From positions 28,667 to 92,666 of the forward strand of contig JAFEAF010000002.1 in the NCBI GenBank assembly GCA_018266555.1: a stretch of DNA of 64,000 bases. Direction: 5' to 3'. The notes under the pieces are model-generated. The model ran no database searches and was not told where the DNA came from. It worked only from the letters and a program-made list of their open reading frames with translations. This document shows, one piece after another, positions 1 through 64,000 of this stretch; within the stretch, counting starts at the first letter, position 1; every line of letters starts with the position of its first letter. The stretch comes from Bacteroidota bacterium. Lineage in GTDB: Bacteria; Bacteroidota; Bacteroidia; Chitinophagales; Chitinophagaceae. The translations under genes were made by a program, and so were the position numbers.

Positions 1-1
1 T

Positions 2-766
2 GACTGGGTGTATGAGTTCAGCCGTAATTTTCGCAATGAAGGAATGGATCGAACTCACAATCCTGAATTCACCATCCTTGAATTCTATGTAGCATACAAA
101 GATTATTTATGGATGATGGAAATCACTGAACAACTTTTAGAAAAAGCAGCCATTGATGTTTCTGGTAGTACTGATATAGTGGTAGGAGATAAAACAATTT
201 CTTTTAAAGCTCCTTACAAACGCATCAGCATTTACGAATCAATCCGGGAACATACCGGTTTTGATGTCAGCAAGATGAATGAAGAACATCTTCGCTCTGC
301 CTGCAAACAAATGCATGTGGAAGTGGATAAAACAATGGGGAAAGGAAAATTGATAGATGCTCTTTTCGGTGCTATTTGCGAACATCATTATGTGCAACCA
401 ACTTTTATCATTGATTATCCTGTAGAAATGAGCCCGCTGACAAAAAAACACAGGAGTGAAAGAGGATTGGTGGAGCGTTTTGAATTAATAGTAAATGGAA
501 AAGAGATTGCCAATGCTTATAGTGAATTGAATGACCCGGTTGATCAGCGGGAGCGTTTTGAAGAGCAGGCAAAACTGATGGAGCGGGGTGATGATGAAGC
601 CATGTTTATTGATTACGATTTTCTGCGGGCTTTGGAATACGGTATGCCGCCTACTTCGGGTATCGGATTTGGTATTGATCGTATTTGCATGTTACTTACC
701 AACCAACCTTCAATACAGGATGTTCTTTTATTTCCGCAAATGAGGCCGGAGAAGATTCATGAATAA
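2..766 (+). CDS. lysS: Lysine--tRNA ligase, C-terminal part (5' truncated by window edge)
   Basis: Class II lysyl-tRNA synthetase, which charges tRNA-Lys in the cytoplasm. The reading frame is already open at base 2, so the gene begins outside the window; about 254 codons are seen. Visible class II signatures are motif 2 (FRNEGMDRTHNPEFT, at the start of the fragment) and motif 3 (GIGFGIDRICMLL, near the end), which together form the ATP site. The fragment ends with the usual LysS C-terminus (DVLLFPQMRPE). No terminator is obvious before the convergent methyltransferase gene. The family call is firm; only the N-terminal anticodon-binding domain is missing from view. Confidence 0.96.
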   Translation, partial: DWVYEFSRNFRNEGMDRTHNPEFTILEFYVAYKDYLWMMEITEQLLEKAAIDVSGSTDIVVGDKTISFKAPYKRISIYESIREHTGFDVSKMNEEHLRSACKQMHVEVDKTMGKGKLIDALFGAICEHHYVQPTFIIDYPVEMSPLTKKHRSERGLVERFELIVNGKEIANAYSELNDPVDQRERFEEQAKLMERGDDEAMFIDYDFLRALEYGMPPTSGIGFGIDRICMLLTNQPSIQDVLLFPQMRPEKIHE

Positions 767-804
767 ATTACATAGTGATATAGAAGTAATTTTTTTGAAA
801 AAAG

Positions 805-1521
805 TTAACGCTTCTCAAAAACAACAACGAGGTATTTATTACAAAACCCATCCTTCAATAAGGAAGAAAACCTGAGCAGTAATTTATTCGGATGTTTCAA
901 ATAATAAAGAAAAAGGTTGCGTCTCAATTCAGAAATTCTCCCTTTTCTTTTTCCAAACAAATTTATTGGATTATACTTCTGAATTTGTATAAAGGAGGAT
1001 ATTTCGGTCATACCATGATCGAGAAAAAGCTTTCTAAACTTTTTTTTTGAAAAATCCTGCAGATGATAGGGGTTGGCGTCCATAGACGGAGTGATCGGGG
1101 ATGAAGCAATAAAGCGGCCCCCAACGTCAAGTTGTGCAATACAATTTTTTACAAAGATTTCCGGGTTTTCAAGATGTTCAATTGTTTCCAGGCTGATGAT
1201 TGTATTCAATATACCCGGCGCATTAAAAGAAATGGCGTCCTGCTGAATGAACTGAATCAATGGGTGTGAATAATGGTTCTTAGCATATTCAATAGCTTCG
1301 CTATTATTGTCAACCCCAACTATTTTTTTAATGGAACCTGGGTACTTTGTTGCCAGCAAATAACTCCCATACCCCGAACCACAGGCAATGTCAGCAATCA
1401 TTTCTCCCGATAAATTCTGCCCTGCATACTGATATCTTTCCAGGTGAAGCTGCATTATTTTCTCTTCCCTTTTATCGCCTGAATCTTCGGGATAAATTCT
1501 TTCCAGGACAGGAGATGTCAT
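805..1521 (-). CDS. Class I SAM-dependent methyltransferase
   Basis: A 238-residue Rossmann-fold methyltransferase. Motif I is DIACGSGYGSYLLA around residues 43-56, followed by an acidic ribose-binding loop (VGVDNN, about 70) and the post-I segment ISLETIEHLENPEIF (about 108-122), a pattern common in Methyltransf_11/23 enzymes that modify sugars, lipids or quinones. It is the last gene of a leftward overlapping run; its start overlaps the stop of the DUF2304 gene by 4 nt (ATGA). The neighbours are glycosyltransferases, so a surface-glycan or glycolipid substrate is likely, but this is inference from context. The true substrate cannot be read from the sequence. Confidence 0.85.
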   Translation of the reverse strand: MTSPVLERIYPEDSGDKREEKIMQLHLERYQYAGQNLSGEMIADIACGSGYGSYLLATKYPGSIKKIVGVDNNSEAIEYAKNHYSHPLIQFIQQDAISFNAPGILNTIISLETIEHLENPEIFVKNCIAQLDVGGRFIASSPITPSMDANPYHLQDFSKKKFRKLFLDHGMTEISSFIQIQKYNPINLFGKRKGRISELRRNLFLYYLKHPNKLLLRFSSLLKDGFCNKYLVVVFEKR

Positions 1522-1853
1522 TGCGTGTTTTTATTTTGATCAGCCGAATCAATAGCATCTTTTCTGATAATCCCGGTAATGATTTGTTCCAGTTTCCTGA
1601 TTCGGGCATATAATTTTAAAATCACAAACCAAAAGATAATAATGCTGATATAGAAAACGAGATCTGCTCCCCGGCCTACTCCTAAATAATGAGCAATGCG
1701 GTTCGTAAGATCCGGTAAAATGACAAATAAAACTGCAGTCCCGAGCAGTAACAATAACAAGGCCAGGTCAAAAAGGCTGCTGCGTAGCCGTACAAAAAAA
1801 TATACAGCGATAAAGGCAATGCAGGTAATGAGTAAAATTTTAATTCCGCTCAT
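1518..1853 (-). CDS. DUF2304-like small membrane protein
   Basis: A 111-residue protein with three hydrophobic segments (about 3-20, 27-45, 66-84) and a short charged cytoplasmic tail. Size, topology and the position directly after a dolichyl-phosphate-mannose-synthase-like GT2 gene fit the DUF2304 family, whose members usually sit beside such glycosyltransferases. Start and stop overlap both neighbours by 4 nt, so it is translationally coupled in the glycan run. The role is unknown; a membrane partner of the GT2 enzyme is a reasonable inference. The family call rests on topology and context rather than on a catalytic motif. Confidence 0.7.
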   Translation of the reverse strand: MSGIKILLITCIAFIAVYFFVRLRSSLFDLALLLLLLGTAVLFVILPDLTNRIAHYLGVGRGADLVFYISIIIFWFVILKLYARIRKLEQIITGIIRKDAIDSADQNKNTQ

Positions 1854-2548
1854 TCAAAAAGTTTATGTAAAACTAAATCAAAAAATATTCGGATACTGTT
1901 GAAAACGGATTGCCCTTTTTTCATAGAATACCCGGTATATATAATCCGGGCAGGAACTTCTTTGTATTTTAGCCCGTTCTGCTTTATTAAAAAAAGAATC
2001 TCAGAAGCATGGGCCATCCCATTTTCTTTAATAGAAATTTTTTGGGCAGCACGTTGGCTCATGGCACGAAGTCCATTATGTGCATCCGTTAAATAAAGGC
2101 CGGTAAATAAAAAATTGATAAGCCGGGCTATTTTTAAAACAAGTTGTTTTATTAAAGACGCATTGTGTAATCCTTTTTCCAAAAACCTCGAGGCCAGCGT
2201 AACATCCGCATTTTCCCGGTATAAAGGTAAAAGCATGGCGGCAATATCATCAGCATCATGTTGCCCATCCGCATCAAAGGAAACAACATATTCCGCTCCT
2301 TGCTTCAAAGCATATTCTATACCCGTTTGCAATGCAGCTCCTTGTCCGAGATTCACTTTATGACGCAACAAAAATACACCAGGAAAATTTTTAAGTATTT
2401 CATGGGGCGAAATTGTTGAGCCATCATCCACAACGATAACACGATAGTCCCAAGGAAGTATTTTGTTGATCACTTCGGCTATAACAGCATTTTCATTGTA
2501 AAAAGGAATAACAATGAACACTGAGCTATTGACTATCGGGCCTGACAT
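1850..2548 (-). CDS. GT2 glycosyltransferase, polyprenyl-phosphate-sugar synthase type
   Basis: A GT-A fold family 2 glycosyltransferase that would transfer a sugar from a nucleotide donor to a polyprenyl phosphate. It has the N-terminal nucleotide-binding strand FIVIPFYNEN, the VVDDGS motif, and the metal-binding region VSFDADGQHD. No C-terminal transmembrane domain is present, so it resembles the short soluble DPMS/GtrB-like form. I use the ATG at 2548; a longer frame begins with TTG at 2587 but reaches deeper into the preceding gene. It overlaps the upstream membrane glycosyltransferase by 23 nt and the DUF2304 gene by 4 nt. Together these three look like a lipid-linked sugar donor system plus its user. 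Confidence 0.86.
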   Translation of the reverse strand: MSGPIVNSSVFIVIPFYNENAVIAEVINKILPWDYRVIVVDDGSTISPHEILKNFPGVFLLRHKVNLGQGAALQTGIEYALKQGAEYVVSFDADGQHDADDIAAMLLPLYRENADVTLASRFLEKGLHNASLIKQLVLKIARLINFLFTGLYLTDAHNGLRAMSQRAAQKISIKENGMAHASEILFLIKQNGLKYKEVPARIIYTGYSMKKGQSVFNSIRIFFDLVLHKLFE

Positions 2549-4157
2549 CTGTGGTATAGTAGTAATTATTTTTAAATTCACCGACAAGATTCCATTTATA
2601 TGAACTCACATGATCAACCGGCGTACTTTGAACTAAAATAAAAATAGTTTCTTTTCCTGCATGAAACGAAATATTATTTTGAACCGGAAGATCATACACC
2701 CCGGGAATATTATATTTCAGAGATGCCTCATTATTTAAAAATGGGTTTTGCGATGCGATTACAAAATTTTTACCGGGATTTTCTTCCAATGTCTTTTTGA
2801 TTAAAGAATCAGTATAGTTCATCAGCTCAATTCTTTCTTTGGTGTCCGGTGAATAAAAATTTGTACCGGCAGATTTCAAAACGAAATAGACCCCGTGAAT
2901 AGTGCTAAGAATAAGTATTGCAAAACAACCGTAAACAAACAGTTTCCTTCCGTTTCTTAATGAGTTTTTGAAATAAAATAAAACAATAAATAACAGTTGC
3001 TGCAGAAAAAAAGTGGCAAAGGCAAAATACCGCCCTTCCTGAACAAAACTCCAATCCACGGTAGTCAGCTTATTGGTAAGAGATAAAACAGCTAACAACA
3101 GTACAATTGAAATCGTTGTCAAAGCGCCAATGGCAATATAATGGTCGCATAAATTCCATTTCATTATTTTCTTTTTTGAAATCCATTTACTCAACCAAAA
3201 AAGTAAAACAAACAAAAAGAGAAAATGAGCTCCGATCAGCAGGTCATAAACTTCGGAAAAATGCAGACCGGTGATCCTCTCCAATTGAACCCCCACTAAA
3301 TTGGTATTGAAAATTGCAGAAAAGCTAAATGGAAATAACCGTAAAAGATATTCGGGATAAAATCCTCTTTCTGTTGCCGTAATGTACGTGGATGCACCTG
3401 AATATGATTTCTGGATTATTAAAAATGCTGACATAAGAATTGCCAATAATACAAAAACAATGAATCCCTTTTTCGTCAAAAGTTTATCTTTTTCAAAATA
3501 GCCGATAAGTATAAGATATGCCGGAACTACAAAAGCGATGGGAATAAACATAAAGCGGGTAAATCCCGTAAGAAAAAGAAGAAATGAAAGAACAAACAAA
3601 CCAGGGAGTTTTAATTCCTGAGCTTTTATAATAGGGAAAAGAGACGTAAACGCTGCAATGAATATGGTAAGAGTTAAAAAGTCTGAACTGGACGCTGTGC
3701 AAAATTCAAAAATAAAAAAGCCGGACACTATTGTATATAAGTTCAGCCATACCCGGGAAATATTTAAATTTTGCAACAGCCTGCGTGAATAATAAATGAA
3801 TAGTATTGCTGTGGAAACATCCAATAATAAGGTAGCCAGGAAAAAATTGCTTTTACATATCAAAAGAAGCGGCATTAAGAAGAAAGAATACCCGGGTGGC
3901 CATTTTACAAGTGGGGTATAATGTTGCTGTGACAAATCATTAATATATGCCTGATAAATTGAAAGCCCATTCCCATCTAAAAAATTCCGGGCTGCTTGGA
4001 TTTGAAAAGCTTTGTCGCCATCAGGTAATGCAAAATGAATCTGTATAAACGCTCTTGCAACAATAGCCGCTACCACAACGATAACAGAGCCGGTGCGCCC
4101 GGAAAAAATATTTTCCATAGTACTCCCCGTCATCGTTGGCGTTGATTTATTAAGCAT
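2526..4157 (-). CDS. Polytopic membrane glycosyltransferase (GT39/PMT-like, GT-C fold)
   Basis: A 543-residue protein with about 11-12 hydrophobic helices and a periplasmic C-terminal soluble tail. The first extracytoplasmic loop carries acidic residues (LPDGDKAFQ, about 50) and a KWPPGYSFF segment, the layout of GT-C enzymes that use polyprenyl-phosphate sugars as donors. It heads the leftward overlapping run with a GT2 polyprenyl-phosphate-sugar synthase, a DUF2304 protein and a methyltransferase, consistent with decoration of a surface glycan or membrane-anchored acceptor. The upstream SDR gene ends 24 bp away and could be co-transcribed. The acceptor is unknown. Confidence 0.75.
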   Translation of the reverse strand: MLNKSTPTMTGSTMENIFSGRTGSVIVVVAAIVARAFIQIHFALPDGDKAFQIQAARNFLDGNGLSIYQAYINDLSQQHYTPLVKWPPGYSFFLMPLLLICKSNFFLATLLLDVSTAILFIYYSRRLLQNLNISRVWLNLYTIVSGFFIFEFCTASSSDFLTLTIFIAAFTSLFPIIKAQELKLPGLFVLSFLLFLTGFTRFMFIPIAFVVPAYLILIGYFEKDKLLTKKGFIVFVLLAILMSAFLIIQKSYSGASTYITATERGFYPEYLLRLFPFSFSAIFNTNLVGVQLERITGLHFSEVYDLLIGAHFLFLFVLLFWLSKWISKKKIMKWNLCDHYIAIGALTTISIVLLLAVLSLTNKLTTVDWSFVQEGRYFAFATFFLQQLLFIVLFYFKNSLRNGRKLFVYGCFAILILSTIHGVYFVLKSAGTNFYSPDTKERIELMNYTDSLIKKTLEENPGKNFVIASQNPFLNNEASLKYNIPGVYDLPVQNNISFHAGKETIFILVQSTPVDHVSSYKWNLVGEFKNNYYYTTDVRPDSQ

Positions 4158-4181
4158 TTCTAGTTTGACGCTGCGAATAAT

Positions 4182-5003
4182 TTATCCAACAAAAAGGTCT
4201 GTGTATAATTCCGCTCCGGGTACAACAGAATATTTACTTAAATCAGTAATTCCTTCTGCAGCAAAAACTTCTTCATCAATAAAACAATGACCACTGCATG
4301 ATGAGGGTGATTTGCTGAAAATATAATATGCTGCATCAGCGAGAATTTCAGGAGTGCGGCTCATGTTAGCCAGGGCTTCTCCTCCCAATAAATTTCTGAC
4401 CGCAGCCGTATCAATCGTTGTTTTGGGCCACAATGCGTTGGATGCGATGTGATATTTTCTCAACTCTTCTGCCCATCCCATGGCCATCATGCTCATGTTA
4501 TATTTTGTCAGTGTGTATGCTAAATGTTTTGCAAACCATTTTGGAGACATGTTCACAGGAGGAGATAAGGTGAGTATATGTGCATGAGAAGATTTTTTCA
4601 AATGCGGGATGCAGGCTTTTGTTACAAAAAAAGTTCCCCGCACATTAATATCGTACATCAGGTCAAATCGTTTTGGTTCCGTTTGCTCAGTTGGAGTAAG
4701 AGAAATTGCAGATGCGTTGTTCACTAATATATCAATGCCAGCAAATTTTTCTATCGTTTTATCCACTGCTTGTTGAACCTGGTCTTCAAAACGGATATCG
4801 CATTGGATAGCTAAAGCTTTTCCACCGGCTTTTTCCATTTCTACAGCAGCAGAAAAAATAGTGCCTCCTAATTTCGGATTTTCTACTGCCGATTTGGCAG
4901 CAATTACAATGTTAGCCCCTTCCCTCGCTAATTTTAACCCAATTGCTTTTCCAATACCCCGGCTGGCGCCGGTAATGAAAACGGTTTTATTTAAAAATGT
5001 CAT
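4182..5003 (-). CDS. SDR family oxidoreductase (HSDL2-like)
   Basis: Short-chain dehydrogenase/reductase of 273 residues, NAD(P)-dependent. It shows TGASRGIGKAIG near the N-terminus for the dinucleotide, an NNAS motif around residue 89, and a catalytic YTLTK (YxxxK). The long insertion NPKLGGTIFSAAVEMEKAGG and the C-terminal pattern match the hydroxysteroid-dehydrogenase-like-2 group, often linked to fatty-acid or sterol-like substrates. I choose the ATG at 5003; the longer frame starts at TTG 5033 and would add ten residues before the Rossmann strand. Substrate not determinable. Confidence 0.88.
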   Translation of the reverse strand: MTFLNKTVFITGASRGIGKAIGLKLAREGANIVIAAKSAVENPKLGGTIFSAAVEMEKAGGKALAIQCDIRFEDQVQQAVDKTIEKFAGIDILVNNASAISLTPTEQTEPKRFDLMYDINVRGTFFVTKACIPHLKKSSHAHILTLSPPVNMSPKWFAKHLAYTLTKYNMSMMAMGWAEELRKYHIASNALWPKTTIDTAAVRNLLGGEALANMSRTPEILADAAYYIFSKSPSSCSGHCFIDEEVFAAEGITDLSKYSVVPGAELYTDLFVG

Positions 5004-5119
5004 ATAAAACAGATTATAGGATGAAGATAGCAAAACTGCCCGTTCTTATACGACTGCTTTTTCGTATGATTACGACGTATTGGGTGATTTTATGCAATTA
5101 ATAATCGGGCATATTTGCT

Positions 5120-5419
5120 CTATGGTGAAAGGAATGTGAAAATTATTTTTGATCCTAAGTTGATTGGTAAGGAACCATGTGAAGTCCAATTCCGAAAAGC
5201 CAAAAAAATTCCAAATCCTGAAAAACCAACTGTAAAATCCATATCAATCAACTTTCTTTTTTTGTTTATGAACAGCAATAAAAGAGAACCTTGAAAAACC
5301 CAGTGTCCCGTTACAATCCAAATATCCCCCGGCCGGAACTGTCCGGCGGCGAATGAAAAATCACCTTGAGCCGAATAGTCCTGATAACCTGAAAAACGCC
5401 AAAGGTTAAGACTTCGATC
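5120..5419 (-). pseudogene. Coding-like open frame without a start codon; possible 5'-truncated membrane-protein gene
   Basis: The gap between the SDR and aldo/keto reductase genes contains a 99-codon stop-to-stop frame on the minus strand. It reads as plausible protein, with a polar stretch (GDFSFAAGQFRPGDIWIVTG), a hydrophobic segment (VFQGSLLLLFI), a basic turn (NKKRK) and a second hydrophobic stretch (DFTVGFSGFGIFLAF). The first ATG lies about 60 codons in. The 5' side stops abruptly next to a perfect hairpin. This looks like a gene that lost its front end, but chance openness is possible. I do not recognise the family. Confidence 0.35.
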
Positions 5420-5430
5420 TCAAAGTATTG

Positions 5431-5459
5431 AAACAGTCTTGTGCATAGCAAGACTGTTT
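5431..5459. terminator. Perfect 11-bp hairpin just downstream of the aldo/keto reductase gene
   Basis: AAACAGTCTTG and its exact complement CAAGACTGTTT flank a 7-nt loop. The hairpin starts 6 nt past the stop of the leftward aldo/keto reductase gene, the right place for a terminator. On the minus strand no U-tract follows, whereas a short TTTT lies on the plus-strand side, so intrinsic termination is uncertain. It also marks the edge of the truncated frame at 5120-5419. Confidence 0.5.
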
Positions 5460-5464
5460 CGCTT

Positions 5465-6454
5465 TTAATAATCCGGTAGTTTAGGTTTTGTCAGAACGAT
5501 CTCCTCAATTTGCTGCATAATATCTTCCGTTAGTGTTTCTTGTGCTTCTAACGCTCCAAGGTTTTCTAACAATTGTTCTTTTCTGGTAGCACCTAAAATG
5601 GCTGTAGTAACATTGGGGTTCTTAATACACCATGCAATACTTAATTGGGGCATGGTAATTTCAAGATTTTTTGCAAGTTTATCCAGTCGTTTTACTTTAT
5701 CTAAAAAATCATTTTTCAGCCATTGGTCTTTCAGCCAGTCAAATCCGGCTAATGCAAATCGGCTGCCATCCGGAATGCCTTGTAAATATTTTCCACTCAA
5801 TAAACCGCTGGCCAGTGGACTCCAAATCGTGGTACCCATTCCTACGGTGCGGAAAATCATCAGGAATTCATTTTCCAGTTTATTTCGCTCAAATAAATTG
5901 TATTGAGGTTGCTCCATTGAAGGGCCGATTAAATTATATTGATGAGCAACTCTGTGTGCTTCCATAATTTCCACCCCGCTCCATTCGCTGGTGCCCCAAT
6001 ATAAAATTTTCCCTTGCTGAATCAGTGTATTCATCGTCCACACCACTTCTTCTATCGGAGCATTTTTATCGGGGCGATGACAGAAATAAAGATCGAGATA
6101 TTCCGATTGTAATCTTTGTAATGCTTCATGACAGGCTTCAACAATATGCTTTCTGCTCAATCCGGTTTGATTGGGCTTGTTTTGTTTCCCCCGCCAACCC
6201 CAGAATACTTTACTACTGATCACATACGAGGTACGGTCCCAGTTTTTCTTTTTTAAAACACGGCCCATCATCTTCTCGCTTTCACCCAGCGCATATACTT
6301 CTGCATTGTCAAAAAAATTAATGCCCTTGTCATAAGCAATACCCATGAGCTCATCTGCCACCCCATCATCAATCTGCTTATGAAAACTAACCCAACTTCC
6401 AAACGAAAGAACACTGAGTTGCAATCCGGCTTTACCCATACGGCGATATTCCAT
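5465..6454 (-). CDS. Aldo/keto reductase, Kv-beta/YghZ-like
   Basis: A 329-residue NADPH-dependent aldo/keto reductase with a TIM-barrel fold. Catalytic tetrad residues are recognisable: Asp and Tyr in FFDNAEVYALGESE (about 47-60), Lys in SSKVFWGW (about 80) and His in YFCHRPD (about 125). The C-terminal cofactor region (AILGATRKEQLLENL) is typical. WGTSEWSG and MEQPQYNLFER mark the potassium-channel beta-subunit/YghZ subgroup, which reduces aldehydes including methylglyoxal. It stands alone on the minus strand with a hairpin just after the stop. An aldehyde-detoxifying role is likely; no ion channel gene is nearby. Confidence 0.9.
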   Translation of the reverse strand: MEYRRMGKAGLQLSVLSFGSWVSFHKQIDDGVADELMGIAYDKGINFFDNAEVYALGESEKMMGRVLKKKNWDRTSYVISSKVFWGWRGKQNKPNQTGLSRKHIVEACHEALQRLQSEYLDLYFCHRPDKNAPIEEVVWTMNTLIQQGKILYWGTSEWSGVEIMEAHRVAHQYNLIGPSMEQPQYNLFERNKLENEFLMIFRTVGMGTTIWSPLASGLLSGKYLQGIPDGSRFALAGFDWLKDQWLKNDFLDKVKRLDKLAKNLEITMPQLSIAWCIKNPNVTTAILGATRKEQLLENLGALEAQETLTEDIMQQIEEIVLTKPKLPDY

Positions 6455-6525
6455 AAACCTCTTTTTAACTTGAAATATAAGAATGAAACAGCGAACAGGG
6501 AAAATAGTTTAAGTACTTCCTGAAT

Positions 6526-7104
6526 TTATTGTTGATGCAGGGAATCAGAAACCAGTACAGTCCCTGTGGGTTCTTTGAAAATAACACTGCTCAAATCCTG
6601 AGTGGCTTGCATGCCTTTGCCCCCGGTAATTTGTTTGTCTTTTGTGTGATATTGAGCAATACTGTCCGTATAAAACATTCTCTTATTCTGATCCCACCAA
6701 AGTTCCGGGCTGGTCAATGTATCGCCTTTTACATTGATGACTACAACACTGTCCTTCAAATGGGCTTTGTTGAGTGATTCAAAGTATTTTCCGTACCGGG
6801 CATCCAACCGTGTTTCTATTTGTTTGCTGCTGTCATAAAAATCTATATGCAGGGATTTAGGAAATTCCAGATATACAGTATCGGTCAAAACCCTTAGCAT
6901 GTAAGGGGCAGTCAATTTTGCCTTCATCAATCCATGATCGCTCAGGTAGCTTACAATATCAGTAGCCTCTTCTGTCATGGTTTTATCCCTGCTCCAGTCA
7001 TTAATTTTTTTAGTGTCATTTTCACAGCCCATAATGAAAAAGCAGCCGGTAAATGTGGCTGCTGCGAAAAAGTTATTTATCCTGAAAAAAAAATTTTTAG
7101 TCAT
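6526..7104 (-). CDS. lptC: LPS export ABC transporter periplasmic protein LptC
   Basis: LptC is the inner-membrane-anchored bridge that passes lipopolysaccharide from LptBFG to LptA. The protein has about 192 residues, an N-terminal hydrophobic segment with a lipobox-like end (FTGCFFIMGCEND), then a beta-rich region with family-typical text such as LTAPYMLRVLTDT, LDARYGKYFES and PELWWDQNKRMFYTD. I start at ATG 7104; the longer frame opens with GTG 7131. The start overlaps the stop of the upstream outer-membrane protein gene, so the two are coupled. The coaX / OMP / lptC order suggests one operon. Confidence 0.85.
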   Translation of the reverse strand: MTKNFFFRINNFFAAATFTGCFFIMGCENDTKKINDWSRDKTMTEEATDIVSYLSDHGLMKAKLTAPYMLRVLTDTVYLEFPKSLHIDFYDSSKQIETRLDARYGKYFESLNKAHLKDSVVVINVKGDTLTSPELWWDQNKRMFYTDSIAQYHTKDKQITGGKGMQATQDLSSVIFKEPTGTVLVSDSLHQQ

Positions 7105-8509
7105 ACTTACGCTTAATAAACCATAAATCACTCAATGCAAATCCAACCGATAGCCTGAATAAGTTTTCTTTAAGTAAATTACTGTTATTCCCTCTTTTAA
7201 TATATTCTGCGGTCACATTGATCATGGTAGTTTGGTTCGGATTCTGCCGGGTATAGGCAAGGGGCAGCCCCACACCTAAGGATATTCCATACTGCTGTAA
7301 ATTATTATTTATTTTCAGGTAATCGGGGCCGATAAAAAATCCGGCACGGTAAGAAACATAATTCCAATATCCTTTTTTGGTTGAAGAAAGTGCCGGCCAC
7401 AGCTGCCCGCCCAATCTCAGCTCCCATTTATTATGAACCGAGTCGGGTTCGTTGTAATACCTGTAATTGCTCCACTGTGTTTGCACCAGGTCCGCACCAA
7501 ATTGCCAGCCTCTATTTTTTCCATCTGATGGTTTTTCTAAAGTGAATCCAACACCATAAGAGGCCGGGTAAATAATTTTTCCTTTGCTATTATTTTGTTC
7601 GTAAACACTGTCCAGTCGAATATCGCCAAAAGATGGATCTCTCACAAAGGTTTCCCGGATGATGTCCTGGGAAGCATTCAGTTTTTGGCCCCAGTTTCCA
7701 TAAGCTCCTAGGGTAAGTTTTATATTCCTGTTTATTTGCGTATAATATTGTACCCCTGCATTGAAATAAATATTTCCGAAAGATGCTTTTGTTTCATGAT
7801 TGGATTGCTGATATGTCACTGAATCATTCAAAAAAGTTCTTTTAGTTGAATAATCCTTATTACCAAACAGGTATCCTGCATTAAAACCTATACTGAAATT
7901 TTTGAAAATTTTATAACCAGCTCCAAGGGAGGCAAGATAAGTACCTCCGTTACCATTGTATTCTGTCAAAGCGCTGTCAATAGGTTGTTGTGTATTGGGG
8001 TCATACAACATTCCAATTTGGTTGATCTTATAACTGATCCGGGTAATGGGTCGCAAACCAAAACTTAATCCTAATTTTTCCCCGACAGGAAGCCCCACCT
8101 GCAAATAAGAAAACAATGCATTTTTTGCTACAAATTTATCCGGAATGTTATTTTCACTCAGGGTGCGGTTCTCAAGATTTACTCCAATATCCAATAAGGC
8201 TCTGCCCCAGGAAAGTTTCCTGGATTTTTCTTCTTTTTTGGATTGAAATAAAGCATAAGATGCCGGGTTGTTGAAATTAATAGAAAGAGGATCGGAATAT
8301 CCCGCCGCTATACCTCCCATGGCCCTGCTACCAACATTGGTTGAAGGAACTATATCACCAAGGCCATAACGGGAATAGGGAGAATTATCCTGTGCCCACC
8401 CGCTTTGCGGATGAATCATTAAATAGACAAATAAAAAAACAAGAAGCATTTTACAGTCAAAGAAAAGCATCTTGGTTCTGTCAAAGATTGTTGACTTCAC
8501 TAATTGCAT
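7097..8509 (-). CDS. Outer membrane beta-barrel protein (FadL/OmpP1-like)
   Basis: A 470-residue exported protein with a hydrophobic signal (MLLVFLFVYLMIH) cleaved near QSGWAQ, then the mature start DNSPYSRYGLGD and many alternating aromatic strands ending in SLWF-like barrel text, as in Bacteroidota FadL/OmpP1-type barrels. RAMGGIAAGYSDPLSINFNNPASYA is the typical N-terminal hatch region (quoted in parts: RAMGGIAAG, SINFNNPAS). ATG 8509 overlaps coaX by 29 nt; ATG 8470, just after the coaX stop, gives a cleaner signal peptide and may be the real start. It lies between coaX and lptC, hinting at a link to envelope lipid traffic. The transported substrate is unknown. Confidence 0.75.
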   Translation of the reverse strand: MQLVKSTIFDRTKMLFFDCKMLLVFLFVYLMIHPQSGWAQDNSPYSRYGLGDIVPSTNVGSRAMGGIAAGYSDPLSINFNNPASYALFQSKKEEKSRKLSWGRALLDIGVNLENRTLSENNIPDKFVAKNALFSYLQVGLPVGEKLGLSFGLRPITRISYKINQIGMLYDPNTQQPIDSALTEYNGNGGTYLASLGAGYKIFKNFSIGFNAGYLFGNKDYSTKRTFLNDSVTYQQSNHETKASFGNIYFNAGVQYYTQINRNIKLTLGAYGNWGQKLNASQDIIRETFVRDPSFGDIRLDSVYEQNNSKGKIIYPASYGVGFTLEKPSDGKNRGWQFGADLVQTQWSNYRYYNEPDSVHNKWELRLGGQLWPALSSTKKGYWNYVSYRAGFFIGPDYLKINNNLQQYGISLGVGLPLAYTRQNPNQTTMINVTAEYIKRGNNSNLLKENLFRLSVGFALSDLWFIKRKYD

Positions 8510-9209
8510 AAAGGCCTTTAAAGATTAGTTCTGGGTCTGCAAATATCTTGCTTTTCAAATGAGATGACAAATACACTAAATCACCACCGGTTAAAAGCAC
8601 GTTAAAGTTCCTGTACTTCTCTTTATATGCTTCAATAAAACCATCTATTTCTTTTGACATTCCAAGCACTACCCCCGCGATAAGATTTGTGCGGGTGTCA
8701 TATCCAATAAGAGGCACATTACTATCTGCAGCAACAAGTGGAAGCTTAGCCGTAAACTGGTTCATGGATTTCAACCGCATTTCCATCCCTGGAGAAATAG
8801 CGCCACCGAGAAACTCATGATATTTATTAATAAAATTATAAGTAACACAAGTACCAAGCCCAATTACAAGATTATTTTTTTTAGGGTAAAATTTTACTGC
8901 TGCTGCTGCCAATGCCAAACGGTCTGCACCCATGGTTTCGGGTTTGCCCACCGGCACGGTAAATGGTAATTGGGAAAGATGATTCAATTTATGAAACCGG
9001 GTATAAGAAGCCAATAATTCCTCAATAACAGGATTATGATTGATGACTGATGACAGAATAGATTTTTGCGGATGAAACTTTTTGAGTAACGCCTGGATAG
9101 ATTCCACCGAATCATCCGCCATCACTACAGATTCTTTTATTTTTGATTTAAGAAAAATGCCTGCTTTTTTTCTTGTGTTCCCAAAATCAAGGCAAATTGT
9201 AACTGGCAT
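8481..9209 (-). CDS. coaX: Type III pantothenate kinase
   Basis: First step of coenzyme A synthesis: phosphorylation of pantothenate by the type III, feedback-insensitive kinase of the ASKHA fold. Of its 242 residues the phosphate-1 loop is CLDFGNTRKKAG near the N-terminus, the pantothenate/dimer motif is METMGADRLALAAA-like (GKPETMGADRLALAA, about 93-107), and the phosphate-2 loop GLGTCVTYNFI (about 118-128) follows with GGAISPGMEMRLKSM. Length is standard. It appears to lead an operon with the outer-membrane protein and lptC genes. CoaX usually needs a monovalent cation. Confidence 0.93.
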   Translation of the reverse strand: MPVTICLDFGNTRKKAGIFLKSKIKESVVMADDSVESIQALLKKFHPQKSILSSVINHNPVIEELLASYTRFHKLNHLSQLPFTVPVGKPETMGADRLALAAAAVKFYPKKNNLVIGLGTCVTYNFINKYHEFLGGAISPGMEMRLKSMNQFTAKLPLVAADSNVPLIGYDTRTNLIAGVVLGMSKEIDGFIEAYKEKYRNFNVLLTGGDLVYLSSHLKSKIFADPELIFKGLYAISEVNNL

Positions 9210-9235
9210 GTGAAAATGTTATGATTGAATCCGGT

Positions 9236-9871
9236 TTAAAAATCAAACCCGCCAAGGTTTTTGAAATGACCGTTTAATTTTATTTTTTCTTTTAGTTGTT
9301 CCATCTCTCCCAGCATCGGGAGTACTTTTGTTAAATGACGTTTCAGATATTCCACCCGCTGCCGTTCATCCATCAGGCTGAGCAATTCATATTCTTCCTG
9401 CAGAGAAAATCCAACATGATGTGCTACGTCATACGATTTTATTTCAGCATCCCCTTTTTTAAAATCTTTACTCACTTTTAAAAGCTTGTGTAATTCCCGG
9501 ATACTGTTCATCACCCGCCGCATCATTTCAGGATTGCCCTGTTCATAATTTTCAGGATAGTTTACGATTGCGCCGCTGTATAATTTTTCTGGTACTTCTT
9601 TAATTACTTCAAGAATGCGAAACACTTTTGATCCCGTTGTTTTAATATCCATTTCCCCGTTCTTATGCACCTTCGATATTTCAGCTACCTCTGCCAAAGA
9701 GCCATAATCCCGGATATGGCCTTCCATCACCGTTGGTATTCCAAATGCTCTTTTATTGGCATGGCATTCCTGTATCAATTGCTTATACCTCGGTTCAAAA
9801 ATATGCAGGTTCAGTTGTTCTCCCGGATATAGTACAATGCCGAGCGGAAATATGGGGACGAAATTGGTCAT
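9236..9871 (-). CDS. LON peptidase substrate-binding domain protein
   Basis: A 211-residue stand-alone Lon N-terminal (LAN/PUA-like) domain protein without the AAA+ or protease domains. The start VPIFPLGIVLYPGEQLNLHIFEPRY (in parts: FPLGIVLYPGEQ, LHIFEPRYKQL) is the hallmark of this domain; the C-terminal half is a helical bundle with SLQEEYELLSLMDERQRVEYL. Such proteins are widespread in Bacteroidota; the molecular function is not established, with binding of unfolded protein or a role as adaptor usually supposed. It is 26 bp upstream of coaX on the same strand and could share its transcript. Confidence 0.85.
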   Translation of the reverse strand: MTNFVPIFPLGIVLYPGEQLNLHIFEPRYKQLIQECHANKRAFGIPTVMEGHIRDYGSLAEVAEISKVHKNGEMDIKTTGSKVFRILEVIKEVPEKLYSGAIVNYPENYEQGNPEMMRRVMNSIRELHKLLKVSKDFKKGDAEIKSYDVAHHVGFSLQEEYELLSLMDERQRVEYLKRHLTKVLPMLGEMEQLKEKIKLNGHFKNLGGFDF

Positions 9872-9973
9872 TGCGCTGTAATGTTAATAATTTTTGCAGA
9901 ATGTGGCCATTTTTTATTCTGAAAAGTCTGGCACCCATTTATTACCTTAGCTTGTAGCATTCATTTGTTATTA

Positions 9974-10732
9974 ATGAAATCACTATCAGTCGCCATTATA
10001 ACACTCAACGAGGAAAAAAATATATCCCGGTGCCTGGATTCAGTAAAAAATGTGGCTGATGAAATATTAATAGTTGATTCCTTTTCTACAGACCGTACCA
10101 AAGAACTTGCTTTACAATACGGCGCTACATTTATTGAACATGAATTCGAAGGTTTTATTGAGCAAAAAAATTGGGCGCTGCAGCAAACCGCTCATGAATA
10201 CGTTTTGTTGTTAGATGCAGACGAAGCTCTTAGCCCGGAATTAATAAGATCTATTCTAAAAGAAAAAGAAAATAATTTTTCATCTGATGCCTACCGGATG
10301 AATCGCTGCACGAACTATTGTGGAAAATTTATCCGGCACGGCTTATGGTACCCCGATAAAAAAACACATTTATTCAAAAAACAAATAGGTAAATGGGGCA
10401 GTATGAACCCACATGCAAAAGTTATACTCCAACGTGGTACTAAAGTAACTTATTTACCCGGGGATATTTTACATTATTCTTATAACAGCATAGATGAACA
10501 TGTATTACTAAACAATAAATACAGCTTGACTTCGGCTGCAGCTTTGCTTCAGCGAGGGAAAAAAACAAATTGGTTTAAAATCCTTGTGAATCCTGCATGG
10601 GCTTTTGTAAACGGGTATTTTTTCCGATTGGGTTTTTTGGATGGATTTTTCGGTTATGTAATTGCTAAAAATATTTCACATCTCACTTTTTTAAAACATT
10701 GCAAATTGTACCAAATGCAAAAGAAAAAATAA
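9974..10732 (+). CDS. GT2 glycosyltransferase, LPS core heptose-adding type (WaaE/KdtX-like)
   Basis: About 252 residues, GT-A fold. N-terminus SVAIITLNEEKNISRCLDS, then ADEILIVDSFSTDRT and the acceptor-site DAD motif VLLLDADEALSPEL (about 78-91). The Cys/His-rich segment RMNRCTNYCGKFIRHGLWYPD and the LHYSY motif are typical of WaaE/KdtX-like LPS core beta-1,4-glucosyltransferases. I begin at ATG 9974, since the upstream frame extension relies on TTG. The stop lies 3 nt from the stop of the convergent O-antigen ligase gene, so the two are neighbours in LPS biology though not in one operon. Confidence 0.87.
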   Translation: MKSLSVAIITLNEEKNISRCLDSVKNVADEILIVDSFSTDRTKELALQYGATFIEHEFEGFIEQKNWALQQTAHEYVLLLDADEALSPELIRSILKEKENNFSSDAYRMNRCTNYCGKFIRHGLWYPDKKTHLFKKQIGKWGSMNPHAKVILQRGTKVTYLPGDILHYSYNSIDEHVLLNNKYSLTSAAALLQRGKKTNWFKILVNPAWAFVNGYFFRLGFLDGFFGYVIAKNISHLTFLKHCKLYQMQKKK

Positions 10733-10735
10733 TAA

Positions 10736-11995
10736 TTATTCCACGTCCTGTTTCCACCACCATAACACTGTAAACGAGTATAAGAAAACTCCAAATTGAA
10801 TTTCAAGGCTGATATCGAAGAGAATTGAAAACAATACTGAAGTGTTGAGTAGTATCCAAAGTAATCTATCTTTCTTTAAGCGGATAAAAAACGGGATGAA
10901 CATCACTACCCCCAACAAAATCATTCCCGGCCAACCGAATCCATCGCCATAAATCAACCACTCGCTTGATGGAAGAATTTTATCTGCTTCCTGCATCTGC
11001 GGTTGATAAGCGGCATACCAATTTTTGGTTTCATCTGAAAGATCGCCAAAACCAACTCCTGAAAACGGATGTTCATTTAAAACACCCCATCCTGCTTTTA
11101 AAGAAATTACCCTTACTGCATCATTCATCGAAGGGCTGTAATGCCCTTTACTGAAATAAGGAAGATCATACAAAAAGTATTTTACCCGGTTTTGAAAAGT
11201 GGGTATTACCAAATATGCTATAACCGGTAAGATGATCAACAGGAATAAAAAAGGTATTGCTTGTTTAATTTTCCTTTTTCTCAGAATAAAACCAAAGCCG
11301 GCAATAAATGCCATAGCGTAAAAACAAATTAATCCTGTCCGGGCAGCTAGTATATGCAGGAAGATAATTTGCCATACAAGAAGGATGAGTAAAAGCCGAT
11401 TATTCCTATTGCTTTCATTTTTCTTTTCCAGCCAAAGCCATACGGTTACCAGGACAGAAACCGCAAGCATCCAGCTAAAACGAACATGATCATTTTCTAA
11501 AGGAGTAACCAACAGCTGCGATCGTAAATAGTTTTCATTTATTTGTTTAAAATCTAAAATATAATGACCCATACTCCATAAGGTTGCGCCGGTTACAAAT
11601 ACAATAAATATCCATGCAAGTAACGGCCATTGTTTTTTTGAAAACCCAAACGGAGCGGCAAATGCAAGCGGCATCAGAAAAAGCGGCGCTTTGATCTTGA
11701 TTATGTCCAGCCATTCCTTTTGATTTGCTGACCACAATCCTGATAGCAGAGGAACAAAAAAGAGCAGGCTCATGCTCCACAGTAACGGTGAACGGACAAA
11801 AGATGAAATCTGTGTTTTTATTTTGAGGTGAGTAAAAGAAAAGGAAATAAAAACAATCATGGATACTGACAATAACATCCTGGAGAAGAAAACCGAAGCC
11901 AGCATAAAAACCAACAGGGTAAAAATAATGGCGGGCCTCCATTGATTTTGGTAACTACCGGCAGATTCCCGTTCATTCTGTAACTTGTTCCACAT
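10736..11995 (-). CDS. O-antigen ligase/polymerase family membrane protein (Wzy/WaaL-like)
   Basis: A 419-residue polytopic protein with roughly 11 transmembrane helices and a large periplasmic loop near residues 270-340. The loop contains the family signature HPFSGVGFGDLSDETK and an upstream arginine/acidic stretch (MNDAVRVISLKAGWGVL). This is the Wzy_C fold of O-antigen ligases and polymerases, which move polyprenyl-linked glycan onto lipid A core or polymerise repeat units. The adjacent LPS core glycosyltransferase supports an LPS role. Ligase and polymerase cannot be told apart from sequence alone. Confidence 0.82.
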   Translation of the reverse strand: MWNKLQNERESAGSYQNQWRPAIIFTLLVFMLASVFFSRMLLSVSMIVFISFSFTHLKIKTQISSFVRSPLLWSMSLLFFVPLLSGLWSANQKEWLDIIKIKAPLFLMPLAFAAPFGFSKKQWPLLAWIFIVFVTGATLWSMGHYILDFKQINENYLRSQLLVTPLENDHVRFSWMLAVSVLVTVWLWLEKKNESNRNNRLLLILLVWQIIFLHILAARTGLICFYAMAFIAGFGFILRKRKIKQAIPFLFLLIILPVIAYLVIPTFQNRVKYFLYDLPYFSKGHYSPSMNDAVRVISLKAGWGVLNEHPFSGVGFGDLSDETKNWYAAYQPQMQEADKILPSSEWLIYGDGFGWPGMILLGVVMFIPFFIRLKKDRLLWILLNTSVLFSILFDISLEIQFGVFLYSFTVLWWWKQDVE

Positions 11996-12030
11996 ATTTT
12001 TGTAACCCTACAAGTTCGCATTTAATTTTT

Positions 12031-12927
12031 ATGTGGCAGGAATTATTGAAACAATTTAAGACGGGTGATATAAAAACATTGGCACGGTGTATTTCATTAG
12101 TTGAAAATGAACAGCCGGGTTATGAACTCCTGCTTCAAAATATTTCGGCTTCCGGCGCAAAAATCATTGGCATCACCGGCCCGCCGGGTGCAGGAAAAAG
12201 TACATTGACTGATGCATTAATCGGCTTTATGATTCATGAAGGGAAAAAAGTAGCGGTAGTATGTGTGGACCCTTCTTCTCCGTTTAATCATGGCGCTGTA
12301 CTCGGCGACCGCATACGTATGAGTGAATGGTACACTCACCCGGATGTATTTATCCGGTCGTTGGCAACAAGGGGTTCCATGGGCGGATTGCATCCAAAGA
12401 TTATAGAGATAACCGATTTGCTAAAAGCGTTCGGTTTTGATCATATTATAATTGAAACAGTGGGCGTGGGGCAAAGTGAAGTGGAAATTTCGGGATTAGC
12501 AGATGTTACTGTTGTTGTCATGGTACCTGAAGCCGGTGATGAAGTGCAAACCATGAAAGCAGGACTCATGGAAATAGCAGATATTTTTGTAGTGAATAAA
12601 AGCGACCGTCCTGATGCAGATCTATTTGTAAAAAATTTGCGGTTGATGCTGGCTCCCGCATTTCGTACTCATTACAACGAAGTGCCGGTGATAAAAACCA
12701 TTGCTACGGAAAAAGAAACCGTAAAGGAATTATACGGCAGTATATCACATGAATTACAAAAAGCTCATACAGCAGATAAAAAATTCGTTTTACTTGCAGA
12801 AAAAGCCTATTGGCTGATACAAGCAAAAAGAATGAAAGACGTAAACCGTGAACAGCTTAAAAAAGAAATAGAACAGTTATCGCTGCAAAACAATTTTAAT
12901 CTTTATAAATTTATTTCTCAATTTTAG
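12031..12927 (+). CDS. meaB: Methylmalonyl-CoA mutase-associated GTPase MeaB
   Basis: A G3E-family GTPase that gates cobalamin loading and protects methylmalonyl-CoA mutase. Of 298 residues, the P-loop is GPPGAGKSTLTDAL (about 54-67), the Mg/switch I region is VDPSSPFNHGAVLGDRIRM, switch II-like ETVGVGQSEVEI follows, and the guanine motif is VNKSDRPD (about 189). Length and order match the family. Mutase subunits are not in this window. It is followed 3 bp later by a CDGSH iron-sulfur protein gene on the same strand, so both are probably co-transcribed. Confidence 0.94.
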   Translation: MWQELLKQFKTGDIKTLARCISLVENEQPGYELLLQNISASGAKIIGITGPPGAGKSTLTDALIGFMIHEGKKVAVVCVDPSSPFNHGAVLGDRIRMSEWYTHPDVFIRSLATRGSMGGLHPKIIEITDLLKAFGFDHIIIETVGVGQSEVEISGLADVTVVVMVPEAGDEVQTMKAGLMEIADIFVVNKSDRPDADLFVKNLRLMLAPAFRTHYNEVPVIKTIATEKETVKELYGSISHELQKAHTADKKFVLLAEKAYWLIQAKRMKDVNREQLKKEIEQLSLQNNFNLYKFISQF

Positions 12928-12930
12928 TAC

Positions 12931-13185
12931 ATGCAATTAGAAAAACCTATCCCCGCTGCCTGTGAACCTGCTATCATAAAAGTACAAGCAGGTAAAATTT
13001 ATTCATGGTGCAGTTGCGGCCTGAGCGAAAAACAACCATTTTGCGACAGCAAACACAAAGAGATTGAAGGAACACCTTTCAGAAGTGTGAAAGTTCTATT
13101 TGACAAAGAACAGGAAATCCGTTTCTGCCAGTGCAAACAAACTAAAACACCACCGTTTTGCGATGATTCACATTTACTGCAATAA
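12931..13185 (+). CDS. Twin CDGSH-type iron-sulfur protein
   Basis: An 84-residue protein with two CDGSH-like zinc-finger motifs, each a 3Cys-1His ligand set for a [2Fe-2S] cluster: CSCGLSEKQPFCDSKH at about 28-43 and CQCKQTKTPPFCDDSH at about 66-81. This tandem, soluble form corresponds to the mitoNEET-related type I bacterial group; no membrane anchor is seen. Likely roles are electron transfer or cluster donation, not established for this protein. The 3-bp spacing to meaB suggests translational coupling. Confidence 0.88.
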   Translation: MQLEKPIPAACEPAIIKVQAGKIYSWCSCGLSEKQPFCDSKHKEIEGTPFRSVKVLFDKEQEIRFCQCKQTKTPPFCDDSHLLQ

Positions 13186-13200
13186 TGATATTTCACAATT

Positions 13201-15651
13201 TTATTCTTCATCCCAATCACAACCAATCGGCGCACCCGGCGGCATGTCCATGTGAATGGTGGGCACGGCTTTCTCCGGTGTTTTCATTCTTTCCAGCGCC
13301 AGCATCAGGTGTGCTTTATATTGATCATTCGTTGTGCTTTTAATTTGTGTATCAATAAATGTTTTCAAGTCGCTGACCGCTTTTTGTAAAACTGCTTTTA
13401 CTAAAAATGAATTGTTATCATTTATACCCGAAGAAAGAAGATACGTCAGCAACACTTGCTCTGTCTGCATTTGTATTAATCCTTCCATACCATTGCGCCT
13501 GGGTGCTTTCCAGGTTTTATCAATAAGAGAGTTTACCATTTCTGTTATTCCCATTCCACCGGTTTCTGTTTCAAATTGTAACATCCTGTTCAATCTTTCT
13601 GAGTTGAATAAAAATGAAAACGGAAAATCGGCTGCTGTTTCCGCAGGTGACAAAGCATCAAATGCTAATCCTGTTCTTCTTTCAAATAATTCCGATGTAG
13701 GCCGGTAACCTGAAGGCCGTGGAGGAATCAACTTTACTATCCTGTCAGGAAGCGCCAATACTTTCGGATCAATACAATCAATGATGGTATTTAATGCCCG
13801 TTCCTGTTCCTGTTTACTTACAGGTTGTGTAGCAACTCTTCCATCACCTCTTAAGGTATAGGCATAAAACATACCGCCAACGGTTTTCGATGCCGCTTCA
13901 ATCTGGTAGCGATTATAAAAATATACCGGCACCAAAACATCTTCCAGCATAGCCATGGGCATTCCGCTGCGGATATTATTTTCGCCAAACTGGTCTAATG
14001 CTTTTTCCCGGATCTTCATCACATTTTTTAATTCATCCACCGCATTGGAGCCGTTATCCCAAAGATGTGTTTGCGGATGTAAACTTCCGGCCGGCCTTGC
14101 ATCCTGGTCGGTGAGAAATTCCAAATGTTTTTTTTGTGCATCATTCAGAATTTTATTCAATGCAGCATTCTCATCTGTTCCTTTTGGAAAATCCTGGTAG
14201 CCCCATGTGATGCAAACTTTATCCCAATCTCCAATCTTATGGGTATAAGCATTATCCAAATCAATTTTTCCTTTTTTAGTCAGTTGCACCATCGGGTGCG
14301 GATAATCCATGACACTGGCGTTTCCGTCTGTGCTGGCAATATAGTTATGCTGCAGCCCAAGTGTGTGGCCAACTTCATGAGCTGCTAATTGATTTAGACG
14401 GGCTAATGCCATCCTCATCATTTTATCATCAGCAGGGGCTGTACCATTTTCAAAAGGCGCCAGCAATGCCTGTGCTATTAAATAATCCTGCCGGACACGA
14501 AGCGAGCCCAGGGTTACATTTCCTTTGATGATCTCACCAGTTCTTGGATCCACTACAGATGCGCCATAGCTCCATCCCCTTGTAGAGCGATGTACCCAAT
14601 TGATCATGTTATACCGGATATCCATCGGATCAGCATCATCGGGTAATACTTTTACCTGAAAGGCATTGATATATCCGGCAGCTTCAAAAGCCTGGTTCCA
14701 CCAGGATGCGCCTTCCAGCAAAGCGCTACGGATGGGTTCCGGGGTACCATTATCCAGATAATAAATGATCGGATTTACCGGTTCACTCATTTTTGCATTC
14801 GGATCTTTTTTCTTCAGCCGGTGACGACAAATAAAATATTTATTGATCGGTTCTGAAATAGGCGTACTGTAATCCATATATGAAATATTGAAGTATCCGC
14901 TTCGGGGATCAAAAACTCTTGGCTGATAATCGTTATCCGGCAACTGAACAAAAGAATGATGCATACGCAAAGTAATGGCATCTGCAGAAGGGGTTACAGA
15001 TTGAACAAACCGGCCGATATTACCATCCGAATTAACGAATGTAATGGTAGTTTCAATCTCGGAATTCATCGGGAAATCTCTTGTATATGGAAGATAAATT
15101 GCGGAACGGCTTTTATCTATTGAATAATTTCCCTGTTTACTGTTGCGAAGCCGGTTGGCTACCTGCATGGCATCACGCAATAAAAAATCTGTAGCATCTA
15201 CGAGATAGTGATCGTTTGAGACAGCATCAATCGTAAATCCCCACAGTATAGATTGAGCAAACGATTCTGCCACTGCTCTTTTTTCATTTTCATCGGTTGT
15301 AACAGCCCTGAAATTATAGTTGGGCTGCTCCAATAATATTTTCGGCCCTTCTTTTACAAATTTTACTATTCGCCCGGGGCCATCTATGCCCCTATCCAGA
15401 CCGATATCATTAGAACCTAATCCGGCAGGCAATGAAACGAGATAAAGAATTTCGGAATCCAGTTTATCCACTTCAAGAAATATTTTTCCTGTGGCCTGTT
15501 CAAAATAAAAATTAAAGAAGCCTTCATATTTTTTCAGGTCCTTTGTTTTATCTTCTATGGATGGAAGTCCTTGCTTACCGGAAGATTGATTTTGTGCTTT
15601 TCCAGCAACAAAAAATGATAGTAATGCAAACAAGTAAAAGAATTTCTTCAT
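13201..15651 (-). CDS. Secreted zinc-dependent metalloprotease (DUF5117/DUF4953 type)
   Basis: An 816-residue exported protein with a clear signal peptide (MKKFFYLFALLSFFVAGKAQ). The central catalytic helix is HEVGHTLGLQHN at about 424-435, a metzincin-like HExxHxxGxxH zinc site, followed by the Met-turn-like SVMDYPHPM. The N-terminal half (DKTKDLKKYEGFFNFYFEQ region) and the C-terminal half match the layout of large Bacteroidota zinc-dependent metalloproteases with DUF5117 and DUF5118 modules. It probably acts in the periplasm or outside. A single gene, with an oppositely oriented CDGSH gene 15 bp away and a co-directional small CxxC gene upstream. Confidence 0.87.
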   Translation of the reverse strand: MKKFFYLFALLSFFVAGKAQNQSSGKQGLPSIEDKTKDLKKYEGFFNFYFEQATGKIFLEVDKLDSEILYLVSLPAGLGSNDIGLDRGIDGPGRIVKFVKEGPKILLEQPNYNFRAVTTDENEKRAVAESFAQSILWGFTIDAVSNDHYLVDATDFLLRDAMQVANRLRNSKQGNYSIDKSRSAIYLPYTRDFPMNSEIETTITFVNSDGNIGRFVQSVTPSADAITLRMHHSFVQLPDNDYQPRVFDPRSGYFNISYMDYSTPISEPINKYFICRHRLKKKDPNAKMSEPVNPIIYYLDNGTPEPIRSALLEGASWWNQAFEAAGYINAFQVKVLPDDADPMDIRYNMINWVHRSTRGWSYGASVVDPRTGEIIKGNVTLGSLRVRQDYLIAQALLAPFENGTAPADDKMMRMALARLNQLAAHEVGHTLGLQHNYIASTDGNASVMDYPHPMVQLTKKGKIDLDNAYTHKIGDWDKVCITWGYQDFPKGTDENAALNKILNDAQKKHLEFLTDQDARPAGSLHPQTHLWDNGSNAVDELKNVMKIREKALDQFGENNIRSGMPMAMLEDVLVPVYFYNRYQIEAASKTVGGMFYAYTLRGDGRVATQPVSKQEQERALNTIIDCIDPKVLALPDRIVKLIPPRPSGYRPTSELFERRTGLAFDALSPAETAADFPFSFLFNSERLNRMLQFETETGGMGITEMVNSLIDKTWKAPRRNGMEGLIQMQTEQVLLTYLLSSGINDNNSFLVKAVLQKAVSDLKTFIDTQIKSTTNDQYKAHLMLALERMKTPEKAVPTIHMDMPPGAPIGCDWDEE

Positions 15652-15716
15652 AAACGCTTTTTTAAGGCGCTTAAGTTATGAAAAATCAAAACGAAATGGT
15701 TGTTTAAAAAAATAAA

Positions 15717-15938
15717 TCAGGCAGGTTTGTTGCTTTTCCACCAGCGATAGCCAAGGTATCCTGCGATAGCTAACGGGGCAAAAGCCAGATAAATGATTCC
15801 GGCATTAAGACCTTTGGCAGGCTTTTCGCCTAATTGTTGGGCTGTTTTTGTACAGATAGAACATTGTGCAGATGTATCATGAGAAGCTGCAACTACAAAA
15901 ATCACAGAGAGGCCAACTGCTGCGAGTGTCTTTTTCAC
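15717..15938 (-). CDS. Small exported/membrane protein with CSIC motif
   Basis: A 73-residue protein of unknown function. It has an N-terminal signal-like segment (KKTLAAVGLSVIFVVAASHDTSAQ), then CSICTKTAQQLGEKPAKGLNAG, then a C-terminal transmembrane helix (IIYLAFAPLAIAGYLGYRWW) with a basic end. The CxxC immediately after the predicted cleavage site is the only motif. The initiation codon is GTG at 15938; no in-frame ATG lies upstream. A TAGTTTTG box at 15955-15962 would start transcription only about 10 nt before the GTG. It sits 66 bp upstream of the metalloprotease gene on the same strand. Confidence 0.72.
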   Translation of the reverse strand: MKKTLAAVGLSVIFVVAASHDTSAQCSICTKTAQQLGEKPAKGLNAGIIYLAFAPLAIAGYLGYRWWKSNKPA

Positions 15939-16056
15939 AAATGTTGATTTGCTACAAAACTACAATAGAATAATGAATGAAAGCACTTTAAAATCCAAAT
16001 TGCCTGATGCAGTATTGATCAAATAATGTAATTTCACTATACAAAACTCCCCGGTT

Positions 16057-17202
16057 ATGAAAAAGTATATTTTCGCATTCGGTTTTTTTAGCCTTTCATA
16101 TATTCTCTGCTCTGCACAAACCACCGCAGTAGAATGGTTTGACAAAGGAACTTCGCTCAAAAAAGATGCTCAATATAAAGATGCTGCTGCCGCATTCAAA
16201 AAAGCTGTTGCCTTAAAGCCTGCTTATGCGGATGCATGGCATCAATTAGGCTGGTGTTATAATGAGTTAGGACAATACAATGATGCGGTGGATGCTTTGA
16301 AAAAAGAAGAGCTAAACAACCCCAAAGATAAAGCCAGCACTAATTTTGAAATGGGGTATGCTTATAATGGATTGGAAAAATATGATGAGGCTTTAACCCG
16401 CTTCAATAATGCGATACAACTCGATAATTCATACGCTCTTGCCTACAAAGAAAGAGGGAATAGCTACTATAAGAAAAAAGAATATCAAAAAGCGCTTGAT
16501 GATTTCAATAAATATTCTTCGCTGGCAGAAAATATTGAAGACGCTGACTTTTATTACAAAAAAGGCTGGTGTGAAAATGAACTGGGGAAATATAATGAAG
16601 CTGTTGAATCGTTGAAGAATTGCGTGGAAATTGATAATACTTATTCAGATGCATTTTCCGAGTTGGGTTACGCTTATTATTCACTTAATATGAATGATGA
16701 TGCTATCACCAATTACCGAAGTGCCATGAATCTTAAAAAAGAATCGGATTATCATCCCATATTTGGCATGGCAGATGTATATTATGACAACCTTAAAAAT
16801 TACGATTCTGCTATTGTTTATTTTGAAAAAGGATTACAATTACAGAAAACCAATAAATCAGCATACTATAAATTAGGATGGTGCTACAATGACAGGGAAA
16901 AATATAATGAGGCCATTTCACCATTGCAGCAGGCATTGACCCTTGACCCTGACTATGATCAGGCCAAAACGGAATTGGGTTATGCTTATTATCAATTAAA
17001 ACAGTATGATGATGCCTTGGGAATATTCAGACAGATTATGAATAAGGATTCCAAAGATGAATTGTCACGTTATTATGCCGGTTTTTGTTATTATTATAAA
17101 AACGACCAGGTAAGCTTGCAACAAATGATCAATGAACTTACCAACCTAAACACTACCAACTCACTGAAATACGCAGAGACACTGAAAAAGTATATCAAGT
17201 GA
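16057..17202 (+). CDS. Exported tetratricopeptide-repeat protein
   Basis: A 381-residue protein with a signal peptide (MKKYIFAFGFFSLSYILCSAQ) followed by about ten TPR units that fill the chain. The repeated phrases LGWCYNELGQYNDAV, MGYAYNGLEKYDEAL, KGWCENELGKYNEAV and LGYAYYQLKQYDDAL show the 34-residue period with an unusual frequent G-W-C-Y core. It is a protein-protein interaction scaffold in the periplasm; partner unknown. It is monocistronic with a strong terminator after the stop. Confidence 0.88.
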   Translation: MKKYIFAFGFFSLSYILCSAQTTAVEWFDKGTSLKKDAQYKDAAAAFKKAVALKPAYADAWHQLGWCYNELGQYNDAVDALKKEELNNPKDKASTNFEMGYAYNGLEKYDEALTRFNNAIQLDNSYALAYKERGNSYYKKKEYQKALDDFNKYSSLAENIEDADFYYKKGWCENELGKYNEAVESLKNCVEIDNTYSDAFSELGYAYYSLNMNDDAITNYRSAMNLKKESDYHPIFGMADVYYDNLKNYDSAIVYFEKGLQLQKTNKSAYYKLGWCYNDREKYNEAISPLQQALTLDPDYDQAKTELGYAYYQLKQYDDALGIFRQIMNKDSKDELSRYYAGFCYYYKNDQVSLQQMINELTNLNTTNSLKYAETLKKYIK

Positions 17203-17225
17203 AATTCTGTTAACCCCTGAATTGT

Positions 17226-17256
17226 TATCCCGGGTCAGAAGCCCGGGATATTTTTT
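17226..17256 (+). terminator. Rho-independent terminator of the TPR gene
   Basis: TATCCCGGG pairs exactly with CCCGGGATA across a 7-nt loop and is followed by TTTTTT. It starts 24 nt after the TPR protein stop codon. Confidence 0.85.
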
Positions 17257-17464
17257 ATTTACAGCACGATCCATGTTGAAACCTTTCACCACAGAATGTT
17301 TTTCACCTTTGCAATCTTGTGTTAACAATTGGTTATTGCTAAACTTACAGGCTAATATTATCGCTACTCCCTGGATTTGCCGTTTTGTTTTATGGAACTC
17401 AATAAGTGTATAACAAAGTACAGTTTCGTTTTTATTCCCAAATCATTCGCCTTAAAATTTCAAA

Positions 17465-17998
17465 ATGAAAAAGCCACTGTCCTTCTTTTTTTGTTTTGCT
17501 TTCATGATACAGGTGAAAGCGCAAAAAGATAAAATTGATGTTGCATATGCCAGTGGAAAAATATCCGTCAACAGATCAATTTATGGAGAGGGTGGCGGCG
17601 GTGGTATTATTTTTTCTGCAAACTATGATTCCAGGTTTCCTGGGGCTGAAAATGTCGGATATAGAGTAGGATTAGGATTTTTTCCAAGTTTAAACAATTT
17701 TGTAGTTACAATTCCTGTTGGATTATACTACCTGCTCGGCAATGCCCCAAACTACTTTGAAATGGAAGTCACAACTGCAGTCGGTACCTCAGAAGTAAAT
17801 TTCAAAAACCATAAATCCAATTTTTTCTTATACCCACATATCGGGTACCACTATAACAAAAACACCAAAGGTTTTTTCTTTAAGATAGAAGTCGGCCCTT
17901 TATTTATCGCCGGAAAAGTTTATCCATTTCCTGGAATTGGCTTCGGTTATACATTGGAAAAATTATTAAAAAAATTTCTTAGCATTACCTGTTCATAA
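17465..17998 (+). CDS. Exported outer-membrane beta-barrel-like hypothetical protein
   Basis: A 177-residue protein with a signal peptide (KKPLSFFFCFAFMIQVKAQ) and a mature part rich in glycine and alternating aromatic residues (GVGLGFFPS-like GYRVGLGFFPSLNNF, FFLYPHIGYHY, FFKIEVGPLFIAG). This pattern fits a small outer-membrane barrel of the kind common in Bacteroidota. The C-terminus ends KFLSITCS rather than in an aromatic residue, which is unusual for a barrel and may reflect a frameshift or truncation just before the relic region that follows. No family recognised. Confidence 0.6.
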   Translation: MKKPLSFFFCFAFMIQVKAQKDKIDVAYASGKISVNRSIYGEGGGGGIIFSANYDSRFPGAENVGYRVGLGFFPSLNNFVVTIPVGLYYLLGNAPNYFEMEVTTAVGTSEVNFKNHKSNFFLYPHIGYHYNKNTKGFFFKIEVGPLFIAGKVYPFPGIGFGYTLEKLLKKFLSITCS

Positions 17999-18082
17999 TC
18001 GATGTGAACAGATCAATGACGATGCACGATAAATAGTAAAAGCTGTTCTATAAAAAAACGAAGCTGAGACTTTGCTGATTGG

Positions 18083-18499
18083 GTTGTTATTTTTTTACAC
18101 CGCTTCGGCGCTAAAGTTCTTGGCTTGTTTTTTTCATTTGTCTTCATCCAGTATCACTTTCCACCTGCGGATGAATTTTGGGGTCACTTCAATACATTCA
18201 TCTTGCTGGAAATATTCCATGCATTCTTCCAGCATCATTAATCTTTTCGAAGCAATATTGGTAGCTGCATCGCTGCCGCTGGCCCGCATATTGGTTAGTT
18301 TTTTTCCTTCGTTAGGATTCACTACCAGGTCTCCGGGCTTGCTGTTTTCTCCAATGACTATTCCTTTATATACATCTTCACCGGAATCTACAAAAAAGAG
18401 TCCATGATCCTGTAGTTTATCCAATGTATATGCTGTAGTTGTTCCCAAATCGCATACTCATTGTCGGTTTGTCTACACTGATAACAGGAAAAGCTTCCG
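18083..18499 (-). pseudogene. typA (fragment): Broken second copy of the typA 3' end
   Basis: This stretch repeats the last ~120 codons of typA and part of the sequence before it. Bases 18083-18446 align with typA 19665-20026 down to the stop codon; bases 18447-18499 align with typA 20566-20618. The intervening ~539 bp are missing, with TCCC present at both ends of the lost segment, which points to a microhomology deletion. The loss is not a multiple of three, and no start codon or GTPase domain remains, so the copy is dead. The typA hairpin region also has a degraded counterpart at about 18052-18082. The remnant protein (e.g. GENSKPGDLVVNPNEGKK) is nearly identical to the intact gene. Confidence 0.93.
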
Positions 18500-18708
18500 T
18501 ACAAACAGACTCTGGTTCATTAGTTCCCAATTCGCCGCCAGATATATTTGCTGCCGTGGGAGCGCATGATCAAAGAATTTAAATAGTTCCAGGCAAAAAG
18601 ATGGTTTTTGTCAGAATGGGCTATACCACTAATCCATCAAACGCCAGTTTTGCATTTTCAGGATTTGATGCCTCGCTGTGGGATAAAATAAATGCGCTAT
18701 TCAAATAA
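18499..18708 (+). pseudogene. 3' remnant of a serine hydrolase (beta-lactamase/AmpC-like) gene
   Basis: One 70-codon frame reads VPNSPPDIFAAVGAHDQRI, an in-frame TAA at 18580-18582, then IVPGKKMVFVRMGYTTNPSN and SFAFSGFDASLWDKINALFK before the final TAA at 18706. In intact Bacteroidota serine hydrolases of the beta-lactamase clan the C-terminal strand reads about A-A-x-G-x-x-D-Q-x-I-Y-I-V-P-S, so the stop replaces the expected Tyr codon. The Ser-x-x-Lys and Tyr-x-Asn catalytic parts are gone. It abuts the typA relic directly, on the opposite strand. Family assignment is by recognition of the conserved C-terminal pattern. Confidence 0.72.
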
Positions 18709-18997
18709 AAGTACTGTAAAAAATATCTCATAAATAAATTAAAATAAAATGGCCCTCCCTGTTGAAAGGAGCAAACGTTTGTGTCTTACTTTCCGGCAAA
18801 GTCTCTCCCGTTTTGTAAGATAGCCGGAGAAGAGCCTTTAGCAGTAAACAGTCATTTGCTTAGCTTTCGTTTTTTTCATTCTGTCAAAAATTAAAACGAA
18901 CGTTGATTCTCAAACTTTACCTGTTTTCTTTACTTCGTTAACACAATCCGTTTTGAATAGCCCTTTTTTCTCCTCTATAATTCCTATTCCCTATTGA
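18709..18997. other. Gene-free stretch after the relics
   Basis: AT-rich and without a supported gene. A weak minus-strand coding-like run (LSYKTGETLPESKTQTFAPF) lies around 18750-18840 but has no start and no family I recognise; it may be further debris. Confidence 0.4.
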
Positions 18998-19321
18998 TCA
19001 AAAAGCATTTCCATTTATATCTAATTTTTCGGTAGTTACAGAACCATTTCTTATAGTTCTTACAACATATTCATCATTCCCTGTTGAACTTTTTACATCG
19101 GTGATATCATATACCTCGTTGCCTTTTGTTGTTCTCAGTTTAATATTTGTAACTACATCAGCAGGAATATAGGTTTCATAAACGGGTAGTGCTGCCCAGG
19201 ATGTCATGGATTCGTTTATACTGGTTGTATTGGTGATGCTGTTTGTGTTTGAGCCTTTTGTTTGACCAAACAATGACATGCTGACTAAAATACATGTCAG
19301 CCCGAATAAAAAAGATTTCAT
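18998..19321 (-). CDS. Small exported hypothetical protein
   Basis: A 107-residue protein with a signal peptide (MKSFLFGLTCILVSMSLFGQ) followed by a Ser/Thr/Asn-rich linker and a compact C-terminal part containing IPADVVTNIKLRTTKGNEVY and VVRTIRNGSVTTEKLDINGN, which looks like a small beta-sheet domain. No family is recognised. It lies between the typA relic and typA itself and has no co-directional close neighbour. The coding potential is supported by the signal peptide and by amphipathic strand spacing. Confidence 0.6.
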   Translation of the reverse strand: MKSFLFGLTCILVSMSLFGQTKGSNTNSITNTTSINESMTSWAALPVYETYIPADVVTNIKLRTTKGNEVYDITDVKSSTGNDEYVVRTIRNGSVTTEKLDINGNAF

Positions 19322-19633
19322 AAAACTACATTTATCATTATCAATGTTATTAACAACATCAGATGATCAATTCGTGTACCATTGAGCAAATCCGGCTCGT
19401 CAATATCATGTAATTAGCATTCACTAAATATCCTTTAACAAAATAAGACCACTTTATAACCTGAAAAAATACACAACCGCAAGTTTGTCACTGATCAAAT
19501 ATTTGTTGAGGATAATGCTTCCGGGAATAAATGCCCGGAAGCAAAATTTTCAAACCTGCTTTTTACATGTACGCTAAAATCAACTCCGGGGTTTCTTATG
19601 CATTCAAAATGCAAAAGCATAAAATTTATTCAA
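19322..19633. other. Gene-free stretch with one orphan hairpin
   Basis: No gene seen. At 19517-19542 GCTTCCGGG pairs perfectly with CCCGGAAGC across an 8-nt loop, followed on the plus strand by AAAATTTT. No adjacent gene needs this terminator-like hairpin; it may be a leftover from a lost gene. Confidence 0.4.
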
Positions 19634-19659
19634 TAAAAAAGCGAAGCAATTGCTTCGCT
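19634..19659 (-). terminator. Rho-independent terminator of typA
   Basis: The 20-bp palindrome AGCGAAGCAATTGCTTCGCT (19640-19659) lies 16 nt past the typA stop and is followed on the minus strand by a run of six T. A degraded version accompanies the typA relic near 18052-18082. Confidence 0.85.
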
Positions 19660-19674
19660 GGTAAGGTTGTTTTT

Positions 19675-21486
19675 TTATACCGCTTCGGCGCTCAATCGTT
19701 TTGCTTGTTTCTTTCTTTCATCTTCATCCAGTATCACTTTTCTCATACGGATGAACTTTGGTGTCACTTCTATACATTCATCCTGTTGAATATATTCCAT
19801 ACATTCTTCGAGTGTCATCAATCGCTTGGGGGCAATATTCGTAGCCGCATCGCTGCCGCTGGCCCGCATATTGGTTAGTTTTTTTCCTTCGTTAGGATTC
19901 ACTACCAGGTCTCCGGGTTTGCTGTTTTCTCCAATGACCATTCCTTTATATACATCTTCGCCGGGATCTACAAAAAAGAATCCACGATCCTGTAGTTTAT
20001 CCAATGAATAAGCCGTAGTTGTTCCCTGTTCTTTAGCAATCAGCACCCCGTTATTTCTTCCCGGAATCGGGCCTTTCCAGGGTTTGTATTCACTGAAGCG
20101 ATGATGCATCACGGCTTCTCCTGCTGTGTTGGTAAGCATTTGTGTACGCAAACCCGTCAATCCTCTTGAAGGAATTTCAAATTCCAGGTGTTGCATATCT
20201 CCTTTTGTTTCCATCACCAGCATCTCACCTTTTCTCCTAGTCACCAGGTCTATCACCTTGGATGCGGACTCCTGTGGCACATCTACCACCAGGTTTTCAT
20301 ACGGCTCACATTTTTTCCCGTTAAATTCTTTAATGATCACCTGTGGCTGACCTACCGTTAATTCATAACCTTCACGGCGCATGGTTTCAATTAAAATTCC
20401 AAGATGCAGAATGCCTCTGCCATAAACCAAAAAGCTATCTGCACTTGCAGAATCTTCTACACGCAATGCTAAATTTTTTTCTGTTTCTTTTATCAGCCGT
20501 TCACGGATATGGCGGGAAGTGACAAACTTTCCATCCTTGCCATAAAAGGGAGAATTGTTGATCCCGAATTGCATACTCATGGTCGGTTCGTCCACACTGA
20601 TTACAGGTAAGGCTTCCGGGTTTTCAAAATCGGCAATGGTGTCACCAATATTAAAATCCTCGATGCCAACAACGGCACAAATATCACCGGCCACTACTTC
20701 ATTCACTTTCTTTTTTCCCAAACCTTCGAATACATAGAGTTCCTTTACTTTTAATTTTTTGATGGTGCTGCCCGCCTGCACCAAAGACACTTGTTGATTT
20801 TCTTTTATCGTTCCCCTGTTCACTTTTCCGATAGCAATACGACCAAGAAAAGAAGAATAGTCCAGAGATGTAATCTGCAATTGCAATGTGCCTTCCGATA
20901 TTTTAGGGGCAGGTACATATTTTAAAATACCATCTAACAGTGGATTGATATTATCTGTTTTTATCAATGAATCATTGAACCAGCCATTTTTCCCGCTTCC
21001 ATAAAATACAGGGAAGTTGAGCTGTTCTTCCGTTGCATCCAGGTTGAAAAATAAATCAAAAACCGCATCATGTACTTCTTCGGGGCGGCAGTTGGGTTTA
21101 TCTACTTTATTTATTACAACGATAGGATGTAAATTCAAATGCAGTGCTTTTTCCAAAACAAACCTTGTTTGTGGCATGGGCCCTTCAAAAGCATCTACTA
21201 ATAACAGCACACCATCAGCCATTTTCAATACCCGCTCCACTTCTCCGCCAAAATCGGCGTGGCCGGGGGTGTCTATCACATTTATCTTAGTGTTTTTGTA
21301 TGTAACTGCTGCATTCTTTGAAAAAATAGTAATACCTCTTTCTTTTTCCAGTTCATTGCTGTCCATGATCAATTCACCGGTTTCCTGGTTATCACGAAAT
21401 ACTTTTGTAGCATGTAAAATCTTATCCACCAAAGTGGTTTTTCCATGGTCAACATGGGCTATTATCGCTATATTTCTGATATTCAT
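19675..21486 (-). CDS. typA: Ribosome-associated translational GTPase TypA/BipA
   Basis: A 603-residue EF-G-like GTPase that binds 70S ribosomes and helps large-subunit assembly and stress adaptation. Visible motifs: G1 AHVDHGKTTLVDKIL (about 10-24), G3 DTPGHADFGGEVER, G4 NKVDKPNCRPEE; then domain II, the EF-G III/V-like domains, and the TypA-specific C-terminal domain containing NEGKKLTNMRASGSDAA. Length is standard. It is single-gene with its own promoter (21580-21611) and terminator. A broken partial duplicate of its 3' end lies 1.2 kb downstream. Confidence 0.97.
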   Translation of the reverse strand: MNIRNIAIIAHVDHGKTTLVDKILHATKVFRDNQETGELIMDSNELEKERGITIFSKNAAVTYKNTKINVIDTPGHADFGGEVERVLKMADGVLLLVDAFEGPMPQTRFVLEKALHLNLHPIVVINKVDKPNCRPEEVHDAVFDLFFNLDATEEQLNFPVFYGSGKNGWFNDSLIKTDNINPLLDGILKYVPAPKISEGTLQLQITSLDYSSFLGRIAIGKVNRGTIKENQQVSLVQAGSTIKKLKVKELYVFEGLGKKKVNEVVAGDICAVVGIEDFNIGDTIADFENPEALPVISVDEPTMSMQFGINNSPFYGKDGKFVTSRHIRERLIKETEKNLALRVEDSASADSFLVYGRGILHLGILIETMRREGYELTVGQPQVIIKEFNGKKCEPYENLVVDVPQESASKVIDLVTRRKGEMLVMETKGDMQHLEFEIPSRGLTGLRTQMLTNTAGEAVMHHRFSEYKPWKGPIPGRNNGVLIAKEQGTTTAYSLDKLQDRGFFFVDPGEDVYKGMVIGENSKPGDLVVNPNEGKKLTNMRASGSDAATNIAPKRLMTLEECMEYIQQDECIEVTPKFIRMRKVILDEDERKKQAKRLSAEAV

Positions 21487-21579
21487 AAAAATTCAAAAGT
21501 TAAAAATCAAAACCTCAATTCATTCAATTTAGTTATCTGTCAATTTTCTACCGGAAGTAACTTAACATTAAAAGAGGCG

Positions 21580-21611
21580 CAAAGGTACAATAAATCAACG
21601 GGGAGGGCAAA
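21580..21611 (-). promoter_or_regulatory. Bacteroidota-type promoter for typA
   Basis: On the minus strand TTTG (complement of 21608-21611), a 20-nt spacer, and TACCTTTG (complement of 21580-21587) match the TTTG / TAnnTTTG consensus exactly. Transcription would begin about 85-90 nt before the typA start. Confidence 0.7.
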
Positions 21612-21703
21612 TGAATAACAAGCTTTGCAAAACGGTGATCGCCATTATCCTGGCTTTATTGGGCTGGCCGCTGATCCAGCGTAATTTATTTTACTTTAAA
21701 TAG
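21611..21703 (+). CDS. Candidate 30-residue small membrane peptide
   Basis: An ATG preceded by the purine-rich GGGAGGGCAA opens a 30-codon frame: basic start MNNKLCK, a hydrophobic core TVIAIILALLGWPLI and a basic/aromatic tail QRNLFYFK. This is the profile of a single-pass small membrane protein. Against it: the start overlaps the -33 element of the typA promoter on the other strand and no own promoter is evident. Unknown function; treat as tentative. Confidence 0.35.
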   Translation: MNNKLCKTVIAIILALLGWPLIQRNLFYFK

Positions 21704-21835
21704 CAATTAAATCATTACTTAACGAAGATGAGGCTTTCGTGTTGACAGTGTCAAAATTTATGTCGCAGAAAATAAATTCCAAAAATAATTAGTTTATAAT
21801 TACTAAATCATTTAGTTTTGGCTGTTCAAAAAATC

Positions 21836-21869
21836 TTTGCAAAAGGGCCCGGCCGAAGATTTAACTTTG
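21836..21869 (+). promoter_or_regulatory. Bacteroidota-type promoter for recA
   Basis: TTTG at 21836-21839 and TAACTTTG at 21862-21869 are separated by 22 nt, close to the Bacteroidota consensus. The predicted leader before recA is about 45 nt. No clear LexA-like palindrome is seen between the promoter and the gene. Confidence 0.6.
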
Positions 21870-21919
21870 GTTGCTCTGAAGGCAGGCCACAAAAAACCTT
21901 TAACCTAAAAATAAATAAT

Positions 21920-22930
21920 ATGTCAAATAACCCCAACAACGAAAAATTGAAAGCATTAAAGCTGACTATTGATAAGATTGAAAAAGATTTTGGCAAAGGC
22001 AGTGTTATGATGATGAATGAAAAAGGCGAACAGCAAATGGAAGTTGTTTCCACCGGTTCAATAGGCCTGGATATTGCATTGGGTATTGGCGGTCTCCCCA
22101 GGGGAAGAGTTGTTGAAATCTATGGCCCTGAATCTTCAGGTAAAACAACAGTAGCCACACATGTTATTGCAGAGGCACAGAAAAAAGGTGGTATGTGCGC
22201 CATTATTGATGCGGAACATGCATTTGACAGTGCTTATGCTCAAAAACTCGGTGTGGACGTTGACAACCTGCTCATTTCTCAACCCGATTATGGCGAGCAG
22301 GGTTTAGAGATTGCTGATCGCTTAATTCTTTCCGGCGCATTAGATGTTATAGTTATTGACTCTGTAGCAGCACTTGTACCAAAAGGAGAATTGGAAGGTG
22401 AAATGGGCGACAGCAAAATGGGATTGCAAGCCAGGCTGATGAGCCAGGCACTTCGTAAACTTACTGCTACTATTGCTAAAACAAATACTATTTGCATCTT
22501 CATTAACCAGTTGAGAGAAAAGATAGGCGTAATGTTCGGAAATCCTGAAACTACTACCGGAGGAAATGCGTTGAAATTTTATTCGTCAGTTCGCCTTGAT
22601 ATTCGTCGTATGACCCAGATAAAAGATGGCGATGAGGCCGTTGGTAACAGGGTGAAAGTAAAAGTGGTAAAAAATAAAGTGGCCCCTCCGTTCCGCTCGG
22701 CAGAATTCGATATCATATTTGGAGAAGGAATTTCTAAGACTGGTGAGATATTAGACCTTGGTGTAGAAATGGGCATTGTTCAAAAAAGTGGAAGCTGGTT
22801 CAGCTATAACAACGATAAGTTAGGGCAGGGCCGTGATGCCGTAAAACAATTATTGCTGGACAACCCTGAGCTTTCCAATGAAATTGAATTAAAGATCAGG
22901 GAGAAGATCAAAGAAGCACAAGCAGTATAA
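21920..22930 (+). CDS. recA: Recombinase RecA
   Basis: The strand-exchange ATPase of homologous recombination and the SOS co-protease. It has 336 residues, starting at ATG 21920 with [20 protein letters not shown]; the longer open frame depends on TTG 21818 in a non-coding context with the promoter inside it. Walker A is GPESSGKTT (about 69-77), Walker [13 protein letters not shown], the MAW motif region is [16 protein letters not shown], and loop L2 is [14 protein letters not shown]. The usual acidic C-terminal tail is short here. Monocistronic, with a terminator just downstream. Confidence 0.98.
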
Positions 22931-22955
22931 ATTTAAAAGATGGGTTAGTAAATAC

Positions 22956-22986
22956 AACCGTCTCGCTTAAGGTGAGACGGTTTTTT
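22956..22986 (+). terminator. Rho-independent terminator of recA
   Basis: AACCGTCTC pairs with GAGACGGTT around a 9-nt loop and continues into TTTTTT, 26 nt after the recA stop. Confidence 0.85.
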
Positions 22987-23029
22987 AGTATCTTTTAGGA
23001 ACAACTGAATTTTTTCAAACCCTGGTTTT

Positions 23030-23482
23030 ATGAATACAAGAAAAATGGCTGAAAAAAAAAGGATCGCTTTGGTGGCACATGATAATAAAAAAAGCGAGTT
23101 AATGGAATGGGCTGTATTCAATAAAGCAGCTCTTGCAAGGCATTCGCTGTTTGCTACAGGCACTACCGGTAATTTACTGGAAGCAACTTTAAAACTTCCG
23201 GTAAAAAAATTTCTGAGTGGTCCATTGGGTGGTGATCAACAGGTAGGAGCAAAAATTGCCTGTGGTGAATTGGACGTGTTAATTTTTTTCTGGGATCCAA
23301 TGGAGGCGCAACCACACGACCCTGATATCAAAGCCTTGTTACGTGTAGCCGCAACGTGGAATATTCCAGTAGCCTGTGATCGGGCAACTGCCGATTTTTT
23401 ATTGACTTCCCCGCTGATGCATGAAGAATATGAAACGTTGCTGACCGATTATTCAACTTACATCAACCGAAAACTGAAATAA
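23030..23482 (+). CDS. mgsA: Methylglyoxal synthase
   Basis: Converts dihydroxyacetone phosphate to methylglyoxal and phosphate, the bypass of lower glycolysis. Of 150 residues the phosphate-binding VAHDNKK lies at about 15-21, ATGTTGN at about 42-48, the catalytic-Asp segment SGPLGGDQQVGAKI at about 63-76, and DPMEAQPHDPDIKALLR plus ACDRATADF complete the family pattern. ATG 23045 is an alternative start that removes five residues. Its stop codon overlaps the start of the GNAT gene (TAATG), so the two are translationally coupled. The Kv-beta-type aldo/keto reductase at 5.5 kb could detoxify the product, but this is speculation. Confidence 0.95.
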   Translation: MNTRKMAEKKRIALVAHDNKKSELMEWAVFNKAALARHSLFATGTTGNLLEATLKLPVKKFLSGPLGGDQQVGAKIACGELDVLIFFWDPMEAQPHDPDIKALLRVAATWNIPVACDRATADFLLTSPLMHEEYETLLTDYSTYINRKLK

Positions 23483-23985
23483 TGGAAGTGCATCTTAGAG
23501 AATGGAGAACTGAAGAAGCAGAATTGCTGGCAAAACTCGCCAACAATAAAAAAATTGCTGATAATATGAGAGACATTTTCCCATATCCATATACTATCCA
23601 GGATGCTTCACAATGGATTGCCCTGAATGAAACCCGGATCCCCAAAAATACTTTTGCTATTGAGGCAAATGGTGTTTTTGCCGGTGGTTGCGGCATTCAT
23701 CCGAAAGATGATGTGTCAAGACATTCAGCAGAAATTGGTTATTGGATCGCCGAACCATTTTGGGGAAAAGGAATTGCTACCGATGCGGTAAAACAATTAC
23801 TTGAGATAACATCAATTCAATTTCCAAACATTGTTCGATTGTATGCTGAAGTATTTGAACACAACAAAGCTTCTATGCGGGTATTGGAAAAGAATGGTTT
23901 TTATTTAGAATGCATTCGTAAGAAAGCGGTTATCAAGAATAATTTTGTGATGGATGATTATGTATGGGTAAAATTGCTGAAATAA
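23482..23985 (+). CDS. GNAT family N-acetyltransferase (RimJ/RimL-like)
   Basis: A 167-residue acetyl-CoA-dependent acetyltransferase. The acetyl-CoA pyrophosphate loop is GYWIAEPFWGKGIATDAV (about 89-106), preceded by the strand FAGGCGIHPKDDV and followed by RLYAEVFEHNKASMRVLEKN and GFYLEC, the RimJ/RimL/ribosomal-protein-alanine acetyltransferase layout. The start codon shares its A with the mgsA stop codon, so expression is coupled to mgsA. Substrate unknown; protein N-terminus or small amine are both possible. Confidence 0.88.
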   Translation: MEVHLREWRTEEAELLAKLANNKKIADNMRDIFPYPYTIQDASQWIALNETRIPKNTFAIEANGVFAGGCGIHPKDDVSRHSAEIGYWIAEPFWGKGIATDAVKQLLEITSIQFPNIVRLYAEVFEHNKASMRVLEKNGFYLECIRKKAVIKNNFVMDDYVWVKLLK

Positions 23986-24066
23986 GATTGGCCGCGAATA
24001 AAAAGAAAGAAATTTTTCAGAAATACAATGCGTGTTAATGGTATTATTCGTGGCAAAACAATCCTG

Positions 24067-24074
24067 TAAATTTG
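24067..24074 (+). promoter_or_regulatory. Candidate -7 element for uvrB
   Basis: TAAATTTG matches TAnnTTTG and ends 13 nt before the uvrB ATG. The -33 element is not convincing (TTCG with a short spacer). Confidence 0.4.
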
Positions 24075-24087
24075 TTGCCCTGATTTT

Positions 24088-26127
24088 ATGTCTTTTAAAC
24101 TTCATGCACCATATTCCCCTGCCGGTGATCAGCCGGAAGCAATTCGCCAATTAACAGAAGAACTTCTTAAAGGCGAAAAGTACCAAACCTTATTAGGAGT
24201 AACGGGAAGCGGGAAAACATTTACTATCGCCAATGTAATACAGAACGTGCAACGGCCCACTCTGGTGATCACGCACAACAAAACACTGGTGGCGCAGCTC
24301 TATGGTGAGTTCAAACATTTTTTTCCTGAAAATGCAGTAGGATATTTTGTTTCCTATTATGATTATTACCAGCCGGAAGCTTACTTACCTGTAAGTGATG
24401 TATATATTGAAAAAGATCTTTCAATTAATGATGAGTTAGATAAGCTTCGGCTGCAGGCTACTTCTGAATTACTAAGTGGCCGCAGGGATATTATTGTTGT
24501 GGCAAGTGTCAGTTGTATTTATGGTATGGGAAACCCGACCGAATATGAAAACGGAATTATCCGCATACAAAAAGGGCAGGTCATATCAAGACAAGGGTTT
24601 CTTCATTCGCTTGTCAATTCATTATACAACAGAACTACTATTGAATTTACAAGGGCAAGTTTCCGGGTAAAAGGGGAGACCGTGGACATCAATCTTCCTT
24701 ACGTTGACTACGGTTACCGTATTACTTTTTTTGGAGATGAAATTGAAGAGATTGAAAGTATTGATGTGGTAACAGGAAAACGAATCATGCCAATGCAGGA
24801 TGCTGCTATCTTTCCTGCTAATTTATATTTGGCGCCGAAGGATATGATACAGCAAATTCTTGCAGAAATACAGGATGAAATGTCGGCGCAGGTTACCTAT
24901 TTTAAAGGAATCGGAAAATTCATAGAAGCGCAGCGATTGAGTGAGCGGGTGAATTATGATGTGGAAATGATTCGTGAGTTGGGCTATTGTAATGGTGTAG
25001 AAAATTATTCAAGATTTTTTGATCGTCGTAGGCCGGGCACAAGGCCATTTTGCTTATTGGATTATTTTCCTAAAGACTATTTATGTGTCATTGATGAAAG
25101 TCATCAAACCATTCCACAGATCAGCGGTATGTATGGAGGCGACCGGAGCAGGAAACTGATTCTTGTTGATTATGGTTTTCGATTACCATCAGCTTTGGAC
25201 AACCGGCCGTTGAATTTTCATGAGTTTGAATCTATGTTGAATCAAACCGTTTTTGTTTCGGCTACGCCGGATGATTATGAACTGCAGAAATGCGGCGGAG
25301 TAGTGGTGGAACAGGTGGTACGTCCAACAGGTTTATTAGATCCGCCCATTGAAATTCGTCCAAGTGTTAATCAAATAGACGATCTGTTAGATGAAATTGA
25401 TAAGCGGGTTTCAAAAGGCGACCGTGTTTTGGTAACCACTCTTACCAAACGGATGGCAGAAGAGATGGATAAATATTTGCACCGTATTAATATCAAATCA
25501 AAATATATTCACAGCGAAGTGGACACATTGGAAAGAGTGGAAATACTTCGCCAATTACGATTGGGTGAAATTGATGTTTTGGTAGGAGTAAACCTGTTGC
25601 GGGAAGGATTAGATCTTCCCGAAGTTTCGTTAGTTGCCATCCTGGATGCGGATAAAGAAGGTTTTCTCCGAAATGAAAAATCCCTGACACAGACAGCAGG
25701 CCGTGCAGCAAGAAATGTAGATGGGCTGGTGATCTTTTATGCAGATATAATGACTGAAAGTATGCAAAAGACGATTGATGAAACTAACCGGCGCAGAGAA
25801 AAACAAGTTGCTTTTAATGTTGAACATAAAATTACACCCCGAACGATTCTAAAAAGCAAGGAACAGGTGTTTGCGCAAACTTCGGTATTAGATGTAAAAG
25901 GATATGATATGAAAAACCCATATGCCATTGGGCCGGATGAAGAATTGGTCACAGTGGCTGCGGAAGAACAAGCGGAATATAAAACCATTCCTCAGACAGA
26001 AAAAGCGATTTCAAAAATTAAAAAGCAAATGGAGCAGGCTGCCCGTAACCTTGATTTTATGGAAGCTGCAAGGTTAAGAGATGAAATGTTTGTATTACAA
26101 AAGAAATTGGAGGAAATGAAGAAGTGA
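24088..26127 (+). CDS. uvrB: Excinuclease ABC subunit UvrB
   Basis: Damage-verifying helicase-like subunit of nucleotide excision repair, loaded by UvrA and recruiting UvrC. Of 679 residues, Walker A is GVTGSGKTFT (about 37-46), the beta-hairpin carries YYDYYQPEAYLP (about 92-103), the DEAD-like box is CVIDESHQT, the helicase motifs include LVTTLTKRMAEEM and GVNLLREGLDLPEVSLV, and the C-terminal UVR coiled-coil domain is IKKQMEQAARNLDFMEAARL. Standard length. Read rightward with no close partner. Confidence 0.97.
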   Translation: MSFKLHAPYSPAGDQPEAIRQLTEELLKGEKYQTLLGVTGSGKTFTIANVIQNVQRPTLVITHNKTLVAQLYGEFKHFFPENAVGYFVSYYDYYQPEAYLPVSDVYIEKDLSINDELDKLRLQATSELLSGRRDIIVVASVSCIYGMGNPTEYENGIIRIQKGQVISRQGFLHSLVNSLYNRTTIEFTRASFRVKGETVDINLPYVDYGYRITFFGDEIEEIESIDVVTGKRIMPMQDAAIFPANLYLAPKDMIQQILAEIQDEMSAQVTYFKGIGKFIEAQRLSERVNYDVEMIRELGYCNGVENYSRFFDRRRPGTRPFCLLDYFPKDYLCVIDESHQTIPQISGMYGGDRSRKLILVDYGFRLPSALDNRPLNFHEFESMLNQTVFVSATPDDYELQKCGGVVVEQVVRPTGLLDPPIEIRPSVNQIDDLLDEIDKRVSKGDRVLVTTLTKRMAEEMDKYLHRINIKSKYIHSEVDTLERVEILRQLRLGEIDVLVGVNLLREGLDLPEVSLVAILDADKEGFLRNEKSLTQTAGRAARNVDGLVIFYADIMTESMQKTIDETNRRREKQVAFNVEHKITPRTILKSKEQVFAQTSVLDVKGYDMKNPYAIGPDEELVTVAAEEQAEYKTIPQTEKAISKIKKQMEQAARNLDFMEAARLRDEMFVLQKKLEEMKK

Positions 26128-26337
26128 TATTGCTACCGGGGACACCGATTAACGTTGTAGAAATTTTTTTCATTGCCCAAATTGATCTCTACCGACACAA
26201 ACTCCCTTAAAGAGGATAAACCGGGGGAATAATATTTCTAAGCAGTTCCAACTCATTAAGATAAAACCACTCATACTATTTCATATTTCATTCTCCTCAT
26301 TTTCCTAAATTTACTTTTCTATTAAATACATATCAAC

Positions 26338-28554
26338 ATGAAAAAAACTTTTCTGGCAGCATTGCTGATCATAGTAACGTTTTTTACGATTGCGCAGCCT
26401 GTTAATTTTAATAAAGAAGAAAAAGCTTTTGAACAAGCAACTCTGCCGCAAGGCGAAATTCCCATTAACAGGTTGCAGTGGCTTCCCGATTCACATGATT
26501 TCTGGATCAATAATCAGGGAAGTATTTATTTATACAGTGCCGACGATCTCAATAATAAAAAACTCGTTTTAAGCAACGAACAGGTCAAAGCAACCGGCCT
26601 TGCTACCAGAACTGAATCTATTGCATGGAGTGTTGACCGGAAAAAAATATTAATCTATACCAATTCAAAAAGAGTGTGGCGTGGAAACACCCGGGGTGAT
26701 TATTGGTTTTTTGACCTTAGCACCGGCAAGGGCAAGCAACTAGGAAAGGGATTACCCTCTTCTTCATTAATGTTCGCTAAATTTTCTCCCGATAATAAAA
26801 ATGCAGCTTATGTAAGCAAACATAATTTATACGTAGAAGATTTAACATCCGGTAAAATTACCCAGCTTACTAAAGACGGAACTGACAGAATTATAAATGG
26901 AACATTTGATTGGGTATATGAAGAAGAGTTGAGCTGCCGTGATGGATTTCGATGGAGCCCGGATAGTAAAAGCATTGCATACTGGAGAGTGGATGCACGA
27001 ACTACTAAAAATTATTTAATGATCAATAATACCGATTCGCTGTATCCATTTACAGTACCGGTGGAATTTCCTGTTGCAGGGGAAAAACCATCTAATGTAA
27101 AAGTGGGTGTGATCTCTTTGGTAACAAAAAAAACAAACTGGCTGCAAATTCCCGGTGATCCGGAAAATAATTATTTACCCAGGATGGAATGGGCGGGAAA
27201 TAATAAAGAAATTATGGTGGTTCAGCTAAACCGCAAACAAAATGAAGCTGATCTTTATTTATGTAATACTGTCACCGGTAAAGCGGATAGAATCTATACT
27301 GATAAAGATGAAGCCTGGGTAGATGTGGTAAAACCATTCGGATGGGACGGCCCTTCATGGACATGGGTAGAAAATGGAAAATCGTTTTTATGGACCAGTG
27401 AAAAAGATGGCTGGATGCATATTTATAAAGTTTCAAGAGACGGGAAAACTGAAACTTTGCTTACAAAGGGAAATTTTGATGCCGACATGGTAGCTTATGA
27501 TGCTGCCGGAGAAAATATTTATTTCATGGGCAGCCCTTATGATGCTACACAAAAATATTTGTACAGAATCAACCTGAACAATACGGATACGGTACGGGTA
27601 ACTCCTGCAGTTTTTGATGGAACCAATTTTTATCGTTTATCTCCCGATGCGAAATTTGCTACACAAACAAACGGAAGCATTACCCGTAATTTCAATATTT
27701 GCCTTGTTACCTTGCCGGATCATAAAAAAGTTTATCCCGCTGAAGAAGACCAGTTCACGGCTCCGCGATTAGGATTTAAATTGGAAAAATTTAAAATCAA
27801 AACGACCGACGGAATAGAAATGGATGGGATTATGGCAAAGCCGGATAATTTTGATCCCACAAAAAAATATCCCGTTTATTTCTATGTGTATGGAGAGCCG
27901 GCAGCAACCACCGCCGACGATGTCCCCAATTTTGACAATTTTATTTCTCAGCTGATACCTGAAGGATATATTGGCATCACAATGGATAACCGGGGCACAC
28001 CGGCATACAAGGGAAGAGAATGGCGTAAATCTATTTACAGAAAAATTGGTGTGATCAATAGCCATGACCAGGCAATGGCGGCTAAGGAAATTTTGAAATG
28101 GCCGTTTATTGATACAGGCAGGGTGGCTGTGCACGGATGGAGCGGCGGGGGTGCTATGACATTAAATTTGTTATTCCGTTACCCGGAAATTTATAAAACC
28201 GGTATTGCAATAGCGGCAGTCACAGATCAGCATTTTTATGATAACATTTACACCGAACGCTATATGGGATTACCTCAGGAAAACGAAAAAGATTATGAAC
28301 AGGCTTCCCCTAACACATTTGCAAAAAATCTGCGTGGAAACCTGTTGTATATACATGGAACCGGAGATGATAATGTACATTATAAAAATGCAGAAGTGCT
28401 GATTAATGAATTAATAAAACACGGGAAAATGTTTCAACTCATGATATACCCTAACCGTACACATGGAATATTTGAAGGTGTGGGAACCAGCGAGCATTTA
28501 AACGATACATTCATAAAATTTTTGAGGGATCATTGTCCCCCTGGTGCACATTAA
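26338..28554 (+). CDS. Dipeptidyl-peptidase IV-type S9 family peptidase
   Basis: A 738-residue exported peptidase with signal peptide MKKTFLAALLIIVTFFTIAQ. The N-terminal beta-propeller contains the DPP-IV Glu-Glu substrate-recognition motif (FDWVYEEELS, about 200-209). The C-terminal alpha/beta hydrolase domain has the nucleophile elbow HGWSGGGAMTL (Ser about 602), Asp in GTGDDNVHY and His in NRTHGIF. It would release X-Pro dipeptides from peptides in the periplasm. The usual GWSYGG is GWSGGG here, as in part of the Bacteroidota group. Length is standard and the gene stands alone. Confidence 0.93.
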   Translation: MKKTFLAALLIIVTFFTIAQPVNFNKEEKAFEQATLPQGEIPINRLQWLPDSHDFWINNQGSIYLYSADDLNNKKLVLSNEQVKATGLATRTESIAWSVDRKKILIYTNSKRVWRGNTRGDYWFFDLSTGKGKQLGKGLPSSSLMFAKFSPDNKNAAYVSKHNLYVEDLTSGKITQLTKDGTDRIINGTFDWVYEEELSCRDGFRWSPDSKSIAYWRVDARTTKNYLMINNTDSLYPFTVPVEFPVAGEKPSNVKVGVISLVTKKTNWLQIPGDPENNYLPRMEWAGNNKEIMVVQLNRKQNEADLYLCNTVTGKADRIYTDKDEAWVDVVKPFGWDGPSWTWVENGKSFLWTSEKDGWMHIYKVSRDGKTETLLTKGNFDADMVAYDAAGENIYFMGSPYDATQKYLYRINLNNTDTVRVTPAVFDGTNFYRLSPDAKFATQTNGSITRNFNICLVTLPDHKKVYPAEEDQFTAPRLGFKLEKFKIKTTDGIEMDGIMAKPDNFDPTKKYPVYFYVYGEPAATTADDVPNFDNFISQLIPEGYIGITMDNRGTPAYKGREWRKSIYRKIGVINSHDQAMAAKEILKWPFIDTGRVAVHGWSGGGAMTLNLLFRYPEIYKTGIAIAAVTDQHFYDNIYTERYMGLPQENEKDYEQASPNTFAKNLRGNLLYIHGTGDDNVHYKNAEVLINELIKHGKMFQLMIYPNRTHGIFEGVGTSEHLNDTFIKFLRDHCPPGAH

Positions 28555-28741
28555 ACGATTACAATAAACATTTAAAATTCGGAAAACCGTATTGATGGCG
28601 TAGATATACGAAAAAGTGACAGGTACTTACCCTCGATTTCTTTAATCATACATCCCAACTGCTTGCAGCTTCAATTTCAGTAGTTTATTTTAGCTGAATC
28701 AGAACAACAGTTGTTTCAAGTAAATTTAAAAATCCATTTTT

Positions 28742-28996
28742 ATGAAAAAGCGTGTCCGTAGAACATTAAATTTTTTCGCATTTAACCTCTTGTTTTTTGC
28801 CCTGTACCTGAATTTTATTCACAAGGACAAAACACCTGATCAGGACTTAAGTACTCCACAAAGTGGTTCGGTTTATAACGGAACTGCTTCTGTTGACAAT
28901 CAGGTAAAATACATGGACAAAACTGTGACAAGCAACGGAGTTGCCGGTCAACAAGCAGTACCTGTAAAATCAGAAACAAATCATTCGCAGAACTAA
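28742..28996 (+). CDS. Small membrane-anchored hypothetical protein
   Basis: An 84-residue protein: basic N-terminus MKKRVRRTLNFFAFN, one hydrophobic helix (LLFFALYLNFI) acting as signal anchor, then a polar, low-complexity periplasmic tail rich in Asp, Ser, Thr and Gln. No domain is recognised. It is monocistronic with its own strong terminator, which supports it being a real gene. Confidence 0.6.
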   Translation: MKKRVRRTLNFFAFNLLFFALYLNFIHKDKTPDQDLSTPQSGSVYNGTASVDNQVKYMDKTVTSNGVAGQQAVPVKSETNHSQN

Positions 28997-29035
28997 GCTT
29001 ATTTCAATTAGTCATACAAACGATGGTTTGATAAA

Positions 29036-29064
29036 AAGCCCCGGTTCTCCGGGGCTTATTTTTT
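29036..29064 (+). terminator. Rho-independent terminator before polA
   Basis: AAGCCCCGG, loop TTCT, CCGGGGCTT, then ATTTTTT. It closes the transcript of the 84-residue protein gene 40 nt upstream and isolates polA. Confidence 0.87.
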
Positions 29065-29103
29065 ATTTGATCCGGCCCAAACTGAAATAATTAACTTAGT
29101 GGT

Positions 29104-31953
29104 ATGGCAAAAAAATTATTTCTGCTGGACGCTTTTGCGTTGATCTTCCGGGCATACTACGCTTTGATCCGCAATCCACGGTTGACTTCTAAAGGGAAAA
29201 ACACAAATGCACAATTTGGGTTCACTAATACTTTGGTGGACCTTATTAACAACCAGAAGCCCAGCCACATGGCAGTTTGCTTTGATACAGCTGCTCCTAC
29301 AGAGCGACATACCGATTTTGAACAATACAAAGCTAACCGGCAGGAAGCTCCTGAAGATATTTTAGCTGCAGTGCCTGATATAAAAAAACTTATTGCTGCT
29401 TTTAATATCCCATGCATCGAGAAGGATGGTTATGAAGCTGACGATGTAATTGGAACAATAAGTAAACAAGCTGCTAAAGCCGGGTATGAAGTATATATGG
29501 TAACACCCGATAAAGATTATGGACAATTAGTTTCTGACAAAATAAAAATTTATAAACCCGGTTACCAGGGTGGTGATGTTGAAATCATGGGACCAGAGCA
29601 GGTTTGTGCCAAATGGAATATCAAAAGAGTGGAACAGGTTATTGACATATTAGGGTTGATGGGAGATGCAGTGGATAATATTCCAGGTATAAGAGGAATC
29701 GGAGAAAAAACTGCTGCTAAATTATTAACAGAATATGACAATATAGAAAACGTTTTGGCTAACGCCGGTAACTTAAAAGGTGCCTTAGGTGAAAAAATTA
29801 AATCAGGCAAAGAAGATGCAATTCTCTCTAAAAAATTAGCAACGATTATTACTGATGTGCCTGTTGAATTTCATGAAAAAGATTTTGAATTAAAAGACTG
29901 GAATAAAGAAAAACTAAAAGAAGTATTTACAGATCTTGAATTCAAAACACTTGGCAAAAGAATTTTGGGAGAAGATTTTGCAATTGCCAGCTCTGCTGCC
30001 AAAACCGTTGTTGATAAAAAAATACCACAGGGTGTCCAAACTGATCTTTTTGGGAATATCATATCACCAGAGCCGGCCAGACCAGAACCCGATATTTCAC
30101 CTGAATCTGAAAATGACGATGGGTTATTTGCGGATAAAAACATTCACAACACAGCACACAAATACGAAGCAGTAAATTCTGACACTGCTATTAAAAAATT
30201 GGTAGCGGAATTAAAGAAGCATGATGAGATCTGTTTTGATACCGAAACTACAGGGATTGATGCTAATACTGCGGAACTAGTTGGAATGAGTTTTTCTGTA
30301 AAGCCGGGGGAAGCATATTATGTTCCATGCCCCGCAGATCAAAAAAAAACCAGGGAAATTCTTGAGCAGTTCAGTTTGTTATTTAATGATAAAAACAAAA
30401 TTTGGATTGGCCAGAATATTAAATATGATTTACTGGTTTTGAAGTGGTATGATGTTGAAATAAAAGGGCCTCTGTTTGACACTATGCTGGCACATTATGT
30501 AATCGAACCCGACGGTAAAAGAGGAATGGATCTGCTCAGCACAAAATACCTGCATTATGAGCCGGTGCATATTGAAGAGCTTATTGGGAAAAAAGGAAAG
30601 ACCCAGGGTAATATGCGGGATGTGGAATTGGAAAAAATAAGAGATTATGCTGCCGAAGATGCAGATATCACCCTACAATTAAAAAATATTTTTCTTCCCA
30701 AGCTCAGGGAAAAAGAAGTGGAAAAAGTTTTTTATGAAGTGGAAAACCCGCTGGTAAAAGTATTGGCAAATATGGAATTTGAGGGTGTAAAAATTGATGA
30801 AGAATTTTTAAATGACTATTCCAAAGAGCTGGAACGTGAAGCAAAAAAATGTGAGGAAGCTGTGTACAAGGAAGCCGGTGTCCGGTTCAATCTTGCTTCA
30901 CCCAAACAATTAGGAGAAGTTTTATTTGAAAAATTAAAGCTTGATCCGAAAGCGAAAAAAACAAAAACAGGTCAATATGCAACAGGCGAAGATGTTTTAT
31001 TAAAATTAGCACAACAAAATAAAATTGTTGACGACATTCTTGCCTTCCGGGAATACACAAAACTAAAATCAACTTATGTGGATGCGTTACCACTGATGAT
31101 CAACCCTAAAACAGGCAGGGTGCATACTACCTACGGGCAGGCGGTTGCAGTAACAGGGCGACTTGCCAGCAACAACCCCAATCTTCAAAATATTCCGATA
31201 CGATCTGATAGGGGCAAAGAAATCCGGAAAGCTTTTATACCAAGAGATAAAAAACATTTATTAATAAGCGCCGATTATTCTCAAATTGAGCTTCGTATTG
31301 TAGCGGCAATAAGCGGCGATAAAAACATGTGTGATTCCTTTCTCGCCAATAAGGATATTCATACGGCCACCGCTGCCAAAGTGTATAATGTAGAAGAAAA
31401 AAATGTAACAAAAGAAATGCGGTATAAAGCCAAGAGTGTAAACTTCGGAATCATTTACGGACAGGGCGCTTTTGGGCTTGCAGATAATTTGGGTATTTCA
31501 AGAACAGAAGCAAAACAGATTATCGATAATTATAAACAACAATTTTCCGGCATCCAGAGATATATGGACGATACCATCAATTACGCAAGAGAGCATGGAT
31601 ATGTGCAAACATTAATGGGAAGAAAGCGATGGCTGCGTGATATTAATTCAGCCAATTTTACCGTACGGGGTTTTGCACAAAGAAATGCCATTAACTCTCC
31701 TATCCAGGGTACAGCTGCAGATATGATAAAACTGGCCATGATAAAAATTCACAACGCTTTTATTAAATATAAATTTGAATCGAAAATGATCCTGCAAGTG
31801 CATGATGAGCTGGTATTTGATGCATTAAAAGATGAAGCTGATGCTATCAGGCCTGTTATTATTGATTGCATGCAAACGGCTATGTTGCTGCCCAATAAAG
31901 TTCCTGTTGTTGCAGAAATCGGGATAGGTAAAAACTGGTTGGAGGCCCATTGA
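29104..31953 (+). CDS. polA: DNA polymerase I
   Basis: Gap-filling and Okazaki-fragment-processing polymerase with 949 residues and three domains. The 5'-3' exonuclease (1-290) includes FLLDAFALIFRAYYAL, DGYEADDVIGTI and GIRGIGEKTAAKLL. The 3'-5' exonuclease (about 365-540) keeps its catalytic residues: FDTETTG near 378, NIKYDLLVL and YAAEDADITL, so proofreading should be active. The family A polymerase has motif A SADYSQIELR (about 720), motif B RYKAKSVNFGIIYG and motif C LQVHDELVFD (about 897). Slightly longer than the E. coli enzyme. No close neighbours. Confidence 0.98.
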   Translation: MAKKLFLLDAFALIFRAYYALIRNPRLTSKGKNTNAQFGFTNTLVDLINNQKPSHMAVCFDTAAPTERHTDFEQYKANRQEAPEDILAAVPDIKKLIAAFNIPCIEKDGYEADDVIGTISKQAAKAGYEVYMVTPDKDYGQLVSDKIKIYKPGYQGGDVEIMGPEQVCAKWNIKRVEQVIDILGLMGDAVDNIPGIRGIGEKTAAKLLTEYDNIENVLANAGNLKGALGEKIKSGKEDAILSKKLATIITDVPVEFHEKDFELKDWNKEKLKEVFTDLEFKTLGKRILGEDFAIASSAAKTVVDKKIPQGVQTDLFGNIISPEPARPEPDISPESENDDGLFADKNIHNTAHKYEAVNSDTAIKKLVAELKKHDEICFDTETTGIDANTAELVGMSFSVKPGEAYYVPCPADQKKTREILEQFSLLFNDKNKIWIGQNIKYDLLVLKWYDVEIKGPLFDTMLAHYVIEPDGKRGMDLLSTKYLHYEPVHIEELIGKKGKTQGNMRDVELEKIRDYAAEDADITLQLKNIFLPKLREKEVEKVFYEVENPLVKVLANMEFEGVKIDEEFLNDYSKELEREAKKCEEAVYKEAGVRFNLASPKQLGEVLFEKLKLDPKAKKTKTGQYATGEDVLLKLAQQNKIVDDILAFREYTKLKSTYVDALPLMINPKTGRVHTTYGQAVAVTGRLASNNPNLQNIPIRSDRGKEIRKAFIPRDKKHLLISADYSQIELRIVAAISGDKNMCDSFLANKDIHTATAAKVYNVEEKNVTKEMRYKAKSVNFGIIYGQGAFGLADNLGISRTEAKQIIDNYKQQFSGIQRYMDDTINYAREHGYVQTLMGRKRWLRDINSANFTVRGFAQRNAINSPIQGTAADMIKLAMIKIHNAFIKYKFESKMILQVHDELVFDALKDEADAIRPVIIDCMQTAMLLPNKVPVVAEIGIGKNWLEAH

Positions 31954-32268
31954 TTATTTAAATTTTGGGGATTATTATTTGTTTCATTTGAATTTGGTAA
32001 ACATCATGTCAAATGTAGCAGCGGTATTGTCTTAATTTCGGAATTATGTGTTGTTTAATTCATCTTATACTCACGAAACGCTGTTTATGGCCCATAACAT
32101 AATCTAAAAAGCCAAAGAGCCTCTGTGGGTCATGCTATGTTTCCTCAAACCCCCTTTATTGTTTTCAAATATGATTTCTTAAAGTAAATATATAATGACA
32201 CGATAAACTTTTACAATCAGCAAAACAAGTATGAAACAACGGAATATTCAATTCAACAAAGAATTGAC
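31954..32268. other. Gene-free stretch downstream of polA
   Basis: AT-rich and open to no convincing frame on either strand; no hairpin with T-tract follows polA. Nothing identifiable. Confidence 0.5.
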
Positions 32269-32300
32269 TTGCCACATGAAGTACTTATGATTTAATTTTG
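32269..32300 (+). promoter_or_regulatory. Candidate promoter of the phytase-like lipoprotein gene
   Basis: TTG at 32269-32271, a 21-nt spacer and TAATTTTG at 32293-32300 fit the Bacteroidota pattern, 22 nt before the ATG. Confidence 0.5.
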
Positions 32301-32322
32301 ATTTCAAAATAATATTAAAACA

Positions 32323-33483
32323 ATGTTATTCGTTTTTCATACCATCAGAAAATCGTATTTACATTTCTTTTCCCCTATACTTATTTTATTTCTTAGCGGA
32401 TGTATCTCCTGTCGAAAAGTCCAAAAGAGGGTCAGCAGCCTTGAGATGAAGTTTCTAAATCAGTATGTCATCCCCTATAATTTTTCATTTGACAATACAA
32501 CAGTGGGTGGGCTTTCAGGAATTGATTATGATTCCACAAGCGAAGTGTATTATTCTATTTCTGATGATCGCTCTGCTATCAACCCTGCCCGGTTTTATAC
32601 ATTTAAAATGAATATCAAAAACAATAAAATAGATACAGTTGTTTTTCTGCAAAAAACATTTTTGAAAAATCCATCGGGCAATAATTTCCCTTCAGCAACA
32701 GCTACTACAGCTACGATTGATCCCGAAGCATTAAGACGATACGGCAATAATTTCTTCTGGAGTTCCGAGGGAGAAAGAATTGTAAACAACAACGACACCA
32801 TTTTACTGAATCCTGAAATTTATATTTCTGATGTGCAGGGAAATTACCTCGATACACTTCGGTTACCTGGCCAGGTAAAAGTAAGTGCCGGTCAAACGGG
32901 TATTCGTCAAAACGGCGCTTTCGAAGGGTTGGCCTTTTCCCCTGATGGAAAATTTTTGTTTGTCAGTGTAGAAGAACCGTTGCTGCAGGATGGCCCTCGT
33001 GCAGGACTTGGTGATTCCGCGGGTGTAATAAGGATTATCAAGTATGATTTGCAAACAAAAAAACCAGTGGCCCAGTATGCTTACACTATTGATCCCGTTG
33101 TGTATCCTGTTCAGCCAGCATCAGGATTCAGGGTAAATGGCATTTCGGATATCATGTGTATAGGCAATAATAAACTTTTGGTAATCGAACGCTCCTTTTC
33201 CACAGGCAGGCTTTCTTGCAGTATCAGGGTTTATGAAACAGATCTGTCCACAGCAGATGATATCAGCTCTTTTTCATCCTTACAGGGAAAAAATTATAAA
33301 CCGGCTGTAAAGAAACAACTATTGAATATGGACAATCTTGGAATTTATATTGATAATATTGAAGGCGTTACATACGGCCCGGAATTAACCAATGGCAACC
33401 GGTCGCTCATCTTTATTGCTGACAATAATTTTAATGCTTATGAGAAAACGCAACTGCTACTATTTGAATTAAGCGGCAAATGA
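32323..33483 (+). CDS. Phytase-like/esterase-like activity domain lipoprotein
   Basis: A 386-residue exported protein. A hydrophobic N-terminus ends in a lipobox-like FLSGCISC, so it is probably a lipoprotein. The mature part shows the Phytase-like (esterase-like activity of phytase) pattern: VGGLSGIDYDSTSEVYYSIS DDRS (split motif, about 60-85), IDPEALRRYG, WSSEGER, GAFEGLAFSPDGKFL and NIEGVTYGPEL, spaced as blades of a beta-propeller. These conserved acidic residues resemble metal sites. The substrate in bacteria is not established. Monocistronic. Confidence 0.83.
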   Translation: MLFVFHTIRKSYLHFFSPILILFLSGCISCRKVQKRVSSLEMKFLNQYVIPYNFSFDNTTVGGLSGIDYDSTSEVYYSISDDRSAINPARFYTFKMNIKNNKIDTVVFLQKTFLKNPSGNNFPSATATTATIDPEALRRYGNNFFWSSEGERIVNNNDTILLNPEIYISDVQGNYLDTLRLPGQVKVSAGQTGIRQNGAFEGLAFSPDGKFLFVSVEEPLLQDGPRAGLGDSAGVIRIIKYDLQTKKPVAQYAYTIDPVVYPVQPASGFRVNGISDIMCIGNNKLLVIERSFSTGRLSCSIRVYETDLSTADDISSFSSLQGKNYKPAVKKQLLNMDNLGIYIDNIEGVTYGPELTNGNRSLIFIADNNFNAYEKTQLLLFELSGK

Positions 33484-33508
33484 TGAAATAATTTTTTTAA
33501 AAACCAGT

Positions 33509-33988
33509 TTATTCAATCGGCTCCCACAACTCCACTTTGTTTCCCTCAAGATCAATGATGTGAACAAATTTGCCATAATCATAAGTTTCAATGTTGTCCA
33601 CAATAGAGACACCTTCTTTTTTAAGTTCATCAACAAGTTTTTCTAAATTCTCTACCCGGTAATTGATCATGAAGTCCTTTGTAGAAGGTGCAAAGTATTT
33701 TGTCGTTTCAGGGAATGGGCTCCATTGTGTCTGCCCTTTCTTTGTACTGTCTGCATCTTCACGCCATTCAAAAGTGGCTCCATAATCGTTTGTGTTGAGG
33801 CCAAGATGTTTTTGGTACCACTCTTTCATTTTGCCGGGATCTTTGCATTTAAAAAAAATGCCCCCGATGCCTGTTACTTTTTTCATGGTTGTCGTTTTTG
33901 CAATTTGATTTGTTGTTAATGTTTTAAAAGCGAAGCCCGATAGAAAAGATGCCACTATCGCTAAAGATATCCATATAATCTTTTTCAT
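33509..33988 (-). CDS. Exported VOC/glyoxalase-fold protein
   Basis: A 159-residue protein with an N-terminal membrane segment (KKIIWISLAIVASFLSGFAF) followed by a single glyoxalase/bleomycin-resistance-type VOC domain: GIGGIFFKCKDPGKMKEWYQ, ATFEWRED, FMINYRVENLEKLVDELKKE and FVHIIDLEGNKVELWEP. The end strand ELWEP supplies the usual metal-ligand Glu. A signal/anchor on this domain is uncommon and suggests a periplasmic location. Reaction unknown. Confidence 0.82.
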   Translation of the reverse strand: MKKIIWISLAIVASFLSGFAFKTLTTNQIAKTTTMKKVTGIGGIFFKCKDPGKMKEWYQKHLGLNTNDYGATFEWREDADSTKKGQTQWSPFPETTKYFAPSTKDFMINYRVENLEKLVDELKKEGVSIVDNIETYDYGKFVHIIDLEGNKVELWEPIE

Positions 33989-34137
33989 TTTGAAGGACGT
34001 TTACGAATGATTCCCTTTGAAGTGAGTACGTTAATATACAAATTTATTTCCCGCAATAATGTAAATCATTCTAATTACGGCTTTTTAAGTAGTTCTGATC
34101 AAAAAAATTTCAATCCGGCATTTTTCATTTGACCGGG

Positions 34138-34908
34138 CTACAAATGTTGTTTTGCCCAAATAATAATTAATTCATTCCGGTCGGAGTTCCAGGCTTTTTT
34201 ATAGAGTTCACGCACTACGTCCAGCCACTTTTGTTTACGGTTATTTTTATCACCCACATCTTCATTGCCGCCGGCGGCTTTGTAATCCTCACGGTTGGTA
34301 CTGGAAATTCTTCCATACTGGCCTGTCTGTGGTTTTAAATCATCATTGGTAATACGCAGGTAAAAATCGAGCTGCTCTGGCGTGCAGGTTTTGTCTGCGG
34401 GCCACATCGTGCTGTCTTTAATATAAACGGTCACTCCGTCCTTAAAGACATAAGGCTCATAAAAATCTTTGGTGTACTGATCTTCATATACTACTCCCTT
34501 CACCGGAAACTGTGCATTAGACTGGTTATTGATCCAGTTCAGCAATTTGTAAGTATAAGAAGTGTCCATGCTGTGCTTCACCTGCCAGCAGGCAGTGGCC
34601 ACCCATCTTGCCAGTTTTTCGGACGAAGGATTCAATAAGAATACTTTCCCGGTCTTGGGTTTTTGTAAATACTTGTCGACGCCTGTACGATATTCATACA
34701 GTGTGACAGGAAAACCTTCCCATCCGGGAATAGTATCGGTAGTGTACAGCGGGTTCTGCACCATGTAAGCATGGCTCAGGATTACTTTTGCCTTTTCAAT
34801 CAAAGCAGGAAAATCTTTTTTAAAATATTTTCTGGGTATCCTTTTTTTCTGGCCGTATGTTATCAATGAATACAGGGTGAGCAAGAAAAAAATACTAACA
34901 CATCGCAT
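34138..34908 (-). CDS. Exported protein of unknown function
   Basis: A 256-residue protein with a signal peptide (MRCVSIFFLLTLYSLITYGQ). The mature part is strongly basic near its start (KKRIPRKYFKKDFPALIEKA), has many aromatic residues, and shows no catalytic motif I recognise. It has internal phrases such as IPGWEGFPVTLYEYRTGVDK and LIIIWAKQHL at the C-terminus. Neighbours (a VOC protein 150 bp downstream, nitrilase divergently upstream) do not suggest a role. Confidence 0.65.
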   Translation of the reverse strand: MRCVSIFFLLTLYSLITYGQKKRIPRKYFKKDFPALIEKAKVILSHAYMVQNPLYTTDTIPGWEGFPVTLYEYRTGVDKYLQKPKTGKVFLLNPSSEKLARWVATACWQVKHSMDTSYTYKLLNWINNQSNAQFPVKGVVYEDQYTKDFYEPYVFKDGVTVYIKDSTMWPADKTCTPEQLDFYLRITNDDLKPQTGQYGRISSTNREDYKAAGGNEDVGDKNNRKQKWLDVVRELYKKAWNSDRNELIIIWAKQHL

Positions 34909-35126
34909 AAGCGGTTGTTTACGATATATAATTTTGAATAGTTGCTTTCAGCAGTCAAAGCTACCGGAATGAGGGCATTCAGTGCTAAACTCATCAGATA
35001 TTTTATAGCAACGAAGTAAAATTGTTTTTAAGTAATGAAATTAGTTTTCTAAGGGCTCTGTATTCACTTTTTATTGTTTTAACATCAACACCCAAACATC
35101 TCAAATGTATATTTTCAAACTCCCCC

Positions 35127-35134
35127 TAATTTTG
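35127..35134 (+). promoter_or_regulatory. Candidate -7 element abutting the nitrilase start
   Basis: TAATTTTG ends only 4 nt before the ATG at 35139. If used, the transcript would be nearly leaderless. No good -33 element is visible. Confidence 0.35.
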
Positions 35135-35138
35135 CATT

Positions 35139-35945
35139 ATGTCCACACTTGCCATTACCACTATTCAATCCAACCTTCATTGGGAAAATAAGGCGGCTAA
35201 CCTCGCCCTGTTTGAAAAAAAAATCCGTTCCATACAGGAAAATATGGAAATAGTGGTGCTGCCGGAAATGTTCAGCACCGGCTTCAGCATGAGCCCACAA
35301 TTGCTGGCAGAAACAATGAAGGGAGAAACCGTACAATGGATGAAAGACACAGCAGCAGAAAATAATATTATTCTTACCGGCAGTGTGATCATTGAAGAGA
35401 ACGACAATTATTTTAACCGGTTGATATGGATGTTACCCAATGGTCAGTACGGCTATTATGACAAACGGCATCGGTTTGCTTATGCTGGAGAAGATGAAAA
35501 ATATACAGCAGGCACTAAACGCCTGATCGCTTCGGTGAAAGGATGGAAAATAAATGTACAGGTATGTTATGATTTAAGATTTCCTGTCTGGAGCCGACAG
35601 GCTTCTCTTCTCCCTGAAGAAGGCCAGACGGGTCCCGAATATGATGTGCTCATCTACGTAGCCAACTGGCCCGAACAAAGAAGCATTGCCTGGAAAACGT
35701 TGTTGGTGGCAAGGGCTATCGAAAACCAATGTTACGTAGTAGGGGTGAACCGGGTGGGTAATGACGGGCATAATATTTATCACAGCGGTGACAGTATGAT
35801 TGTGGATCCGCTCGGGGAAATTTTATATCACTGCAATGACGAAGAAGATATTTTCACCATTGCATTGGATAAAACACACTTGGAAAATGTCCGGGAAAAA
35901 TTTCCTTTCTGGAAAGATGCTGATAGGTTTACTATTGACCAGTAA
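35139..35945 (+). CDS. Nitrilase-superfamily amidase (omega-amidase/YafV-like)
   Basis: A 268-residue carbon-nitrogen hydrolase. The catalytic triad is in place: Glu in VVLPEMFSTGF (about 44), Lys in YYDKRHRFAYAGED (about 110), and Cys in VQVCYDLRFPVWSR (about 144). The FSTGFSM and RFPVWSR phrases are typical of the omega-amidase branch, which removes ammonia from alpha-ketoglutaramate or alpha-ketosuccinamate in methionine-salvage-linked transamination. It converges on the S41 peptidase gene and overlaps its 3' end by 14 bp. Confidence 0.9.
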   Translation: MSTLAITTIQSNLHWENKAANLALFEKKIRSIQENMEIVVLPEMFSTGFSMSPQLLAETMKGETVQWMKDTAAENNIILTGSVIIEENDNYFNRLIWMLPNGQYGYYDKRHRFAYAGEDEKYTAGTKRLIASVKGWKINVQVCYDLRFPVWSRQASLLPEEGQTGPEYDVLIYVANWPEQRSIAWKTLLVARAIENQCYVVGVNRVGNDGHNIYHSGDSMIVDPLGEILYHCNDEEDIFTIALDKTHLENVREKFPFWKDADRFTIDQ

Positions 35946-37449
35946 CAATTTTTGTACCCTCTTTTTTTTCTTTGATCAGTTCCATCACTTTATCAAATTT
36001 ATAATCATCACCGCCGCGAATAGCTTTTACCGTAGGCACCACTTCCACTTCAGGCTGAATGCCTCTCCCGTTTTTTGGATAATTTTTATTCATTACCAAC
36101 CGGAATAATGGCAAACGAAATTTTATTCCCGTTTCAGGAAGTGTAACATCGGGAATCAGCCAGGCATTGTTGCCATAAGCGCCGCCCCCGGTTTCTTCGC
36201 CCACTACTATTATGTTGTTTTGCTTAATCACTGAATTTACGAACAGGGTTGTTGCAGAAAATGAATTACCACCGGTGATAATATAAGCTGTACCATTATA
36301 GTGATTCTGTTTTTTCGGTTTGAAATAATGCTGTTCAAAATACCTGAAATGATAATACCCGTCTGATTTATGATGGGTAAAAAATTTTATAAAAAGATGG
36401 TTCCAGAAATTATTTTTGATATAGCTGCCATAGTGGCTTTTCCTGGAAATAGCATATAACGAATCAGCAATCTTGAAGCGATGATCAGCTAAATATCGGG
36501 AAATAAAAGTAGAATTAGTGACACTGCCTCCGCCATTTCCCCGTACGTCTATGACTAAATCACCGATATGATTTTTTCTTATATAACGGAATGATTTCCG
36601 GAAAAATTTTTTCAGATGAAACCCGCGGCTGAATGAATTCAAATCCATAAAAGCGGTATGGCCGGCAGAATCAACTTTCAATGAGCGAACCGAGCTTAGC
36701 TCCAGTTTTTTTCTTTCTTTTCTGGAAAGTTTTTGCAACCTGAGAAGTGGGCGAATGAGATTCCGGCTCATTGTATCTTTCCGGGGGTCATACACGGGTA
36801 ATGTTGTAGAATGAGAAATTCCATTGCTGTCGAGATACTGTACCTGATAAGTATCATGCAAACCGAAAACCGAAGAATATATTTGGCCAAAAGTTCCCCT
36901 ATTGCTTAGTGTTTGATATTTATGCGTCAGGTTGTAGCCGTCTGCCGAAAGAAATTGAAATAATGAATCAATGATAGTTTCAATGGGTTGGCCATTTATC
37001 TTTTGGATGACCGTTCCCCTTTTTAAAATACTGTCTTTGCGAATCAGGTTGGAAGCAACCACTGCTGTGTCCGGCCAGAATTTGATACTCAACGGGAAAA
37101 TCTTTAACCGGGCCGTGTCTAAATAACGGTCATATTTTTTGGAAAGCCGCACCGAAGTATGCCCGCAATCAATTTTAGAAAGAATATAGGCCAGCACATT
37201 TCTGAACTCTGGTTGTGTCAAAGAATCTTTTACCTGTTCGGCACCTTGTTGAAAAAAATAATTCATGCTGTCTTTAGAAGTGTACCAATATAAGCCGGGA
37301 TGCGATTCTTCTAATATATCCCGGAAAATGGAATAGTCTTTTTGCAATTCCTGTGGTGAATATTTTTTTGAAGGATTGAATGAATTTTTCCCTGTGTAGC
37401 AGGAAGCGAACAAGATGATAAGGAAAGAAAATAAAACGGTCCGCATCAT
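35932..37449 (-). CDS. S41 family peptidase (C-terminal-processing-like)
   Basis: A 505-residue exported protease with a lipoprotein-type N-terminus (FLIILFASCYTGKN). The S41 domain contains VIDVRGNGGGSVTNSTFISR, the catalytic Ser in GGNSFSATTLFVN and the Lys-side segment VVGEETGGGAYGNNAW. A degenerate PDZ-like stretch (GTVIQKINGQPIETI) precedes it. It would cleave C-terminal peptide regions or digest peptides in the periplasm. It starts 3 bp downstream of thiL on the same strand and so is probably co-transcribed with it. Confidence 0.87.
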   Translation of the reverse strand: MMRTVLFSFLIILFASCYTGKNSFNPSKKYSPQELQKDYSIFRDILEESHPGLYWYTSKDSMNYFFQQGAEQVKDSLTQPEFRNVLAYILSKIDCGHTSVRLSKKYDRYLDTARLKIFPLSIKFWPDTAVVASNLIRKDSILKRGTVIQKINGQPIETIIDSLFQFLSADGYNLTHKYQTLSNRGTFGQIYSSVFGLHDTYQVQYLDSNGISHSTTLPVYDPRKDTMSRNLIRPLLRLQKLSRKERKKLELSSVRSLKVDSAGHTAFMDLNSFSRGFHLKKFFRKSFRYIRKNHIGDLVIDVRGNGGGSVTNSTFISRYLADHRFKIADSLYAISRKSHYGSYIKNNFWNHLFIKFFTHHKSDGYYHFRYFEQHYFKPKKQNHYNGTAYIITGGNSFSATTLFVNSVIKQNNIIVVGEETGGGAYGNNAWLIPDVTLPETGIKFRLPLFRLVMNKNYPKNGRGIQPEVEVVPTVKAIRGGDDYKFDKVMELIKEKKEGTKIVTGQ

Positions 37450-37452
37450 GGG

Positions 37453-38493
37453 TTATTCCTTATTCTTTTTTAAATGATTCCATCCCTGTGCGGTGATTGC
37501 ATATTTGTTTCCGCCTTTTGTAATGATATAAGTTCCGGATTCCGGTTCGGTCATGTAACCCACCACGCTGATATTTTCATTCATGGTCAGTTTATCATAA
37601 TCACCCTGTCGAATAGTAAAAAGCAATTCATAATCTTCTCCGCCGCTCAGGGCACAGGCTGTGGGATCAATTTCAAATTTATATGCTGCCTTCTTCATTT
37701 CTTCTGCAATCGGAATTTTTTCTTCGTACAACACACAACCTAAATTACTGTCATGGCAGATATGAAGAATCTCCGAACTCAATCCATCACTGATATCCAT
37801 CATTGATGTCGGGGTAATATTTTCTTTTTCAAAAAATTCGATAACATCTTTTCTTGCTTCAGGTTTCAGCAATCTTCCAATCACATAAGATTCGCCTTCG
37901 AGGTCAGGTTGTATATTCTTTGTTTCAAGGAATACTTTTTTTTCTCTTTCTAAAAACAATAAACCAATATAAGCAGCACCCAGATCACCGCTGACACAGA
38001 GCAAGTCTCCTTTTCTCGCTGTACTTCTTTTCACAAATTTTCCCGGGGCCACTTCACCCAATGCGGTTATGGAAATAATAAATCCTTTTTGAGAAGAATT
38101 AGTATCACCGCCTACAAGGTCAACACCATATTTATCACAAGCCGCATAAACCCCTTCGTAAAATTCGTTCAGCGCTTCTACGCTGAAACGGTTACTAATA
38201 CCAAGGCTAATTACAATTTGTGTAGGTACTGCATTCATGGCGTACACATCACTTAGATTAACGATTACACTTTTATACCCCAAATGCTTCAACGGGGTAT
38301 AAACAAGATCAAAATGCACCCCTTCTATAAGCAAATCAGTGGTAACCACTGTTTGTTTACCAAAATGGTCAATAACGGCCGCATCATCTCCAACACCTAC
38401 AACTGAAGAAACATTTTGCAATTCAATATTTTTAGTCAGGTGTTCGATCAATCCAAATTCTCCGAGAGAAGATATTTCTGTACGTGGTTCCAT
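37453..38493 (-). CDS. thiL: Thiamine-phosphate kinase
   Basis: Phosphorylates thiamine monophosphate to the cofactor thiamine diphosphate. The PurM-like fold is shown by GVGDDAAVID near residue 36, DLLIEGVHFDLVY, the metal-binding NLSDVYAMNAVP, GGDTNSS, MMDISDGLSSEIL and GGEDYELLFT (about 285). About 346 residues from ATG 38493; the longer frame starts at TTG 38505 and adds four residues. The ATG lies 21 bp after the stop of the inositol-monophosphatase family gene, and the S41 protease gene follows at 3 bp. Confidence 0.96.
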   Translation of the reverse strand: MEPRTEISSLGEFGLIEHLTKNIELQNVSSVVGVGDDAAVIDHFGKQTVVTTDLLIEGVHFDLVYTPLKHLGYKSVIVNLSDVYAMNAVPTQIVISLGISNRFSVEALNEFYEGVYAACDKYGVDLVGGDTNSSQKGFIISITALGEVAPGKFVKRSTARKGDLLCVSGDLGAAYIGLLFLEREKKVFLETKNIQPDLEGESYVIGRLLKPEARKDVIEFFEKENITPTSMMDISDGLSSEILHICHDSNLGCVLYEEKIPIAEEMKKAAYKFEIDPTACALSGGEDYELLFTIRQGDYDKLTMNENISVVGYMTEPESGTYIITKGGNKYAITAQGWNHLKKNKE

Positions 38494-38513
38494 TAGAATG
38501 TTCAAATGACGTT

Positions 38514-39293
38514 TTACAAATTCTTTTCATTATTAATCACCTTCAGCATATCATCATGAATTTTTCCATTCGTTGCCAGTACATGCGGCTGATATGGTGA
38601 AAATTTATTTCCATTAAAATCGGTTACTTTTCCCCCGGCTTCTTCTACCAGCAAGTATCCCGCAGCGCTGTCCCATGCTTCTAATTTGTGCTCATAAAAT
38701 CCATCAAACCTTCCGCAGGCTACCCAACAAAGATCAATGCCTGCTGATCCAAGACGCCGGACCGGGATTCCTTTCCGGATAAATTTTTCAAATGACTGCA
38801 ATGGCCCATTGGGAGTGTCTAAATAGGTATATGGAAAACCGGTGACCAGGCAGGATTTTACAACATCCGTTTCATTGCTTACACGGACGGGTTTACCGTT
38901 CAGCAATGTGCCGCATTTTTTTTCTGCAAAAAATAATTCTTCAAGATGCGGGTTATACACCGAAGACATGATTACTTCCCCGTTATATTCTATGGCAATG
39001 CAAACACAATTCAATGGAATGCCATGGGCAAAATTCACCGTGCCATCAATGGGGTCAATGATCCATTTGTAGCTGGAATCCTGTATCAGCTCTCCTGCTT
39101 CTTCACTTAAGATATGGTGATCCGGAAAACTTTTTTTGATTACTTCCAGGATAGCTTTTTCAGAAGCATGATCAGCCTCGGTTACCAGGTTGTTAATTCC
39201 TTCTTTATTCCCGATTTTAAAATCATTATTGAAAAACCGGCGAATTTCAACCGCCCCGGCTTTTACCGCTTCTATCAGTATGGATTTAAACAT
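38514..39293 (-). CDS. Inositol monophosphatase family protein (SuhB/CysQ-like)
   Basis: A 259-residue Mg-dependent phosphatase. Metal-binding motifs: ILSEEAGE (Glu), DPIDGTVNFAHGIP (about 81-94) and the C-terminal WDSAAGYLLVEEAGGKVTDF. The N-terminal NLVTEADHASE matches the family. The ATG at 39293 begins MFKSILIEAVKAGAVE, the typical start; a longer frame reaching 39395 would add a non-homologous leader. Substrate may be inositol phosphate, 3'-phosphoadenosine-5'-phosphate or a sugar phosphate. It appears to head a transcript with thiL and the S41 protease. Confidence 0.92.
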   Translation of the reverse strand: MFKSILIEAVKAGAVEIRRFFNNDFKIGNKEGINNLVTEADHASEKAILEVIKKSFPDHHILSEEAGELIQDSSYKWIIDPIDGTVNFAHGIPLNCVCIAIEYNGEVIMSSVYNPHLEELFFAEKKCGTLLNGKPVRVSNETDVVKSCLVTGFPYTYLDTPNGPLQSFEKFIRKGIPVRRLGSAGIDLCWVACGRFDGFYEHKLEAWDSAAGYLLVEEAGGKVTDFNGNKFSPYQPHVLATNGKIHDDMLKVINNEKNL

Positions 39294-39296
39294 GAG

Positions 39297-39304
39297 CAAA
39301 GATA
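39297..39304 (-). promoter_or_regulatory. Candidate -7 element abutting the inositol monophosphatase start
   Basis: On the minus strand TATCTTTG is followed by only 3 nt before the ATG at 39293, again a near-leaderless arrangement. The -33 position has no convincing TTTG. Confidence 0.35.
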
Positions 39305-39400
39305 ATAAACCGTCATTCGTAGTTAAGAACAATAAATTACTGATTGATGTAAGAGAACTGTTATTTTTGACAAAATCATAAAACAGGCCGGGCAAACAGG

Positions 39401-41344
39401 ATGCAGCTTTCGGTGATCATAATAAACTACAACGTCAAATTTTTTTTAGAGCAATGTCTTTGCTCCGTTCGCAGGGCGGCGGGTGCGTTGCAATCTGAAA
39501 TCATTGTAATAGATAATAACTCCGATGATAACAGCCTGGCATACCTGCAACCGCTTTTTCCCGAAATTCTTTTTTCAGCTAACCGGGAAAATCTTGGTTT
39601 TTCCAAAGCCTGTAACCAGGGTTTGAAATCAGCAAAAGGAGATTATGTTTTGTTTCTGAATCCGGATACCATTGTTCCTGAAGATTGTTTTAAAAAATGT
39701 ATTGAATTTTTTGAATCGCATCCCGATGCCGGTGCGTTGGGAATAAGAATGATGGACGGATCCGGCAGATTTTTAAAAGAGTCTAAACGTTCCTTTCCAT
39801 CGCCATCTGCTGCGTTGTATAAGTTATTTGGTTTATCTGTGTTATTTCCACGATCCAAAGTTTTTTCAAAATATCATTTGGGAAACCTGGATCCGAACCA
39901 ATCTCATGAAATAGATGTACTGGCCGGTGCCTTTATGATGATAAAAAAAGAAGTGTTGAATAAGACGGGTGGATTTGATGAAACTTTTTTTATGTATGGC
40001 GAGGATGTAGACCTGAGCTACCGTATTCAGAAAGCCGGATATAAGAATTATTATTTTGCAGGCAGCTGCATTATTCATTTTAAAGGGGAGAGCACACGAA
40101 AGGGTACTTTGAATTATATCCGGATGTTTTATAATGCCATGAGCATATTTGTCAGGAAACAATATGGCGGAAACAGGGCAAGGTTTTTTAATTTTTTAGT
40201 TCATTCTGCCATTTGGATCCGTGCCCTGATGACCGCTATTGGAAATTTCATCCGGCGGATAGGGCTTCCTATTGTTGATGCCGGGCTTACTTTATTTTCC
40301 TTCTGGATAATAAAATATTTTTGGAACAACTATGTCAGGCCGGAAGTGCATTACGATAATAATTTGCTTTGGATATTGTTCCCTATTCTTACCGTTGCTT
40401 ACCTGATTGTAGCATATTATGCGGGATTGTATGACAGGTATTACAAGCGGCCCAGGCTGATTCGCTCGGCACTGATTGCAACTGTTGTCTTACTCGCAGG
40501 ATATTCGATGTTGCCGGAACAGTATCGTTTTTCAAGAGCAATTATTTTATTTGGATCCCTATTATCATTTGCATTGATTGGTTTTTTAAGATGGACTTTT
40601 GTAGCTATGGGGATCCTGAGTAACCGAAGTAAGCGTAATGAAGAAGTAAATACGGTGATCGTTGGCAGCTCTGCAGAATATGAAAACGCATTACATGTCA
40701 TGAAAGAGGCTGGTTATGCAGAACGGGTGATCGGGCGGGTATCCGTATCGGATTCAGATACCACAGCTATGGCAAATTGGAAAAACCTGAAACATTTGTA
40801 TAAAGACACCGGATTTCGTGAAATTATTTTTTGCATTGGTGATTTATCTTTTAAAAATATATCAGAAACCATTCCTCGGCTGCCACGATGGATTAAATTT
40901 AAATTTCATTCTGATAAAAGCCGGAGCATCGTAGGCAGCGACTCAAAAGACGTATCAGGAGAGGCCTTGTCTTTAGAAAATGGGTTTGCGCTGAGCGATC
41001 CTTATCATCGCAGGATGAAAAGACTTATTGATGTGGTGGTAGCATGTACGGGATTACTTACTTTTCCCATTCATTTATTTTTTATAAAAAAACCGTTTCA
41101 TTTTTTAGTAAACTGTCTGGGGGTTTTATCAGCACAAAAAACATGGATAGGATACGCTCCCGGAGAAAAACCTCATCCATCTTTGCGCCCGGGTGTGCTT
41201 GACTGCAATGGTGTTCCCGTTTCGGTACACCATGATCTGCCGGAAGAAAGTTTGAAAACGATAAATTACTGGTATGCCCATGATTATCGGGAAAACAATG
41301 ATCTTTGGTTACTCTGGCGTCGTTATAAACAGTTAGGTATGTAA
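39401..41344 (+). CDS. GT2 glycosyltransferase fused to a degenerate membrane sugar-phosphate transferase
   Basis: A 647-residue three-part protein. Residues 1-260 form a GT2 rhamnosyltransferase-like domain ([59 protein letters not shown]). Residues about 285-400 contain four or five transmembrane helices. Residues about 420-520 resemble the CoA_binding_3/Rossmann part of WbaP-like initiating transferases ([16 protein letters not shown]). The C-terminal part keeps the flanks of a bacterial sugar transferase domain ([42 protein letters not shown]), but the catalytic QR-x-G and KFRSM-type core is missing, so this part is probably not active as a phosphoglycosyltransferase. It may tether the GT2 domain to the membrane near polyprenyl-linked glycan. 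Confidence 0.8.
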
Positions 41345-41412
41345 TTTTTTATACCATTATATTCGCAAAATCAGTGGGTAACATTGCGTAACTTTAAATT
41401 CGAACCCGGTTC

Positions 41413-42945
41413 ATGGCAAATATTATTGAAATTAAACTACCAAAAGCAGTTGCTGCGGCACTTCGGATTCCGCCCAACGATCCCCGTCGCCAGCAGATCC
41501 GGGTGCTTAAAAAATTATTGAAAAAAGCAAGATTCACTGAGTTTGGTCAACAATACCGGTTTGATGAAATTTTATTAAGCCGTCATCCGGGAAAAAAATT
41601 CCAGGAAATAGTTTCGGTACACGATTATAATAAGATTTATAATGAATGGTGGAAAAAAACACTGGAAGGAGTACCCGATGTAGCCTGGCCGGGCAAGATC
41701 AAATATTATGCTTTAAGCTCCGGAACATCGGAAGCATCCAGCAAGTACATTCCGATTACAAAAGAAATTTTGCGTAGCAATACCATAAATTATGTGCGCC
41801 AGTTTGTGACTATGTTAGGGTATGAACACCTGAACCGAAAAGCAATCACTAGAGGATTCCTGATGCTGGGCGGTGCCACGGATTTGAAAAAAGGAAAAGC
41901 GGGATGGTATGAAGGCGATCTCAGCGGCATCCTTGCCAAGAAACGTCCTTTTTGGTTTCAGACTTTTTATAAACCCGGTGGGCGGATTGCTGCCATTGCA
42001 GACTGGAATCAGAAGCTGAATGAAATTGTAGAACATGCCCGGGAATGGGATATCGGTTATATCGTTGGCGTGCCGGCATGGTGCCAGATGTGTATGGAAA
42101 TGGTGATCGAACATTACCAGGTAAAAAACATTCATGAGATATGGCCCAATCTCGGATTCTTTGTTCACGGTGGTGTGGCTTTTGAGCCCTATAAAAAAGG
42201 ATTTGAAAAATTATTAGGCAGGCCGATCGTTTATATCGAAAACTATTTATCCAGCGAAGGGTTTGTAGGGTATAAAACCAGAGAGCAGGCACGGGGAATG
42301 CAACTGATACTTAACAACAACATTTTTTTTGAATTTATTCCTTTTGATGAAAAAAATTTTGACAGCGAAGGGAATATGGTACCAAGGCCGGATGCTAAAA
42401 TGATACATGAAGTTGAAGAAGGAAAAGAATATGCGCTGCTCATGAGTACCAATGCCGGGGCATGGAGATATCTACTTGGCGACACATTAAGGTTTGTTGA
42501 CCTGGAACACAGTGAAGTGGTAATTACCGGAAGAACAAGGCACTTTTTGAGTCTTACCGGCGAACATTTAAGTGTAGACAATATGAACAGGGCCATCGAG
42601 CTAGTCAGCAACGAATATAATATAAGCATACCCGAATACACGGTAGTAGGAATGCCCCATGGAACTTTTTTTGCCCATAAATGGTATATTGGTTGTAACG
42701 ACCCCTGCAATACAGAAGAGATTCGCAAAAAAATTGATCAGCATCTCCGTATGCTGAATGATGATTATGCTACCGAAAGGGACAGCGCTTTGAAAGAAGT
42801 GTTTCTTGAAAAATTACCGGTAGAAAAATTTATGGAGTTCATGGTATTAAAAGGCAAACTGGGAAATCAGCACAAATTTCCACGGGTAATGAAAGGAAAA
42901 ATGCGGGAAGACTGGAATCTTTTTTTAGAAGCTGGAAAAATTTAA
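41413..42945 (+). CDS. GH3-family acyl-acid amido synthetase-like protein
   Basis: A 510-residue member of the GH3 (auxin-responsive promoter) superfamily, related to ANL adenylating enzymes that join carboxylic acids to amino acids. Indicators are the nucleotide-binding YALSSGTSEASSKYIPIT (about 97-114), TNAGAWRYLLGDTLRF (about 348-363), the ITGRTRHFLSLTGEHLS hinge and the C-terminal KLGNQHKFPRVMKGKM. The Bacteroidota form is widespread but its substrate is undetermined; peptide-like or lipid conjugates are possible. A terminator follows, so it is probably monocistronic. Confidence 0.88.
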   Translation: MANIIEIKLPKAVAAALRIPPNDPRRQQIRVLKKLLKKARFTEFGQQYRFDEILLSRHPGKKFQEIVSVHDYNKIYNEWWKKTLEGVPDVAWPGKIKYYALSSGTSEASSKYIPITKEILRSNTINYVRQFVTMLGYEHLNRKAITRGFLMLGGATDLKKGKAGWYEGDLSGILAKKRPFWFQTFYKPGGRIAAIADWNQKLNEIVEHAREWDIGYIVGVPAWCQMCMEMVIEHYQVKNIHEIWPNLGFFVHGGVAFEPYKKGFEKLLGRPIVYIENYLSSEGFVGYKTREQARGMQLILNNNIFFEFIPFDEKNFDSEGNMVPRPDAKMIHEVEEGKEYALLMSTNAGAWRYLLGDTLRFVDLEHSEVVITGRTRHFLSLTGEHLSVDNMNRAIELVSNEYNISIPEYTVVGMPHGTFFAHKWYIGCNDPCNTEEIRKKIDQHLRMLNDDYATERDSALKEVFLEKLPVEKFMEFMVLKGKLGNQHKFPRVMKGKMREDWNLFLEAGKI

Positions 42946-42971
42946 AACGATTTTTTTATTTTATTAAGCAG

Positions 42972-43002
42972 CCTCTTTTATTTTATATGAAAGAGGTTTT
43001 TT
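42972..43002 (+). terminator. Rho-independent terminator of the GH3 gene
   Basis: CCTCTTT pairs with AAAGAGG across an 11-nt loop and continues into TTTTTT, 27 nt past the GH3 stop and 23 nt before the LysE start. Confidence 0.75.
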
Positions 43003-43024
43003 ACTTTTAGGCTCTGCTTTTTAT

Positions 43025-43657
43025 ATGATAGAAGCCCTGATTAAAGGAATCACTTTTGGATTGCTGCTGAGCATCTCTGTAGGGCCGGTGCTTTTTTCAA
43101 TTATCAAGCAAAGTCTGAATACAGGCCACCGGGGTGGAATGGCATTCGTACTCGGTGTTTCTGTCAGTGATATAACACTTGTATTGGTCAGTAATGTTTT
43201 TACCGAGTTATTTAAAAGCCTCAGTGAACACAAAACCCTGATAGGAATCGGCGGCTGTGTATTTCTGGTTTCCCTGGGTATATATTTTTTATTTTTTAAA
43301 AAAGTAAAAGTAAATGAAGAAGGCAAACAGGTTTTAAATTTCAGTACAGGAGAATATGCCCGAATCTTTTTTTCGGGATTTTTAATGAATGTACTCAACC
43401 CGGCAGTATTCATTTTCTGGATTACCACTTCCACCGCAGTGATTACACACACTATTCAGCAACGCATTGTCATTTTTTCTACCTGCCTGGTATTGGTTTT
43501 AGCAGGTGATATTGCAAAAGTTATGCTTGCTGGAAAAATCAGGAACCGCCTTACTCCTCACAATATTCATATCATTAACCGTATCAATGGCATCATCCTG
43601 ATCGGTTTTGGTATTGCTTTGATTTGGGGTTTATTGATCTACGGTAAACGATTATAG
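43025..43657 (+). CDS. LysE family translocator
   Basis: A 210-residue membrane protein with six predicted helices. The N-terminal helix GITFGLLLSISVGPVLFSII (in parts: GLLLSISVGPVLF) and GVSVSDITLVLVSN are the LysE/RhtB signature; FMNVLNPAVFIFWI (about 120-133) is the second conserved segment with the N-P pair. Members export amino acids or derivatives. It begins 23 bp after the GH3 terminator. If linked to the GH3 enzyme it might export an amino-acid conjugate, but no shared transcript is shown. Confidence 0.87.
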   Translation: MIEALIKGITFGLLLSISVGPVLFSIIKQSLNTGHRGGMAFVLGVSVSDITLVLVSNVFTELFKSLSEHKTLIGIGGCVFLVSLGIYFLFFKKVKVNEEGKQVLNFSTGEYARIFFSGFLMNVLNPAVFIFWITTSTAVITHTIQQRIVIFSTCLVLVLAGDIAKVMLAGKIRNRLTPHNIHIINRINGIILIGFGIALIWGLLIYGKRL

Positions 43658-43691
43658 TGATATGTTAACAATTATCCAGTACAGGGATTTG

Positions 43692-43699
43692 TAAGTTTG
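43692..43699 (+). promoter_or_regulatory. Candidate -7 element abutting the 43704 gene
   Basis: TAAGTTTG ends 4 nt before the ATG at 43704; a third near-leaderless arrangement. The -33 candidate GTTAAC is a poor match. Confidence 0.35.
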
Positions 43700-43703
43700 A
43701 CAC

Positions 43704-44216
43704 ATGCCCCGGTTCATCGCCATTACACTGCTCTTGTTTTGTACTTCCTTCGTTCAATCGCAGATGTCATATCTGTTTGTAAAGAAAGGAGGCCAGAAAA
43801 AAAAGATTTATGTAGAAGAAGACCGGATTATCTTGCAATTAAAAAACGGAACCATATACAGGGGGTTGATTACCCATTTGAAAGATGATACCATTTTTAT
43901 AAATGGAAAGCCTCTCCCGGTTGCATCAGTCAAAGCGGTTATCATTCATGAAGAATCGAGAAAATCTTTTCGGTTAAGCGGCAGAACAATACTCCTTATT
44001 ACCGGCGGTGTGGCGTTGACAACAATTGGATTAACTGCAAGCAAGCAGGCAAAATTCAAAGAAGCGCTGACGGCAGGCCTGGTGATTGGCTATGCCCCCG
44101 TAGCGGTTTATTATATTGGCAGCAAAATATCTTTCCGAAGAAAAAAATATATAATCGGAAAGAAGTTTCATTTACAAGTTTTGGATTTTCATTTACCAGC
44201 CAGCCAAAGTTTTTAG
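43704..44216 (+). CDS. Exported hypothetical protein with central membrane segment
   Basis: A 170-residue protein with an N-terminal signal (FIAITLLLFCTSFVQSQM), a beta-rich mid-part (FVKKGGQKKKIYVEEDRI, GLITHLKDDTIFINGKPL: an SH3-like or Sm-like fold seems possible), a transmembrane helix (TILLITGGVALTTIGLTA) and a second weaker one. Such proteins are frequent in Bacteroidota and unnamed. It lies 34 bp upstream of mtgA on the same strand. Confidence 0.7.
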   Translation: MPRFIAITLLLFCTSFVQSQMSYLFVKKGGQKKKIYVEEDRIILQLKNGTIYRGLITHLKDDTIFINGKPLPVASVKAVIIHEESRKSFRLSGRTILLITGGVALTTIGLTASKQAKFKEALTAGLVIGYAPVAVYYIGSKISFRRKKYIIGKKFHLQVLDFHLPASQSF

Positions 44217-44250
44217 ATTTCGGCTTAATTTTTCTGATATTGCAGCGCCG

Positions 44251-44949
44251 ATGAAACGAAAAGGATTATTTCCCCGCCTCTGGCGCAGGATAAAAAGAAT
44301 ATTTTTTGTTGTTTTTTTTCTCCAGCTTTTTTACATCCTGTTATTAAGATGGGTGGATCCTCCTATTACCATGACTCAACTCATCAGTTGGATCAGCGGG
44401 GATGGAATGAAAAGGGATTATGTTAGCACAGATGAAATTTCTTCCAATGCAAAACTTGCCGTGATCGCATCGGAAGACCAGCTTTTTACCGACCACGAAG
44501 GATTTGACTGGAAGAGCATCAAAAAGGCAATGGAGTATAACAAACGAAAGCCAAATCGAATCCGGGGCGCCAGCACCATCAGCCAGCAGGTAGCTAAAAA
44601 TGTTTTTTTATGGCAGGGACGTAGTTGGTTCAGAAAAGGACTGGAAGTGTATTTTACTTTTATGATTGAAGTGTTTTGGGGAAAAGAACGGATCCTCGAT
44701 GTGTATTTGAATACAATTGAAATGGGCGATGGAATTTTTGGAATAGAAGCTGCAGCAAAAACATATTTTAATAAACATGCTAAAAACCTTACAAGACAGG
44801 AAGCAGCAATGATTGCCGCCTGCCTCCCCAATCCTAAAAGATATAAAGTAAAACCGCTTTCAGGTTATGTAGCAAACAGGTCACAGTGGATATTACAACA
44901 AATGAGTTTTTTAGAACCTGATCAGGATATTCAAAGGGTGATAAAATAA
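44251..44949 (+). CDS. mtgA: Monofunctional biosynthetic peptidoglycan transglycosylase
   Basis: A 232-residue GT51 enzyme that polymerises lipid II glycan strands at the inner membrane. It has one N-terminal helix (RIFFVVFFLQLFYILLL), then the GT51 motifs: ASEDQLFTDHEGFDWKSI with the catalytic Glu (about 74), RGASTISQQVAKNVFLW (about 106-122) and KERILDVYLNTIEMGDGIFG (about 148-167). No transpeptidase domain, as expected for MtgA. Possibly transcribed with the preceding small membrane protein. Confidence 0.94.
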   Translation: MKRKGLFPRLWRRIKRIFFVVFFLQLFYILLLRWVDPPITMTQLISWISGDGMKRDYVSTDEISSNAKLAVIASEDQLFTDHEGFDWKSIKKAMEYNKRKPNRIRGASTISQQVAKNVFLWQGRSWFRKGLEVYFTFMIEVFWGKERILDVYLNTIEMGDGIFGIEAAAKTYFNKHAKNLTRQEAAMIAACLPNPKRYKVKPLSGYVANRSQWILQQMSFLEPDQDIQRVIK

Positions 44950-44966
44950 AATATGGTATCCCGTAG

Positions 44967-46622
44967 CTACTTCACTGTTAATTTATAAAATGTACTATTC
45001 AGGCTGGGAAGATTTGGAATTGCTGAAGGAATGGCAAAGCGGGCCATATAATTTCCAGGGATTAGATTGAGAGCTTCTTCAGAAGTAATTTCCCACTGAT
45101 CCGAAGAAGCGGGTAAAGCAGTTAGTTTATATGAAGCAACAAATGAATCACCACGATAAATGAACAGGTAAGGAATAAATGAATCCGGGACAGGCGCAGA
45201 ACCGGAAGCTAATTTTAAATGAGCCTGAAATGTATGCCCTGATACAATCAAATTATTTTCGGGGATTAAATTGACTCTTGAATAAGAGTAAAAACTGTCT
45301 ATCTTTTTTCCCCTGATAATTTTTTCATCATGCCTGCTGATGATATCCGGGAAATAGGCGGAATCCTGGAAAATAACTGCGTACACCTGTTTTCCCCGAA
45401 GAGAATCTTCTAAAGGCCAGAAATTAAAATTATTTCTTCGGTAAAGAGGTGTATTCAAGGAAAAGGATTTTTGACCAGTATAAAACCAATATTTCGAAGG
45501 CTTTTGGTAGGAGTCCAGGAAAACAACCGGCAAATCACCTGCTTTTCCTTTTATGGCAGCAGCCCATATTTTATTTTGATGAAACTCATCTTTAGGCATC
45601 CATGTAAACGGTTTTATGTCTGCGGCCATATAAATTCGTAATGCAAAAACCAATAGAAGTGTAACGGGCATCCATCGCCATAAAAATATTTTCCATTTCT
45701 CTTTTCTTTGCAATGCCTGTGATGAAAGAATAATTAAAGGAACAATTGCAGGCGCTGTCCAATTTGCTTCTACCCGTCCTTTCAATGTAGCCAGCAAAAA
45801 GAAAAGGTATATTCCCATCAAAGAAAATTTCAATGCCTTTTCAAATGCATCCATTGTTTTGTACCGGAACGATTGCCAGATCAGTAGCCATCCCATCAAT
45901 GGGCCGGCTAACAAAAGTTGCCCGGCAAGATAATCTGTAGTGAAAGAAAATTTATAGCCGGAAGAGTTCCGCTCAAAAAGATTGTACTGCACCGAAGGAA
46001 AATGATGTACATACTGCCATTGCAAATGCGGTATAAATAAAACGATGCCGAAAAAGGCCGCTACATAAGCCAAGGGTTGTTTTAATAATTTTAGATTGGA
46101 TGCAAGCGTAAACAGAATAATAAGAATACCGTGATACTTGCTGTATAGCATCAGTGTCATTCCTAATCCAAGCAAGAGAGCATTTGAGAGAGATAGTTTT
46201 TGTAAAAAAAGCCGGTACAGCCAGAAGAACAATGCAGTAAAAAAAATCAATGGAATATCCGGCACGGCAATGATTCCGCCGATTTGTAATATCGCCATTG
46301 AGCAGGTAATGGCAATAAAAAGTTTTTTATTTTTTTGTGGAAGCAGGTCGTAAATAATGACAAGGCTTGCCGTGCTTAGCAATACCACAAACAATCGAAC
46401 GCCAAATTCATTTTGAAATAAATAATAACCGGATCGTATCAGCAAAGCTATCATTGGCGGGTGATCATAATATCCCCAATCCAAAAACCTGGAATAGATC
46501 CAATAATATGCTTCATCATCAAATAACTCGGTAGTGCCTGCCTGTACCAGGTTAACAATAAGCCAGGCAAGGAAAAAAAGCGGAATGATATTTTTTTTTA
46601 TAAAGTTCATTTTGCAGATCAT
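44967..46622 (-). CDS. GT39-family membrane glycosyltransferase (ArnT-like)
   Basis: A 551-residue GT-C enzyme. The first periplasmic loop has the catalytic-type acidic pair in TELFDDEAYYWIYSRFLDWG (about 29-48) and YYDHPPMIALL, the hallmark of ArnT/PMT-like enzymes using polyprenyl-phosphate sugars. About 11 helices precede a C-terminal periplasmic domain of roughly 220 residues. ATG 46622 overlaps the stop of the NadR-like kinase gene (ATGA), giving translational coupling; ATG 46610 is an alternative. The acceptor could be lipid A or another envelope component. Confidence 0.85.
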   Translation of the reverse strand: MICKMNFIKKNIIPLFFLAWLIVNLVQAGTTELFDDEAYYWIYSRFLDWGYYDHPPMIALLIRSGYYLFQNEFGVRLFVVLLSTASLVIIYDLLPQKNKKLFIAITCSMAILQIGGIIAVPDIPLIFFTALFFWLYRLFLQKLSLSNALLLGLGMTLMLYSKYHGILIILFTLASNLKLLKQPLAYVAAFFGIVLFIPHLQWQYVHHFPSVQYNLFERNSSGYKFSFTTDYLAGQLLLAGPLMGWLLIWQSFRYKTMDAFEKALKFSLMGIYLFFLLATLKGRVEANWTAPAIVPLIILSSQALQRKEKWKIFLWRWMPVTLLLVFALRIYMAADIKPFTWMPKDEFHQNKIWAAAIKGKAGDLPVVFLDSYQKPSKYWFYTGQKSFSLNTPLYRRNNFNFWPLEDSLRGKQVYAVIFQDSAYFPDIISRHDEKIIRGKKIDSFYSYSRVNLIPENNLIVSGHTFQAHLKLASGSAPVPDSFIPYLFIYRGDSFVASYKLTALPASSDQWEITSEEALNLIPGNYMARFAIPSAIPNLPSLNSTFYKLTVK

Positions 46623-47173
46623 TTTTTTAGAAGGTGATCTACGGCGTGAATTGCTTTTTCCAAACGCTCTTCATGAATTCCTGCGATATCCACCCAGGGA
46701 ACCAGCTGGTTAATCACAATATCTTTGTAAATACTATATATTTTTTTTCTTGTTTCCGGATCTGGGTATTCCCGCAATTCATCTTTCACCCAGGGAAGAT
46801 CAATATTGCATAATAAATAAAGATCGTATTTCCGCTTTACGATTTGATCAAGGATGAACCGGTGGCATTTATTAAATACAAATTCACACCACACTTTCAT
46901 TACATACATATCGGTATCAATAAACAGAAGTTGCTGTCCGGTTGTATTCGGTTTAGCTCTTTTAACCAACGCTTCATATTGGTCTTCTAATTCAATTTGA
47001 CCTTTAGCAATTAAAAGCAGGTCGTCATAAGAATATTTTTTTCCGTGTTTTAATAAATATTCTCTTGCATATTCCGGGCACCATTCTGTCTGGTAATGCT
47101 TTGCCAATTGATCACATAAAGTGCTTTTCCCTGTTGATTCGGGCCCGATGATAGCAATTTTTTTTAACTCCAT
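46619..47173 (-). CDS. NadR-like nicotinamide riboside kinase / AAA_28 ATPase
   Basis: A 184-residue P-loop kinase matching the ribosylnicotinamide-kinase domain of NadR. Walker A is IGPESTGKSTLCDQLAKHY (about 9-27), followed by EYAREYLLKHGKKYSYDDL, the strand LLFIDTDMYVMKVWCEF and the lid region DLPWVKDELREYPDPETR. The NMN adenylyltransferase and repressor domains of NadR are absent. Together with pnuC at 49.9 kb it could form an NAD-salvage pair: PnuC brings in nicotinamide riboside and this enzyme phosphorylates it. The ATGA overlap couples it to the GT39 gene. Confidence 0.82.
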   Translation of the reverse strand: MELKKIAIIGPESTGKSTLCDQLAKHYQTEWCPEYAREYLLKHGKKYSYDDLLLIAKGQIELEDQYEALVKRAKPNTTGQQLLFIDTDMYVMKVWCEFVFNKCHRFILDQIVKRKYDLYLLCNIDLPWVKDELREYPDPETRKKIYSIYKDIVINQLVPWVDIAGIHEERLEKAIHAVDHLLKK

Positions 47174-47197
47174 GCAATGGAAGCTTGGTTTACTCTT

Positions 47198-47794
47198 TCA
47201 TGTTTCTTGTTCCGGTAACTGGAGTGAATAACTATGGTTAAACATTTTTCCCCAGCAATATCCAATGAACAATCCCACCATGCTGCCACAAATAACATCA
47301 ACCGGATAATGAACACCAACATATACTTGTGCATAACAAATAGCAAAAGCCCAGAAAAAAATCAACCGAAGCCATTTTCCTGTCACATCTTTCAAAGTCA
47401 GAAAAATAAACATGGAAATAGCAAAATGGTTAACGGCATGAGATGAAACAAAGCTGGAACTTTTAGGGCAGTATTGAACTAAAAGCCTGATATGCCCAGC
47501 CAGTGCTTCGTCTCTGCAGGGACGGAGGCGAAAGATCAATTCCTTGATTCCCCAACTGCTGACGAGATCGGATGTGGCCACAGTGAGTAAAGCGCCTAAT
47601 ACCCAAAGTAAACCACTGCGCCTAAAATTGATGATGGCAAATACGATGAAAAATAAATAAAGCGGCGCCCATACAATGGCATTACGGACATAAGGCAATA
47701 CGGTATCAAAAAAAGAATTGGACCATTGACTATTCACCATGTTAAAAAGTTCCCGGTCCCGGCGTAAAAGTTCCTGTAAAACCGATAGTACCAT
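47198..47794 (-). CDS. PAP2 family membrane phosphatase
   Basis: A 198-residue integral-membrane phosphatidic-acid phosphatase type 2 protein. The three family motifs are present in order: KELIFRLRPCRD (KxxxxxxRP, about 86), SSSFVSSHAVNHF in place of PSGH (about 112-124) and AQVYVGVHYPVDV (SRxxxxxHxxxD-like, about 155-167). Likely substrates are undecaprenyl pyrophosphate or lipid phosphates, fitting the surrounding envelope genes. It precedes the NadR-like gene by about 25 bp on the same strand. Confidence 0.88.
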   Translation of the reverse strand: MVLSVLQELLRRDRELFNMVNSQWSNSFFDTVLPYVRNAIVWAPLYLFFIVFAIINFRRSGLLWVLGALLTVATSDLVSSWGIKELIFRLRPCRDEALAGHIRLLVQYCPKSSSFVSSHAVNHFAISMFIFLTLKDVTGKWLRLIFFWAFAICYAQVYVGVHYPVDVICGSMVGLFIGYCWGKMFNHSYSLQLPEQET

Positions 47795-47848
47795 TTAGTT
47801 CGTGTAAATTGCGGCCTCAAAAATAAGCATTGGCTTCCAGCATTTGAT

Positions 47849-49852
47849 ATGAAAGAATGGATTCATTCAAGAGTGTTGCGTTGGACATTATACACAGGTT
47901 TGTTTTTCCTGCTGTTGATGACTCTATTGAGGCTGACTTTTTTTATTGCATTTAAACAGGTTCATCTTTCATGGAGGGAAGCAACTGGTTCATTTATTCT
48001 GGGTTTCCGGTTTGATTTGCGATCGGCTTGTGTGCTGATGATGATCATGCTCCTCATCGGAAGCATCCGCCTGTTTAATCCATTTGAATCGGCAATTGGA
48101 AAAAAAACCTGGTTCTGGATATTAGGTATAGTCGCATTCCTGTTCTGCTTTTTTTACATTGTGGACTTTGCATACTATTCTTATTTATCGCAACGATTGA
48201 ATGCAAGTGTACTGAATTACCTGCAGGATGCCGGGATTTCGATGAATATGGTTTGGCAAAGCTACCCGGTAATAAAATTAATATTGCTGCTGGCAGTTGC
48301 CACTTTTTTAATTCTTTTTACCATAAAATATTTTTATAAAAAAATTTCCAAAACGCCAGTAAGGTCAAACAAAAAAAGCAGAGTTATTGCTTTTGTTGTT
48401 GCCTTTCTTCTATTTGCCATAGGTATATTTGGAAGAATAGGTCAGTACCCGCTGAGATGGAGCGCTGCATTTTCTTTGGGAAATGAATCCCGGGCATATC
48501 TTTCTTTAAATCCTTTTCAAAGTTTTTTCAGCACTTTAAGTTTCAGAAGTTCAACTTTCGATCTCGCAAAAACAAAAAAATGGTACTCCCTGATGGTCGC
48601 TCAATTGGGAATACAGAATCCCGATTCCAATACTTTAATTTTTACCAGAAGTTATCCCGCAAGAGATACTTTCAATGGTATCAAACCCAACATTGTTGTA
48701 GTGATTTGTGAAAGTTTTAGCGGATATAAAAGTTCTATGTGGGGAAATCCGTTGAACACCACTCCCTATTTCAATGAAATGTGCCGCAACGGAATTTTTT
48801 TTAAACATTGTTTCACTCCCACATTTGGCACTGCCAGGGGAGTATGGGCTACACTCACCGGTATTCCTGATGTAGAAGCGCCGCAAACAGCCAGCCGCAA
48901 TATGGCAATGGTAAACCAGAATATGATCATCAATGATTTTAAAGGCTATCAAAAATTATATTTCATTGGAGGCAGCGCCAGTTGGGCAAACATCCGGGGG
49001 TTTTTGATGAATAATATTCAGGATTTACATTTATATGAAGGTGATGATTACAAATCTCCCAAAATAGATGTGTGGGGTATCAGCGATAAAAATCTTTTTT
49101 TAGAAGCAAATGGCTTTTTGAAACAACAAACCAAACCTTTTTTTGCCGTCATTCAAACGGCCGATAACCACAGACCTTATACCATCCCGAAAGAAGATGA
49201 AGCAAATTTCAAAAAAGAATCCTACCCCGCTGATACATTAAACAAATATGGTTTTGAAAGCAATGATGAATTGAATGCATTCCGGTTTACTGATTATTGT
49301 TTTCAGCGATTCATTGAAGCGGCAAAAAAAGAAAATTATTTTAAAAACACTATTTTCATTTTCGTTGGTGATCATGGCATTCGTGGTAATGCCGGCAATA
49401 TGTTTCCCCGTGCATGGACTGATAACGGGTTGACGTCAGAACATGTCCCATTATTATTTTATTCTCCGGCATTATTGCAACCGCAGGTAAGAACTGATAT
49501 TTGTTCACAGATTGATATACTTCCCTCTGCAGCATCCTTGAGTGGGCTGGCTTTCCATAATTATACACTCGGAAGAAATTTATTTAACAACAACTTTACC
49601 CCGGCAAATGAAATCATTCCTCAATGTGCATTCATCATTGACCCTGAGACACGCCGCATAGGAATAATTGATAGCAATTATTATTATTCAAGGCCTATTG
49701 CTTCGGGAAAAGATTTAATGGTTTCAGTAAAAAACAATATGCCTGTTGGTAATACGGATTCTATCCAAAAGAGAAAAGCCGAGTTACATAATCTCACAGA
49801 TGCTTATTATGAAACAGCGAAGTATTTGTTGTTTAATAATAAACACAAATAA
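47849..49852 (+). CDS. LTA synthase-family membrane sulfatase-fold protein
   Basis: A 667-residue alkaline-phosphatase-superfamily enzyme with five N-terminal transmembrane helices (about 12-180) and a periplasmic catalytic domain. Visible metal/nucleophile sites: VVVICESFSGYKSS, the Thr-nucleophile segment FGTARGVWATLTG, FFAVIQTADNHRPYTIP and IFVGDHGIRGNAG. In Gram-negatives such enzymes add phosphoglycerol or phosphoethanolamine to glycans or lipid A. Gram-negative Bacteroidota have no lipoteichoic acid, so a phospholipid-headgroup transfer to surface glycan is more likely. Confidence 0.87.
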   Translation: MKEWIHSRVLRWTLYTGLFFLLLMTLLRLTFFIAFKQVHLSWREATGSFILGFRFDLRSACVLMMIMLLIGSIRLFNPFESAIGKKTWFWILGIVAFLFCFFYIVDFAYYSYLSQRLNASVLNYLQDAGISMNMVWQSYPVIKLILLLAVATFLILFTIKYFYKKISKTPVRSNKKSRVIAFVVAFLLFAIGIFGRIGQYPLRWSAAFSLGNESRAYLSLNPFQSFFSTLSFRSSTFDLAKTKKWYSLMVAQLGIQNPDSNTLIFTRSYPARDTFNGIKPNIVVVICESFSGYKSSMWGNPLNTTPYFNEMCRNGIFFKHCFTPTFGTARGVWATLTGIPDVEAPQTASRNMAMVNQNMIINDFKGYQKLYFIGGSASWANIRGFLMNNIQDLHLYEGDDYKSPKIDVWGISDKNLFLEANGFLKQQTKPFFAVIQTADNHRPYTIPKEDEANFKKESYPADTLNKYGFESNDELNAFRFTDYCFQRFIEAAKKENYFKNTIFIFVGDHGIRGNAGNMFPRAWTDNGLTSEHVPLLFYSPALLQPQVRTDICSQIDILPSAASLSGLAFHNYTLGRNLFNNNFTPANEIIPQCAFIIDPETRRIGIIDSNYYYSRPIASGKDLMVSVKNNMPVGNTDSIQKRKAELHNLTDAYYETAKYLLFNNKHK

Positions 49853-50485
49853 TCAATTTTGCTTTTCATGTTTAGCCCGCCTCATCCATTCTATCAATCC
49901 AAAAACAGCCATCACCAGTAAAATAAAATAATATACACTTGTAAAAACGTAGTGTTTTATAAAGTAAAGCGGGATAGAAACAATATTAGTAGCAATCCAC
50001 CAATACCAGCTTTCTACTTTCTTTTTTGTCATCAGCCACATACCGGTAAATGCTGTAGCGCTGGCAAAAGCATCTGCAAAAGGAATGGCACCTGGGGCAA
50101 AACTTTTTTTCAGATAGGTTAGAGAAACAAAAATGACAACGTAAAATGCTGCGAAAAATAATAGTTGGTATATCCACCATTTTTTATCCGAGTAAGAAAT
50201 GTTTACAATATGATGATATTGCTGGTCTCTTTTGGCCCAGATTATCCAGCCGTATATGCTCATTACAGTATAATAAAAATTTACGCTGGCTTCACCGAGA
50301 AGACTGCCTTTGATACTGAGATAAATATAAAAAGTAGTGTTCAGCAGCCCGGTGGGATAAACTAAAATATTTTCCTTGCGGGAAAACCATACACTTACAA
50401 TGCCTGATACTACCGCAACGTATTCCAGCCATGTTGTTTCTTTCATCCCGGCAAGAAACTGGTGCCATATTTCGTGAAAACCCAT
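49853..50485 (-). CDS. pnuC: Nicotinamide riboside/mononucleotide transporter PnuC
   Basis: A 210-residue protein with about seven helices and the PnuC signature. Family phrases are WLEYVAVVSGIVSVWFSRKE (about 18-37), YPTGLLNTTFYIYLSIKG, FYYTVMSIYGWIIW, and SWYWWIATNIVSIPLYFIKH with the conserved W-W-x-x-x-N substrate-contact motif. PnuC works as a facilitator driven by intracellular phosphorylation, and the NadR-like kinase at 46.6 kb could supply it. The gene abuts the stop codon of the convergent sulfatase gene. No THF/TPP-type riboswitch is seen upstream. Confidence 0.93.
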   Translation of the reverse strand: MGFHEIWHQFLAGMKETTWLEYVAVVSGIVSVWFSRKENILVYPTGLLNTTFYIYLSIKGSLLGEASVNFYYTVMSIYGWIIWAKRDQQYHHIVNISYSDKKWWIYQLLFFAAFYVVIFVSLTYLKKSFAPGAIPFADAFASATAFTGMWLMTKKKVESWYWWIATNIVSIPLYFIKHYVFTSVYYFILLVMAVFGLIEWMRRAKHEKQN

Positions 50486-50517
50486 AGTATAAAAATACCA
50501 TTCGCTAACTTCACTTC

Positions 50518-50877
50518 ATGGAAAAAGTAAATGTTTCAGAAAAATTATCTTTTTTCAATGATTATTATAACCCGAGAATTGCCGGGGAACTGAATGGGCA
50601 ACAGGTAAAACTTGTAAAATTAAAAGGCCCGTTTACCTGGCATCATCACGAGCATGAAGATGAATTGTTTTATGTAGTGAAGGGAAGCTTTGATATGGAA
50701 CTTAGGGATAAAACAATTACTGTTAATGAAGGTGAATTTATTATTATTCCCAAAGGAGTAGAACATCTTCCGAATGCAAAAGAGGAAGCTCACATTATGC
50801 TTTTTGAACCGGCATCCACATTCAATACAGGGAGTGTAGAAAATGAATTATCAAAAAAAGAGTTGAAAAAAATCTGA
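50518..50877 (+). CDS. Cupin domain protein
   Basis: A 119-residue single-domain cupin. Motif 1 is WHHHEHEDELFYVVKGSF (about 41-58), with the His and Glu metal ligands, and motif 2 is FIIIPKGVEHLPNA (about 79-92). This fits small mannose-6-phosphate-isomerase-like or ethanolamine-utilisation-type cupins. Function unknown. It is divergent from pnuC and converges with the Nfu gene. Confidence 0.87.
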   Translation: MEKVNVSEKLSFFNDYYNPRIAGELNGQQVKLVKLKGPFTWHHHEHEDELFYVVKGSFDMELRDKTITVNEGEFIIIPKGVEHLPNAKEEAHIMLFEPASTFNTGSVENELSKKELKKI

Positions 50878-50881
50878 AGAG

Positions 50882-51478
50882 TTATTCAGACTCCGCCACC
50901 ACTTCTTTTACTTCCGGAATCATCCGTTTCATCATACCTTCAATACCGGCTTTTAAAGTAATCATGGAAGAGGGACATCCGCTGCAACTGCCCTGCATCA
51001 TCAAGTTCACAATTCCATCTGAATAACTTCTGAATTGAATGGCGCCACCATCCATTTCAACAGCCGGGCGAACATAATTATCAAGCAATTCTTTTATTCT
51101 TTTAACCACATCGGTATCATCAGCGCTTACAGTATTGCCGGCATCTTGTTTTACAGTAGCCATTTCTTCTTCATTGATAATCGCTTTACCTTCTTCAAGG
51201 TATTCTTTTAAAAATTGACGAATGGACGGGATTACATCTTCCCAATCTGTTTCACCGGTGCGGGTAAGCGTTACAAAATTGCTTGCAATAAATACAGCTT
51301 TGATAAAAGGAAAACCAAACAATTCCGTTGCCAGGGGAGAAGGTTTCGCAGTCTCAGCATCCGGGAAGTCAGCACTTTTACCGGGGTAAATAAGTTTGTT
51401 GGCCACAAACTTCATTGTTTCCGGGTTTGGTGTCATTTCGGTATAAATGCTGATAACGGGATTTCCGGTCTTTATCAT
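50882..51478 (-). CDS. NifU-family iron-sulfur carrier (Nfu)
   Basis: A 198-residue Nfu-type protein that carries 4Fe-4S clusters to target enzymes. The N-terminal Nfu_N scaffold reads YTEMTPNPETMKFVANKL, and the C-terminal NifU-like domain has the CxxC cluster site GSCSGCPSSMITLKAGIEG (about 170-188). I start at ATG 51478; an ATG at 51523 would add 15 hydrophobic residues without family support. Bacteroidota commonly have this two-domain form. Confidence 0.93.
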   Translation of the reverse strand: MIKTGNPVISIYTEMTPNPETMKFVANKLIYPGKSADFPDAETAKPSPLATELFGFPFIKAVFIASNFVTLTRTGETDWEDVIPSIRQFLKEYLEEGKAIINEEEMATVKQDAGNTVSADDTDVVKRIKELLDNYVRPAVEMDGGAIQFRSYSDGIVNLMMQGSCSGCPSSMITLKAGIEGMMKRMIPEVKEVVAESE

Positions 51479-51613
51479 ATATCTCAAAATTAAGCTGTAA
51501 AAATAACAAGAAATCCTCCCCATTGTTTACGAATGAAGGAAAGTGGTAATAATGACTAAAATCCGCCGGCTTTTGCCTGTGATTCCTTATCTTCTCCGCT
51601 GAAAAGTTGCAAC

Positions 51614-51997
51614 ATGAACTGGCACCTGATCCTTTTGCTTTCTTTGTTTGGTATTTTAATGGGAACTCTTTCAGTATTAGGTTTTACAAAAAAAGCAGAG
51701 CCACTGCTGTGGCTGGTGATCGGACTCTTTACTGCTTTTATGATTTCCCGCAAGATTACAGAAATGATGTTCTGGCATGGATTCATCATCGGAATCTTCT
51801 GGGGTTGCCTGAGCTCATTGTTACAAAGCATTTTTTTCCAAACTTATTTAAAGAATAATCCGAAATACGCTGAGGCCTTTCAAAAAAATCAAAAAATCAA
51901 TTCCCGTTATTTGATGTTAGTGGTAGGCCCGTTGATGGGCTTACTGACGGGAACGGTAGTGGGCGGGTTTGCCTGGTTCATTCAAAAAATTTTTTAA
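51614..51997 (+). CDS. Hypothetical membrane protein with four helices
   Basis: A 127-residue protein whose length is almost entirely taken by four hydrophobic segments (LILLLSLFGILMGTLSVLGF, PLLWLVIGLFTAFMIS, the FWHGFIIGIFWGCLSSLL region, YLMLVVGPLMGLLTGTVVGG). A short charged loop (LKNNPKYAEAFQKNQK) separates the last two. No family recognised; the rest of the region gives no hint of role. Confidence 0.65.
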   Translation: MNWHLILLLSLFGILMGTLSVLGFTKKAEPLLWLVIGLFTAFMISRKITEMMFWHGFIIGIFWGCLSSLLQSIFFQTYLKNNPKYAEAFQKNQKINSRYLMLVVGPLMGLLTGTVVGGFAWFIQKIF

Positions 51998-52096
51998 CTG
52001 TTTAACCCTCCTGCTTTTTCCACAAAAAGAAAAGGGCGGGAATGATATTGTTGTTCATTTGAAAAATACACGATACAAACAAATCAAAATGCCTGA

Positions 52097-52474
52097 ATGA
52101 TGAAGAAAATATATTATCTCGGCACCTGCAGCACCTGCGAGGCCATTATCAGGGAAACCGGCATCAAACCGGCGGATCAAAATAAAAATGGATTTATCAT
52201 GCAGGATGTTAAAACAGAAAAGATCACAGCAGCACAAATAGACGAAATGAAAAAGATGGCCGGTAGTTATGAGGCGTTGTTTAGCCGCCGGGCATTAAAA
52301 TATAAAGAACTTAGGCTGAAAGATAAGCAGCTTACTGAAAAAGATTATCGCAGGTATATTTTAGAAGAATATACTTTTCTGAAAAGACCGGTAGCAATTA
52401 TTGGTGATAAAATTTTTATTGGCAATGATAAAAAGACAAGAGCAGCGTTGAAAAGTGCAATAGAGATTCCTTAG
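52097..52474 (+). CDS. ArsC/Spx-family thioredoxin-fold protein
   Basis: A 125-residue ArsC-like protein. The N-terminal strand and redox motif [14 protein letters not shown] have CxxC, and later phrases [39 protein letters not shown] and IGNDKK match the glutaredoxin-dependent arsenate reductase/Spx layout, including the RPV segment. Arsenate reduction is not proven; many such proteins are general thiol proteins. ATG 52100 is an equivalent start. Confidence 0.83.
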
Positions 52475-53697
52475 GCTATCGCAGGTTTCTTTTCGCTTCG
52501 CAATACATAATAAGCAATAACGGCGCTCCCCAGCATGAATATTCCTCCAAGAAGAAATGATGCCCCAGGAAAATAAACCGGCGCTGTTGATTTTGTAAAG
52601 TAATAAAAGAGGTTGTTCATGATCAGTGGGCCGAATATGGAAGTAAGGCTCATCAGGCTCGTCAAAGCTCCTTGTAATTCTCCCTGTTCATTCGGAGGTA
52701 CATGGCCTGCAAGTATTGCCTGCAATGCCGGCCCGGCAATGCCGCCCAGACAATAGGGAACCAAAAATGCATACATCATCCAGCTTTGTGTAGCAAATGC
52801 AAAAAGGAATAAGCCAACACTATAACAAAACAACCCGATATAGACGCTTCTCTGGTTTCCCAATTTGGGGTTTACTATTCTTATTAATCCTGCCTGCACA
52901 GCAGCCATCAGCAATCCTACCAATGCGAGGGAATAACCCACCATTCTTTCATTCCAGTGAAAACGATACATGGTGAAATAGCTCCAGTTGCTCTGAATGG
53001 CATGGGCAGCCAGGTAGATCAGCATAAAAGAAAACATTAAACCGCTTATGACAGGATATTTTTTCAAATGCAATAATGAGCCAACCGGGTTTGCTCTTTT
53101 CCATTCAAATTTTCTTCTGTTTTCTTTATCTAATGATTCCGGCAAAATAAAATATCCATATAGCCAGTTGAGCAAACATAAAATAGCAGCGGCATAAAAT
53201 GGGGCCCTCAATCCAAGGCTGCCCAACTGGCCTCCAATTGCCGGGCCGATGATAAAACCAAGGCCGAATGCTGCACCGATTAATCCAAAATTTTTTGCTC
53301 TCGTTTCCGGGGTGCTGATATCAGCTATATATGCGGCGGCAGTCGTAAAACTGGCCCCGGTTATACCTGCAATGGTTCTGCCCACAAATAACCAGCCGTA
53401 GGTTGGTGCAAATGCGAGAAAAAGATAATCTACACCAAAACCAAATAATGAAAACAAGATTACCGGCCTGCGCCCAAACCGATCGCTTAAATTACCAATT
53501 ATCGGAGCGCAAACGAATTGCATAATCGCATACATGGATATTAATAAGCTTCCATAACTGCTTGCTTCGTTTACGGGAATATGCTTCAGCTGCGCAATAA
53601 GATCCGGCATTACAGGTATAATTAACCCCCAGCCCATTACATCAATGAGCAAAGTGATAAAAATAAATCCTACAGCAGCATGACGTTTATCCATCAT
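52471..53697 (-). CDS. MFS efflux transporter, TCR/Tet family
   Basis: A 12-helix major facilitator of about 408 residues. The DHA1-type motif A is [20 protein letters not shown] (about 59-78), and the conserved helix-5 antiporter region [19 protein letters not shown] follows. The call of a Tet-like family is by overall similarity of the motifs; tetracycline resistance is not implied. ATG 53697 is preferred over TTG 53766. Its stop overlaps the ArsC-like gene end by 4 nt in a convergent arrangement. Confidence 0.85.
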
Positions 53698-53840
53698 TAA
53701 AATCAGGTTAAACACAAAGATGTAAGTTTTTTCTATTTTAAACAGGGTTATTTGGCGAAAAATCAAAATTATCTCTCAAAAAAACTCTTCGGAAAACAAA
53801 GCATTAACAGAATATCAGGAAATTTTTAGAGTAGCTGTTT

Positions 53841-53848
53841 TACATTTG
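53841..53848 (+). promoter_or_regulatory. Candidate -7 element of the OmpA gene
   Basis: TACATTTG matches TAnnTTTG, about 60 nt before the ATG at 53908. No clear TTTG lies at the -33 position. Confidence 0.4.
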
Positions 53849-53907
53849 CCACCATTACGGAATCACCCTTATTACGAATTCCAATTGTTCAACAAAAAAA
53901 ATTTAGT

Positions 53908-54798
53908 ATGAAAAAAATGTTACCACTTCCGGCCTTGTTGCTCTCTGTATTTTTATTTTCATGTGTCAGTACAAAAAAATACAAAGCTTCACAGGCACAA
54001 TATGGAGAATTGCAAACCAGGTACACAAAATTGCAGGGCGACCTCAATAATTGCAATGACACAAAAAATGATCTGACTAATCAAAAATCAGGACTTGAGA
54101 ATGACAATGCAAACCTGAAAAACAAAATCAATGAACTAAACAAACAAATTGATTTTTTGAAAGAGAACAACACTACGGTTGTAAAACAGTTGCAGGATCT
54201 TTCTGTGATTTCGTCACAACAGGCTGAAAGCATTAAAAAGTCTTTAGACAATATCGGGGCTAAAGATGCTTATATCCAGAATTTGCAGGAGTCGCTTGCC
54301 CGTAAAGATTCATTGAATATGGCCCTTGTGATGAATCTGAAAGGAGCCATCGGGAATCTTGACGACAAAGACATCAATATCAAAGTGGATAAAGATGTGG
54401 TTTACATTGACATTTCTGACAAACTGCTTTTCAAAAGTGGTAAATATGAAGTGACAGACCAGGCAAAATTAGTTCTAGGCAAAGTAGCCCAGGTATTGAA
54501 AAATCAACCCGATATTGAATTCATGGTGGAAGGACATACTGACAATATTCCTTATCATAACGGAGTATTGCTTGATAATTGGGACTTGAGCGTAAAGAGA
54601 GCTACTGCCGTGGTGAGAATATTGCAAAAACAATATGGTTTGGATCCGGCAAAAATGGCTGCTGCAGGACGTAGCGAATACAAACCTATAGCCAGTAATG
54701 ATACTGCAGAAGGTCGTGCAGCCAATCGCAGAACCAGGATTGTGATTCTACCGCAACTGGATCAATTCTTCAAACTACTTGAACCGAAAAAAATGTAA
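53908..54798 (+). CDS. OmpA-family peptidoglycan-binding lipoprotein
   Basis: A 296-residue outer-membrane lipoprotein. A lipobox-like LLSVFLFSCVS ends the signal peptide; residues about 25-110 form a coiled coil rich in Asn, Lys and Leu (repeated LKNKINELNKQIDFLKEN). The C-terminal OmpA domain (about 165-290) contains the peptidoglycan-contact residues in FMVEGHTDNIPY and WDLSVKRATAVVRIL, plus AAGRSEYKPIASNDTAEGRA and RRTRIVILP. It should anchor the outer membrane to the wall. A bidirectional terminator follows. Confidence 0.93.
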   Translation: MKKMLPLPALLLSVFLFSCVSTKKYKASQAQYGELQTRYTKLQGDLNNCNDTKNDLTNQKSGLENDNANLKNKINELNKQIDFLKENNTTVVKQLQDLSVISSQQAESIKKSLDNIGAKDAYIQNLQESLARKDSLNMALVMNLKGAIGNLDDKDINIKVDKDVVYIDISDKLLFKSGKYEVTDQAKLVLGKVAQVLKNQPDIEFMVEGHTDNIPYHNGVLLDNWDLSVKRATAVVRILQKQYGLDPAKMAAAGRSEYKPIASNDTAEGRAANRRTRIVILPQLDQFFKLLEPKKM

Positions 54799-54816
54799 GA
54801 AGTCTTTTTAGAATTT

Positions 54817-54848
54817 AAAAGCCATCCATAATTTCAGGATGGCTTTTT
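54817..54848. terminator. Bidirectional terminator between OmpA and a small exported protein
   Basis: AAAAGCCATCC pairs with GGATGGCTTTT over 11 bp with a 9-nt loop; T-rich sequence flanks both ends. It ends the OmpA gene and could also end the leftward gene whose stop lies at 54863. Confidence 0.82.
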
Positions 54849-54862
54849 GTTTACTGTGTAAT

Positions 54863-55180
54863 TTACCAGGGAGCTTTGTTTTTAACTACATCAGGTTTAA
54901 TAAACGGGTGCCAAACTACCCAGGCAGAATCGCCCGAAACCCTGACATATTTAGGAGTGACTTCTCCAGCCTGTCTTCCTGTTGGAGTGGATCTCTGGCC
55001 ATTTCCCCAATGATAGATTTTCCGCTGATCCAATTGACTGAAAGTAAGTAATTGTGAACTTGAAATAAAGGCGCTTTTTGTATTCAAAGAGTCTTTATTT
55101 ACATCAGGACTTTCTTTTTGAGCCATAACAATTAACGGAAGTAACAATAGCCCGGAAGATACAACAATCATTTTTTTCAT
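54863..55180 (-). CDS. Small exported hypothetical protein
   Basis: A 105-residue protein with a signal peptide (KKMIVVSSGLLLLPLIVMAQ) and a short polar mature part including KIYHWGNGQRSTPTGRQAGE and VSGDSAWVVWHPFIKPDV. The aromatic, glycine-rich text resembles a small beta domain. No family recognised. Its 3' end meets the OmpA terminator. Confidence 0.6.
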   Translation of the reverse strand: MKKMIVVSSGLLLLPLIVMAQKESPDVNKDSLNTKSAFISSSQLLTFSQLDQRKIYHWGNGQRSTPTGRQAGEVTPKYVRVSGDSAWVVWHPFIKPDVVKNKAPW

Positions 55181-55485
55181 AACACATCATTTTACCAATG
55201 AATCAGCCACAAATACATTGCCGGGAGTAAATTGTAAAAAACATGAATAGTTTTTTTAATTGGTAGTTGTATTATTCAGAGGAGAAAATATTTTTTTCAA
55301 AATCGTTAATATCAGGCAATAACATCTCCATTACATTCTTTAGCCATCCGTGTCAAAATGATATGACAGAAATTGCAGGCACAAACTGATGCATTACCGA
55401 AAAATTAAATTAAGTCAACAGGGGTAAAACAATTTCCTTTAGCAAAAAATGAAATGTAGATTGGCGTCAGAAACCAAAAGAGCTT
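55181..55485. other. Gene-free stretch with one inverted repeat
   Basis: No supported gene. At 55351-55368 TGTCA and TGACA flank 8 nt, an 18-bp inverted repeat that could bind a dimeric protein or be chance. Confidence 0.4.
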
Positions 55486-55974
55486 TTACTTTATTTCTTC
55501 AAAAGTTCCGGTTTCCCTGTTCTTTTTTACATTATTCCAATTGAAACATCGTCCATTCATTATAACATAAACGCCATAAGGAAGTGTTTGTACAAAAGCC
55601 AGTGAACTGCCGAGGTTAAACAATCCATCCGAGCTGCCGAATTTATAAGGAACCATAGCGCCGGTGATGACCACTGTTTTATTTTTTATTTTTTTACCCA
55701 ATACTTTTGCTGTCTCAACCATCGTATCGGTGCCATGAGTGATAATGAGCTTATCTTCCTCTGCAGTCATACATTGTTTGGCTATTAAATTCCTGTCATC
55801 AGTAGTCATTTCAAGGCTATCTATCATCATTAATGTGGTTATTTCTACAGGTACATGGTTGCGCCCGAGGCGCAACATCTCGTGTAAATGCGTTTTATTG
55901 AAGAAAAGTGTTCCGGTCAGTTCGTTGTATTCTTTATCAAAAGTGCCGCCGGTAATAAAAATACGGATTGCCAT
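55486..55974 (-). CDS. Half-length asparaginase-domain protein
   Basis: A 162-residue protein corresponding only to the N-terminal domain of type I/II L-asparaginases. The first catalytic Thr is in FITGGTFDKEY (about 6-16) and the second in ITHGTDTMVETA with the Thr-Asp pair (about 78-89); VVITGAMVP follows. The C-terminal domain, which in full enzymes completes the active site of the neighbouring subunit, is absent. A stop codon ends it cleanly, with no asparaginase-like frame continuing downstream. Such stand-alone domains exist in other genomes; activity is doubtful. Confidence 0.83.
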   Translation of the reverse strand: MAIRIFITGGTFDKEYNELTGTLFFNKTHLHEMLRLGRNHVPVEITTLMMIDSLEMTTDDRNLIAKQCMTAEEDKLIITHGTDTMVETAKVLGKKIKNKTVVITGAMVPYKFGSSDGLFNLGSSLAFVQTLPYGVYVIMNGRCFNWNNVKKNRETGTFEEIK

Positions 55975-56183
55975 TAAAATTATTTAAGATTAAAATTATC
56001 AAATCTTCAATTATAAAAAGTGGTTTTATTTACAACTCAAATCTTTTTTCTTTTTTAAAAAGAGAAAAATGGTATCCCCTGTAGCTATCTTTGTTTTTTG
56101 CCAAAACCTGGAATATTGTACTTCAGAGATAATAATTTAAAAAGAGAAGATCCTGACTTCCTTTAAACTATTAACTTGCAGCC

Positions 56184-58541
56184 ATGCAAGATTATCTGAA
56201 TGGATTGAATGAGAAGCAAAGAGAAGCCGTATTACATATTAATGGGCCGTTGATGATTGTGGCCGGAGCTGGCAGCGGAAAAACCAGGGTACTTACCACC
56301 CGTATTGCACACCTGATGGCAAATGGTGTCGATTCTTTCAACATACTTGCCTTGACATTTACAAATAAAGCGGCGAGGGAAATGAGAGAACGGGTGGAGC
56401 ATATTCTCGGAAACAATGAAGCCAGAAATTTATACATCGGCACCTTTCATAGTGTATTTGCAAGAATCCTTCGCCATGAAGCACATCGCCTCGGCTATCC
56501 AAATAATTTTACTATATATGATACGGACGATGCCAAAGCCGTGGTAAAAACGGTGACCAACGAACTGAGCCTGGATGACAAACATTATAAACCCAATGTG
56601 GTTTACAACAGGATTTCGGCAGCTAAAAATGCACTCACAGGGCCGGAAGAATATCGCAATGATTATTATATTCAGCAGGAGGACATGAGAAGCAACCGCC
56701 CGGCTATTGCAAATATTTACGAAGCGTATGTTAAGCGCTGTTTTAAAAACGGAGCTATGGATTTTGATGACCTATTATTAAACATGTTCAAATTGCTGAA
56801 AGGGCATCCCGAAGCACTGGTAAAATATCAAACCAAGTTTCGTTTTATTTTGATTGATGAATACCAGGATACGAATCCTGCTCAATACGAGATTATAAAA
56901 TTACTGGCGGCACAACATGAAAATATATGTGTTGTAGGAGATGATGCACAGAGTATTTACAGCTTTCGGGGAGCCACCATTCAAAATATCCTTCAGTTCC
57001 GGAAAGATTATGAAGATGCCGGCACCATCAAACTGGAGCAGAATTACCGAAGTACACAAAGTATATTGAATGCTGCCAATGAAGTAATAAAAAACAATAA
57101 AGGGCAGATACCAAAAGATCTTTGGACAGAAAATCTTGAAGGAGAAAAAATACAGGTTGTCCGTACGATGACGGACAACGAAGAAGGAAAATTTGTAGCC
57201 GACGCTATACAGGAGCAAAAGCTGCGCAATCATTATCATGATAAAGATTTTGCAATTTTATACCGCACCAATGCACAAAGCCGGGCATTTGAAGAAAGCC
57301 TGCGCCGAATGAATATTCCTTATATTATTTATGGTGGTATTAGTTTTTACCAGAGAAAAGAGATCAAAGATTTTGTAGCATACCTCAGGGTGATTGTGAA
57401 TCCGAAAGATGAAGAGTCATTGAAACGGATCATCAATTTTCCGGCAAGAGGCATTGGAAAAACCACAGTGGATAAGATTATTCTTTTTGCCAATGAGAAC
57501 AACATTCCCATGTGGGATGCTTTGGAAAAATCAAAAGAATTTAGTTTTAAAGCCGGTACCATTGAGTCGCTTGAAAACTTTGTGACAATGATCCGAAGTT
57601 TTCAAAGCATGCTTCAAAAACAGAATGCGTATGAAGTAGCTTTTCATGTTGGCAAACAAACTAATATAGTTAAAGAACTTTTTAACGATAAAAGCACTGA
57701 AGGAGTATCCCGTTATGAAAACATACAAGAACTATTGAATTCTATAAAAGAATGGATTGAAACCCCGATGAACGAAGAAGATGGTGAAGTAGGTGATAAA
57801 AGTTTAGCAGCATACCTCCAGCAAATCACATTACTGACCGACCAGGATCAAAAAGATCCTGATGCAGATGTAGTAAAGTTGATGACTATTCATGCTGCAA
57901 AAGGACTGGAGTTTGAATGTGTTTTTGTAGCGGGTTTAGAAGAAATGCTTTTCCCAAATGGATTGAGTGTAAATACAAGAGAAGAGTTGGAAGAAGAACG
58001 AAGATTATTTTACGTAGCGATAACAAGAGCCAAGAGCCGTTTGTGGCTGACTTATGCCAATAGCAGGTATCGTTTCGGATCATTGGTACAAAACGAACCA
58101 AGTCGGTTCATTAATGAATTACCGGAAACATTTTTAAATAAAACATCAGGAGGCAGAGGTTCCAAAAATCTGGTACGTAGCGGCTGGAATAAAAATTTTG
58201 TATCCGGGGGCAATAATGAATGGGATGGAGAATCGGGCTCTGTCAGCAAACAGTCGGGAACATATTTTAACGAAAAACCCGGCACGAAATCACCCAAGCC
58301 CGGGTATCTGCCACCCAAAACTCTTCCTAAAACAATTGAACACTCCCCATCTCCTGGTTTTACTCCGAGTGATACTTCAAATTTACAAGTCGGTCAAAAA
58401 GTGGAACATGCGAAATTCGGTTTTGGTGATGTGATCAAAATGGAGGGTAGTGCGCATAACCCTGTAGCAACTGTGAAGTTTGAACTGAACGGCGAAAAAA
58501 AAATCATGCTGAATTATGCACGGCTTCGTATTGTAGAATAG
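56184..58541 (+). CDS. ATP-dependent DNA helicase UvrD/PcrA
   Basis: A 785-residue superfamily 1A 3'-5' helicase for excision and mismatch repair, and removal of stalled complexes. Motif I is VAGAGSGKTRVLTTRI (about 27-42), motif Ia ALTFTNKAAREMRERV, motif II LIDEYQDTNPAQYEI (about 228-242), motif III VVGDDAQSIYSFRGA, and motif V/VI MTIHAAKGLEFECVFVAG and VAITRAKSRLWLTY. The C-terminal tail (about 730-785) has a Tudor-like PcrA domain, VGQKVEHAKFGFGDVIKMEG, known to contact RNA polymerase, and the linker before it is disordered and Gly/Pro/Ser-rich. Confidence 0.95.
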   Translation: MQDYLNGLNEKQREAVLHINGPLMIVAGAGSGKTRVLTTRIAHLMANGVDSFNILALTFTNKAAREMRERVEHILGNNEARNLYIGTFHSVFARILRHEAHRLGYPNNFTIYDTDDAKAVVKTVTNELSLDDKHYKPNVVYNRISAAKNALTGPEEYRNDYYIQQEDMRSNRPAIANIYEAYVKRCFKNGAMDFDDLLLNMFKLLKGHPEALVKYQTKFRFILIDEYQDTNPAQYEIIKLLAAQHENICVVGDDAQSIYSFRGATIQNILQFRKDYEDAGTIKLEQNYRSTQSILNAANEVIKNNKGQIPKDLWTENLEGEKIQVVRTMTDNEEGKFVADAIQEQKLRNHYHDKDFAILYRTNAQSRAFEESLRRMNIPYIIYGGISFYQRKEIKDFVAYLRVIVNPKDEESLKRIINFPARGIGKTTVDKIILFANENNIPMWDALEKSKEFSFKAGTIESLENFVTMIRSFQSMLQKQNAYEVAFHVGKQTNIVKELFNDKSTEGVSRYENIQELLNSIKEWIETPMNEEDGEVGDKSLAAYLQQITLLTDQDQKDPDADVVKLMTIHAAKGLEFECVFVAGLEEMLFPNGLSVNTREELEEERRLFYVAITRAKSRLWLTYANSRYRFGSLVQNEPSRFINELPETFLNKTSGGRGSKNLVRSGWNKNFVSGGNNEWDGESGSVSKQSGTYFNEKPGTKSPKPGYLPPKTLPKTIEHSPSPGFTPSDTSNLQVGQKVEHAKFGFGDVIKMEGSAHNPVATVKFELNGEKKIMLNYARLRIVE

Positions 58542-58994
58542 TTTTCATTGCATAATAATTTATTTTCCTGCAAATTGCACTTTTTATATGTAATTCCATT
58601 AAGCTTTATTCTCCGAAACAACTTCATGGTAAGTCTTACTTTTTTTTTGCATTTTTCCAATAATTTATAACCAGTTATCATCGCATTTGCCCCGAATTTA
58701 ATGAGTGATGTAATCTTTGGCATAATGTTTTCATAAGTATCACTACTCCCGATATTATATTTAAGACCAGCCAATCCCCTGAAATTTTATAAAAATGCCG
58801 TTCAACTAGTTCTGTAGTCTGCTATTGCGGACTTACCTATGGGGACGGAACGGGGCTGCGCTTTGCAGCCCTTTTGTTATTCATTGCAAAAAAGAAGGGA
58901 ACAGCTCTTTAGGTTTTGCTAAAACATTTTCTGTTATATTCAGATTCTTCAAATTGCTTGTAACATTGCAATAGAATTTACAGCCTCACCCTTC
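58542..58994. other. Long gene-free stretch with an orphan terminator hairpin
   Basis: No gene can be supported. GGGCTGC at 58853-58859 pairs with GCAGCCC at 58865-58871 around a 5-nt loop and is followed by TTTT, a plausible plus-strand terminator 310 nt after uvrD. It could belong to a small RNA ending there, or be a distant uvrD terminator. A 86-codon minus-strand frame (58514-58774) begins with TTG and is not supported. Confidence 0.45.
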
Positions 58995-59768
58995 ATGAGC
59001 TTCCGAAGAATAAAGAAAAAATTAAGAAAACAATTATTATTTGCCGCACTCGTAGTTTTTATTACGGTATCTGCCTGGATTTTATATCAACGCTGGCAAT
59101 ATCACCGGTCGGAATTTGTACGCTACCCGGAATTTGGTATAAATATCCCTGAAAGTTATTTAATTCATGGCATTGATGTTTCCAAATACCAGCAAATGAT
59201 TGCCTGGGAAGAAGTACAGGCAATGAGTGTAAAAAATGTAAAACTTGGGTTTGCTTTTATAAAAGCTACAGAAGGAATCGGGAATACAGATCCTCAATTC
59301 AAAAGAAACTGGAAAAAGGCAAAGGAGTCCGGAATTACCCGCGGTGCCTATCATTTTTTTATTGCATCTAAAGATGGTAAAATGCAAGCTGAAAATTTTA
59401 TCAACTCAGTAGAGCTGGAATCCGGAGACCTTCCGCCTGTATTGGACGTGGAACAAACGAATGGTTATTCTACCGCTATAGTGCAGCGAGAAATAAAAAA
59501 ATGGCTCGAGGCAATTGAAAATTATTATCATGTCAAGCCAATCATTTATACAAATGTTGATTTTTATAATCAACGGCTCGGACATGATTTCGATAAGTAT
59601 CCCCTATGGATTGCACACTATTATCAGCTACAACAACCCCGCATTAACCGGGATTGGTCCTTTTGGCAACACAGTGATGAGGGGCGGGTGAATGGCATTT
59701 TATCCAAAGTTGACTTCAATGTATTTAGCGGTGATTCACTTGATTTTAAAAATTTGTTAGTACACTAA
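58995..59768 (+). CDS. GH25 family lysozyme, membrane-anchored
   Basis: A 257-residue muramidase with one N-terminal transmembrane segment (LLFAALVVFITVSAWILY) and a GH25 barrel. Conserved features: GIDVSKYQQMIAWEEV (about 55-70) with the catalytic Asp, FAFIKATEGIGNTDPQF (about 85-101), GAYHFFI, and LPPVLDVEQTNG (about 147-158) with the DxE pair. It cuts the glycan of peptidoglycan, probably in the periplasm for wall remodelling. Monocistronic, no immunity-like neighbour. Confidence 0.92.
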   Translation: MSFRRIKKKLRKQLLFAALVVFITVSAWILYQRWQYHRSEFVRYPEFGINIPESYLIHGIDVSKYQQMIAWEEVQAMSVKNVKLGFAFIKATEGIGNTDPQFKRNWKKAKESGITRGAYHFFIASKDGKMQAENFINSVELESGDLPPVLDVEQTNGYSTAIVQREIKKWLEAIENYYHVKPIIYTNVDFYNQRLGHDFDKYPLWIAHYYQLQQPRINRDWSFWQHSDEGRVNGILSKVDFNVFSGDSLDFKNLLVH

Positions 59769-59836
59769 ACAAGTTGCTGATATTCTGCAGGGTTTCAATT
59801 TTTATTATAGTACCTTGTTCTATATAATCCGGGTTT

Positions 59837-60064
59837 ATGGACGGGGGATTTGATCCTGAAATAAAAAAATATTTTAAAAAGATTCTTTATTCTTTTTCAG
59901 CAGGCCTGTTGTGGTTAATAATAAATGTAATAGCCGGGATTTATTTTAAACTGGCCGACAGAAACGAAAGGCCCTTGTTTGTAAATTTAATATTTTATTC
60001 ATTTCTCTTTCTAAGTCTTTTGCTGCTACTAAAGTATTATTACAAAGTTTGGAAAAAAAGATAG
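59837..60064 (+). CDS. Small membrane protein with two helices
   Basis: A 75-residue protein with two hydrophobic helices (SAGLLWLIINVIAGIYF and LFVNLIFYSFLFLSLLLLL) joined by a short polar turn, and a basic tail (KYYYKVWKKR). No family recognised. It could be co-transcribed with the lysozyme gene 68 bp upstream. Confidence 0.6.
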   Translation: MDGGFDPEIKKYFKKILYSFSAGLLWLIINVIAGIYFKLADRNERPLFVNLIFYSFLFLSLLLLLKYYYKVWKKR

Positions 60065-60510
60065 TGTGTTTTAAAATATCAAAGAATTAGCCTTCCTGTT
60101 TACAAACATTAGCATAAGCATATTTATTCTGCAAAAGCGATCATTAAAAAGTAAACAGAAATTATAAAAACTTATCGGGGGCGTCAATAACAAAATTTCA
60201 TATCTGTTTTAAAGCTTCTTAGATAGAACTCGGGGAACCCGGCTATAGTGATGCCTGTGAAATCCGTGTTATAGTCAAAATTGCTAATAAATAATGCAAG
60301 CAGAAATATTCTGAACTTAAAAGAAAAAAGAGAATACTGTTTATCCCAAACAGGAAGGGCTTGCCATTTTAAATGGTAAAAAAAGGCAATGTATGGTTTT
60401 GCCTGCCGCCCCGACTACCCCTGAAGCATCCCGGTTAATCAGGCCTTTTATATCCCGCAAATATTTTAAAGAACGCATCATCAATACATTCTGCAATGCT
60501 ATTATATAAG
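60065..60510. other. Gene-free stretch
   Basis: AT-rich, with no convincing frame; a 61-codon minus-strand frame at 60341-60526 has no recognisable content and overlaps the SCO promoter area. Nothing else identifiable. Confidence 0.5.
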
Positions 60511-60518
60511 TAACTTTG
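60511..60518 (+). promoter_or_regulatory. Candidate -7 element of the SCO gene
   Basis: TAACTTTG matches TAnnTTTG, 16 nt before the ATG at 60535. A -33 element is not clear. Confidence 0.4.
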
Positions 60519-60534
60519 TTTTTCAATTGCGAAA

Positions 60535-61143
60535 ATGAGCAGGAAGGTTAAGTATTATATTTTATTTTTTGTGGCTCTTTTTATTGCATTTTATTTTACT
60601 CTTGGAAAAATTATACCTGGTTTTGGGCTAAAGCAGGATAAGCCGATAGGAGAAGTGTTGCCGTTTTCATTTACGACCCAGGATGGAAAAAAATTTACCA
60701 ATAAGGATGTCTCCGGTAAGGTATATGTGGCAGAATATTTTTTTACAACTTGCCGTGGCATTTGCCCCAGGATGAATAACAACCTCAGAAAAGTGTATGA
60801 GCGATTTAAGAATGATAAAGATTTTCTGATTCTTTCACACACCTGCAACCCTGAAACAGACTCAGTATCTCAATTAAAGCATTATGCAGATTCATTAGGA
60901 GTATCTACGGATAAGTGGGTTTTCTTAACCGGAAGAAAAGACAGCCTCTATTACCAGGCAAGGCTAAGTTATAAGATTGATGATCCTAAAAATAACCTTA
61001 GAAACATTGACGATGATTTTTTGCATACCCAGTTTTGGGCATTGGTTAATAAAAAAGGAGAAGTAGAAAAAATATATGACGGGCTAAAGCAAACGGAAGT
61101 AAACCAACTCATATCCGATATTGATAATATGCTGAAAGAATAA
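60535..61143 (+). CDS. SCO family copper-binding protein
   Basis: A 202-residue membrane-anchored thioredoxin-fold protein involved in copper delivery to cytochrome c oxidase. An N-terminal helix (YYILFFVALFIAFYFTLG) is followed by the copper-binding CxxxC site TCRGICPRMNNNLRKVYE (about 73-90) and the third ligand His in DFLHTQFWALV (about 162-172). Length is normal. Fur follows 35 bp downstream on the same strand, suggesting co-expression in metal handling. Confidence 0.92.
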   Translation: MSRKVKYYILFFVALFIAFYFTLGKIIPGFGLKQDKPIGEVLPFSFTTQDGKKFTNKDVSGKVYVAEYFFTTCRGICPRMNNNLRKVYERFKNDKDFLILSHTCNPETDSVSQLKHYADSLGVSTDKWVFLTGRKDSLYYQARLSYKIDDPKNNLRNIDDDFLHTQFWALVNKKGEVEKIYDGLKQTEVNQLISDIDNMLKE

Positions 61144-61178
61144 TTTCAGTAAGGAGGATAAATTCATAAATTAATGCT

Positions 61179-61595
61179 ATGGAAAAATCGGTGGAAGACG
61201 TTTTGAAACGAAATCAGTTAAGCATTACAGAAAGCCGCAAAAAAATACTCGGCCTTTTTTTATCGCATAACGGAGCACTGGCACATGGAGATATCGAAAG
61301 AAATGCCGGTGATAAATTTGACCGGGTGACGGTGTATCGAACACTTCAGACTTTCGTGGAAAAAGGAATCGTTCATACCATACCCACTGCTGATAATTCT
61401 GTCCGGTATGCTTTATGCAAGGACAGTTGTTCGGAGGGCCATCACAGGGATCATCATATTCATTTTGTTTGCAGCAATTGCAGAAATACTTTTTGTCTTG
61501 ATGATATTGCAACTCCGGATATCAGGCTACCCAAAGGATATTCAGCAGAGAAAGTGGAAGTGGTGGTAGAAGGAATTTGCAGCGACTGTAAATAA
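61179..61595 (+). CDS. Fur family transcriptional regulator
   Basis: A 138-residue metal-dependent repressor. The DNA-binding wing-helix has FDRVTVYRTLQTFVEKGIVH (about 47-66); the metal/dimerisation half has HHRDHHIHFVCSNCRNTFCL (about 88-107) with CxxC and ends with EGICSDCK, the second CxxC of the structural zinc site. Fur, Zur and PerR cannot be told apart by sequence alone. It sits behind SCO, so a role in copper, zinc or iron balance is possible. A GGAGG sequence at 61153-61157 is 21 nt from the start and too far to be its ribosome site. Confidence 0.92.
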   Translation: MEKSVEDVLKRNQLSITESRKKILGLFLSHNGALAHGDIERNAGDKFDRVTVYRTLQTFVEKGIVHTIPTADNSVRYALCKDSCSEGHHRDHHIHFVCSNCRNTFCLDDIATPDIRLPKGYSAEKVEVVVEGICSDCK

Positions 61596-61856
61596 ACCGG
61601 TTTTTCATTTTATTTTAAAAAAATCAGAAAAAGTATAGGTGTTAAAACTCTTGCTTTACAAAGCTCAGTAAAATAATGGTTATTGTTTGGAATCCGGTGC
61701 CTGATTGGTTTGGATCTTAAAATGACAAGATTTGGTTACTGATCCGTTGCTGATTGATAATGTTAATAATATAGCTTGGTTAATTTTATTTCAGTCTTTG
61801 TACCCTTCTCACTTTTCCCTGATAACTCGATGAATTTAATTTTAAACATTTGAGTT
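61596..61856. other. Gene-free stretch before the integrase relic
   Basis: AT-rich, no supported gene. TTTGTACCC at about 61797-61805 resembles sequence often found just upstream of Bacteroidota integrase genes and may be the relic's promoter. Confidence 0.4.
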
Positions 61857-62163
61857 ATGGAGCAGGCCAAAAAATCAATGTTATAACTGATTCTCTACCT
61901 GAAAAAATACGAACTGAAAAAGAATGGGAACGCCAAGATTGTGGCATCTACTCCCAATGATGGAACTCCTAAAACTTTGGAAACACAGTTAGAAATTAAT
62001 ATTAGCAATTGGGACTTAAAATACAGAAGAATTGAGAGCAAAAGTGCCACAGCTTTAAGTATTGACAAAAAGTGGGGCAATATATATACTTGTGCATTTC
62101 GACAAGATTTATAAAGATATGCTGAAGCACGGGGGTAATAAACGCTCAAAATTTAAACTATAG
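61857..62163 (+). pseudogene. 5' remnant of a tyrosine recombinase (integrase) gene
   Basis: The frame from ATG 61857 reads MEQAKKSML, a TAA at 61884-61886, then LILYLKKYELKKNGNAKIVA, STPNDGTPKTLETQLEIN, NWDLKYRRIESKSATALSID, and stops at 62112. Shifting by +1 near 62080 continues as HFDKIYKDMLKHG to a TAG at 62161. This matches the Arm-DNA-binding domain and its connector in Bacteroidota site-specific integrases (family recalled from the pattern YLKKxxLKKNGxAPI... and DKIYKDMLKHE). The catalytic domain with Arg-His-Arg-Tyr is missing. It is thus a 5' fragment with one nonsense and one frameshift mutation. Confidence 0.8.
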
Positions 62164-62239
62164 TTTTAGAACATAGGTGTAATGGATAGTGCAATGCATG
62201 ATTTTGAAGATTGGGGATCCTTATAATTCACCATCCCAC

Positions 62240-62360
62240 CTTTTTCTTTTTTTCAACCGGATATAAAGTAAGAACTGCCGAATATAGAGTGGAATAATTC
62301 CCGGGCATTGGTATATTTTAATTTAGTAACAGTTGTCCGGTAACAGGCAACGAAGTTTTA
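62240..62360 (+). repeat. Leader repeat copy A, upstream of the DUF4412-like gene
   Basis: The core 62240-62329 matches 63369-63458 at nearly every base, including CTTTTTTTCAACC, ATATAGAGTGGAATAATTCC and TATATTTTAATTTAGTAA. Weaker similarity (GGTAAC...CGAAGT) continues to about 62360. It ends 77 nt before the gene at 62437. No TAnnTTTG box is inside. Confidence 0.88.
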
Positions 62361-62436
62361 AGCTATATTCTTAATTCATCCTTGTCCTGTATAGAAACTT
62401 TAAAGTATGTATTAAAGAATTAAAAATTAGAGTCAA

Positions 62437-63156
62437 TTGAAAATATTAATGCTTCTTTTTTTAACAGCCTTCGTTTCCTTTCATAAGATAAAAAAAGCAG
62501 ATGTGCCATTTGAAGGTGTTCTCACGTATCAACTCCACTATGTAGATAAATGGTTTGGCACTCAAGGTGAGGTACACACGACTATTTATGAGGCGCCGGG
62601 TAAGTTTAGAATTGAAGCTTACGATACCTCATATGATAAGCCGGACTTGACCATACAAAACCCGCTTTTAATAGATGTGCAAAATGGGACTGAAACACAT
62701 TTGGCAGCCAATATGCAAAGAGCCGTTGTTTATTCCGTAAGCTCAAAAAACAAAATGACTCAAAGCATGGAAAGTAATACACATACTGTATATAATATTG
62801 AGAATATTGGTCAGGATACGGTAAACAATTTTACCTGCAGACACTACAGAATATCCAAGAGCTATGAAAAATTAAAAACCTTGCCTCCTGCCATCTTCGA
62901 CATCTGGATCACCAAAGACCTGGGCAGTGGCAGTATCTGGTATATAGGAGACTATCTCTACCTCTATCCCGGAATGGATTTATTTACAAAATTAGCAAAG
63001 GAAGGTGCTGATGGTGTGGTAGTGAAATGGCAATTGAAAACAAAAGGTGTAACAACCTGTTTACTCACTTCACATTGGCAGACGGATATTCCCAATTCAA
63101 AATTCTTACCCCCTTCAAACTATTCACTATTTCAAATGCCGGGCATGAACCAATAG
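62437..63156 (+). CDS. Exported DUF4412-like protein of unknown function
   Basis: A 239-residue protein with a hydrophobic N-terminus and a beta-rich body resembling DUF4412 / LolA-like lipid-carrier folds: FEGVLTYQLHYVDK, THTVYNIENIGQDTVNNFTC, RHYRISKSYEK and DIWITKDLGSGSIWYIG. The first in-frame codon giving a basic signal peptide is TTG 62437 (MKILMLLFLTAF); the first ATG at 62449 would give MLLFLTAF without a positive charge, so the TTG start is likely. It is preceded by leader repeat A and has a sister leader before the next gene. Confidence 0.68.
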   Translation: MKILMLLFLTAFVSFHKIKKADVPFEGVLTYQLHYVDKWFGTQGEVHTTIYEAPGKFRIEAYDTSYDKPDLTIQNPLLIDVQNGTETHLAANMQRAVVYSVSSKNKMTQSMESNTHTVYNIENIGQDTVNNFTCRHYRISKSYEKLKTLPPAIFDIWITKDLGSGSIWYIGDYLYLYPGMDLFTKLAKEGADGVVVKWQLKTKGVTTCLLTSHWQTDIPNSKFLPPSNYSLFQMPGMNQ

Positions 63157-63368
63157 CAAAGAAATCTTGAGAATGATCACAGACAGAAATTCCTTTAGCA
63201 GCATACAGGATTAGGTATTTAAATCGTGTATGAATATTAATAATTTCTTTGAAAGTTAATACTGCAAAGACTTTGGCGATTATTTTATTAAAAATTAATT
63301 CAAGTTATTCCTTATTGATTCACGACTAAAGCTCCTAATCCGAATAACATATTTATTATCAATCCCCG
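63157..63368. other. Gene-free stretch between the two leader-linked genes
   Basis: AT-rich, no supported gene and no strong terminator hairpin. It runs directly into leader repeat B. Confidence 0.45.
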
Positions 63369-63489
63369 CTTTTTTCTTTTTTTCAACCAGATATAAAGGC
63401 ATCGCTGCCGGATATAGAGTGGAATAATTCCCGGCATTGATATATTTTAATTTAGTAATGGATTTCATCAATCGGTAAACGAAGTATTA
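63369..63489 (+). repeat. Leader repeat copy B, upstream of the 63580 gene
   Basis: Direct repeat of 62240-62360, about 1.13 kb apart, same orientation. The core is almost identical; the first 9 bases after the T-run and the segment after TTTAGTAA differ. It ends 91 nt before the ATG at 63580. Confidence 0.88.
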
Positions 63490-63579
63490 ATTCGAATAGT
63501 TTATTAGCAACCTTCCGGTATTATAACGTAGGCTCTTTTAACCAAACAGGATTAAAGATAATTTTTTAAACAAAAATTT

Positions 63580-64000
63580 ATGAACCGCTTTATCAATATG
63601 ATTACGGCTCTCGTATTTCTACCGTTCTTATTTTCATACGGAAAGCCCGGCTTGCAAAATTTTTCTGCGCTCAAACACAATGATTTCCATAAATACAAGG
63701 GAAAGGGCGTTCTCCTGGTTTACACAGGAACCTCACAATCCCCGGTGGGAGTTTTCGCCATAGGCATCAGTATGGAAACAGATCCCGCCATTGGGATTAG
63801 GTTTGAAATAACAGTTAAACGAGGCATTAATGTAATGTCTCACGCAGCGATATTTCACAAATTTTCGAACCCCAAGCAGTCCATTATTTACAACTTTCAA
63901 TCCCATACCGCTTCTGTTAATTATAATACAAATCCTGAATTTAATACTAAGCTAATTGGAGGATTGGTGGCTGCCGCAGATAAGGAAATGATTGGGAAAT
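63580..64000 (+). CDS. Exported hypothetical protein, N-terminal part (cut by window edge)
   Basis: An open frame of 140 codons that runs off the window. It starts MNRFINMITALVFLPFLFSY, a signal peptide, then KHNDFHKYKGKGVLLVYTGT and GISMETDPAIGIRFEI, a beta-rich body. No family recognised. It has leader repeat B upstream, so it is likely controlled together with the DUF4412-like gene. The sequence is unrelated to that neighbour at the visible level. Confidence 0.7.
   Translation, partial: MNRFINMITALVFLPFLFSYGKPGLQNFSALKHNDFHKYKGKGVLLVYTGTSQSPVGVFAIGISMETDPAIGIRFEITVKRGINVMSHAAIFHKFSNPKQSIIYNFQSHTASVNYNTNPEFNTKLIGGLVAAADKEMIGK

Follow-up and report, generated by a model that had tools for sequence, protein, structure and literature searches.

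CTnDOT of Bacteroides gives its name to the CTnDOT-like elements considered here; the core sequence of IntDOT is GTANNTTTGC. ICEEa1 of Elizabethkingia anophelis is described as a CTnDOT-like element of 62,849 bp that encodes a tyrosine integrase and a transfer system of the Bacteroidetes type and carries two RteC genes; its insertion site is given as TTTTT, and its inverted repeats are separated by about 5-6 nt (PMC5458099). The CTnDOT-like genomic islands described in Mucilaginibacter have an IntDOT-related recombinase, an RteC-like gene and transfer genes, and their site-selective integration is said to make attL and attR hard to define (PMC6316836). The ICERan elements of Riemerella anatipestifer are described as 49-71 kb long, with a tyrosine integrase, RteC and Tra genes (PMC6491836).

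We analysed a stretch of 64,000 nucleotides (the window, C22:28667-92666) from a 3.4-Mb draft genome of 32 contigs. Positions 61608-62197 of the window are very probably the left end of a CTnDOT/ICEEa1-like conjugative transposon, made up of attL, the integrase leader and the 5' part of the integrase gene. Only this left part of the element is directly observed.

The integrase was recognized at both the protein and the DNA level. A 75-aa frame at 61887-62111, which starts after the first nonsense codon, matched Arm-DNA-bind_5 (PF17293), the Arm-DNA-binding domain of Bacteroidota tyrosine integrases, at 24.3 bits (E 4.6e-5; curated cut-off 22.6 bits). In a translated search (tblastn), the intact 439-aa integrase of the relative G025 matched from Met1 at 61857: residues 1-76 aligned with 61857-62084 in frame 3 (67% identity) and residues 81-113 with 62101-62196 in frame 1 (55% identity), with a combined E of 4e-27. 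A search for related loci reported 123 integrase loci, 80 of which were kept, and a DNA profile built from 77 of these gave 360 bits for the stretch 61612-62197 (E 4e-111 in a search of 1.2 kb), which excludes chance. The NCBIfam models gave no match to the fragment at 0.01. When the intact G025 integrase was compared with solved structures, an XerC-like recombinase came first and XerA, XerD and other integrases lower, as expected. Since the Arm, core-binding and catalytic domains of this integrase occupy residues 13-99, 115-219 and 229-391, the Arm part alone remains in the window; neither the core-binding (PF13102) nor the catalytic (PF00589) domain had a significant match in the window or in the 36 kb beyond it. 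By homology, 61857-62197 on the forward strand is the 5' quarter of a tyrosine integrase gene (residues 1-113 of the 439-aa relative), with the Arm domain in two frames, and it is best classed as an integrase fragment and not as a functional member of the Arm-DNA-bind_5 integrases. The original prediction, a decayed tyrosine integrase at 61857-62163 with a recognisable Arm-DNA-binding part and no catalytic domain, was right in these features and in its start, while its end fell short: the coding remnant continues to about 62197.

The fragment contains three nonsense codons and not the single one first proposed, namely TAA at 61884-61886 (codon 10) and two TAG codons downstream of a frameshift. 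The frameshift lies between 62084 and 62101, where the match to the G025 integrase switches frame. The gene is cut off where the core-binding domain would start, the DNA profile match stopping at 62197. The stops, the frameshift and the truncation together show that the integrase has decayed. Across the 66 codons compared, none of the 80 related loci had a stop; their integrase frames were 416 or 421 codons long in 66 loci and 414-442 in nine others, with three shorter frames (149, 367, and 373 codons) and two loci unreadable from the start. The fragment also differed at 23 of the 133 sites that were at least 95% conserved across 48 distinct intact integrase sequences, compared with at most eight (mean 0.67) when each of the 48 was left out in turn, and two for the G025 integrase. 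As proof of decay this count is weakened by a control, the distant intact integrase L027 (G032), which differed at 27 of the sites. Changes at codon positions 1, 2 and 3 affected 13 of 52, 7 of 61 and 3 of 20 sites in the fragment, against 10 of 52, 8 of 61 and 9 of 20 in L027. Thus, in these small numbers, third positions are not changed in excess in the fragment, which is what an absence of selection would lead one to expect.

Homology to the related loci extended beyond the gene into non-coding DNA, so that element-derived sequence starts about 240 bp upstream of the integrase. The window DNA was matched by all 80 kept loci at 71-77% identity. In 76 of them the match began no later than 61643, over 210 bp ahead of the gene, and two of the four loci with a later start begin at the end of their contig. 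A left-end profile matched 61630-61882 (E 3e-43), and this profile together with the DNA profile marks 61617-61856 on the forward strand as element-derived non-coding DNA ahead of the integrase. When the related left ends were set side by side, they had an abrupt common edge consisting of TTTT, five variable bases and AAAAAGATTAG, which can also be given as TTTT-N5-AAAAAGATTA. Edge positions were scored in 83 loci (the 80 and three from relatives), 78 of which were scorable. T was found at each of the positions -9 to -6 in 73-77 of the 78, positions -5 to -2 were variable, and position -1 was A in 62 and T in 15. In the window, the edge reads TTTT-ATTTT-AAAAA at 61608-61621 on the forward strand, 12 bp past the fur stop, and homology to the DNA profile starts at 61612. 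It fits the 78-locus pattern, that is, integration at a T-rich site with variable coupling bases, and it is the probable left attachment site (attL). The pattern TTTT-N5-AAAA, taken by itself, also occurs at three other starts within 7.8 kb, so it counts as evidence for an attachment site only because it coincides with the edge of homology. The window thus holds the left end, attachment edge and integrase leader expected of a CTnDOT/ICEEa1-like element.

The other end was characterized in relatives. In G025, a second, broken left end directly follows DNA that proved to be a right end, and a right-end query taken from this genome matched 25 of the 27 genomes searched. Of 30 right-end loci, 24 finish in TAATCTTTTT followed by 3-6 bases and AAAA, a mirror image of the left end; six do not fit. 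On the assumption that the left and right ends belong to one element, the distances between them were about 61 kb (G025), 62 kb (G060), and 67 kb (G059). Between the ends in G025 lie genes for RteC, a MobA/VirD2-type relaxase, a coupling protein, a topoisomerase, TraG, TraJ, TraM and TraN. The broken left end of G025 (C1:2680459-2681253), which is of the same element family, abuts the right end at a distance of about 61 kb from the intact integrase, and this suggests a tandem insertion. For the window's own remnant, a right end and a second attachment site were sought locally with a profile and throughout the draft genome with one right-end sequence (best E 0.04), and neither was found. Nor was there a surviving right end, or an att-like repeat of the kind that had been proposed as a check, near the M3 peptidase gene discussed below.

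The left neighbour of the insertion is a gene for a fur-family regulator (PF01475) at 61179-61595 on the forward strand, assigned from Pfam and from the SCO1-fur pair in relatives. Among 29 fur loci covered with up to 1.5 kb of flank, fur was followed by a convergent M3 peptidase gene in 11, with alignment ends 59-320 bp apart. The 18 loci without a peptidase in range are uninformative on the empty site: in 12, SCO1 adjoins fur and the flank covered contains no peptidase gene, and in six fur alone was recognized. Among 15 peptidase loci fetched separately, SCO1 lay beside seven, with fur between the two genes in five of these. The arrangement of SCO1 and M3 peptidase with no fur between them was seen in the same-genus genomes G001 and G002 (rated 99-100% complete), in which fur had no match at E 1e-10. 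This conserved order identifies the predicted M3-family peptidase gene, which lies outside the window and ends at L061:8790 (window-equivalent 69123), as the ancestral right-hand neighbour of fur. In the window's genome, fur and a conserved hairpin ahead of the peptidase gene are about 7.4 kb apart. The original prediction of a former integrative element is borne out by the kind of element identified, its left attachment site and the empty sites in relatives. Its placement between fur and a set of leader-linked genes is correct on the fur side; the leader-linked genes are themselves within the inserted stretch. As to other targets and marks of insertion, ARAGORN detected no tRNA in the window, which disfavours a tRNA target, and GC content (0.34-0.41 over the first 12 kb of L061) had no clear step at the remnant that would mark foreign DNA.

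The hairpin belongs to a conserved non-coding motif at L061:8646-8750 (window-equivalent 68979-69083, outside the window), located between SCO1/fur and the M3 peptidase gene and consisting of a GC-rich hairpin and GGTTAAGGCTCTGATTAGTAG. The motif was found in a single copy in the window's genome and in 11 of the 13 relatives with that junction (in diverged form in G003), G018 and G009 being the two without it. Rfam yielded nothing at the gathering cut-off for three hairpin loci (L061, L033, and L031), and at a relaxed threshold a stretch of one locus scored far below that cut-off. A 106-nt stretch of L031, folded on the strand of the peptidase gene, had a z of -3.4. The motif may represent a small RNA, or else a shared terminator of an unusual type.

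The inserted stretch of about 7.4 kb consists of the remnant and five genes, from 62437 to about 68863. The first of these, and the next long forward-strand gene-like frame after fur, encodes a DUF4412 protein (PF14371 by Pfam, 62437-63156). It is followed by genes for a 240-aa protein, an OmpA-like protein, a sensor kinase and a LytTR-type regulator; the kinase, the regulator and the M3 peptidase beyond them are what we take these genes to encode from their sequences. The DUF4412 gene and the 240-aa gene are each preceded by a copy of a leader. The first copy (62235-62361, forward strand) is the right-hand neighbour of the remnant, and the second (63365-63490) lies 1130 bp away. The two are 87% identical over 70 nt and then 75% over 61 nt, and no third copy longer than 27 bp was found in the genome.

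The presence of these genes inside the same stretch, from fur to the M3 peptidase gene, would suit the end of a smaller non-conjugative element (an integrative mobilizable element or a genomic island) with the five genes as its cargo, provided that it had the same integrase and attachment-site family. Such an element could also account for the content of the stretch, from which the relaxase, Tra genes and RteC of the G025 element are absent: among 102 ORFs of the G025 element region compared with it, the integrase was the sole convincing match, and one further hit (E 0.006, 42 residues) was taken as chance. However, relatives of the OmpA-like gene, the kinase and the regulator are clustered at another locus in G001, G002 and G003, with only the C-terminal part of the kinase in three of the clusters. 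A protein of the 240-aa type joins the cluster in G001 and G003, and the window's own genome also holds OmpA-like, kinase and regulator relatives together on C27. The DUF4412 protein was without a match at 1e-5 across the 58 other genomes and had one weak match in its own. Since relatives of at least three of the five genes occur in clusters at other places in the genus, the five cannot clearly be called cargo; they look like a host-lineage module and may be host-lineage copies. With no right end found either, we regard a smaller element as unlikely. We would also entertain, tentatively and as an improbable reading, that a regulatory module of host type (the two leader-linked proteins, the OmpA-like protein, the sensor kinase and the LytTR regulator) was delivered or captured by the element, whose own machinery was subsequently lost, so that a domesticated island remained. 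If so, a paralogous envelope-sensing cluster was placed at a new site.

The missing right end would also fit a left end that was not inserted here by its integrase but arrived as a fragment in a later recombination event that brought in the five-gene module as well. Between the truncation at 62197 and the leader repeat at 62235 lies a junction of 37 bp (62198-62234) in which no element homology was found, and this is consistent with a composite junction. Against such a transfer, the edge of homology falls on an att-type sequence, 12 bp beyond the fur stop and within a T-rich stretch of the kind seen beside intact elements; we consider the transfer quite unlikely.

That the 75-aa frame encodes a functional small DNA-binding protein is highly improbable even with its score above the Pfam cut-off, as a stop severs it from the gene start, it ends at the frameshift, and it was matched in just three of 59 genomes (E 1e-3, its own included), elsewhere in two open frames (440 and 443 codons) and in the broken copy of G025. 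A phage or plasmid origin was not favoured either: when the frame was run by tblastn against 50,697 phage and 72,556 plasmid records, nothing matched at E 0.01. Within its own genome, a search with the Arm-DNA-bind_5 family found four places, the fragment among them at E 2.7e-4. An intact integrase, which the original prediction had suggested looking for nearby, was not found in the same subfamily anywhere in the draft genome: among the other PF17293 and integrase matches, the best full-length one is 32% identical and lies on another contig. Other tyrosine recombinase matches in open frames, 22-38% identical to the query and several of them near contig ends, were seen in this genome (G000) at C2:2713-3936, C3:111230-112033, C11:346610-347428, C15:192-947 and C27:78831-79046.

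On the preferred reading, a CTnDOT/ICEEa1-like conjugative transposon would have inserted 12 bp after fur, between fur and the convergent M3-family peptidase gene. Through the action of its tyrosine integrase, the element and a T-rich/A-rich target would have been linked across about five variable bases; by analogy with its family, the intact enzyme would have bound to arm sites both in the leader and at the right end, with strand exchange taking place across these bases. A later deletion probably took away the catalytic part together with the transfer genes and the right end, with point mutations accumulating before or after it. As the catalytic domain and the right end are lost, the remnant would be immobile; it presumably codes for nothing useful and most likely does nothing now.

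The remnant puts a widespread conjugative-transposon family in the past of this genome and explains the left edge of the inserted stretch in the window. The attachment pattern and both ends, derived from dozens of loci, should make similar remnants easier to spot. The remnant itself is routine and of a known kind, and leaves knowledge of these elements unchanged.

Compared with CTnDOT of Bacteroides, the G025 element shares RteC and the TraG, TraJ, TraM and TraN families, transfer proteins that take their names from Bacteroides conjugative transposons. The IntDOT core GTANNTTTGC is unlike the TTTT-N5-AAAAA edge seen here. The Mucilaginibacter islands, as described, resemble the element in their kind of recombinase, RteC-like gene and transfer genes, but have kept their conjugation genes and are linked to metal-resistance genes (PMC6316836). 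The ICERan elements are alike in tyrosine integrase, RteC, Tra genes and a size of 49-71 kb, whereas the direct repeats given for them, of 13 bp and 7 bp, are neither of the TTTT-N5-AAAAA form (PMC6491836). With ICEEa1, the comparison is through its published description, and the window differs in holding a decayed left end only. The intact elements of relatives, about 61-67 kb long, with mirror-image ends and about five variable bases after TTTT, are much like ICEEa1 as described (PMC5458099).

Follow-up and report, generated by a model that had tools for sequence, protein, structure and literature searches.

Two neighbouring genes for secreted proteins, found at the end of a 64,000-nucleotide stretch of DNA (the window), raise the question of why twin leaders, and with them a promoter, should stay near-identical while the proteins encoded behind them differ strongly. 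Our answer is that both leaders combine a promoter with an operator at which a LytTR-family response regulator would bind, most probably the product of L031 8775-9530 in the same locus, and that both genes would be switched on by it. We give this reading a probability of roughly 0.82, with binding and activation predicted from the DNA sequence.

Leader copy 1 (62235..62361, + strand) and leader copy 2 (63365..63490, + strand) form a direct repeat 1130 bp apart, confirming the near-identical pair that an earlier note on this DNA had placed at 62240-62360 and 63369-63489. The copies match by about 87% across the first 100 bp, with 87% identity between 62235-62304 and 63365-63434 and 75% between 62301-62361 and 63430-63490, and BLAST aligns them over 95 bp (88%, E = 7.5e-28). 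Their 20-nt core, ATATAGAGTGGAATAATTCC, has two occurrences in the window against 0.04 expected. No third near-identical copy was detected by BLAST in the 3.4-Mb genome, where the next match has E = 0.02, and the exact two-block pattern of the leaders has no match in 393 other genomes of the family. The search of the full genome suggested by the earlier note thus yields only two near-identical copies, in front of two secreted-protein genes, while recurrence is otherwise seen across species. Exact occurrences of the 20-mer in four other genomes were discarded as chance, their translations reading as antisense asparagine-synthetase-like coding DNA.

Both genes have signal-peptide-like starts, in keeping with the claim that they encode secreted proteins. 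Gene 1 (62437..63156, + strand, 239 aa; TTG start with an alternative ATG at 62449) is a member of Pfam DUF4412 (PF14371, E = 1.4e-13). Gene 2 (63580..64000, + strand, cut by the window end; complete at L031 4247-4969, 240 aa) has no Pfam match itself and does not reach the DUF4412 gathering score, but two of the five members of its family, both same-genus relatives, do match DUF4412 (best E = 8.4e-9), and the families of gene 1 and gene 2 are joined by hhalign over the C-terminal half (E = 1e-5, 82%). Because the relatives of gene 2 reach DUF4412 and the family profiles align, the proteins are not unrelated, as had been supposed, although the strong divergence behind that view is real (about 21% identity, in the C-terminal half only). 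Judged by these profiles, the two products are diverged members of one broad family. Homologues of gene 2 are present in all three same-genus genomes (3/3); gene 1 has no match in these three at E <= 0.001, and a 52% homologue with a diverged leader in front of it occurs in another genus (genome G360). The absence of gene 1 from the same-genus genomes, together with its G360 homologue, suggests exchange between genera or old paralogy. The G360 leader (CCGGTTATAAAGTAAAAGAGGCCATGTATAGAGT, upstream of the gene 1 homologue) appears by eye slightly closer to leader 1 than to leader 2, and an arrival of gene 1 together with its leader would fit this, if weakly. In genome G003 (L082 10425-11821), two tandem paralogues of gene 2 have near-identical signal peptides and about one-third identity elsewhere, looking as though their 5' ends had been homogenised.

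The layout of the leaders is that of an operator followed by a promoter. Each contains two 9-bp direct repeats with 12 bp between them, and then 32-33 nt to the Bacteroidota -7 box TAATTTAG. Leader 1 reads ACCGGATAT-12-GCCGAATAT followed by 33 nt, with predicted operator half-sites AACCGGATATAAAGT (62255..62269, + strand; 9-bp core at 62256-62264) and TGCCGAATATAGAGT (62276..62290, + strand; core at 62277-62285) forming a 21-bp direct repeat, and with the predicted -7 box at 62319..62326 (+ strand). Leader 2 reads ACCAGATAT-12-GCCGGATAT followed by 32 nt, its predicted half-sites AACCAGATATAAAGG (63385..63399, + strand; core at 63386-63394) and TGCCGGATATAGAGT (63406..63420, + strand; core at 63407-63415) again forming a 21-bp direct repeat, and its predicted -7 box lies at 63448..63455 (+ strand). 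No obvious -33 TTTG box is seen in the leaders. The -7 consensus of Bacteroidota is TAnnTTTG (PMC9723704), and LytTR regulators recognise pairs of 9-bp direct repeats with 10-13 bp spacing (PMC11347149). In published LytTR promoters the repeats stand 12 bp apart and are followed by 10 bp, a -35 box, 17 bp and a -10 box; for instance, ACCACTTAC-12-ACCACTTAT, 10 bp and TTTACA-17-TATAAT leave 33 nt between the second repeat and the -10 box (PMC6193735 Table 3). Since the repeat pair, its spacing and the fixed distance of 32-33 nt (published 10+6+17) agree with these promoters, we read the leaders as LytTR-activated promoters. Operators of the AgrA/ComE/AlgR type and of LytTR Regulatory Systems (PMC6193735, PMC11347149) thus share with the leaders the 9-bp repeat pair, the 12-bp spacer and the 32-33 nt to the -10/-7 element, and they also have nCC-rich half-sites (ACCAGATAT here, ACCAGATAG and ACCAGTTAT in PMC6193735 Table 3). 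An 'undescribed system', as the earlier note had it, is therefore too strong a term for what is a known LytTR operator-promoter architecture.

A matching regulator is encoded nearby. Past the window end, the genes after gene 2 encode an OmpA-like protein (L031 5127-6452), a TPR-containing LytS-type histidine kinase (PF06580; L031 6680-8773) and the LytTR response regulator (L031 8775-9530), which combines a LytTR domain (PF04397, E = 1.2e-15) with a receiver domain. Kinase and regulator lie 3-6 kb downstream of the leaders (the regulator about 4-6 kb), and their phospho-acceptors are intact (the H of NPHFIFN in the kinase, D59 in the regulator). In a PDB sequence search, the regulator matched receiver domains only. 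The same pairing of a PF04397 regulator with a PF06580 kinase is found in G360, G335 and G001-G003. The gene order is OmpA, gene 2 (one or two copies), kinase and regulator in G001 and G003; OmpA, kinase and regulator in G002 and G070; OmpA (58%), LytS kinase and LytTR regulator (75%) in G335; and gene 1, two kinases and regulator in G360. In other genera, homologous leaders stand before such operons, which combine OmpA/DUF4412 with LytS/LytTR genes. The idea of a regulatory cassette recurring before exported proteins is thus borne out in being regulatory and recurrent, but what recurs is a protein-binding promoter region, and it does so across species.

Further genes for secreted proteins were noticed around such loci. 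G360 has two more DUF4412-like secreted or lipoprotein genes on the opposite strand, at most about 1.5 kb from the kinase-regulator pair (L079 14011-16171). In several genera (L193, L194, L195, L196 and L161), the related LytS/LytTR operon, or else a comparable run of genes carrying the operator, contains a gene for a secreted QDLGxxKKQKPFxxSGSxGA protein and, behind it, one for a giant secreted product (up to about 2500 aa).

The operator is conserved well beyond the window. A PWM built from leader 1, leader 2 and the G360 leader only located sites upstream of OmpA in the same-genus genomes G001 (p = 0.002) and G002 (p = 0.0005); the gene 1 homologue of G304 is without a leader. A profile of five leaders (R1: the two window leaders, G360, G001 and G002), run without regard to gene positions on 394 family genomes that are part of a larger family, gave one new strong match (E = 2.9e-5); it lies in G335, a different genus, some 200 bp before the OmpA-kinase-regulator operon. 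Many R1 matches at E 0.001-0.05 are probably in-gene and were taken as chance, the two that were checked being coding. A profile of 12 sites aligned on the repeats (R2) gave a new match (E = 2.6e-7) in G061, also of another genus, immediately before an operon whose last genes are a homologous kinase-regulator pair, the regulator having been separately identified by protein. Weaker new matches stand beside genes for LytS-like kinases, in G099 and, judged by eye, in G015. Applied to the genome that holds the window, R2 recovers both leaders and one site before an OmpA gene at the locus C27, all three of them in the training set, and then noise.

The repeat period itself is sharply defined. Six leaders carry the 15-nt unit nnCCrrnTAtaaAGt twice, the second copy starting exactly 21 bp after the first (identity 0.67 at this offset vs 0.11-0.32 at others, p < 2e-4). 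A half-site matrix from these six leaders was applied at spacings 15-30 to strictly intergenic DNA upstream of the first gene of 13 held-out loci, found via regulator similarity or paralogy (G061 also via R2), and spacing 21 was the best of 16 in eight of the 13 regions (binomial P = 2e-7; 0/1000 shuffles). In the DNA before several kinase genes a spacing other than 21 scored best, indicating that autoregulation is not general. Moreover, TAnnTT lies 27-28 nt past the second 15-nt half-site in 12/12 homologous sites (0/1000 shuffles), and this box played no part in choosing them. As some of the 12 sites were picked with matrices that contain the 21-bp spacing, the independent evidence consists of the half-site spacing test, the -7 box and the G335 and G061 matches. 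We discarded the candidates of G147, overlapping the start of an ORF, and of the G199 kinase start, in coding DNA. A first consensus, TATARAG-N14-TATARAG, was too crude: its exact matches are the two window leaders only, and at two mismatches it gave fewer matches than the reversed control.

The two window leaders resemble each other more than this code demands. Across species, the half-sites and the -7 box alone are conserved; in the window pair, the spacer to the -7 box and a T-rich upstream tract are kept as well, and four of the six positions of the 6-nt spacer between half-sites have changed. The wider conservation requires a separate explanation, and since less is kept between species than between the window copies, promoter duplication or conversion within the locus must be invoked on top of functional constraint. 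One leader would have been copied from the other in this way, and the DUF4412-type genes behind them may be older, diverged paralogues. A local copying event is also what would be expected if a leader-plus-gene unit had been doubled in tandem and its coding part had diverged, leaving a leader likeness without regulatory meaning; two adjacent copies before two DUF4412-type genes, and the tandem gene-2 paralogues of G003, agree with such a relic. We nevertheless consider it very unlikely, as the leaders are about 87% identical and the proteins about 21%, gene 1 has its homologue in another genus and none in the three same-genus genomes, and the repeats and -7 box are kept in diverged loci of other genera.

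Two further proposals of the earlier note, an RNA leader and a small transposable unit, are unsupported. A structured RNA (riboswitch or attenuator) might be suspected from the position of the conserved stretch, about 60-190 nt upstream of the coding sequence, and from a modest hairpin in copy 2 alone (z -1.7). However, the two copies fold no better than shuffles (z -0.16 and -0.30), Rfam gives no match, no stable or covarying structure was found, and the conserved blocks, being placed ahead of the predicted -7 box, would stay untranscribed, which makes this explanation highly improbable. That the leaders are a small mobile element or a cassette end is next to negligible in probability: the patchy distribution of gene 1 and an integrase relic about 120 bp upstream of copy 1 would suit it, but near-identical copies number only two and are adjacent, unlike the dispersed copies of a MITE or REP repeat, the exact pattern is absent from the 393 other family genomes, phage, plasmid and viral collections contain no leader copies, and strong homologues hold the same position relative to LytTR operons. 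The relic (61888-62114) is a genuine Arm-DNA-bind_5 fragment (23.8 bits, cut-off 22.6) with stop codons on both sides and no catalytic domain; its closeness to the leaders, taken in the earlier note as typical of accessory cassettes, appears incidental as far as visible.

It can also be asked which regulator binds. At least one paralogue of the LytS/LytTR locus exists in the genome, C27 (G000, L086 6824-11365); there an OmpA gene with a leader-like operator and -7 box in front is oriented divergently from the genes for a LytS-type kinase and a LytTR regulator. With a similar site at C27, the leaders might be the promoter/operator of a non-adjacent regulator, either another LytTR protein of the genome, which could bind them, or another direct-repeat binder. 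We regard this as unlikely, because the adjacent LytTR regulator closes the same gene run as the leaders and the blind matches fall on operons whose regulators are 64-75% identical to it. At 75-76% identity, the G360 and G335 regulators are nearer relatives of the window regulator than the same-genus ones (63-66%), with which the C27 regulator groups.

Taking the same-locus regulator as the binder, a membrane LytS-type kinase with TPR repeats would sense an envelope signal and phosphorylate the LytTR regulator, a dimer of which would bind both repeats on one DNA face, beside the -33 region. Transcription of gene 1 and gene 2 would then rise, and the gene 2 transcript probably reads into OmpA and possibly into the kinase and regulator genes. 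In LytTR Regulatory Systems, by contrast, an inhibitory membrane protein replaces the kinase, while the regulator here contains a receiver domain and is partnered by a LytS-type kinase. An LRS-like operator of B. thetaiotaomicron (TCCGGTATTCA-11-ACCGGAAATCA, promoter TGTA-19-TATCTTTG; PMC6193735) has half-site letters very close to ACCGGATATAA/GCCGAATATAG of the window and likewise a Bacteroidota -7 box, but its period is 22 bp rather than 21 bp, and its system consists of an NfeD/DUF2154 membrane protein and a membrane LytTR protein, unlike the window locus. Also unlike known LytTR operators, the window has two near-identical operators in one locus, before secreted DUF4412-type genes. Switches of this type are known, but apparently none has been described in this role; for this group, our literature search found no paper on LytTR sites of the response-regulator type.

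These genomes are rich in LytS/LytTR pairs, each genome yielding tens of candidate regulator matches. It seems an even chance that family-wide LytS/LytTR envelope systems use one operator-promoter code (nCCrnnTAn-12-nCCrnnTAn, 32-33 nt, TAnnTT) with a changing set of secreted DUF4412/OmpA genes, into which a paralogue was captured here by copying of the whole promoter. If this is true, the shared code lets the regulon of each such system be read from sequence alone, and a tested operator code would connect DUF4412 and other orphan secreted families with defined signalling systems.
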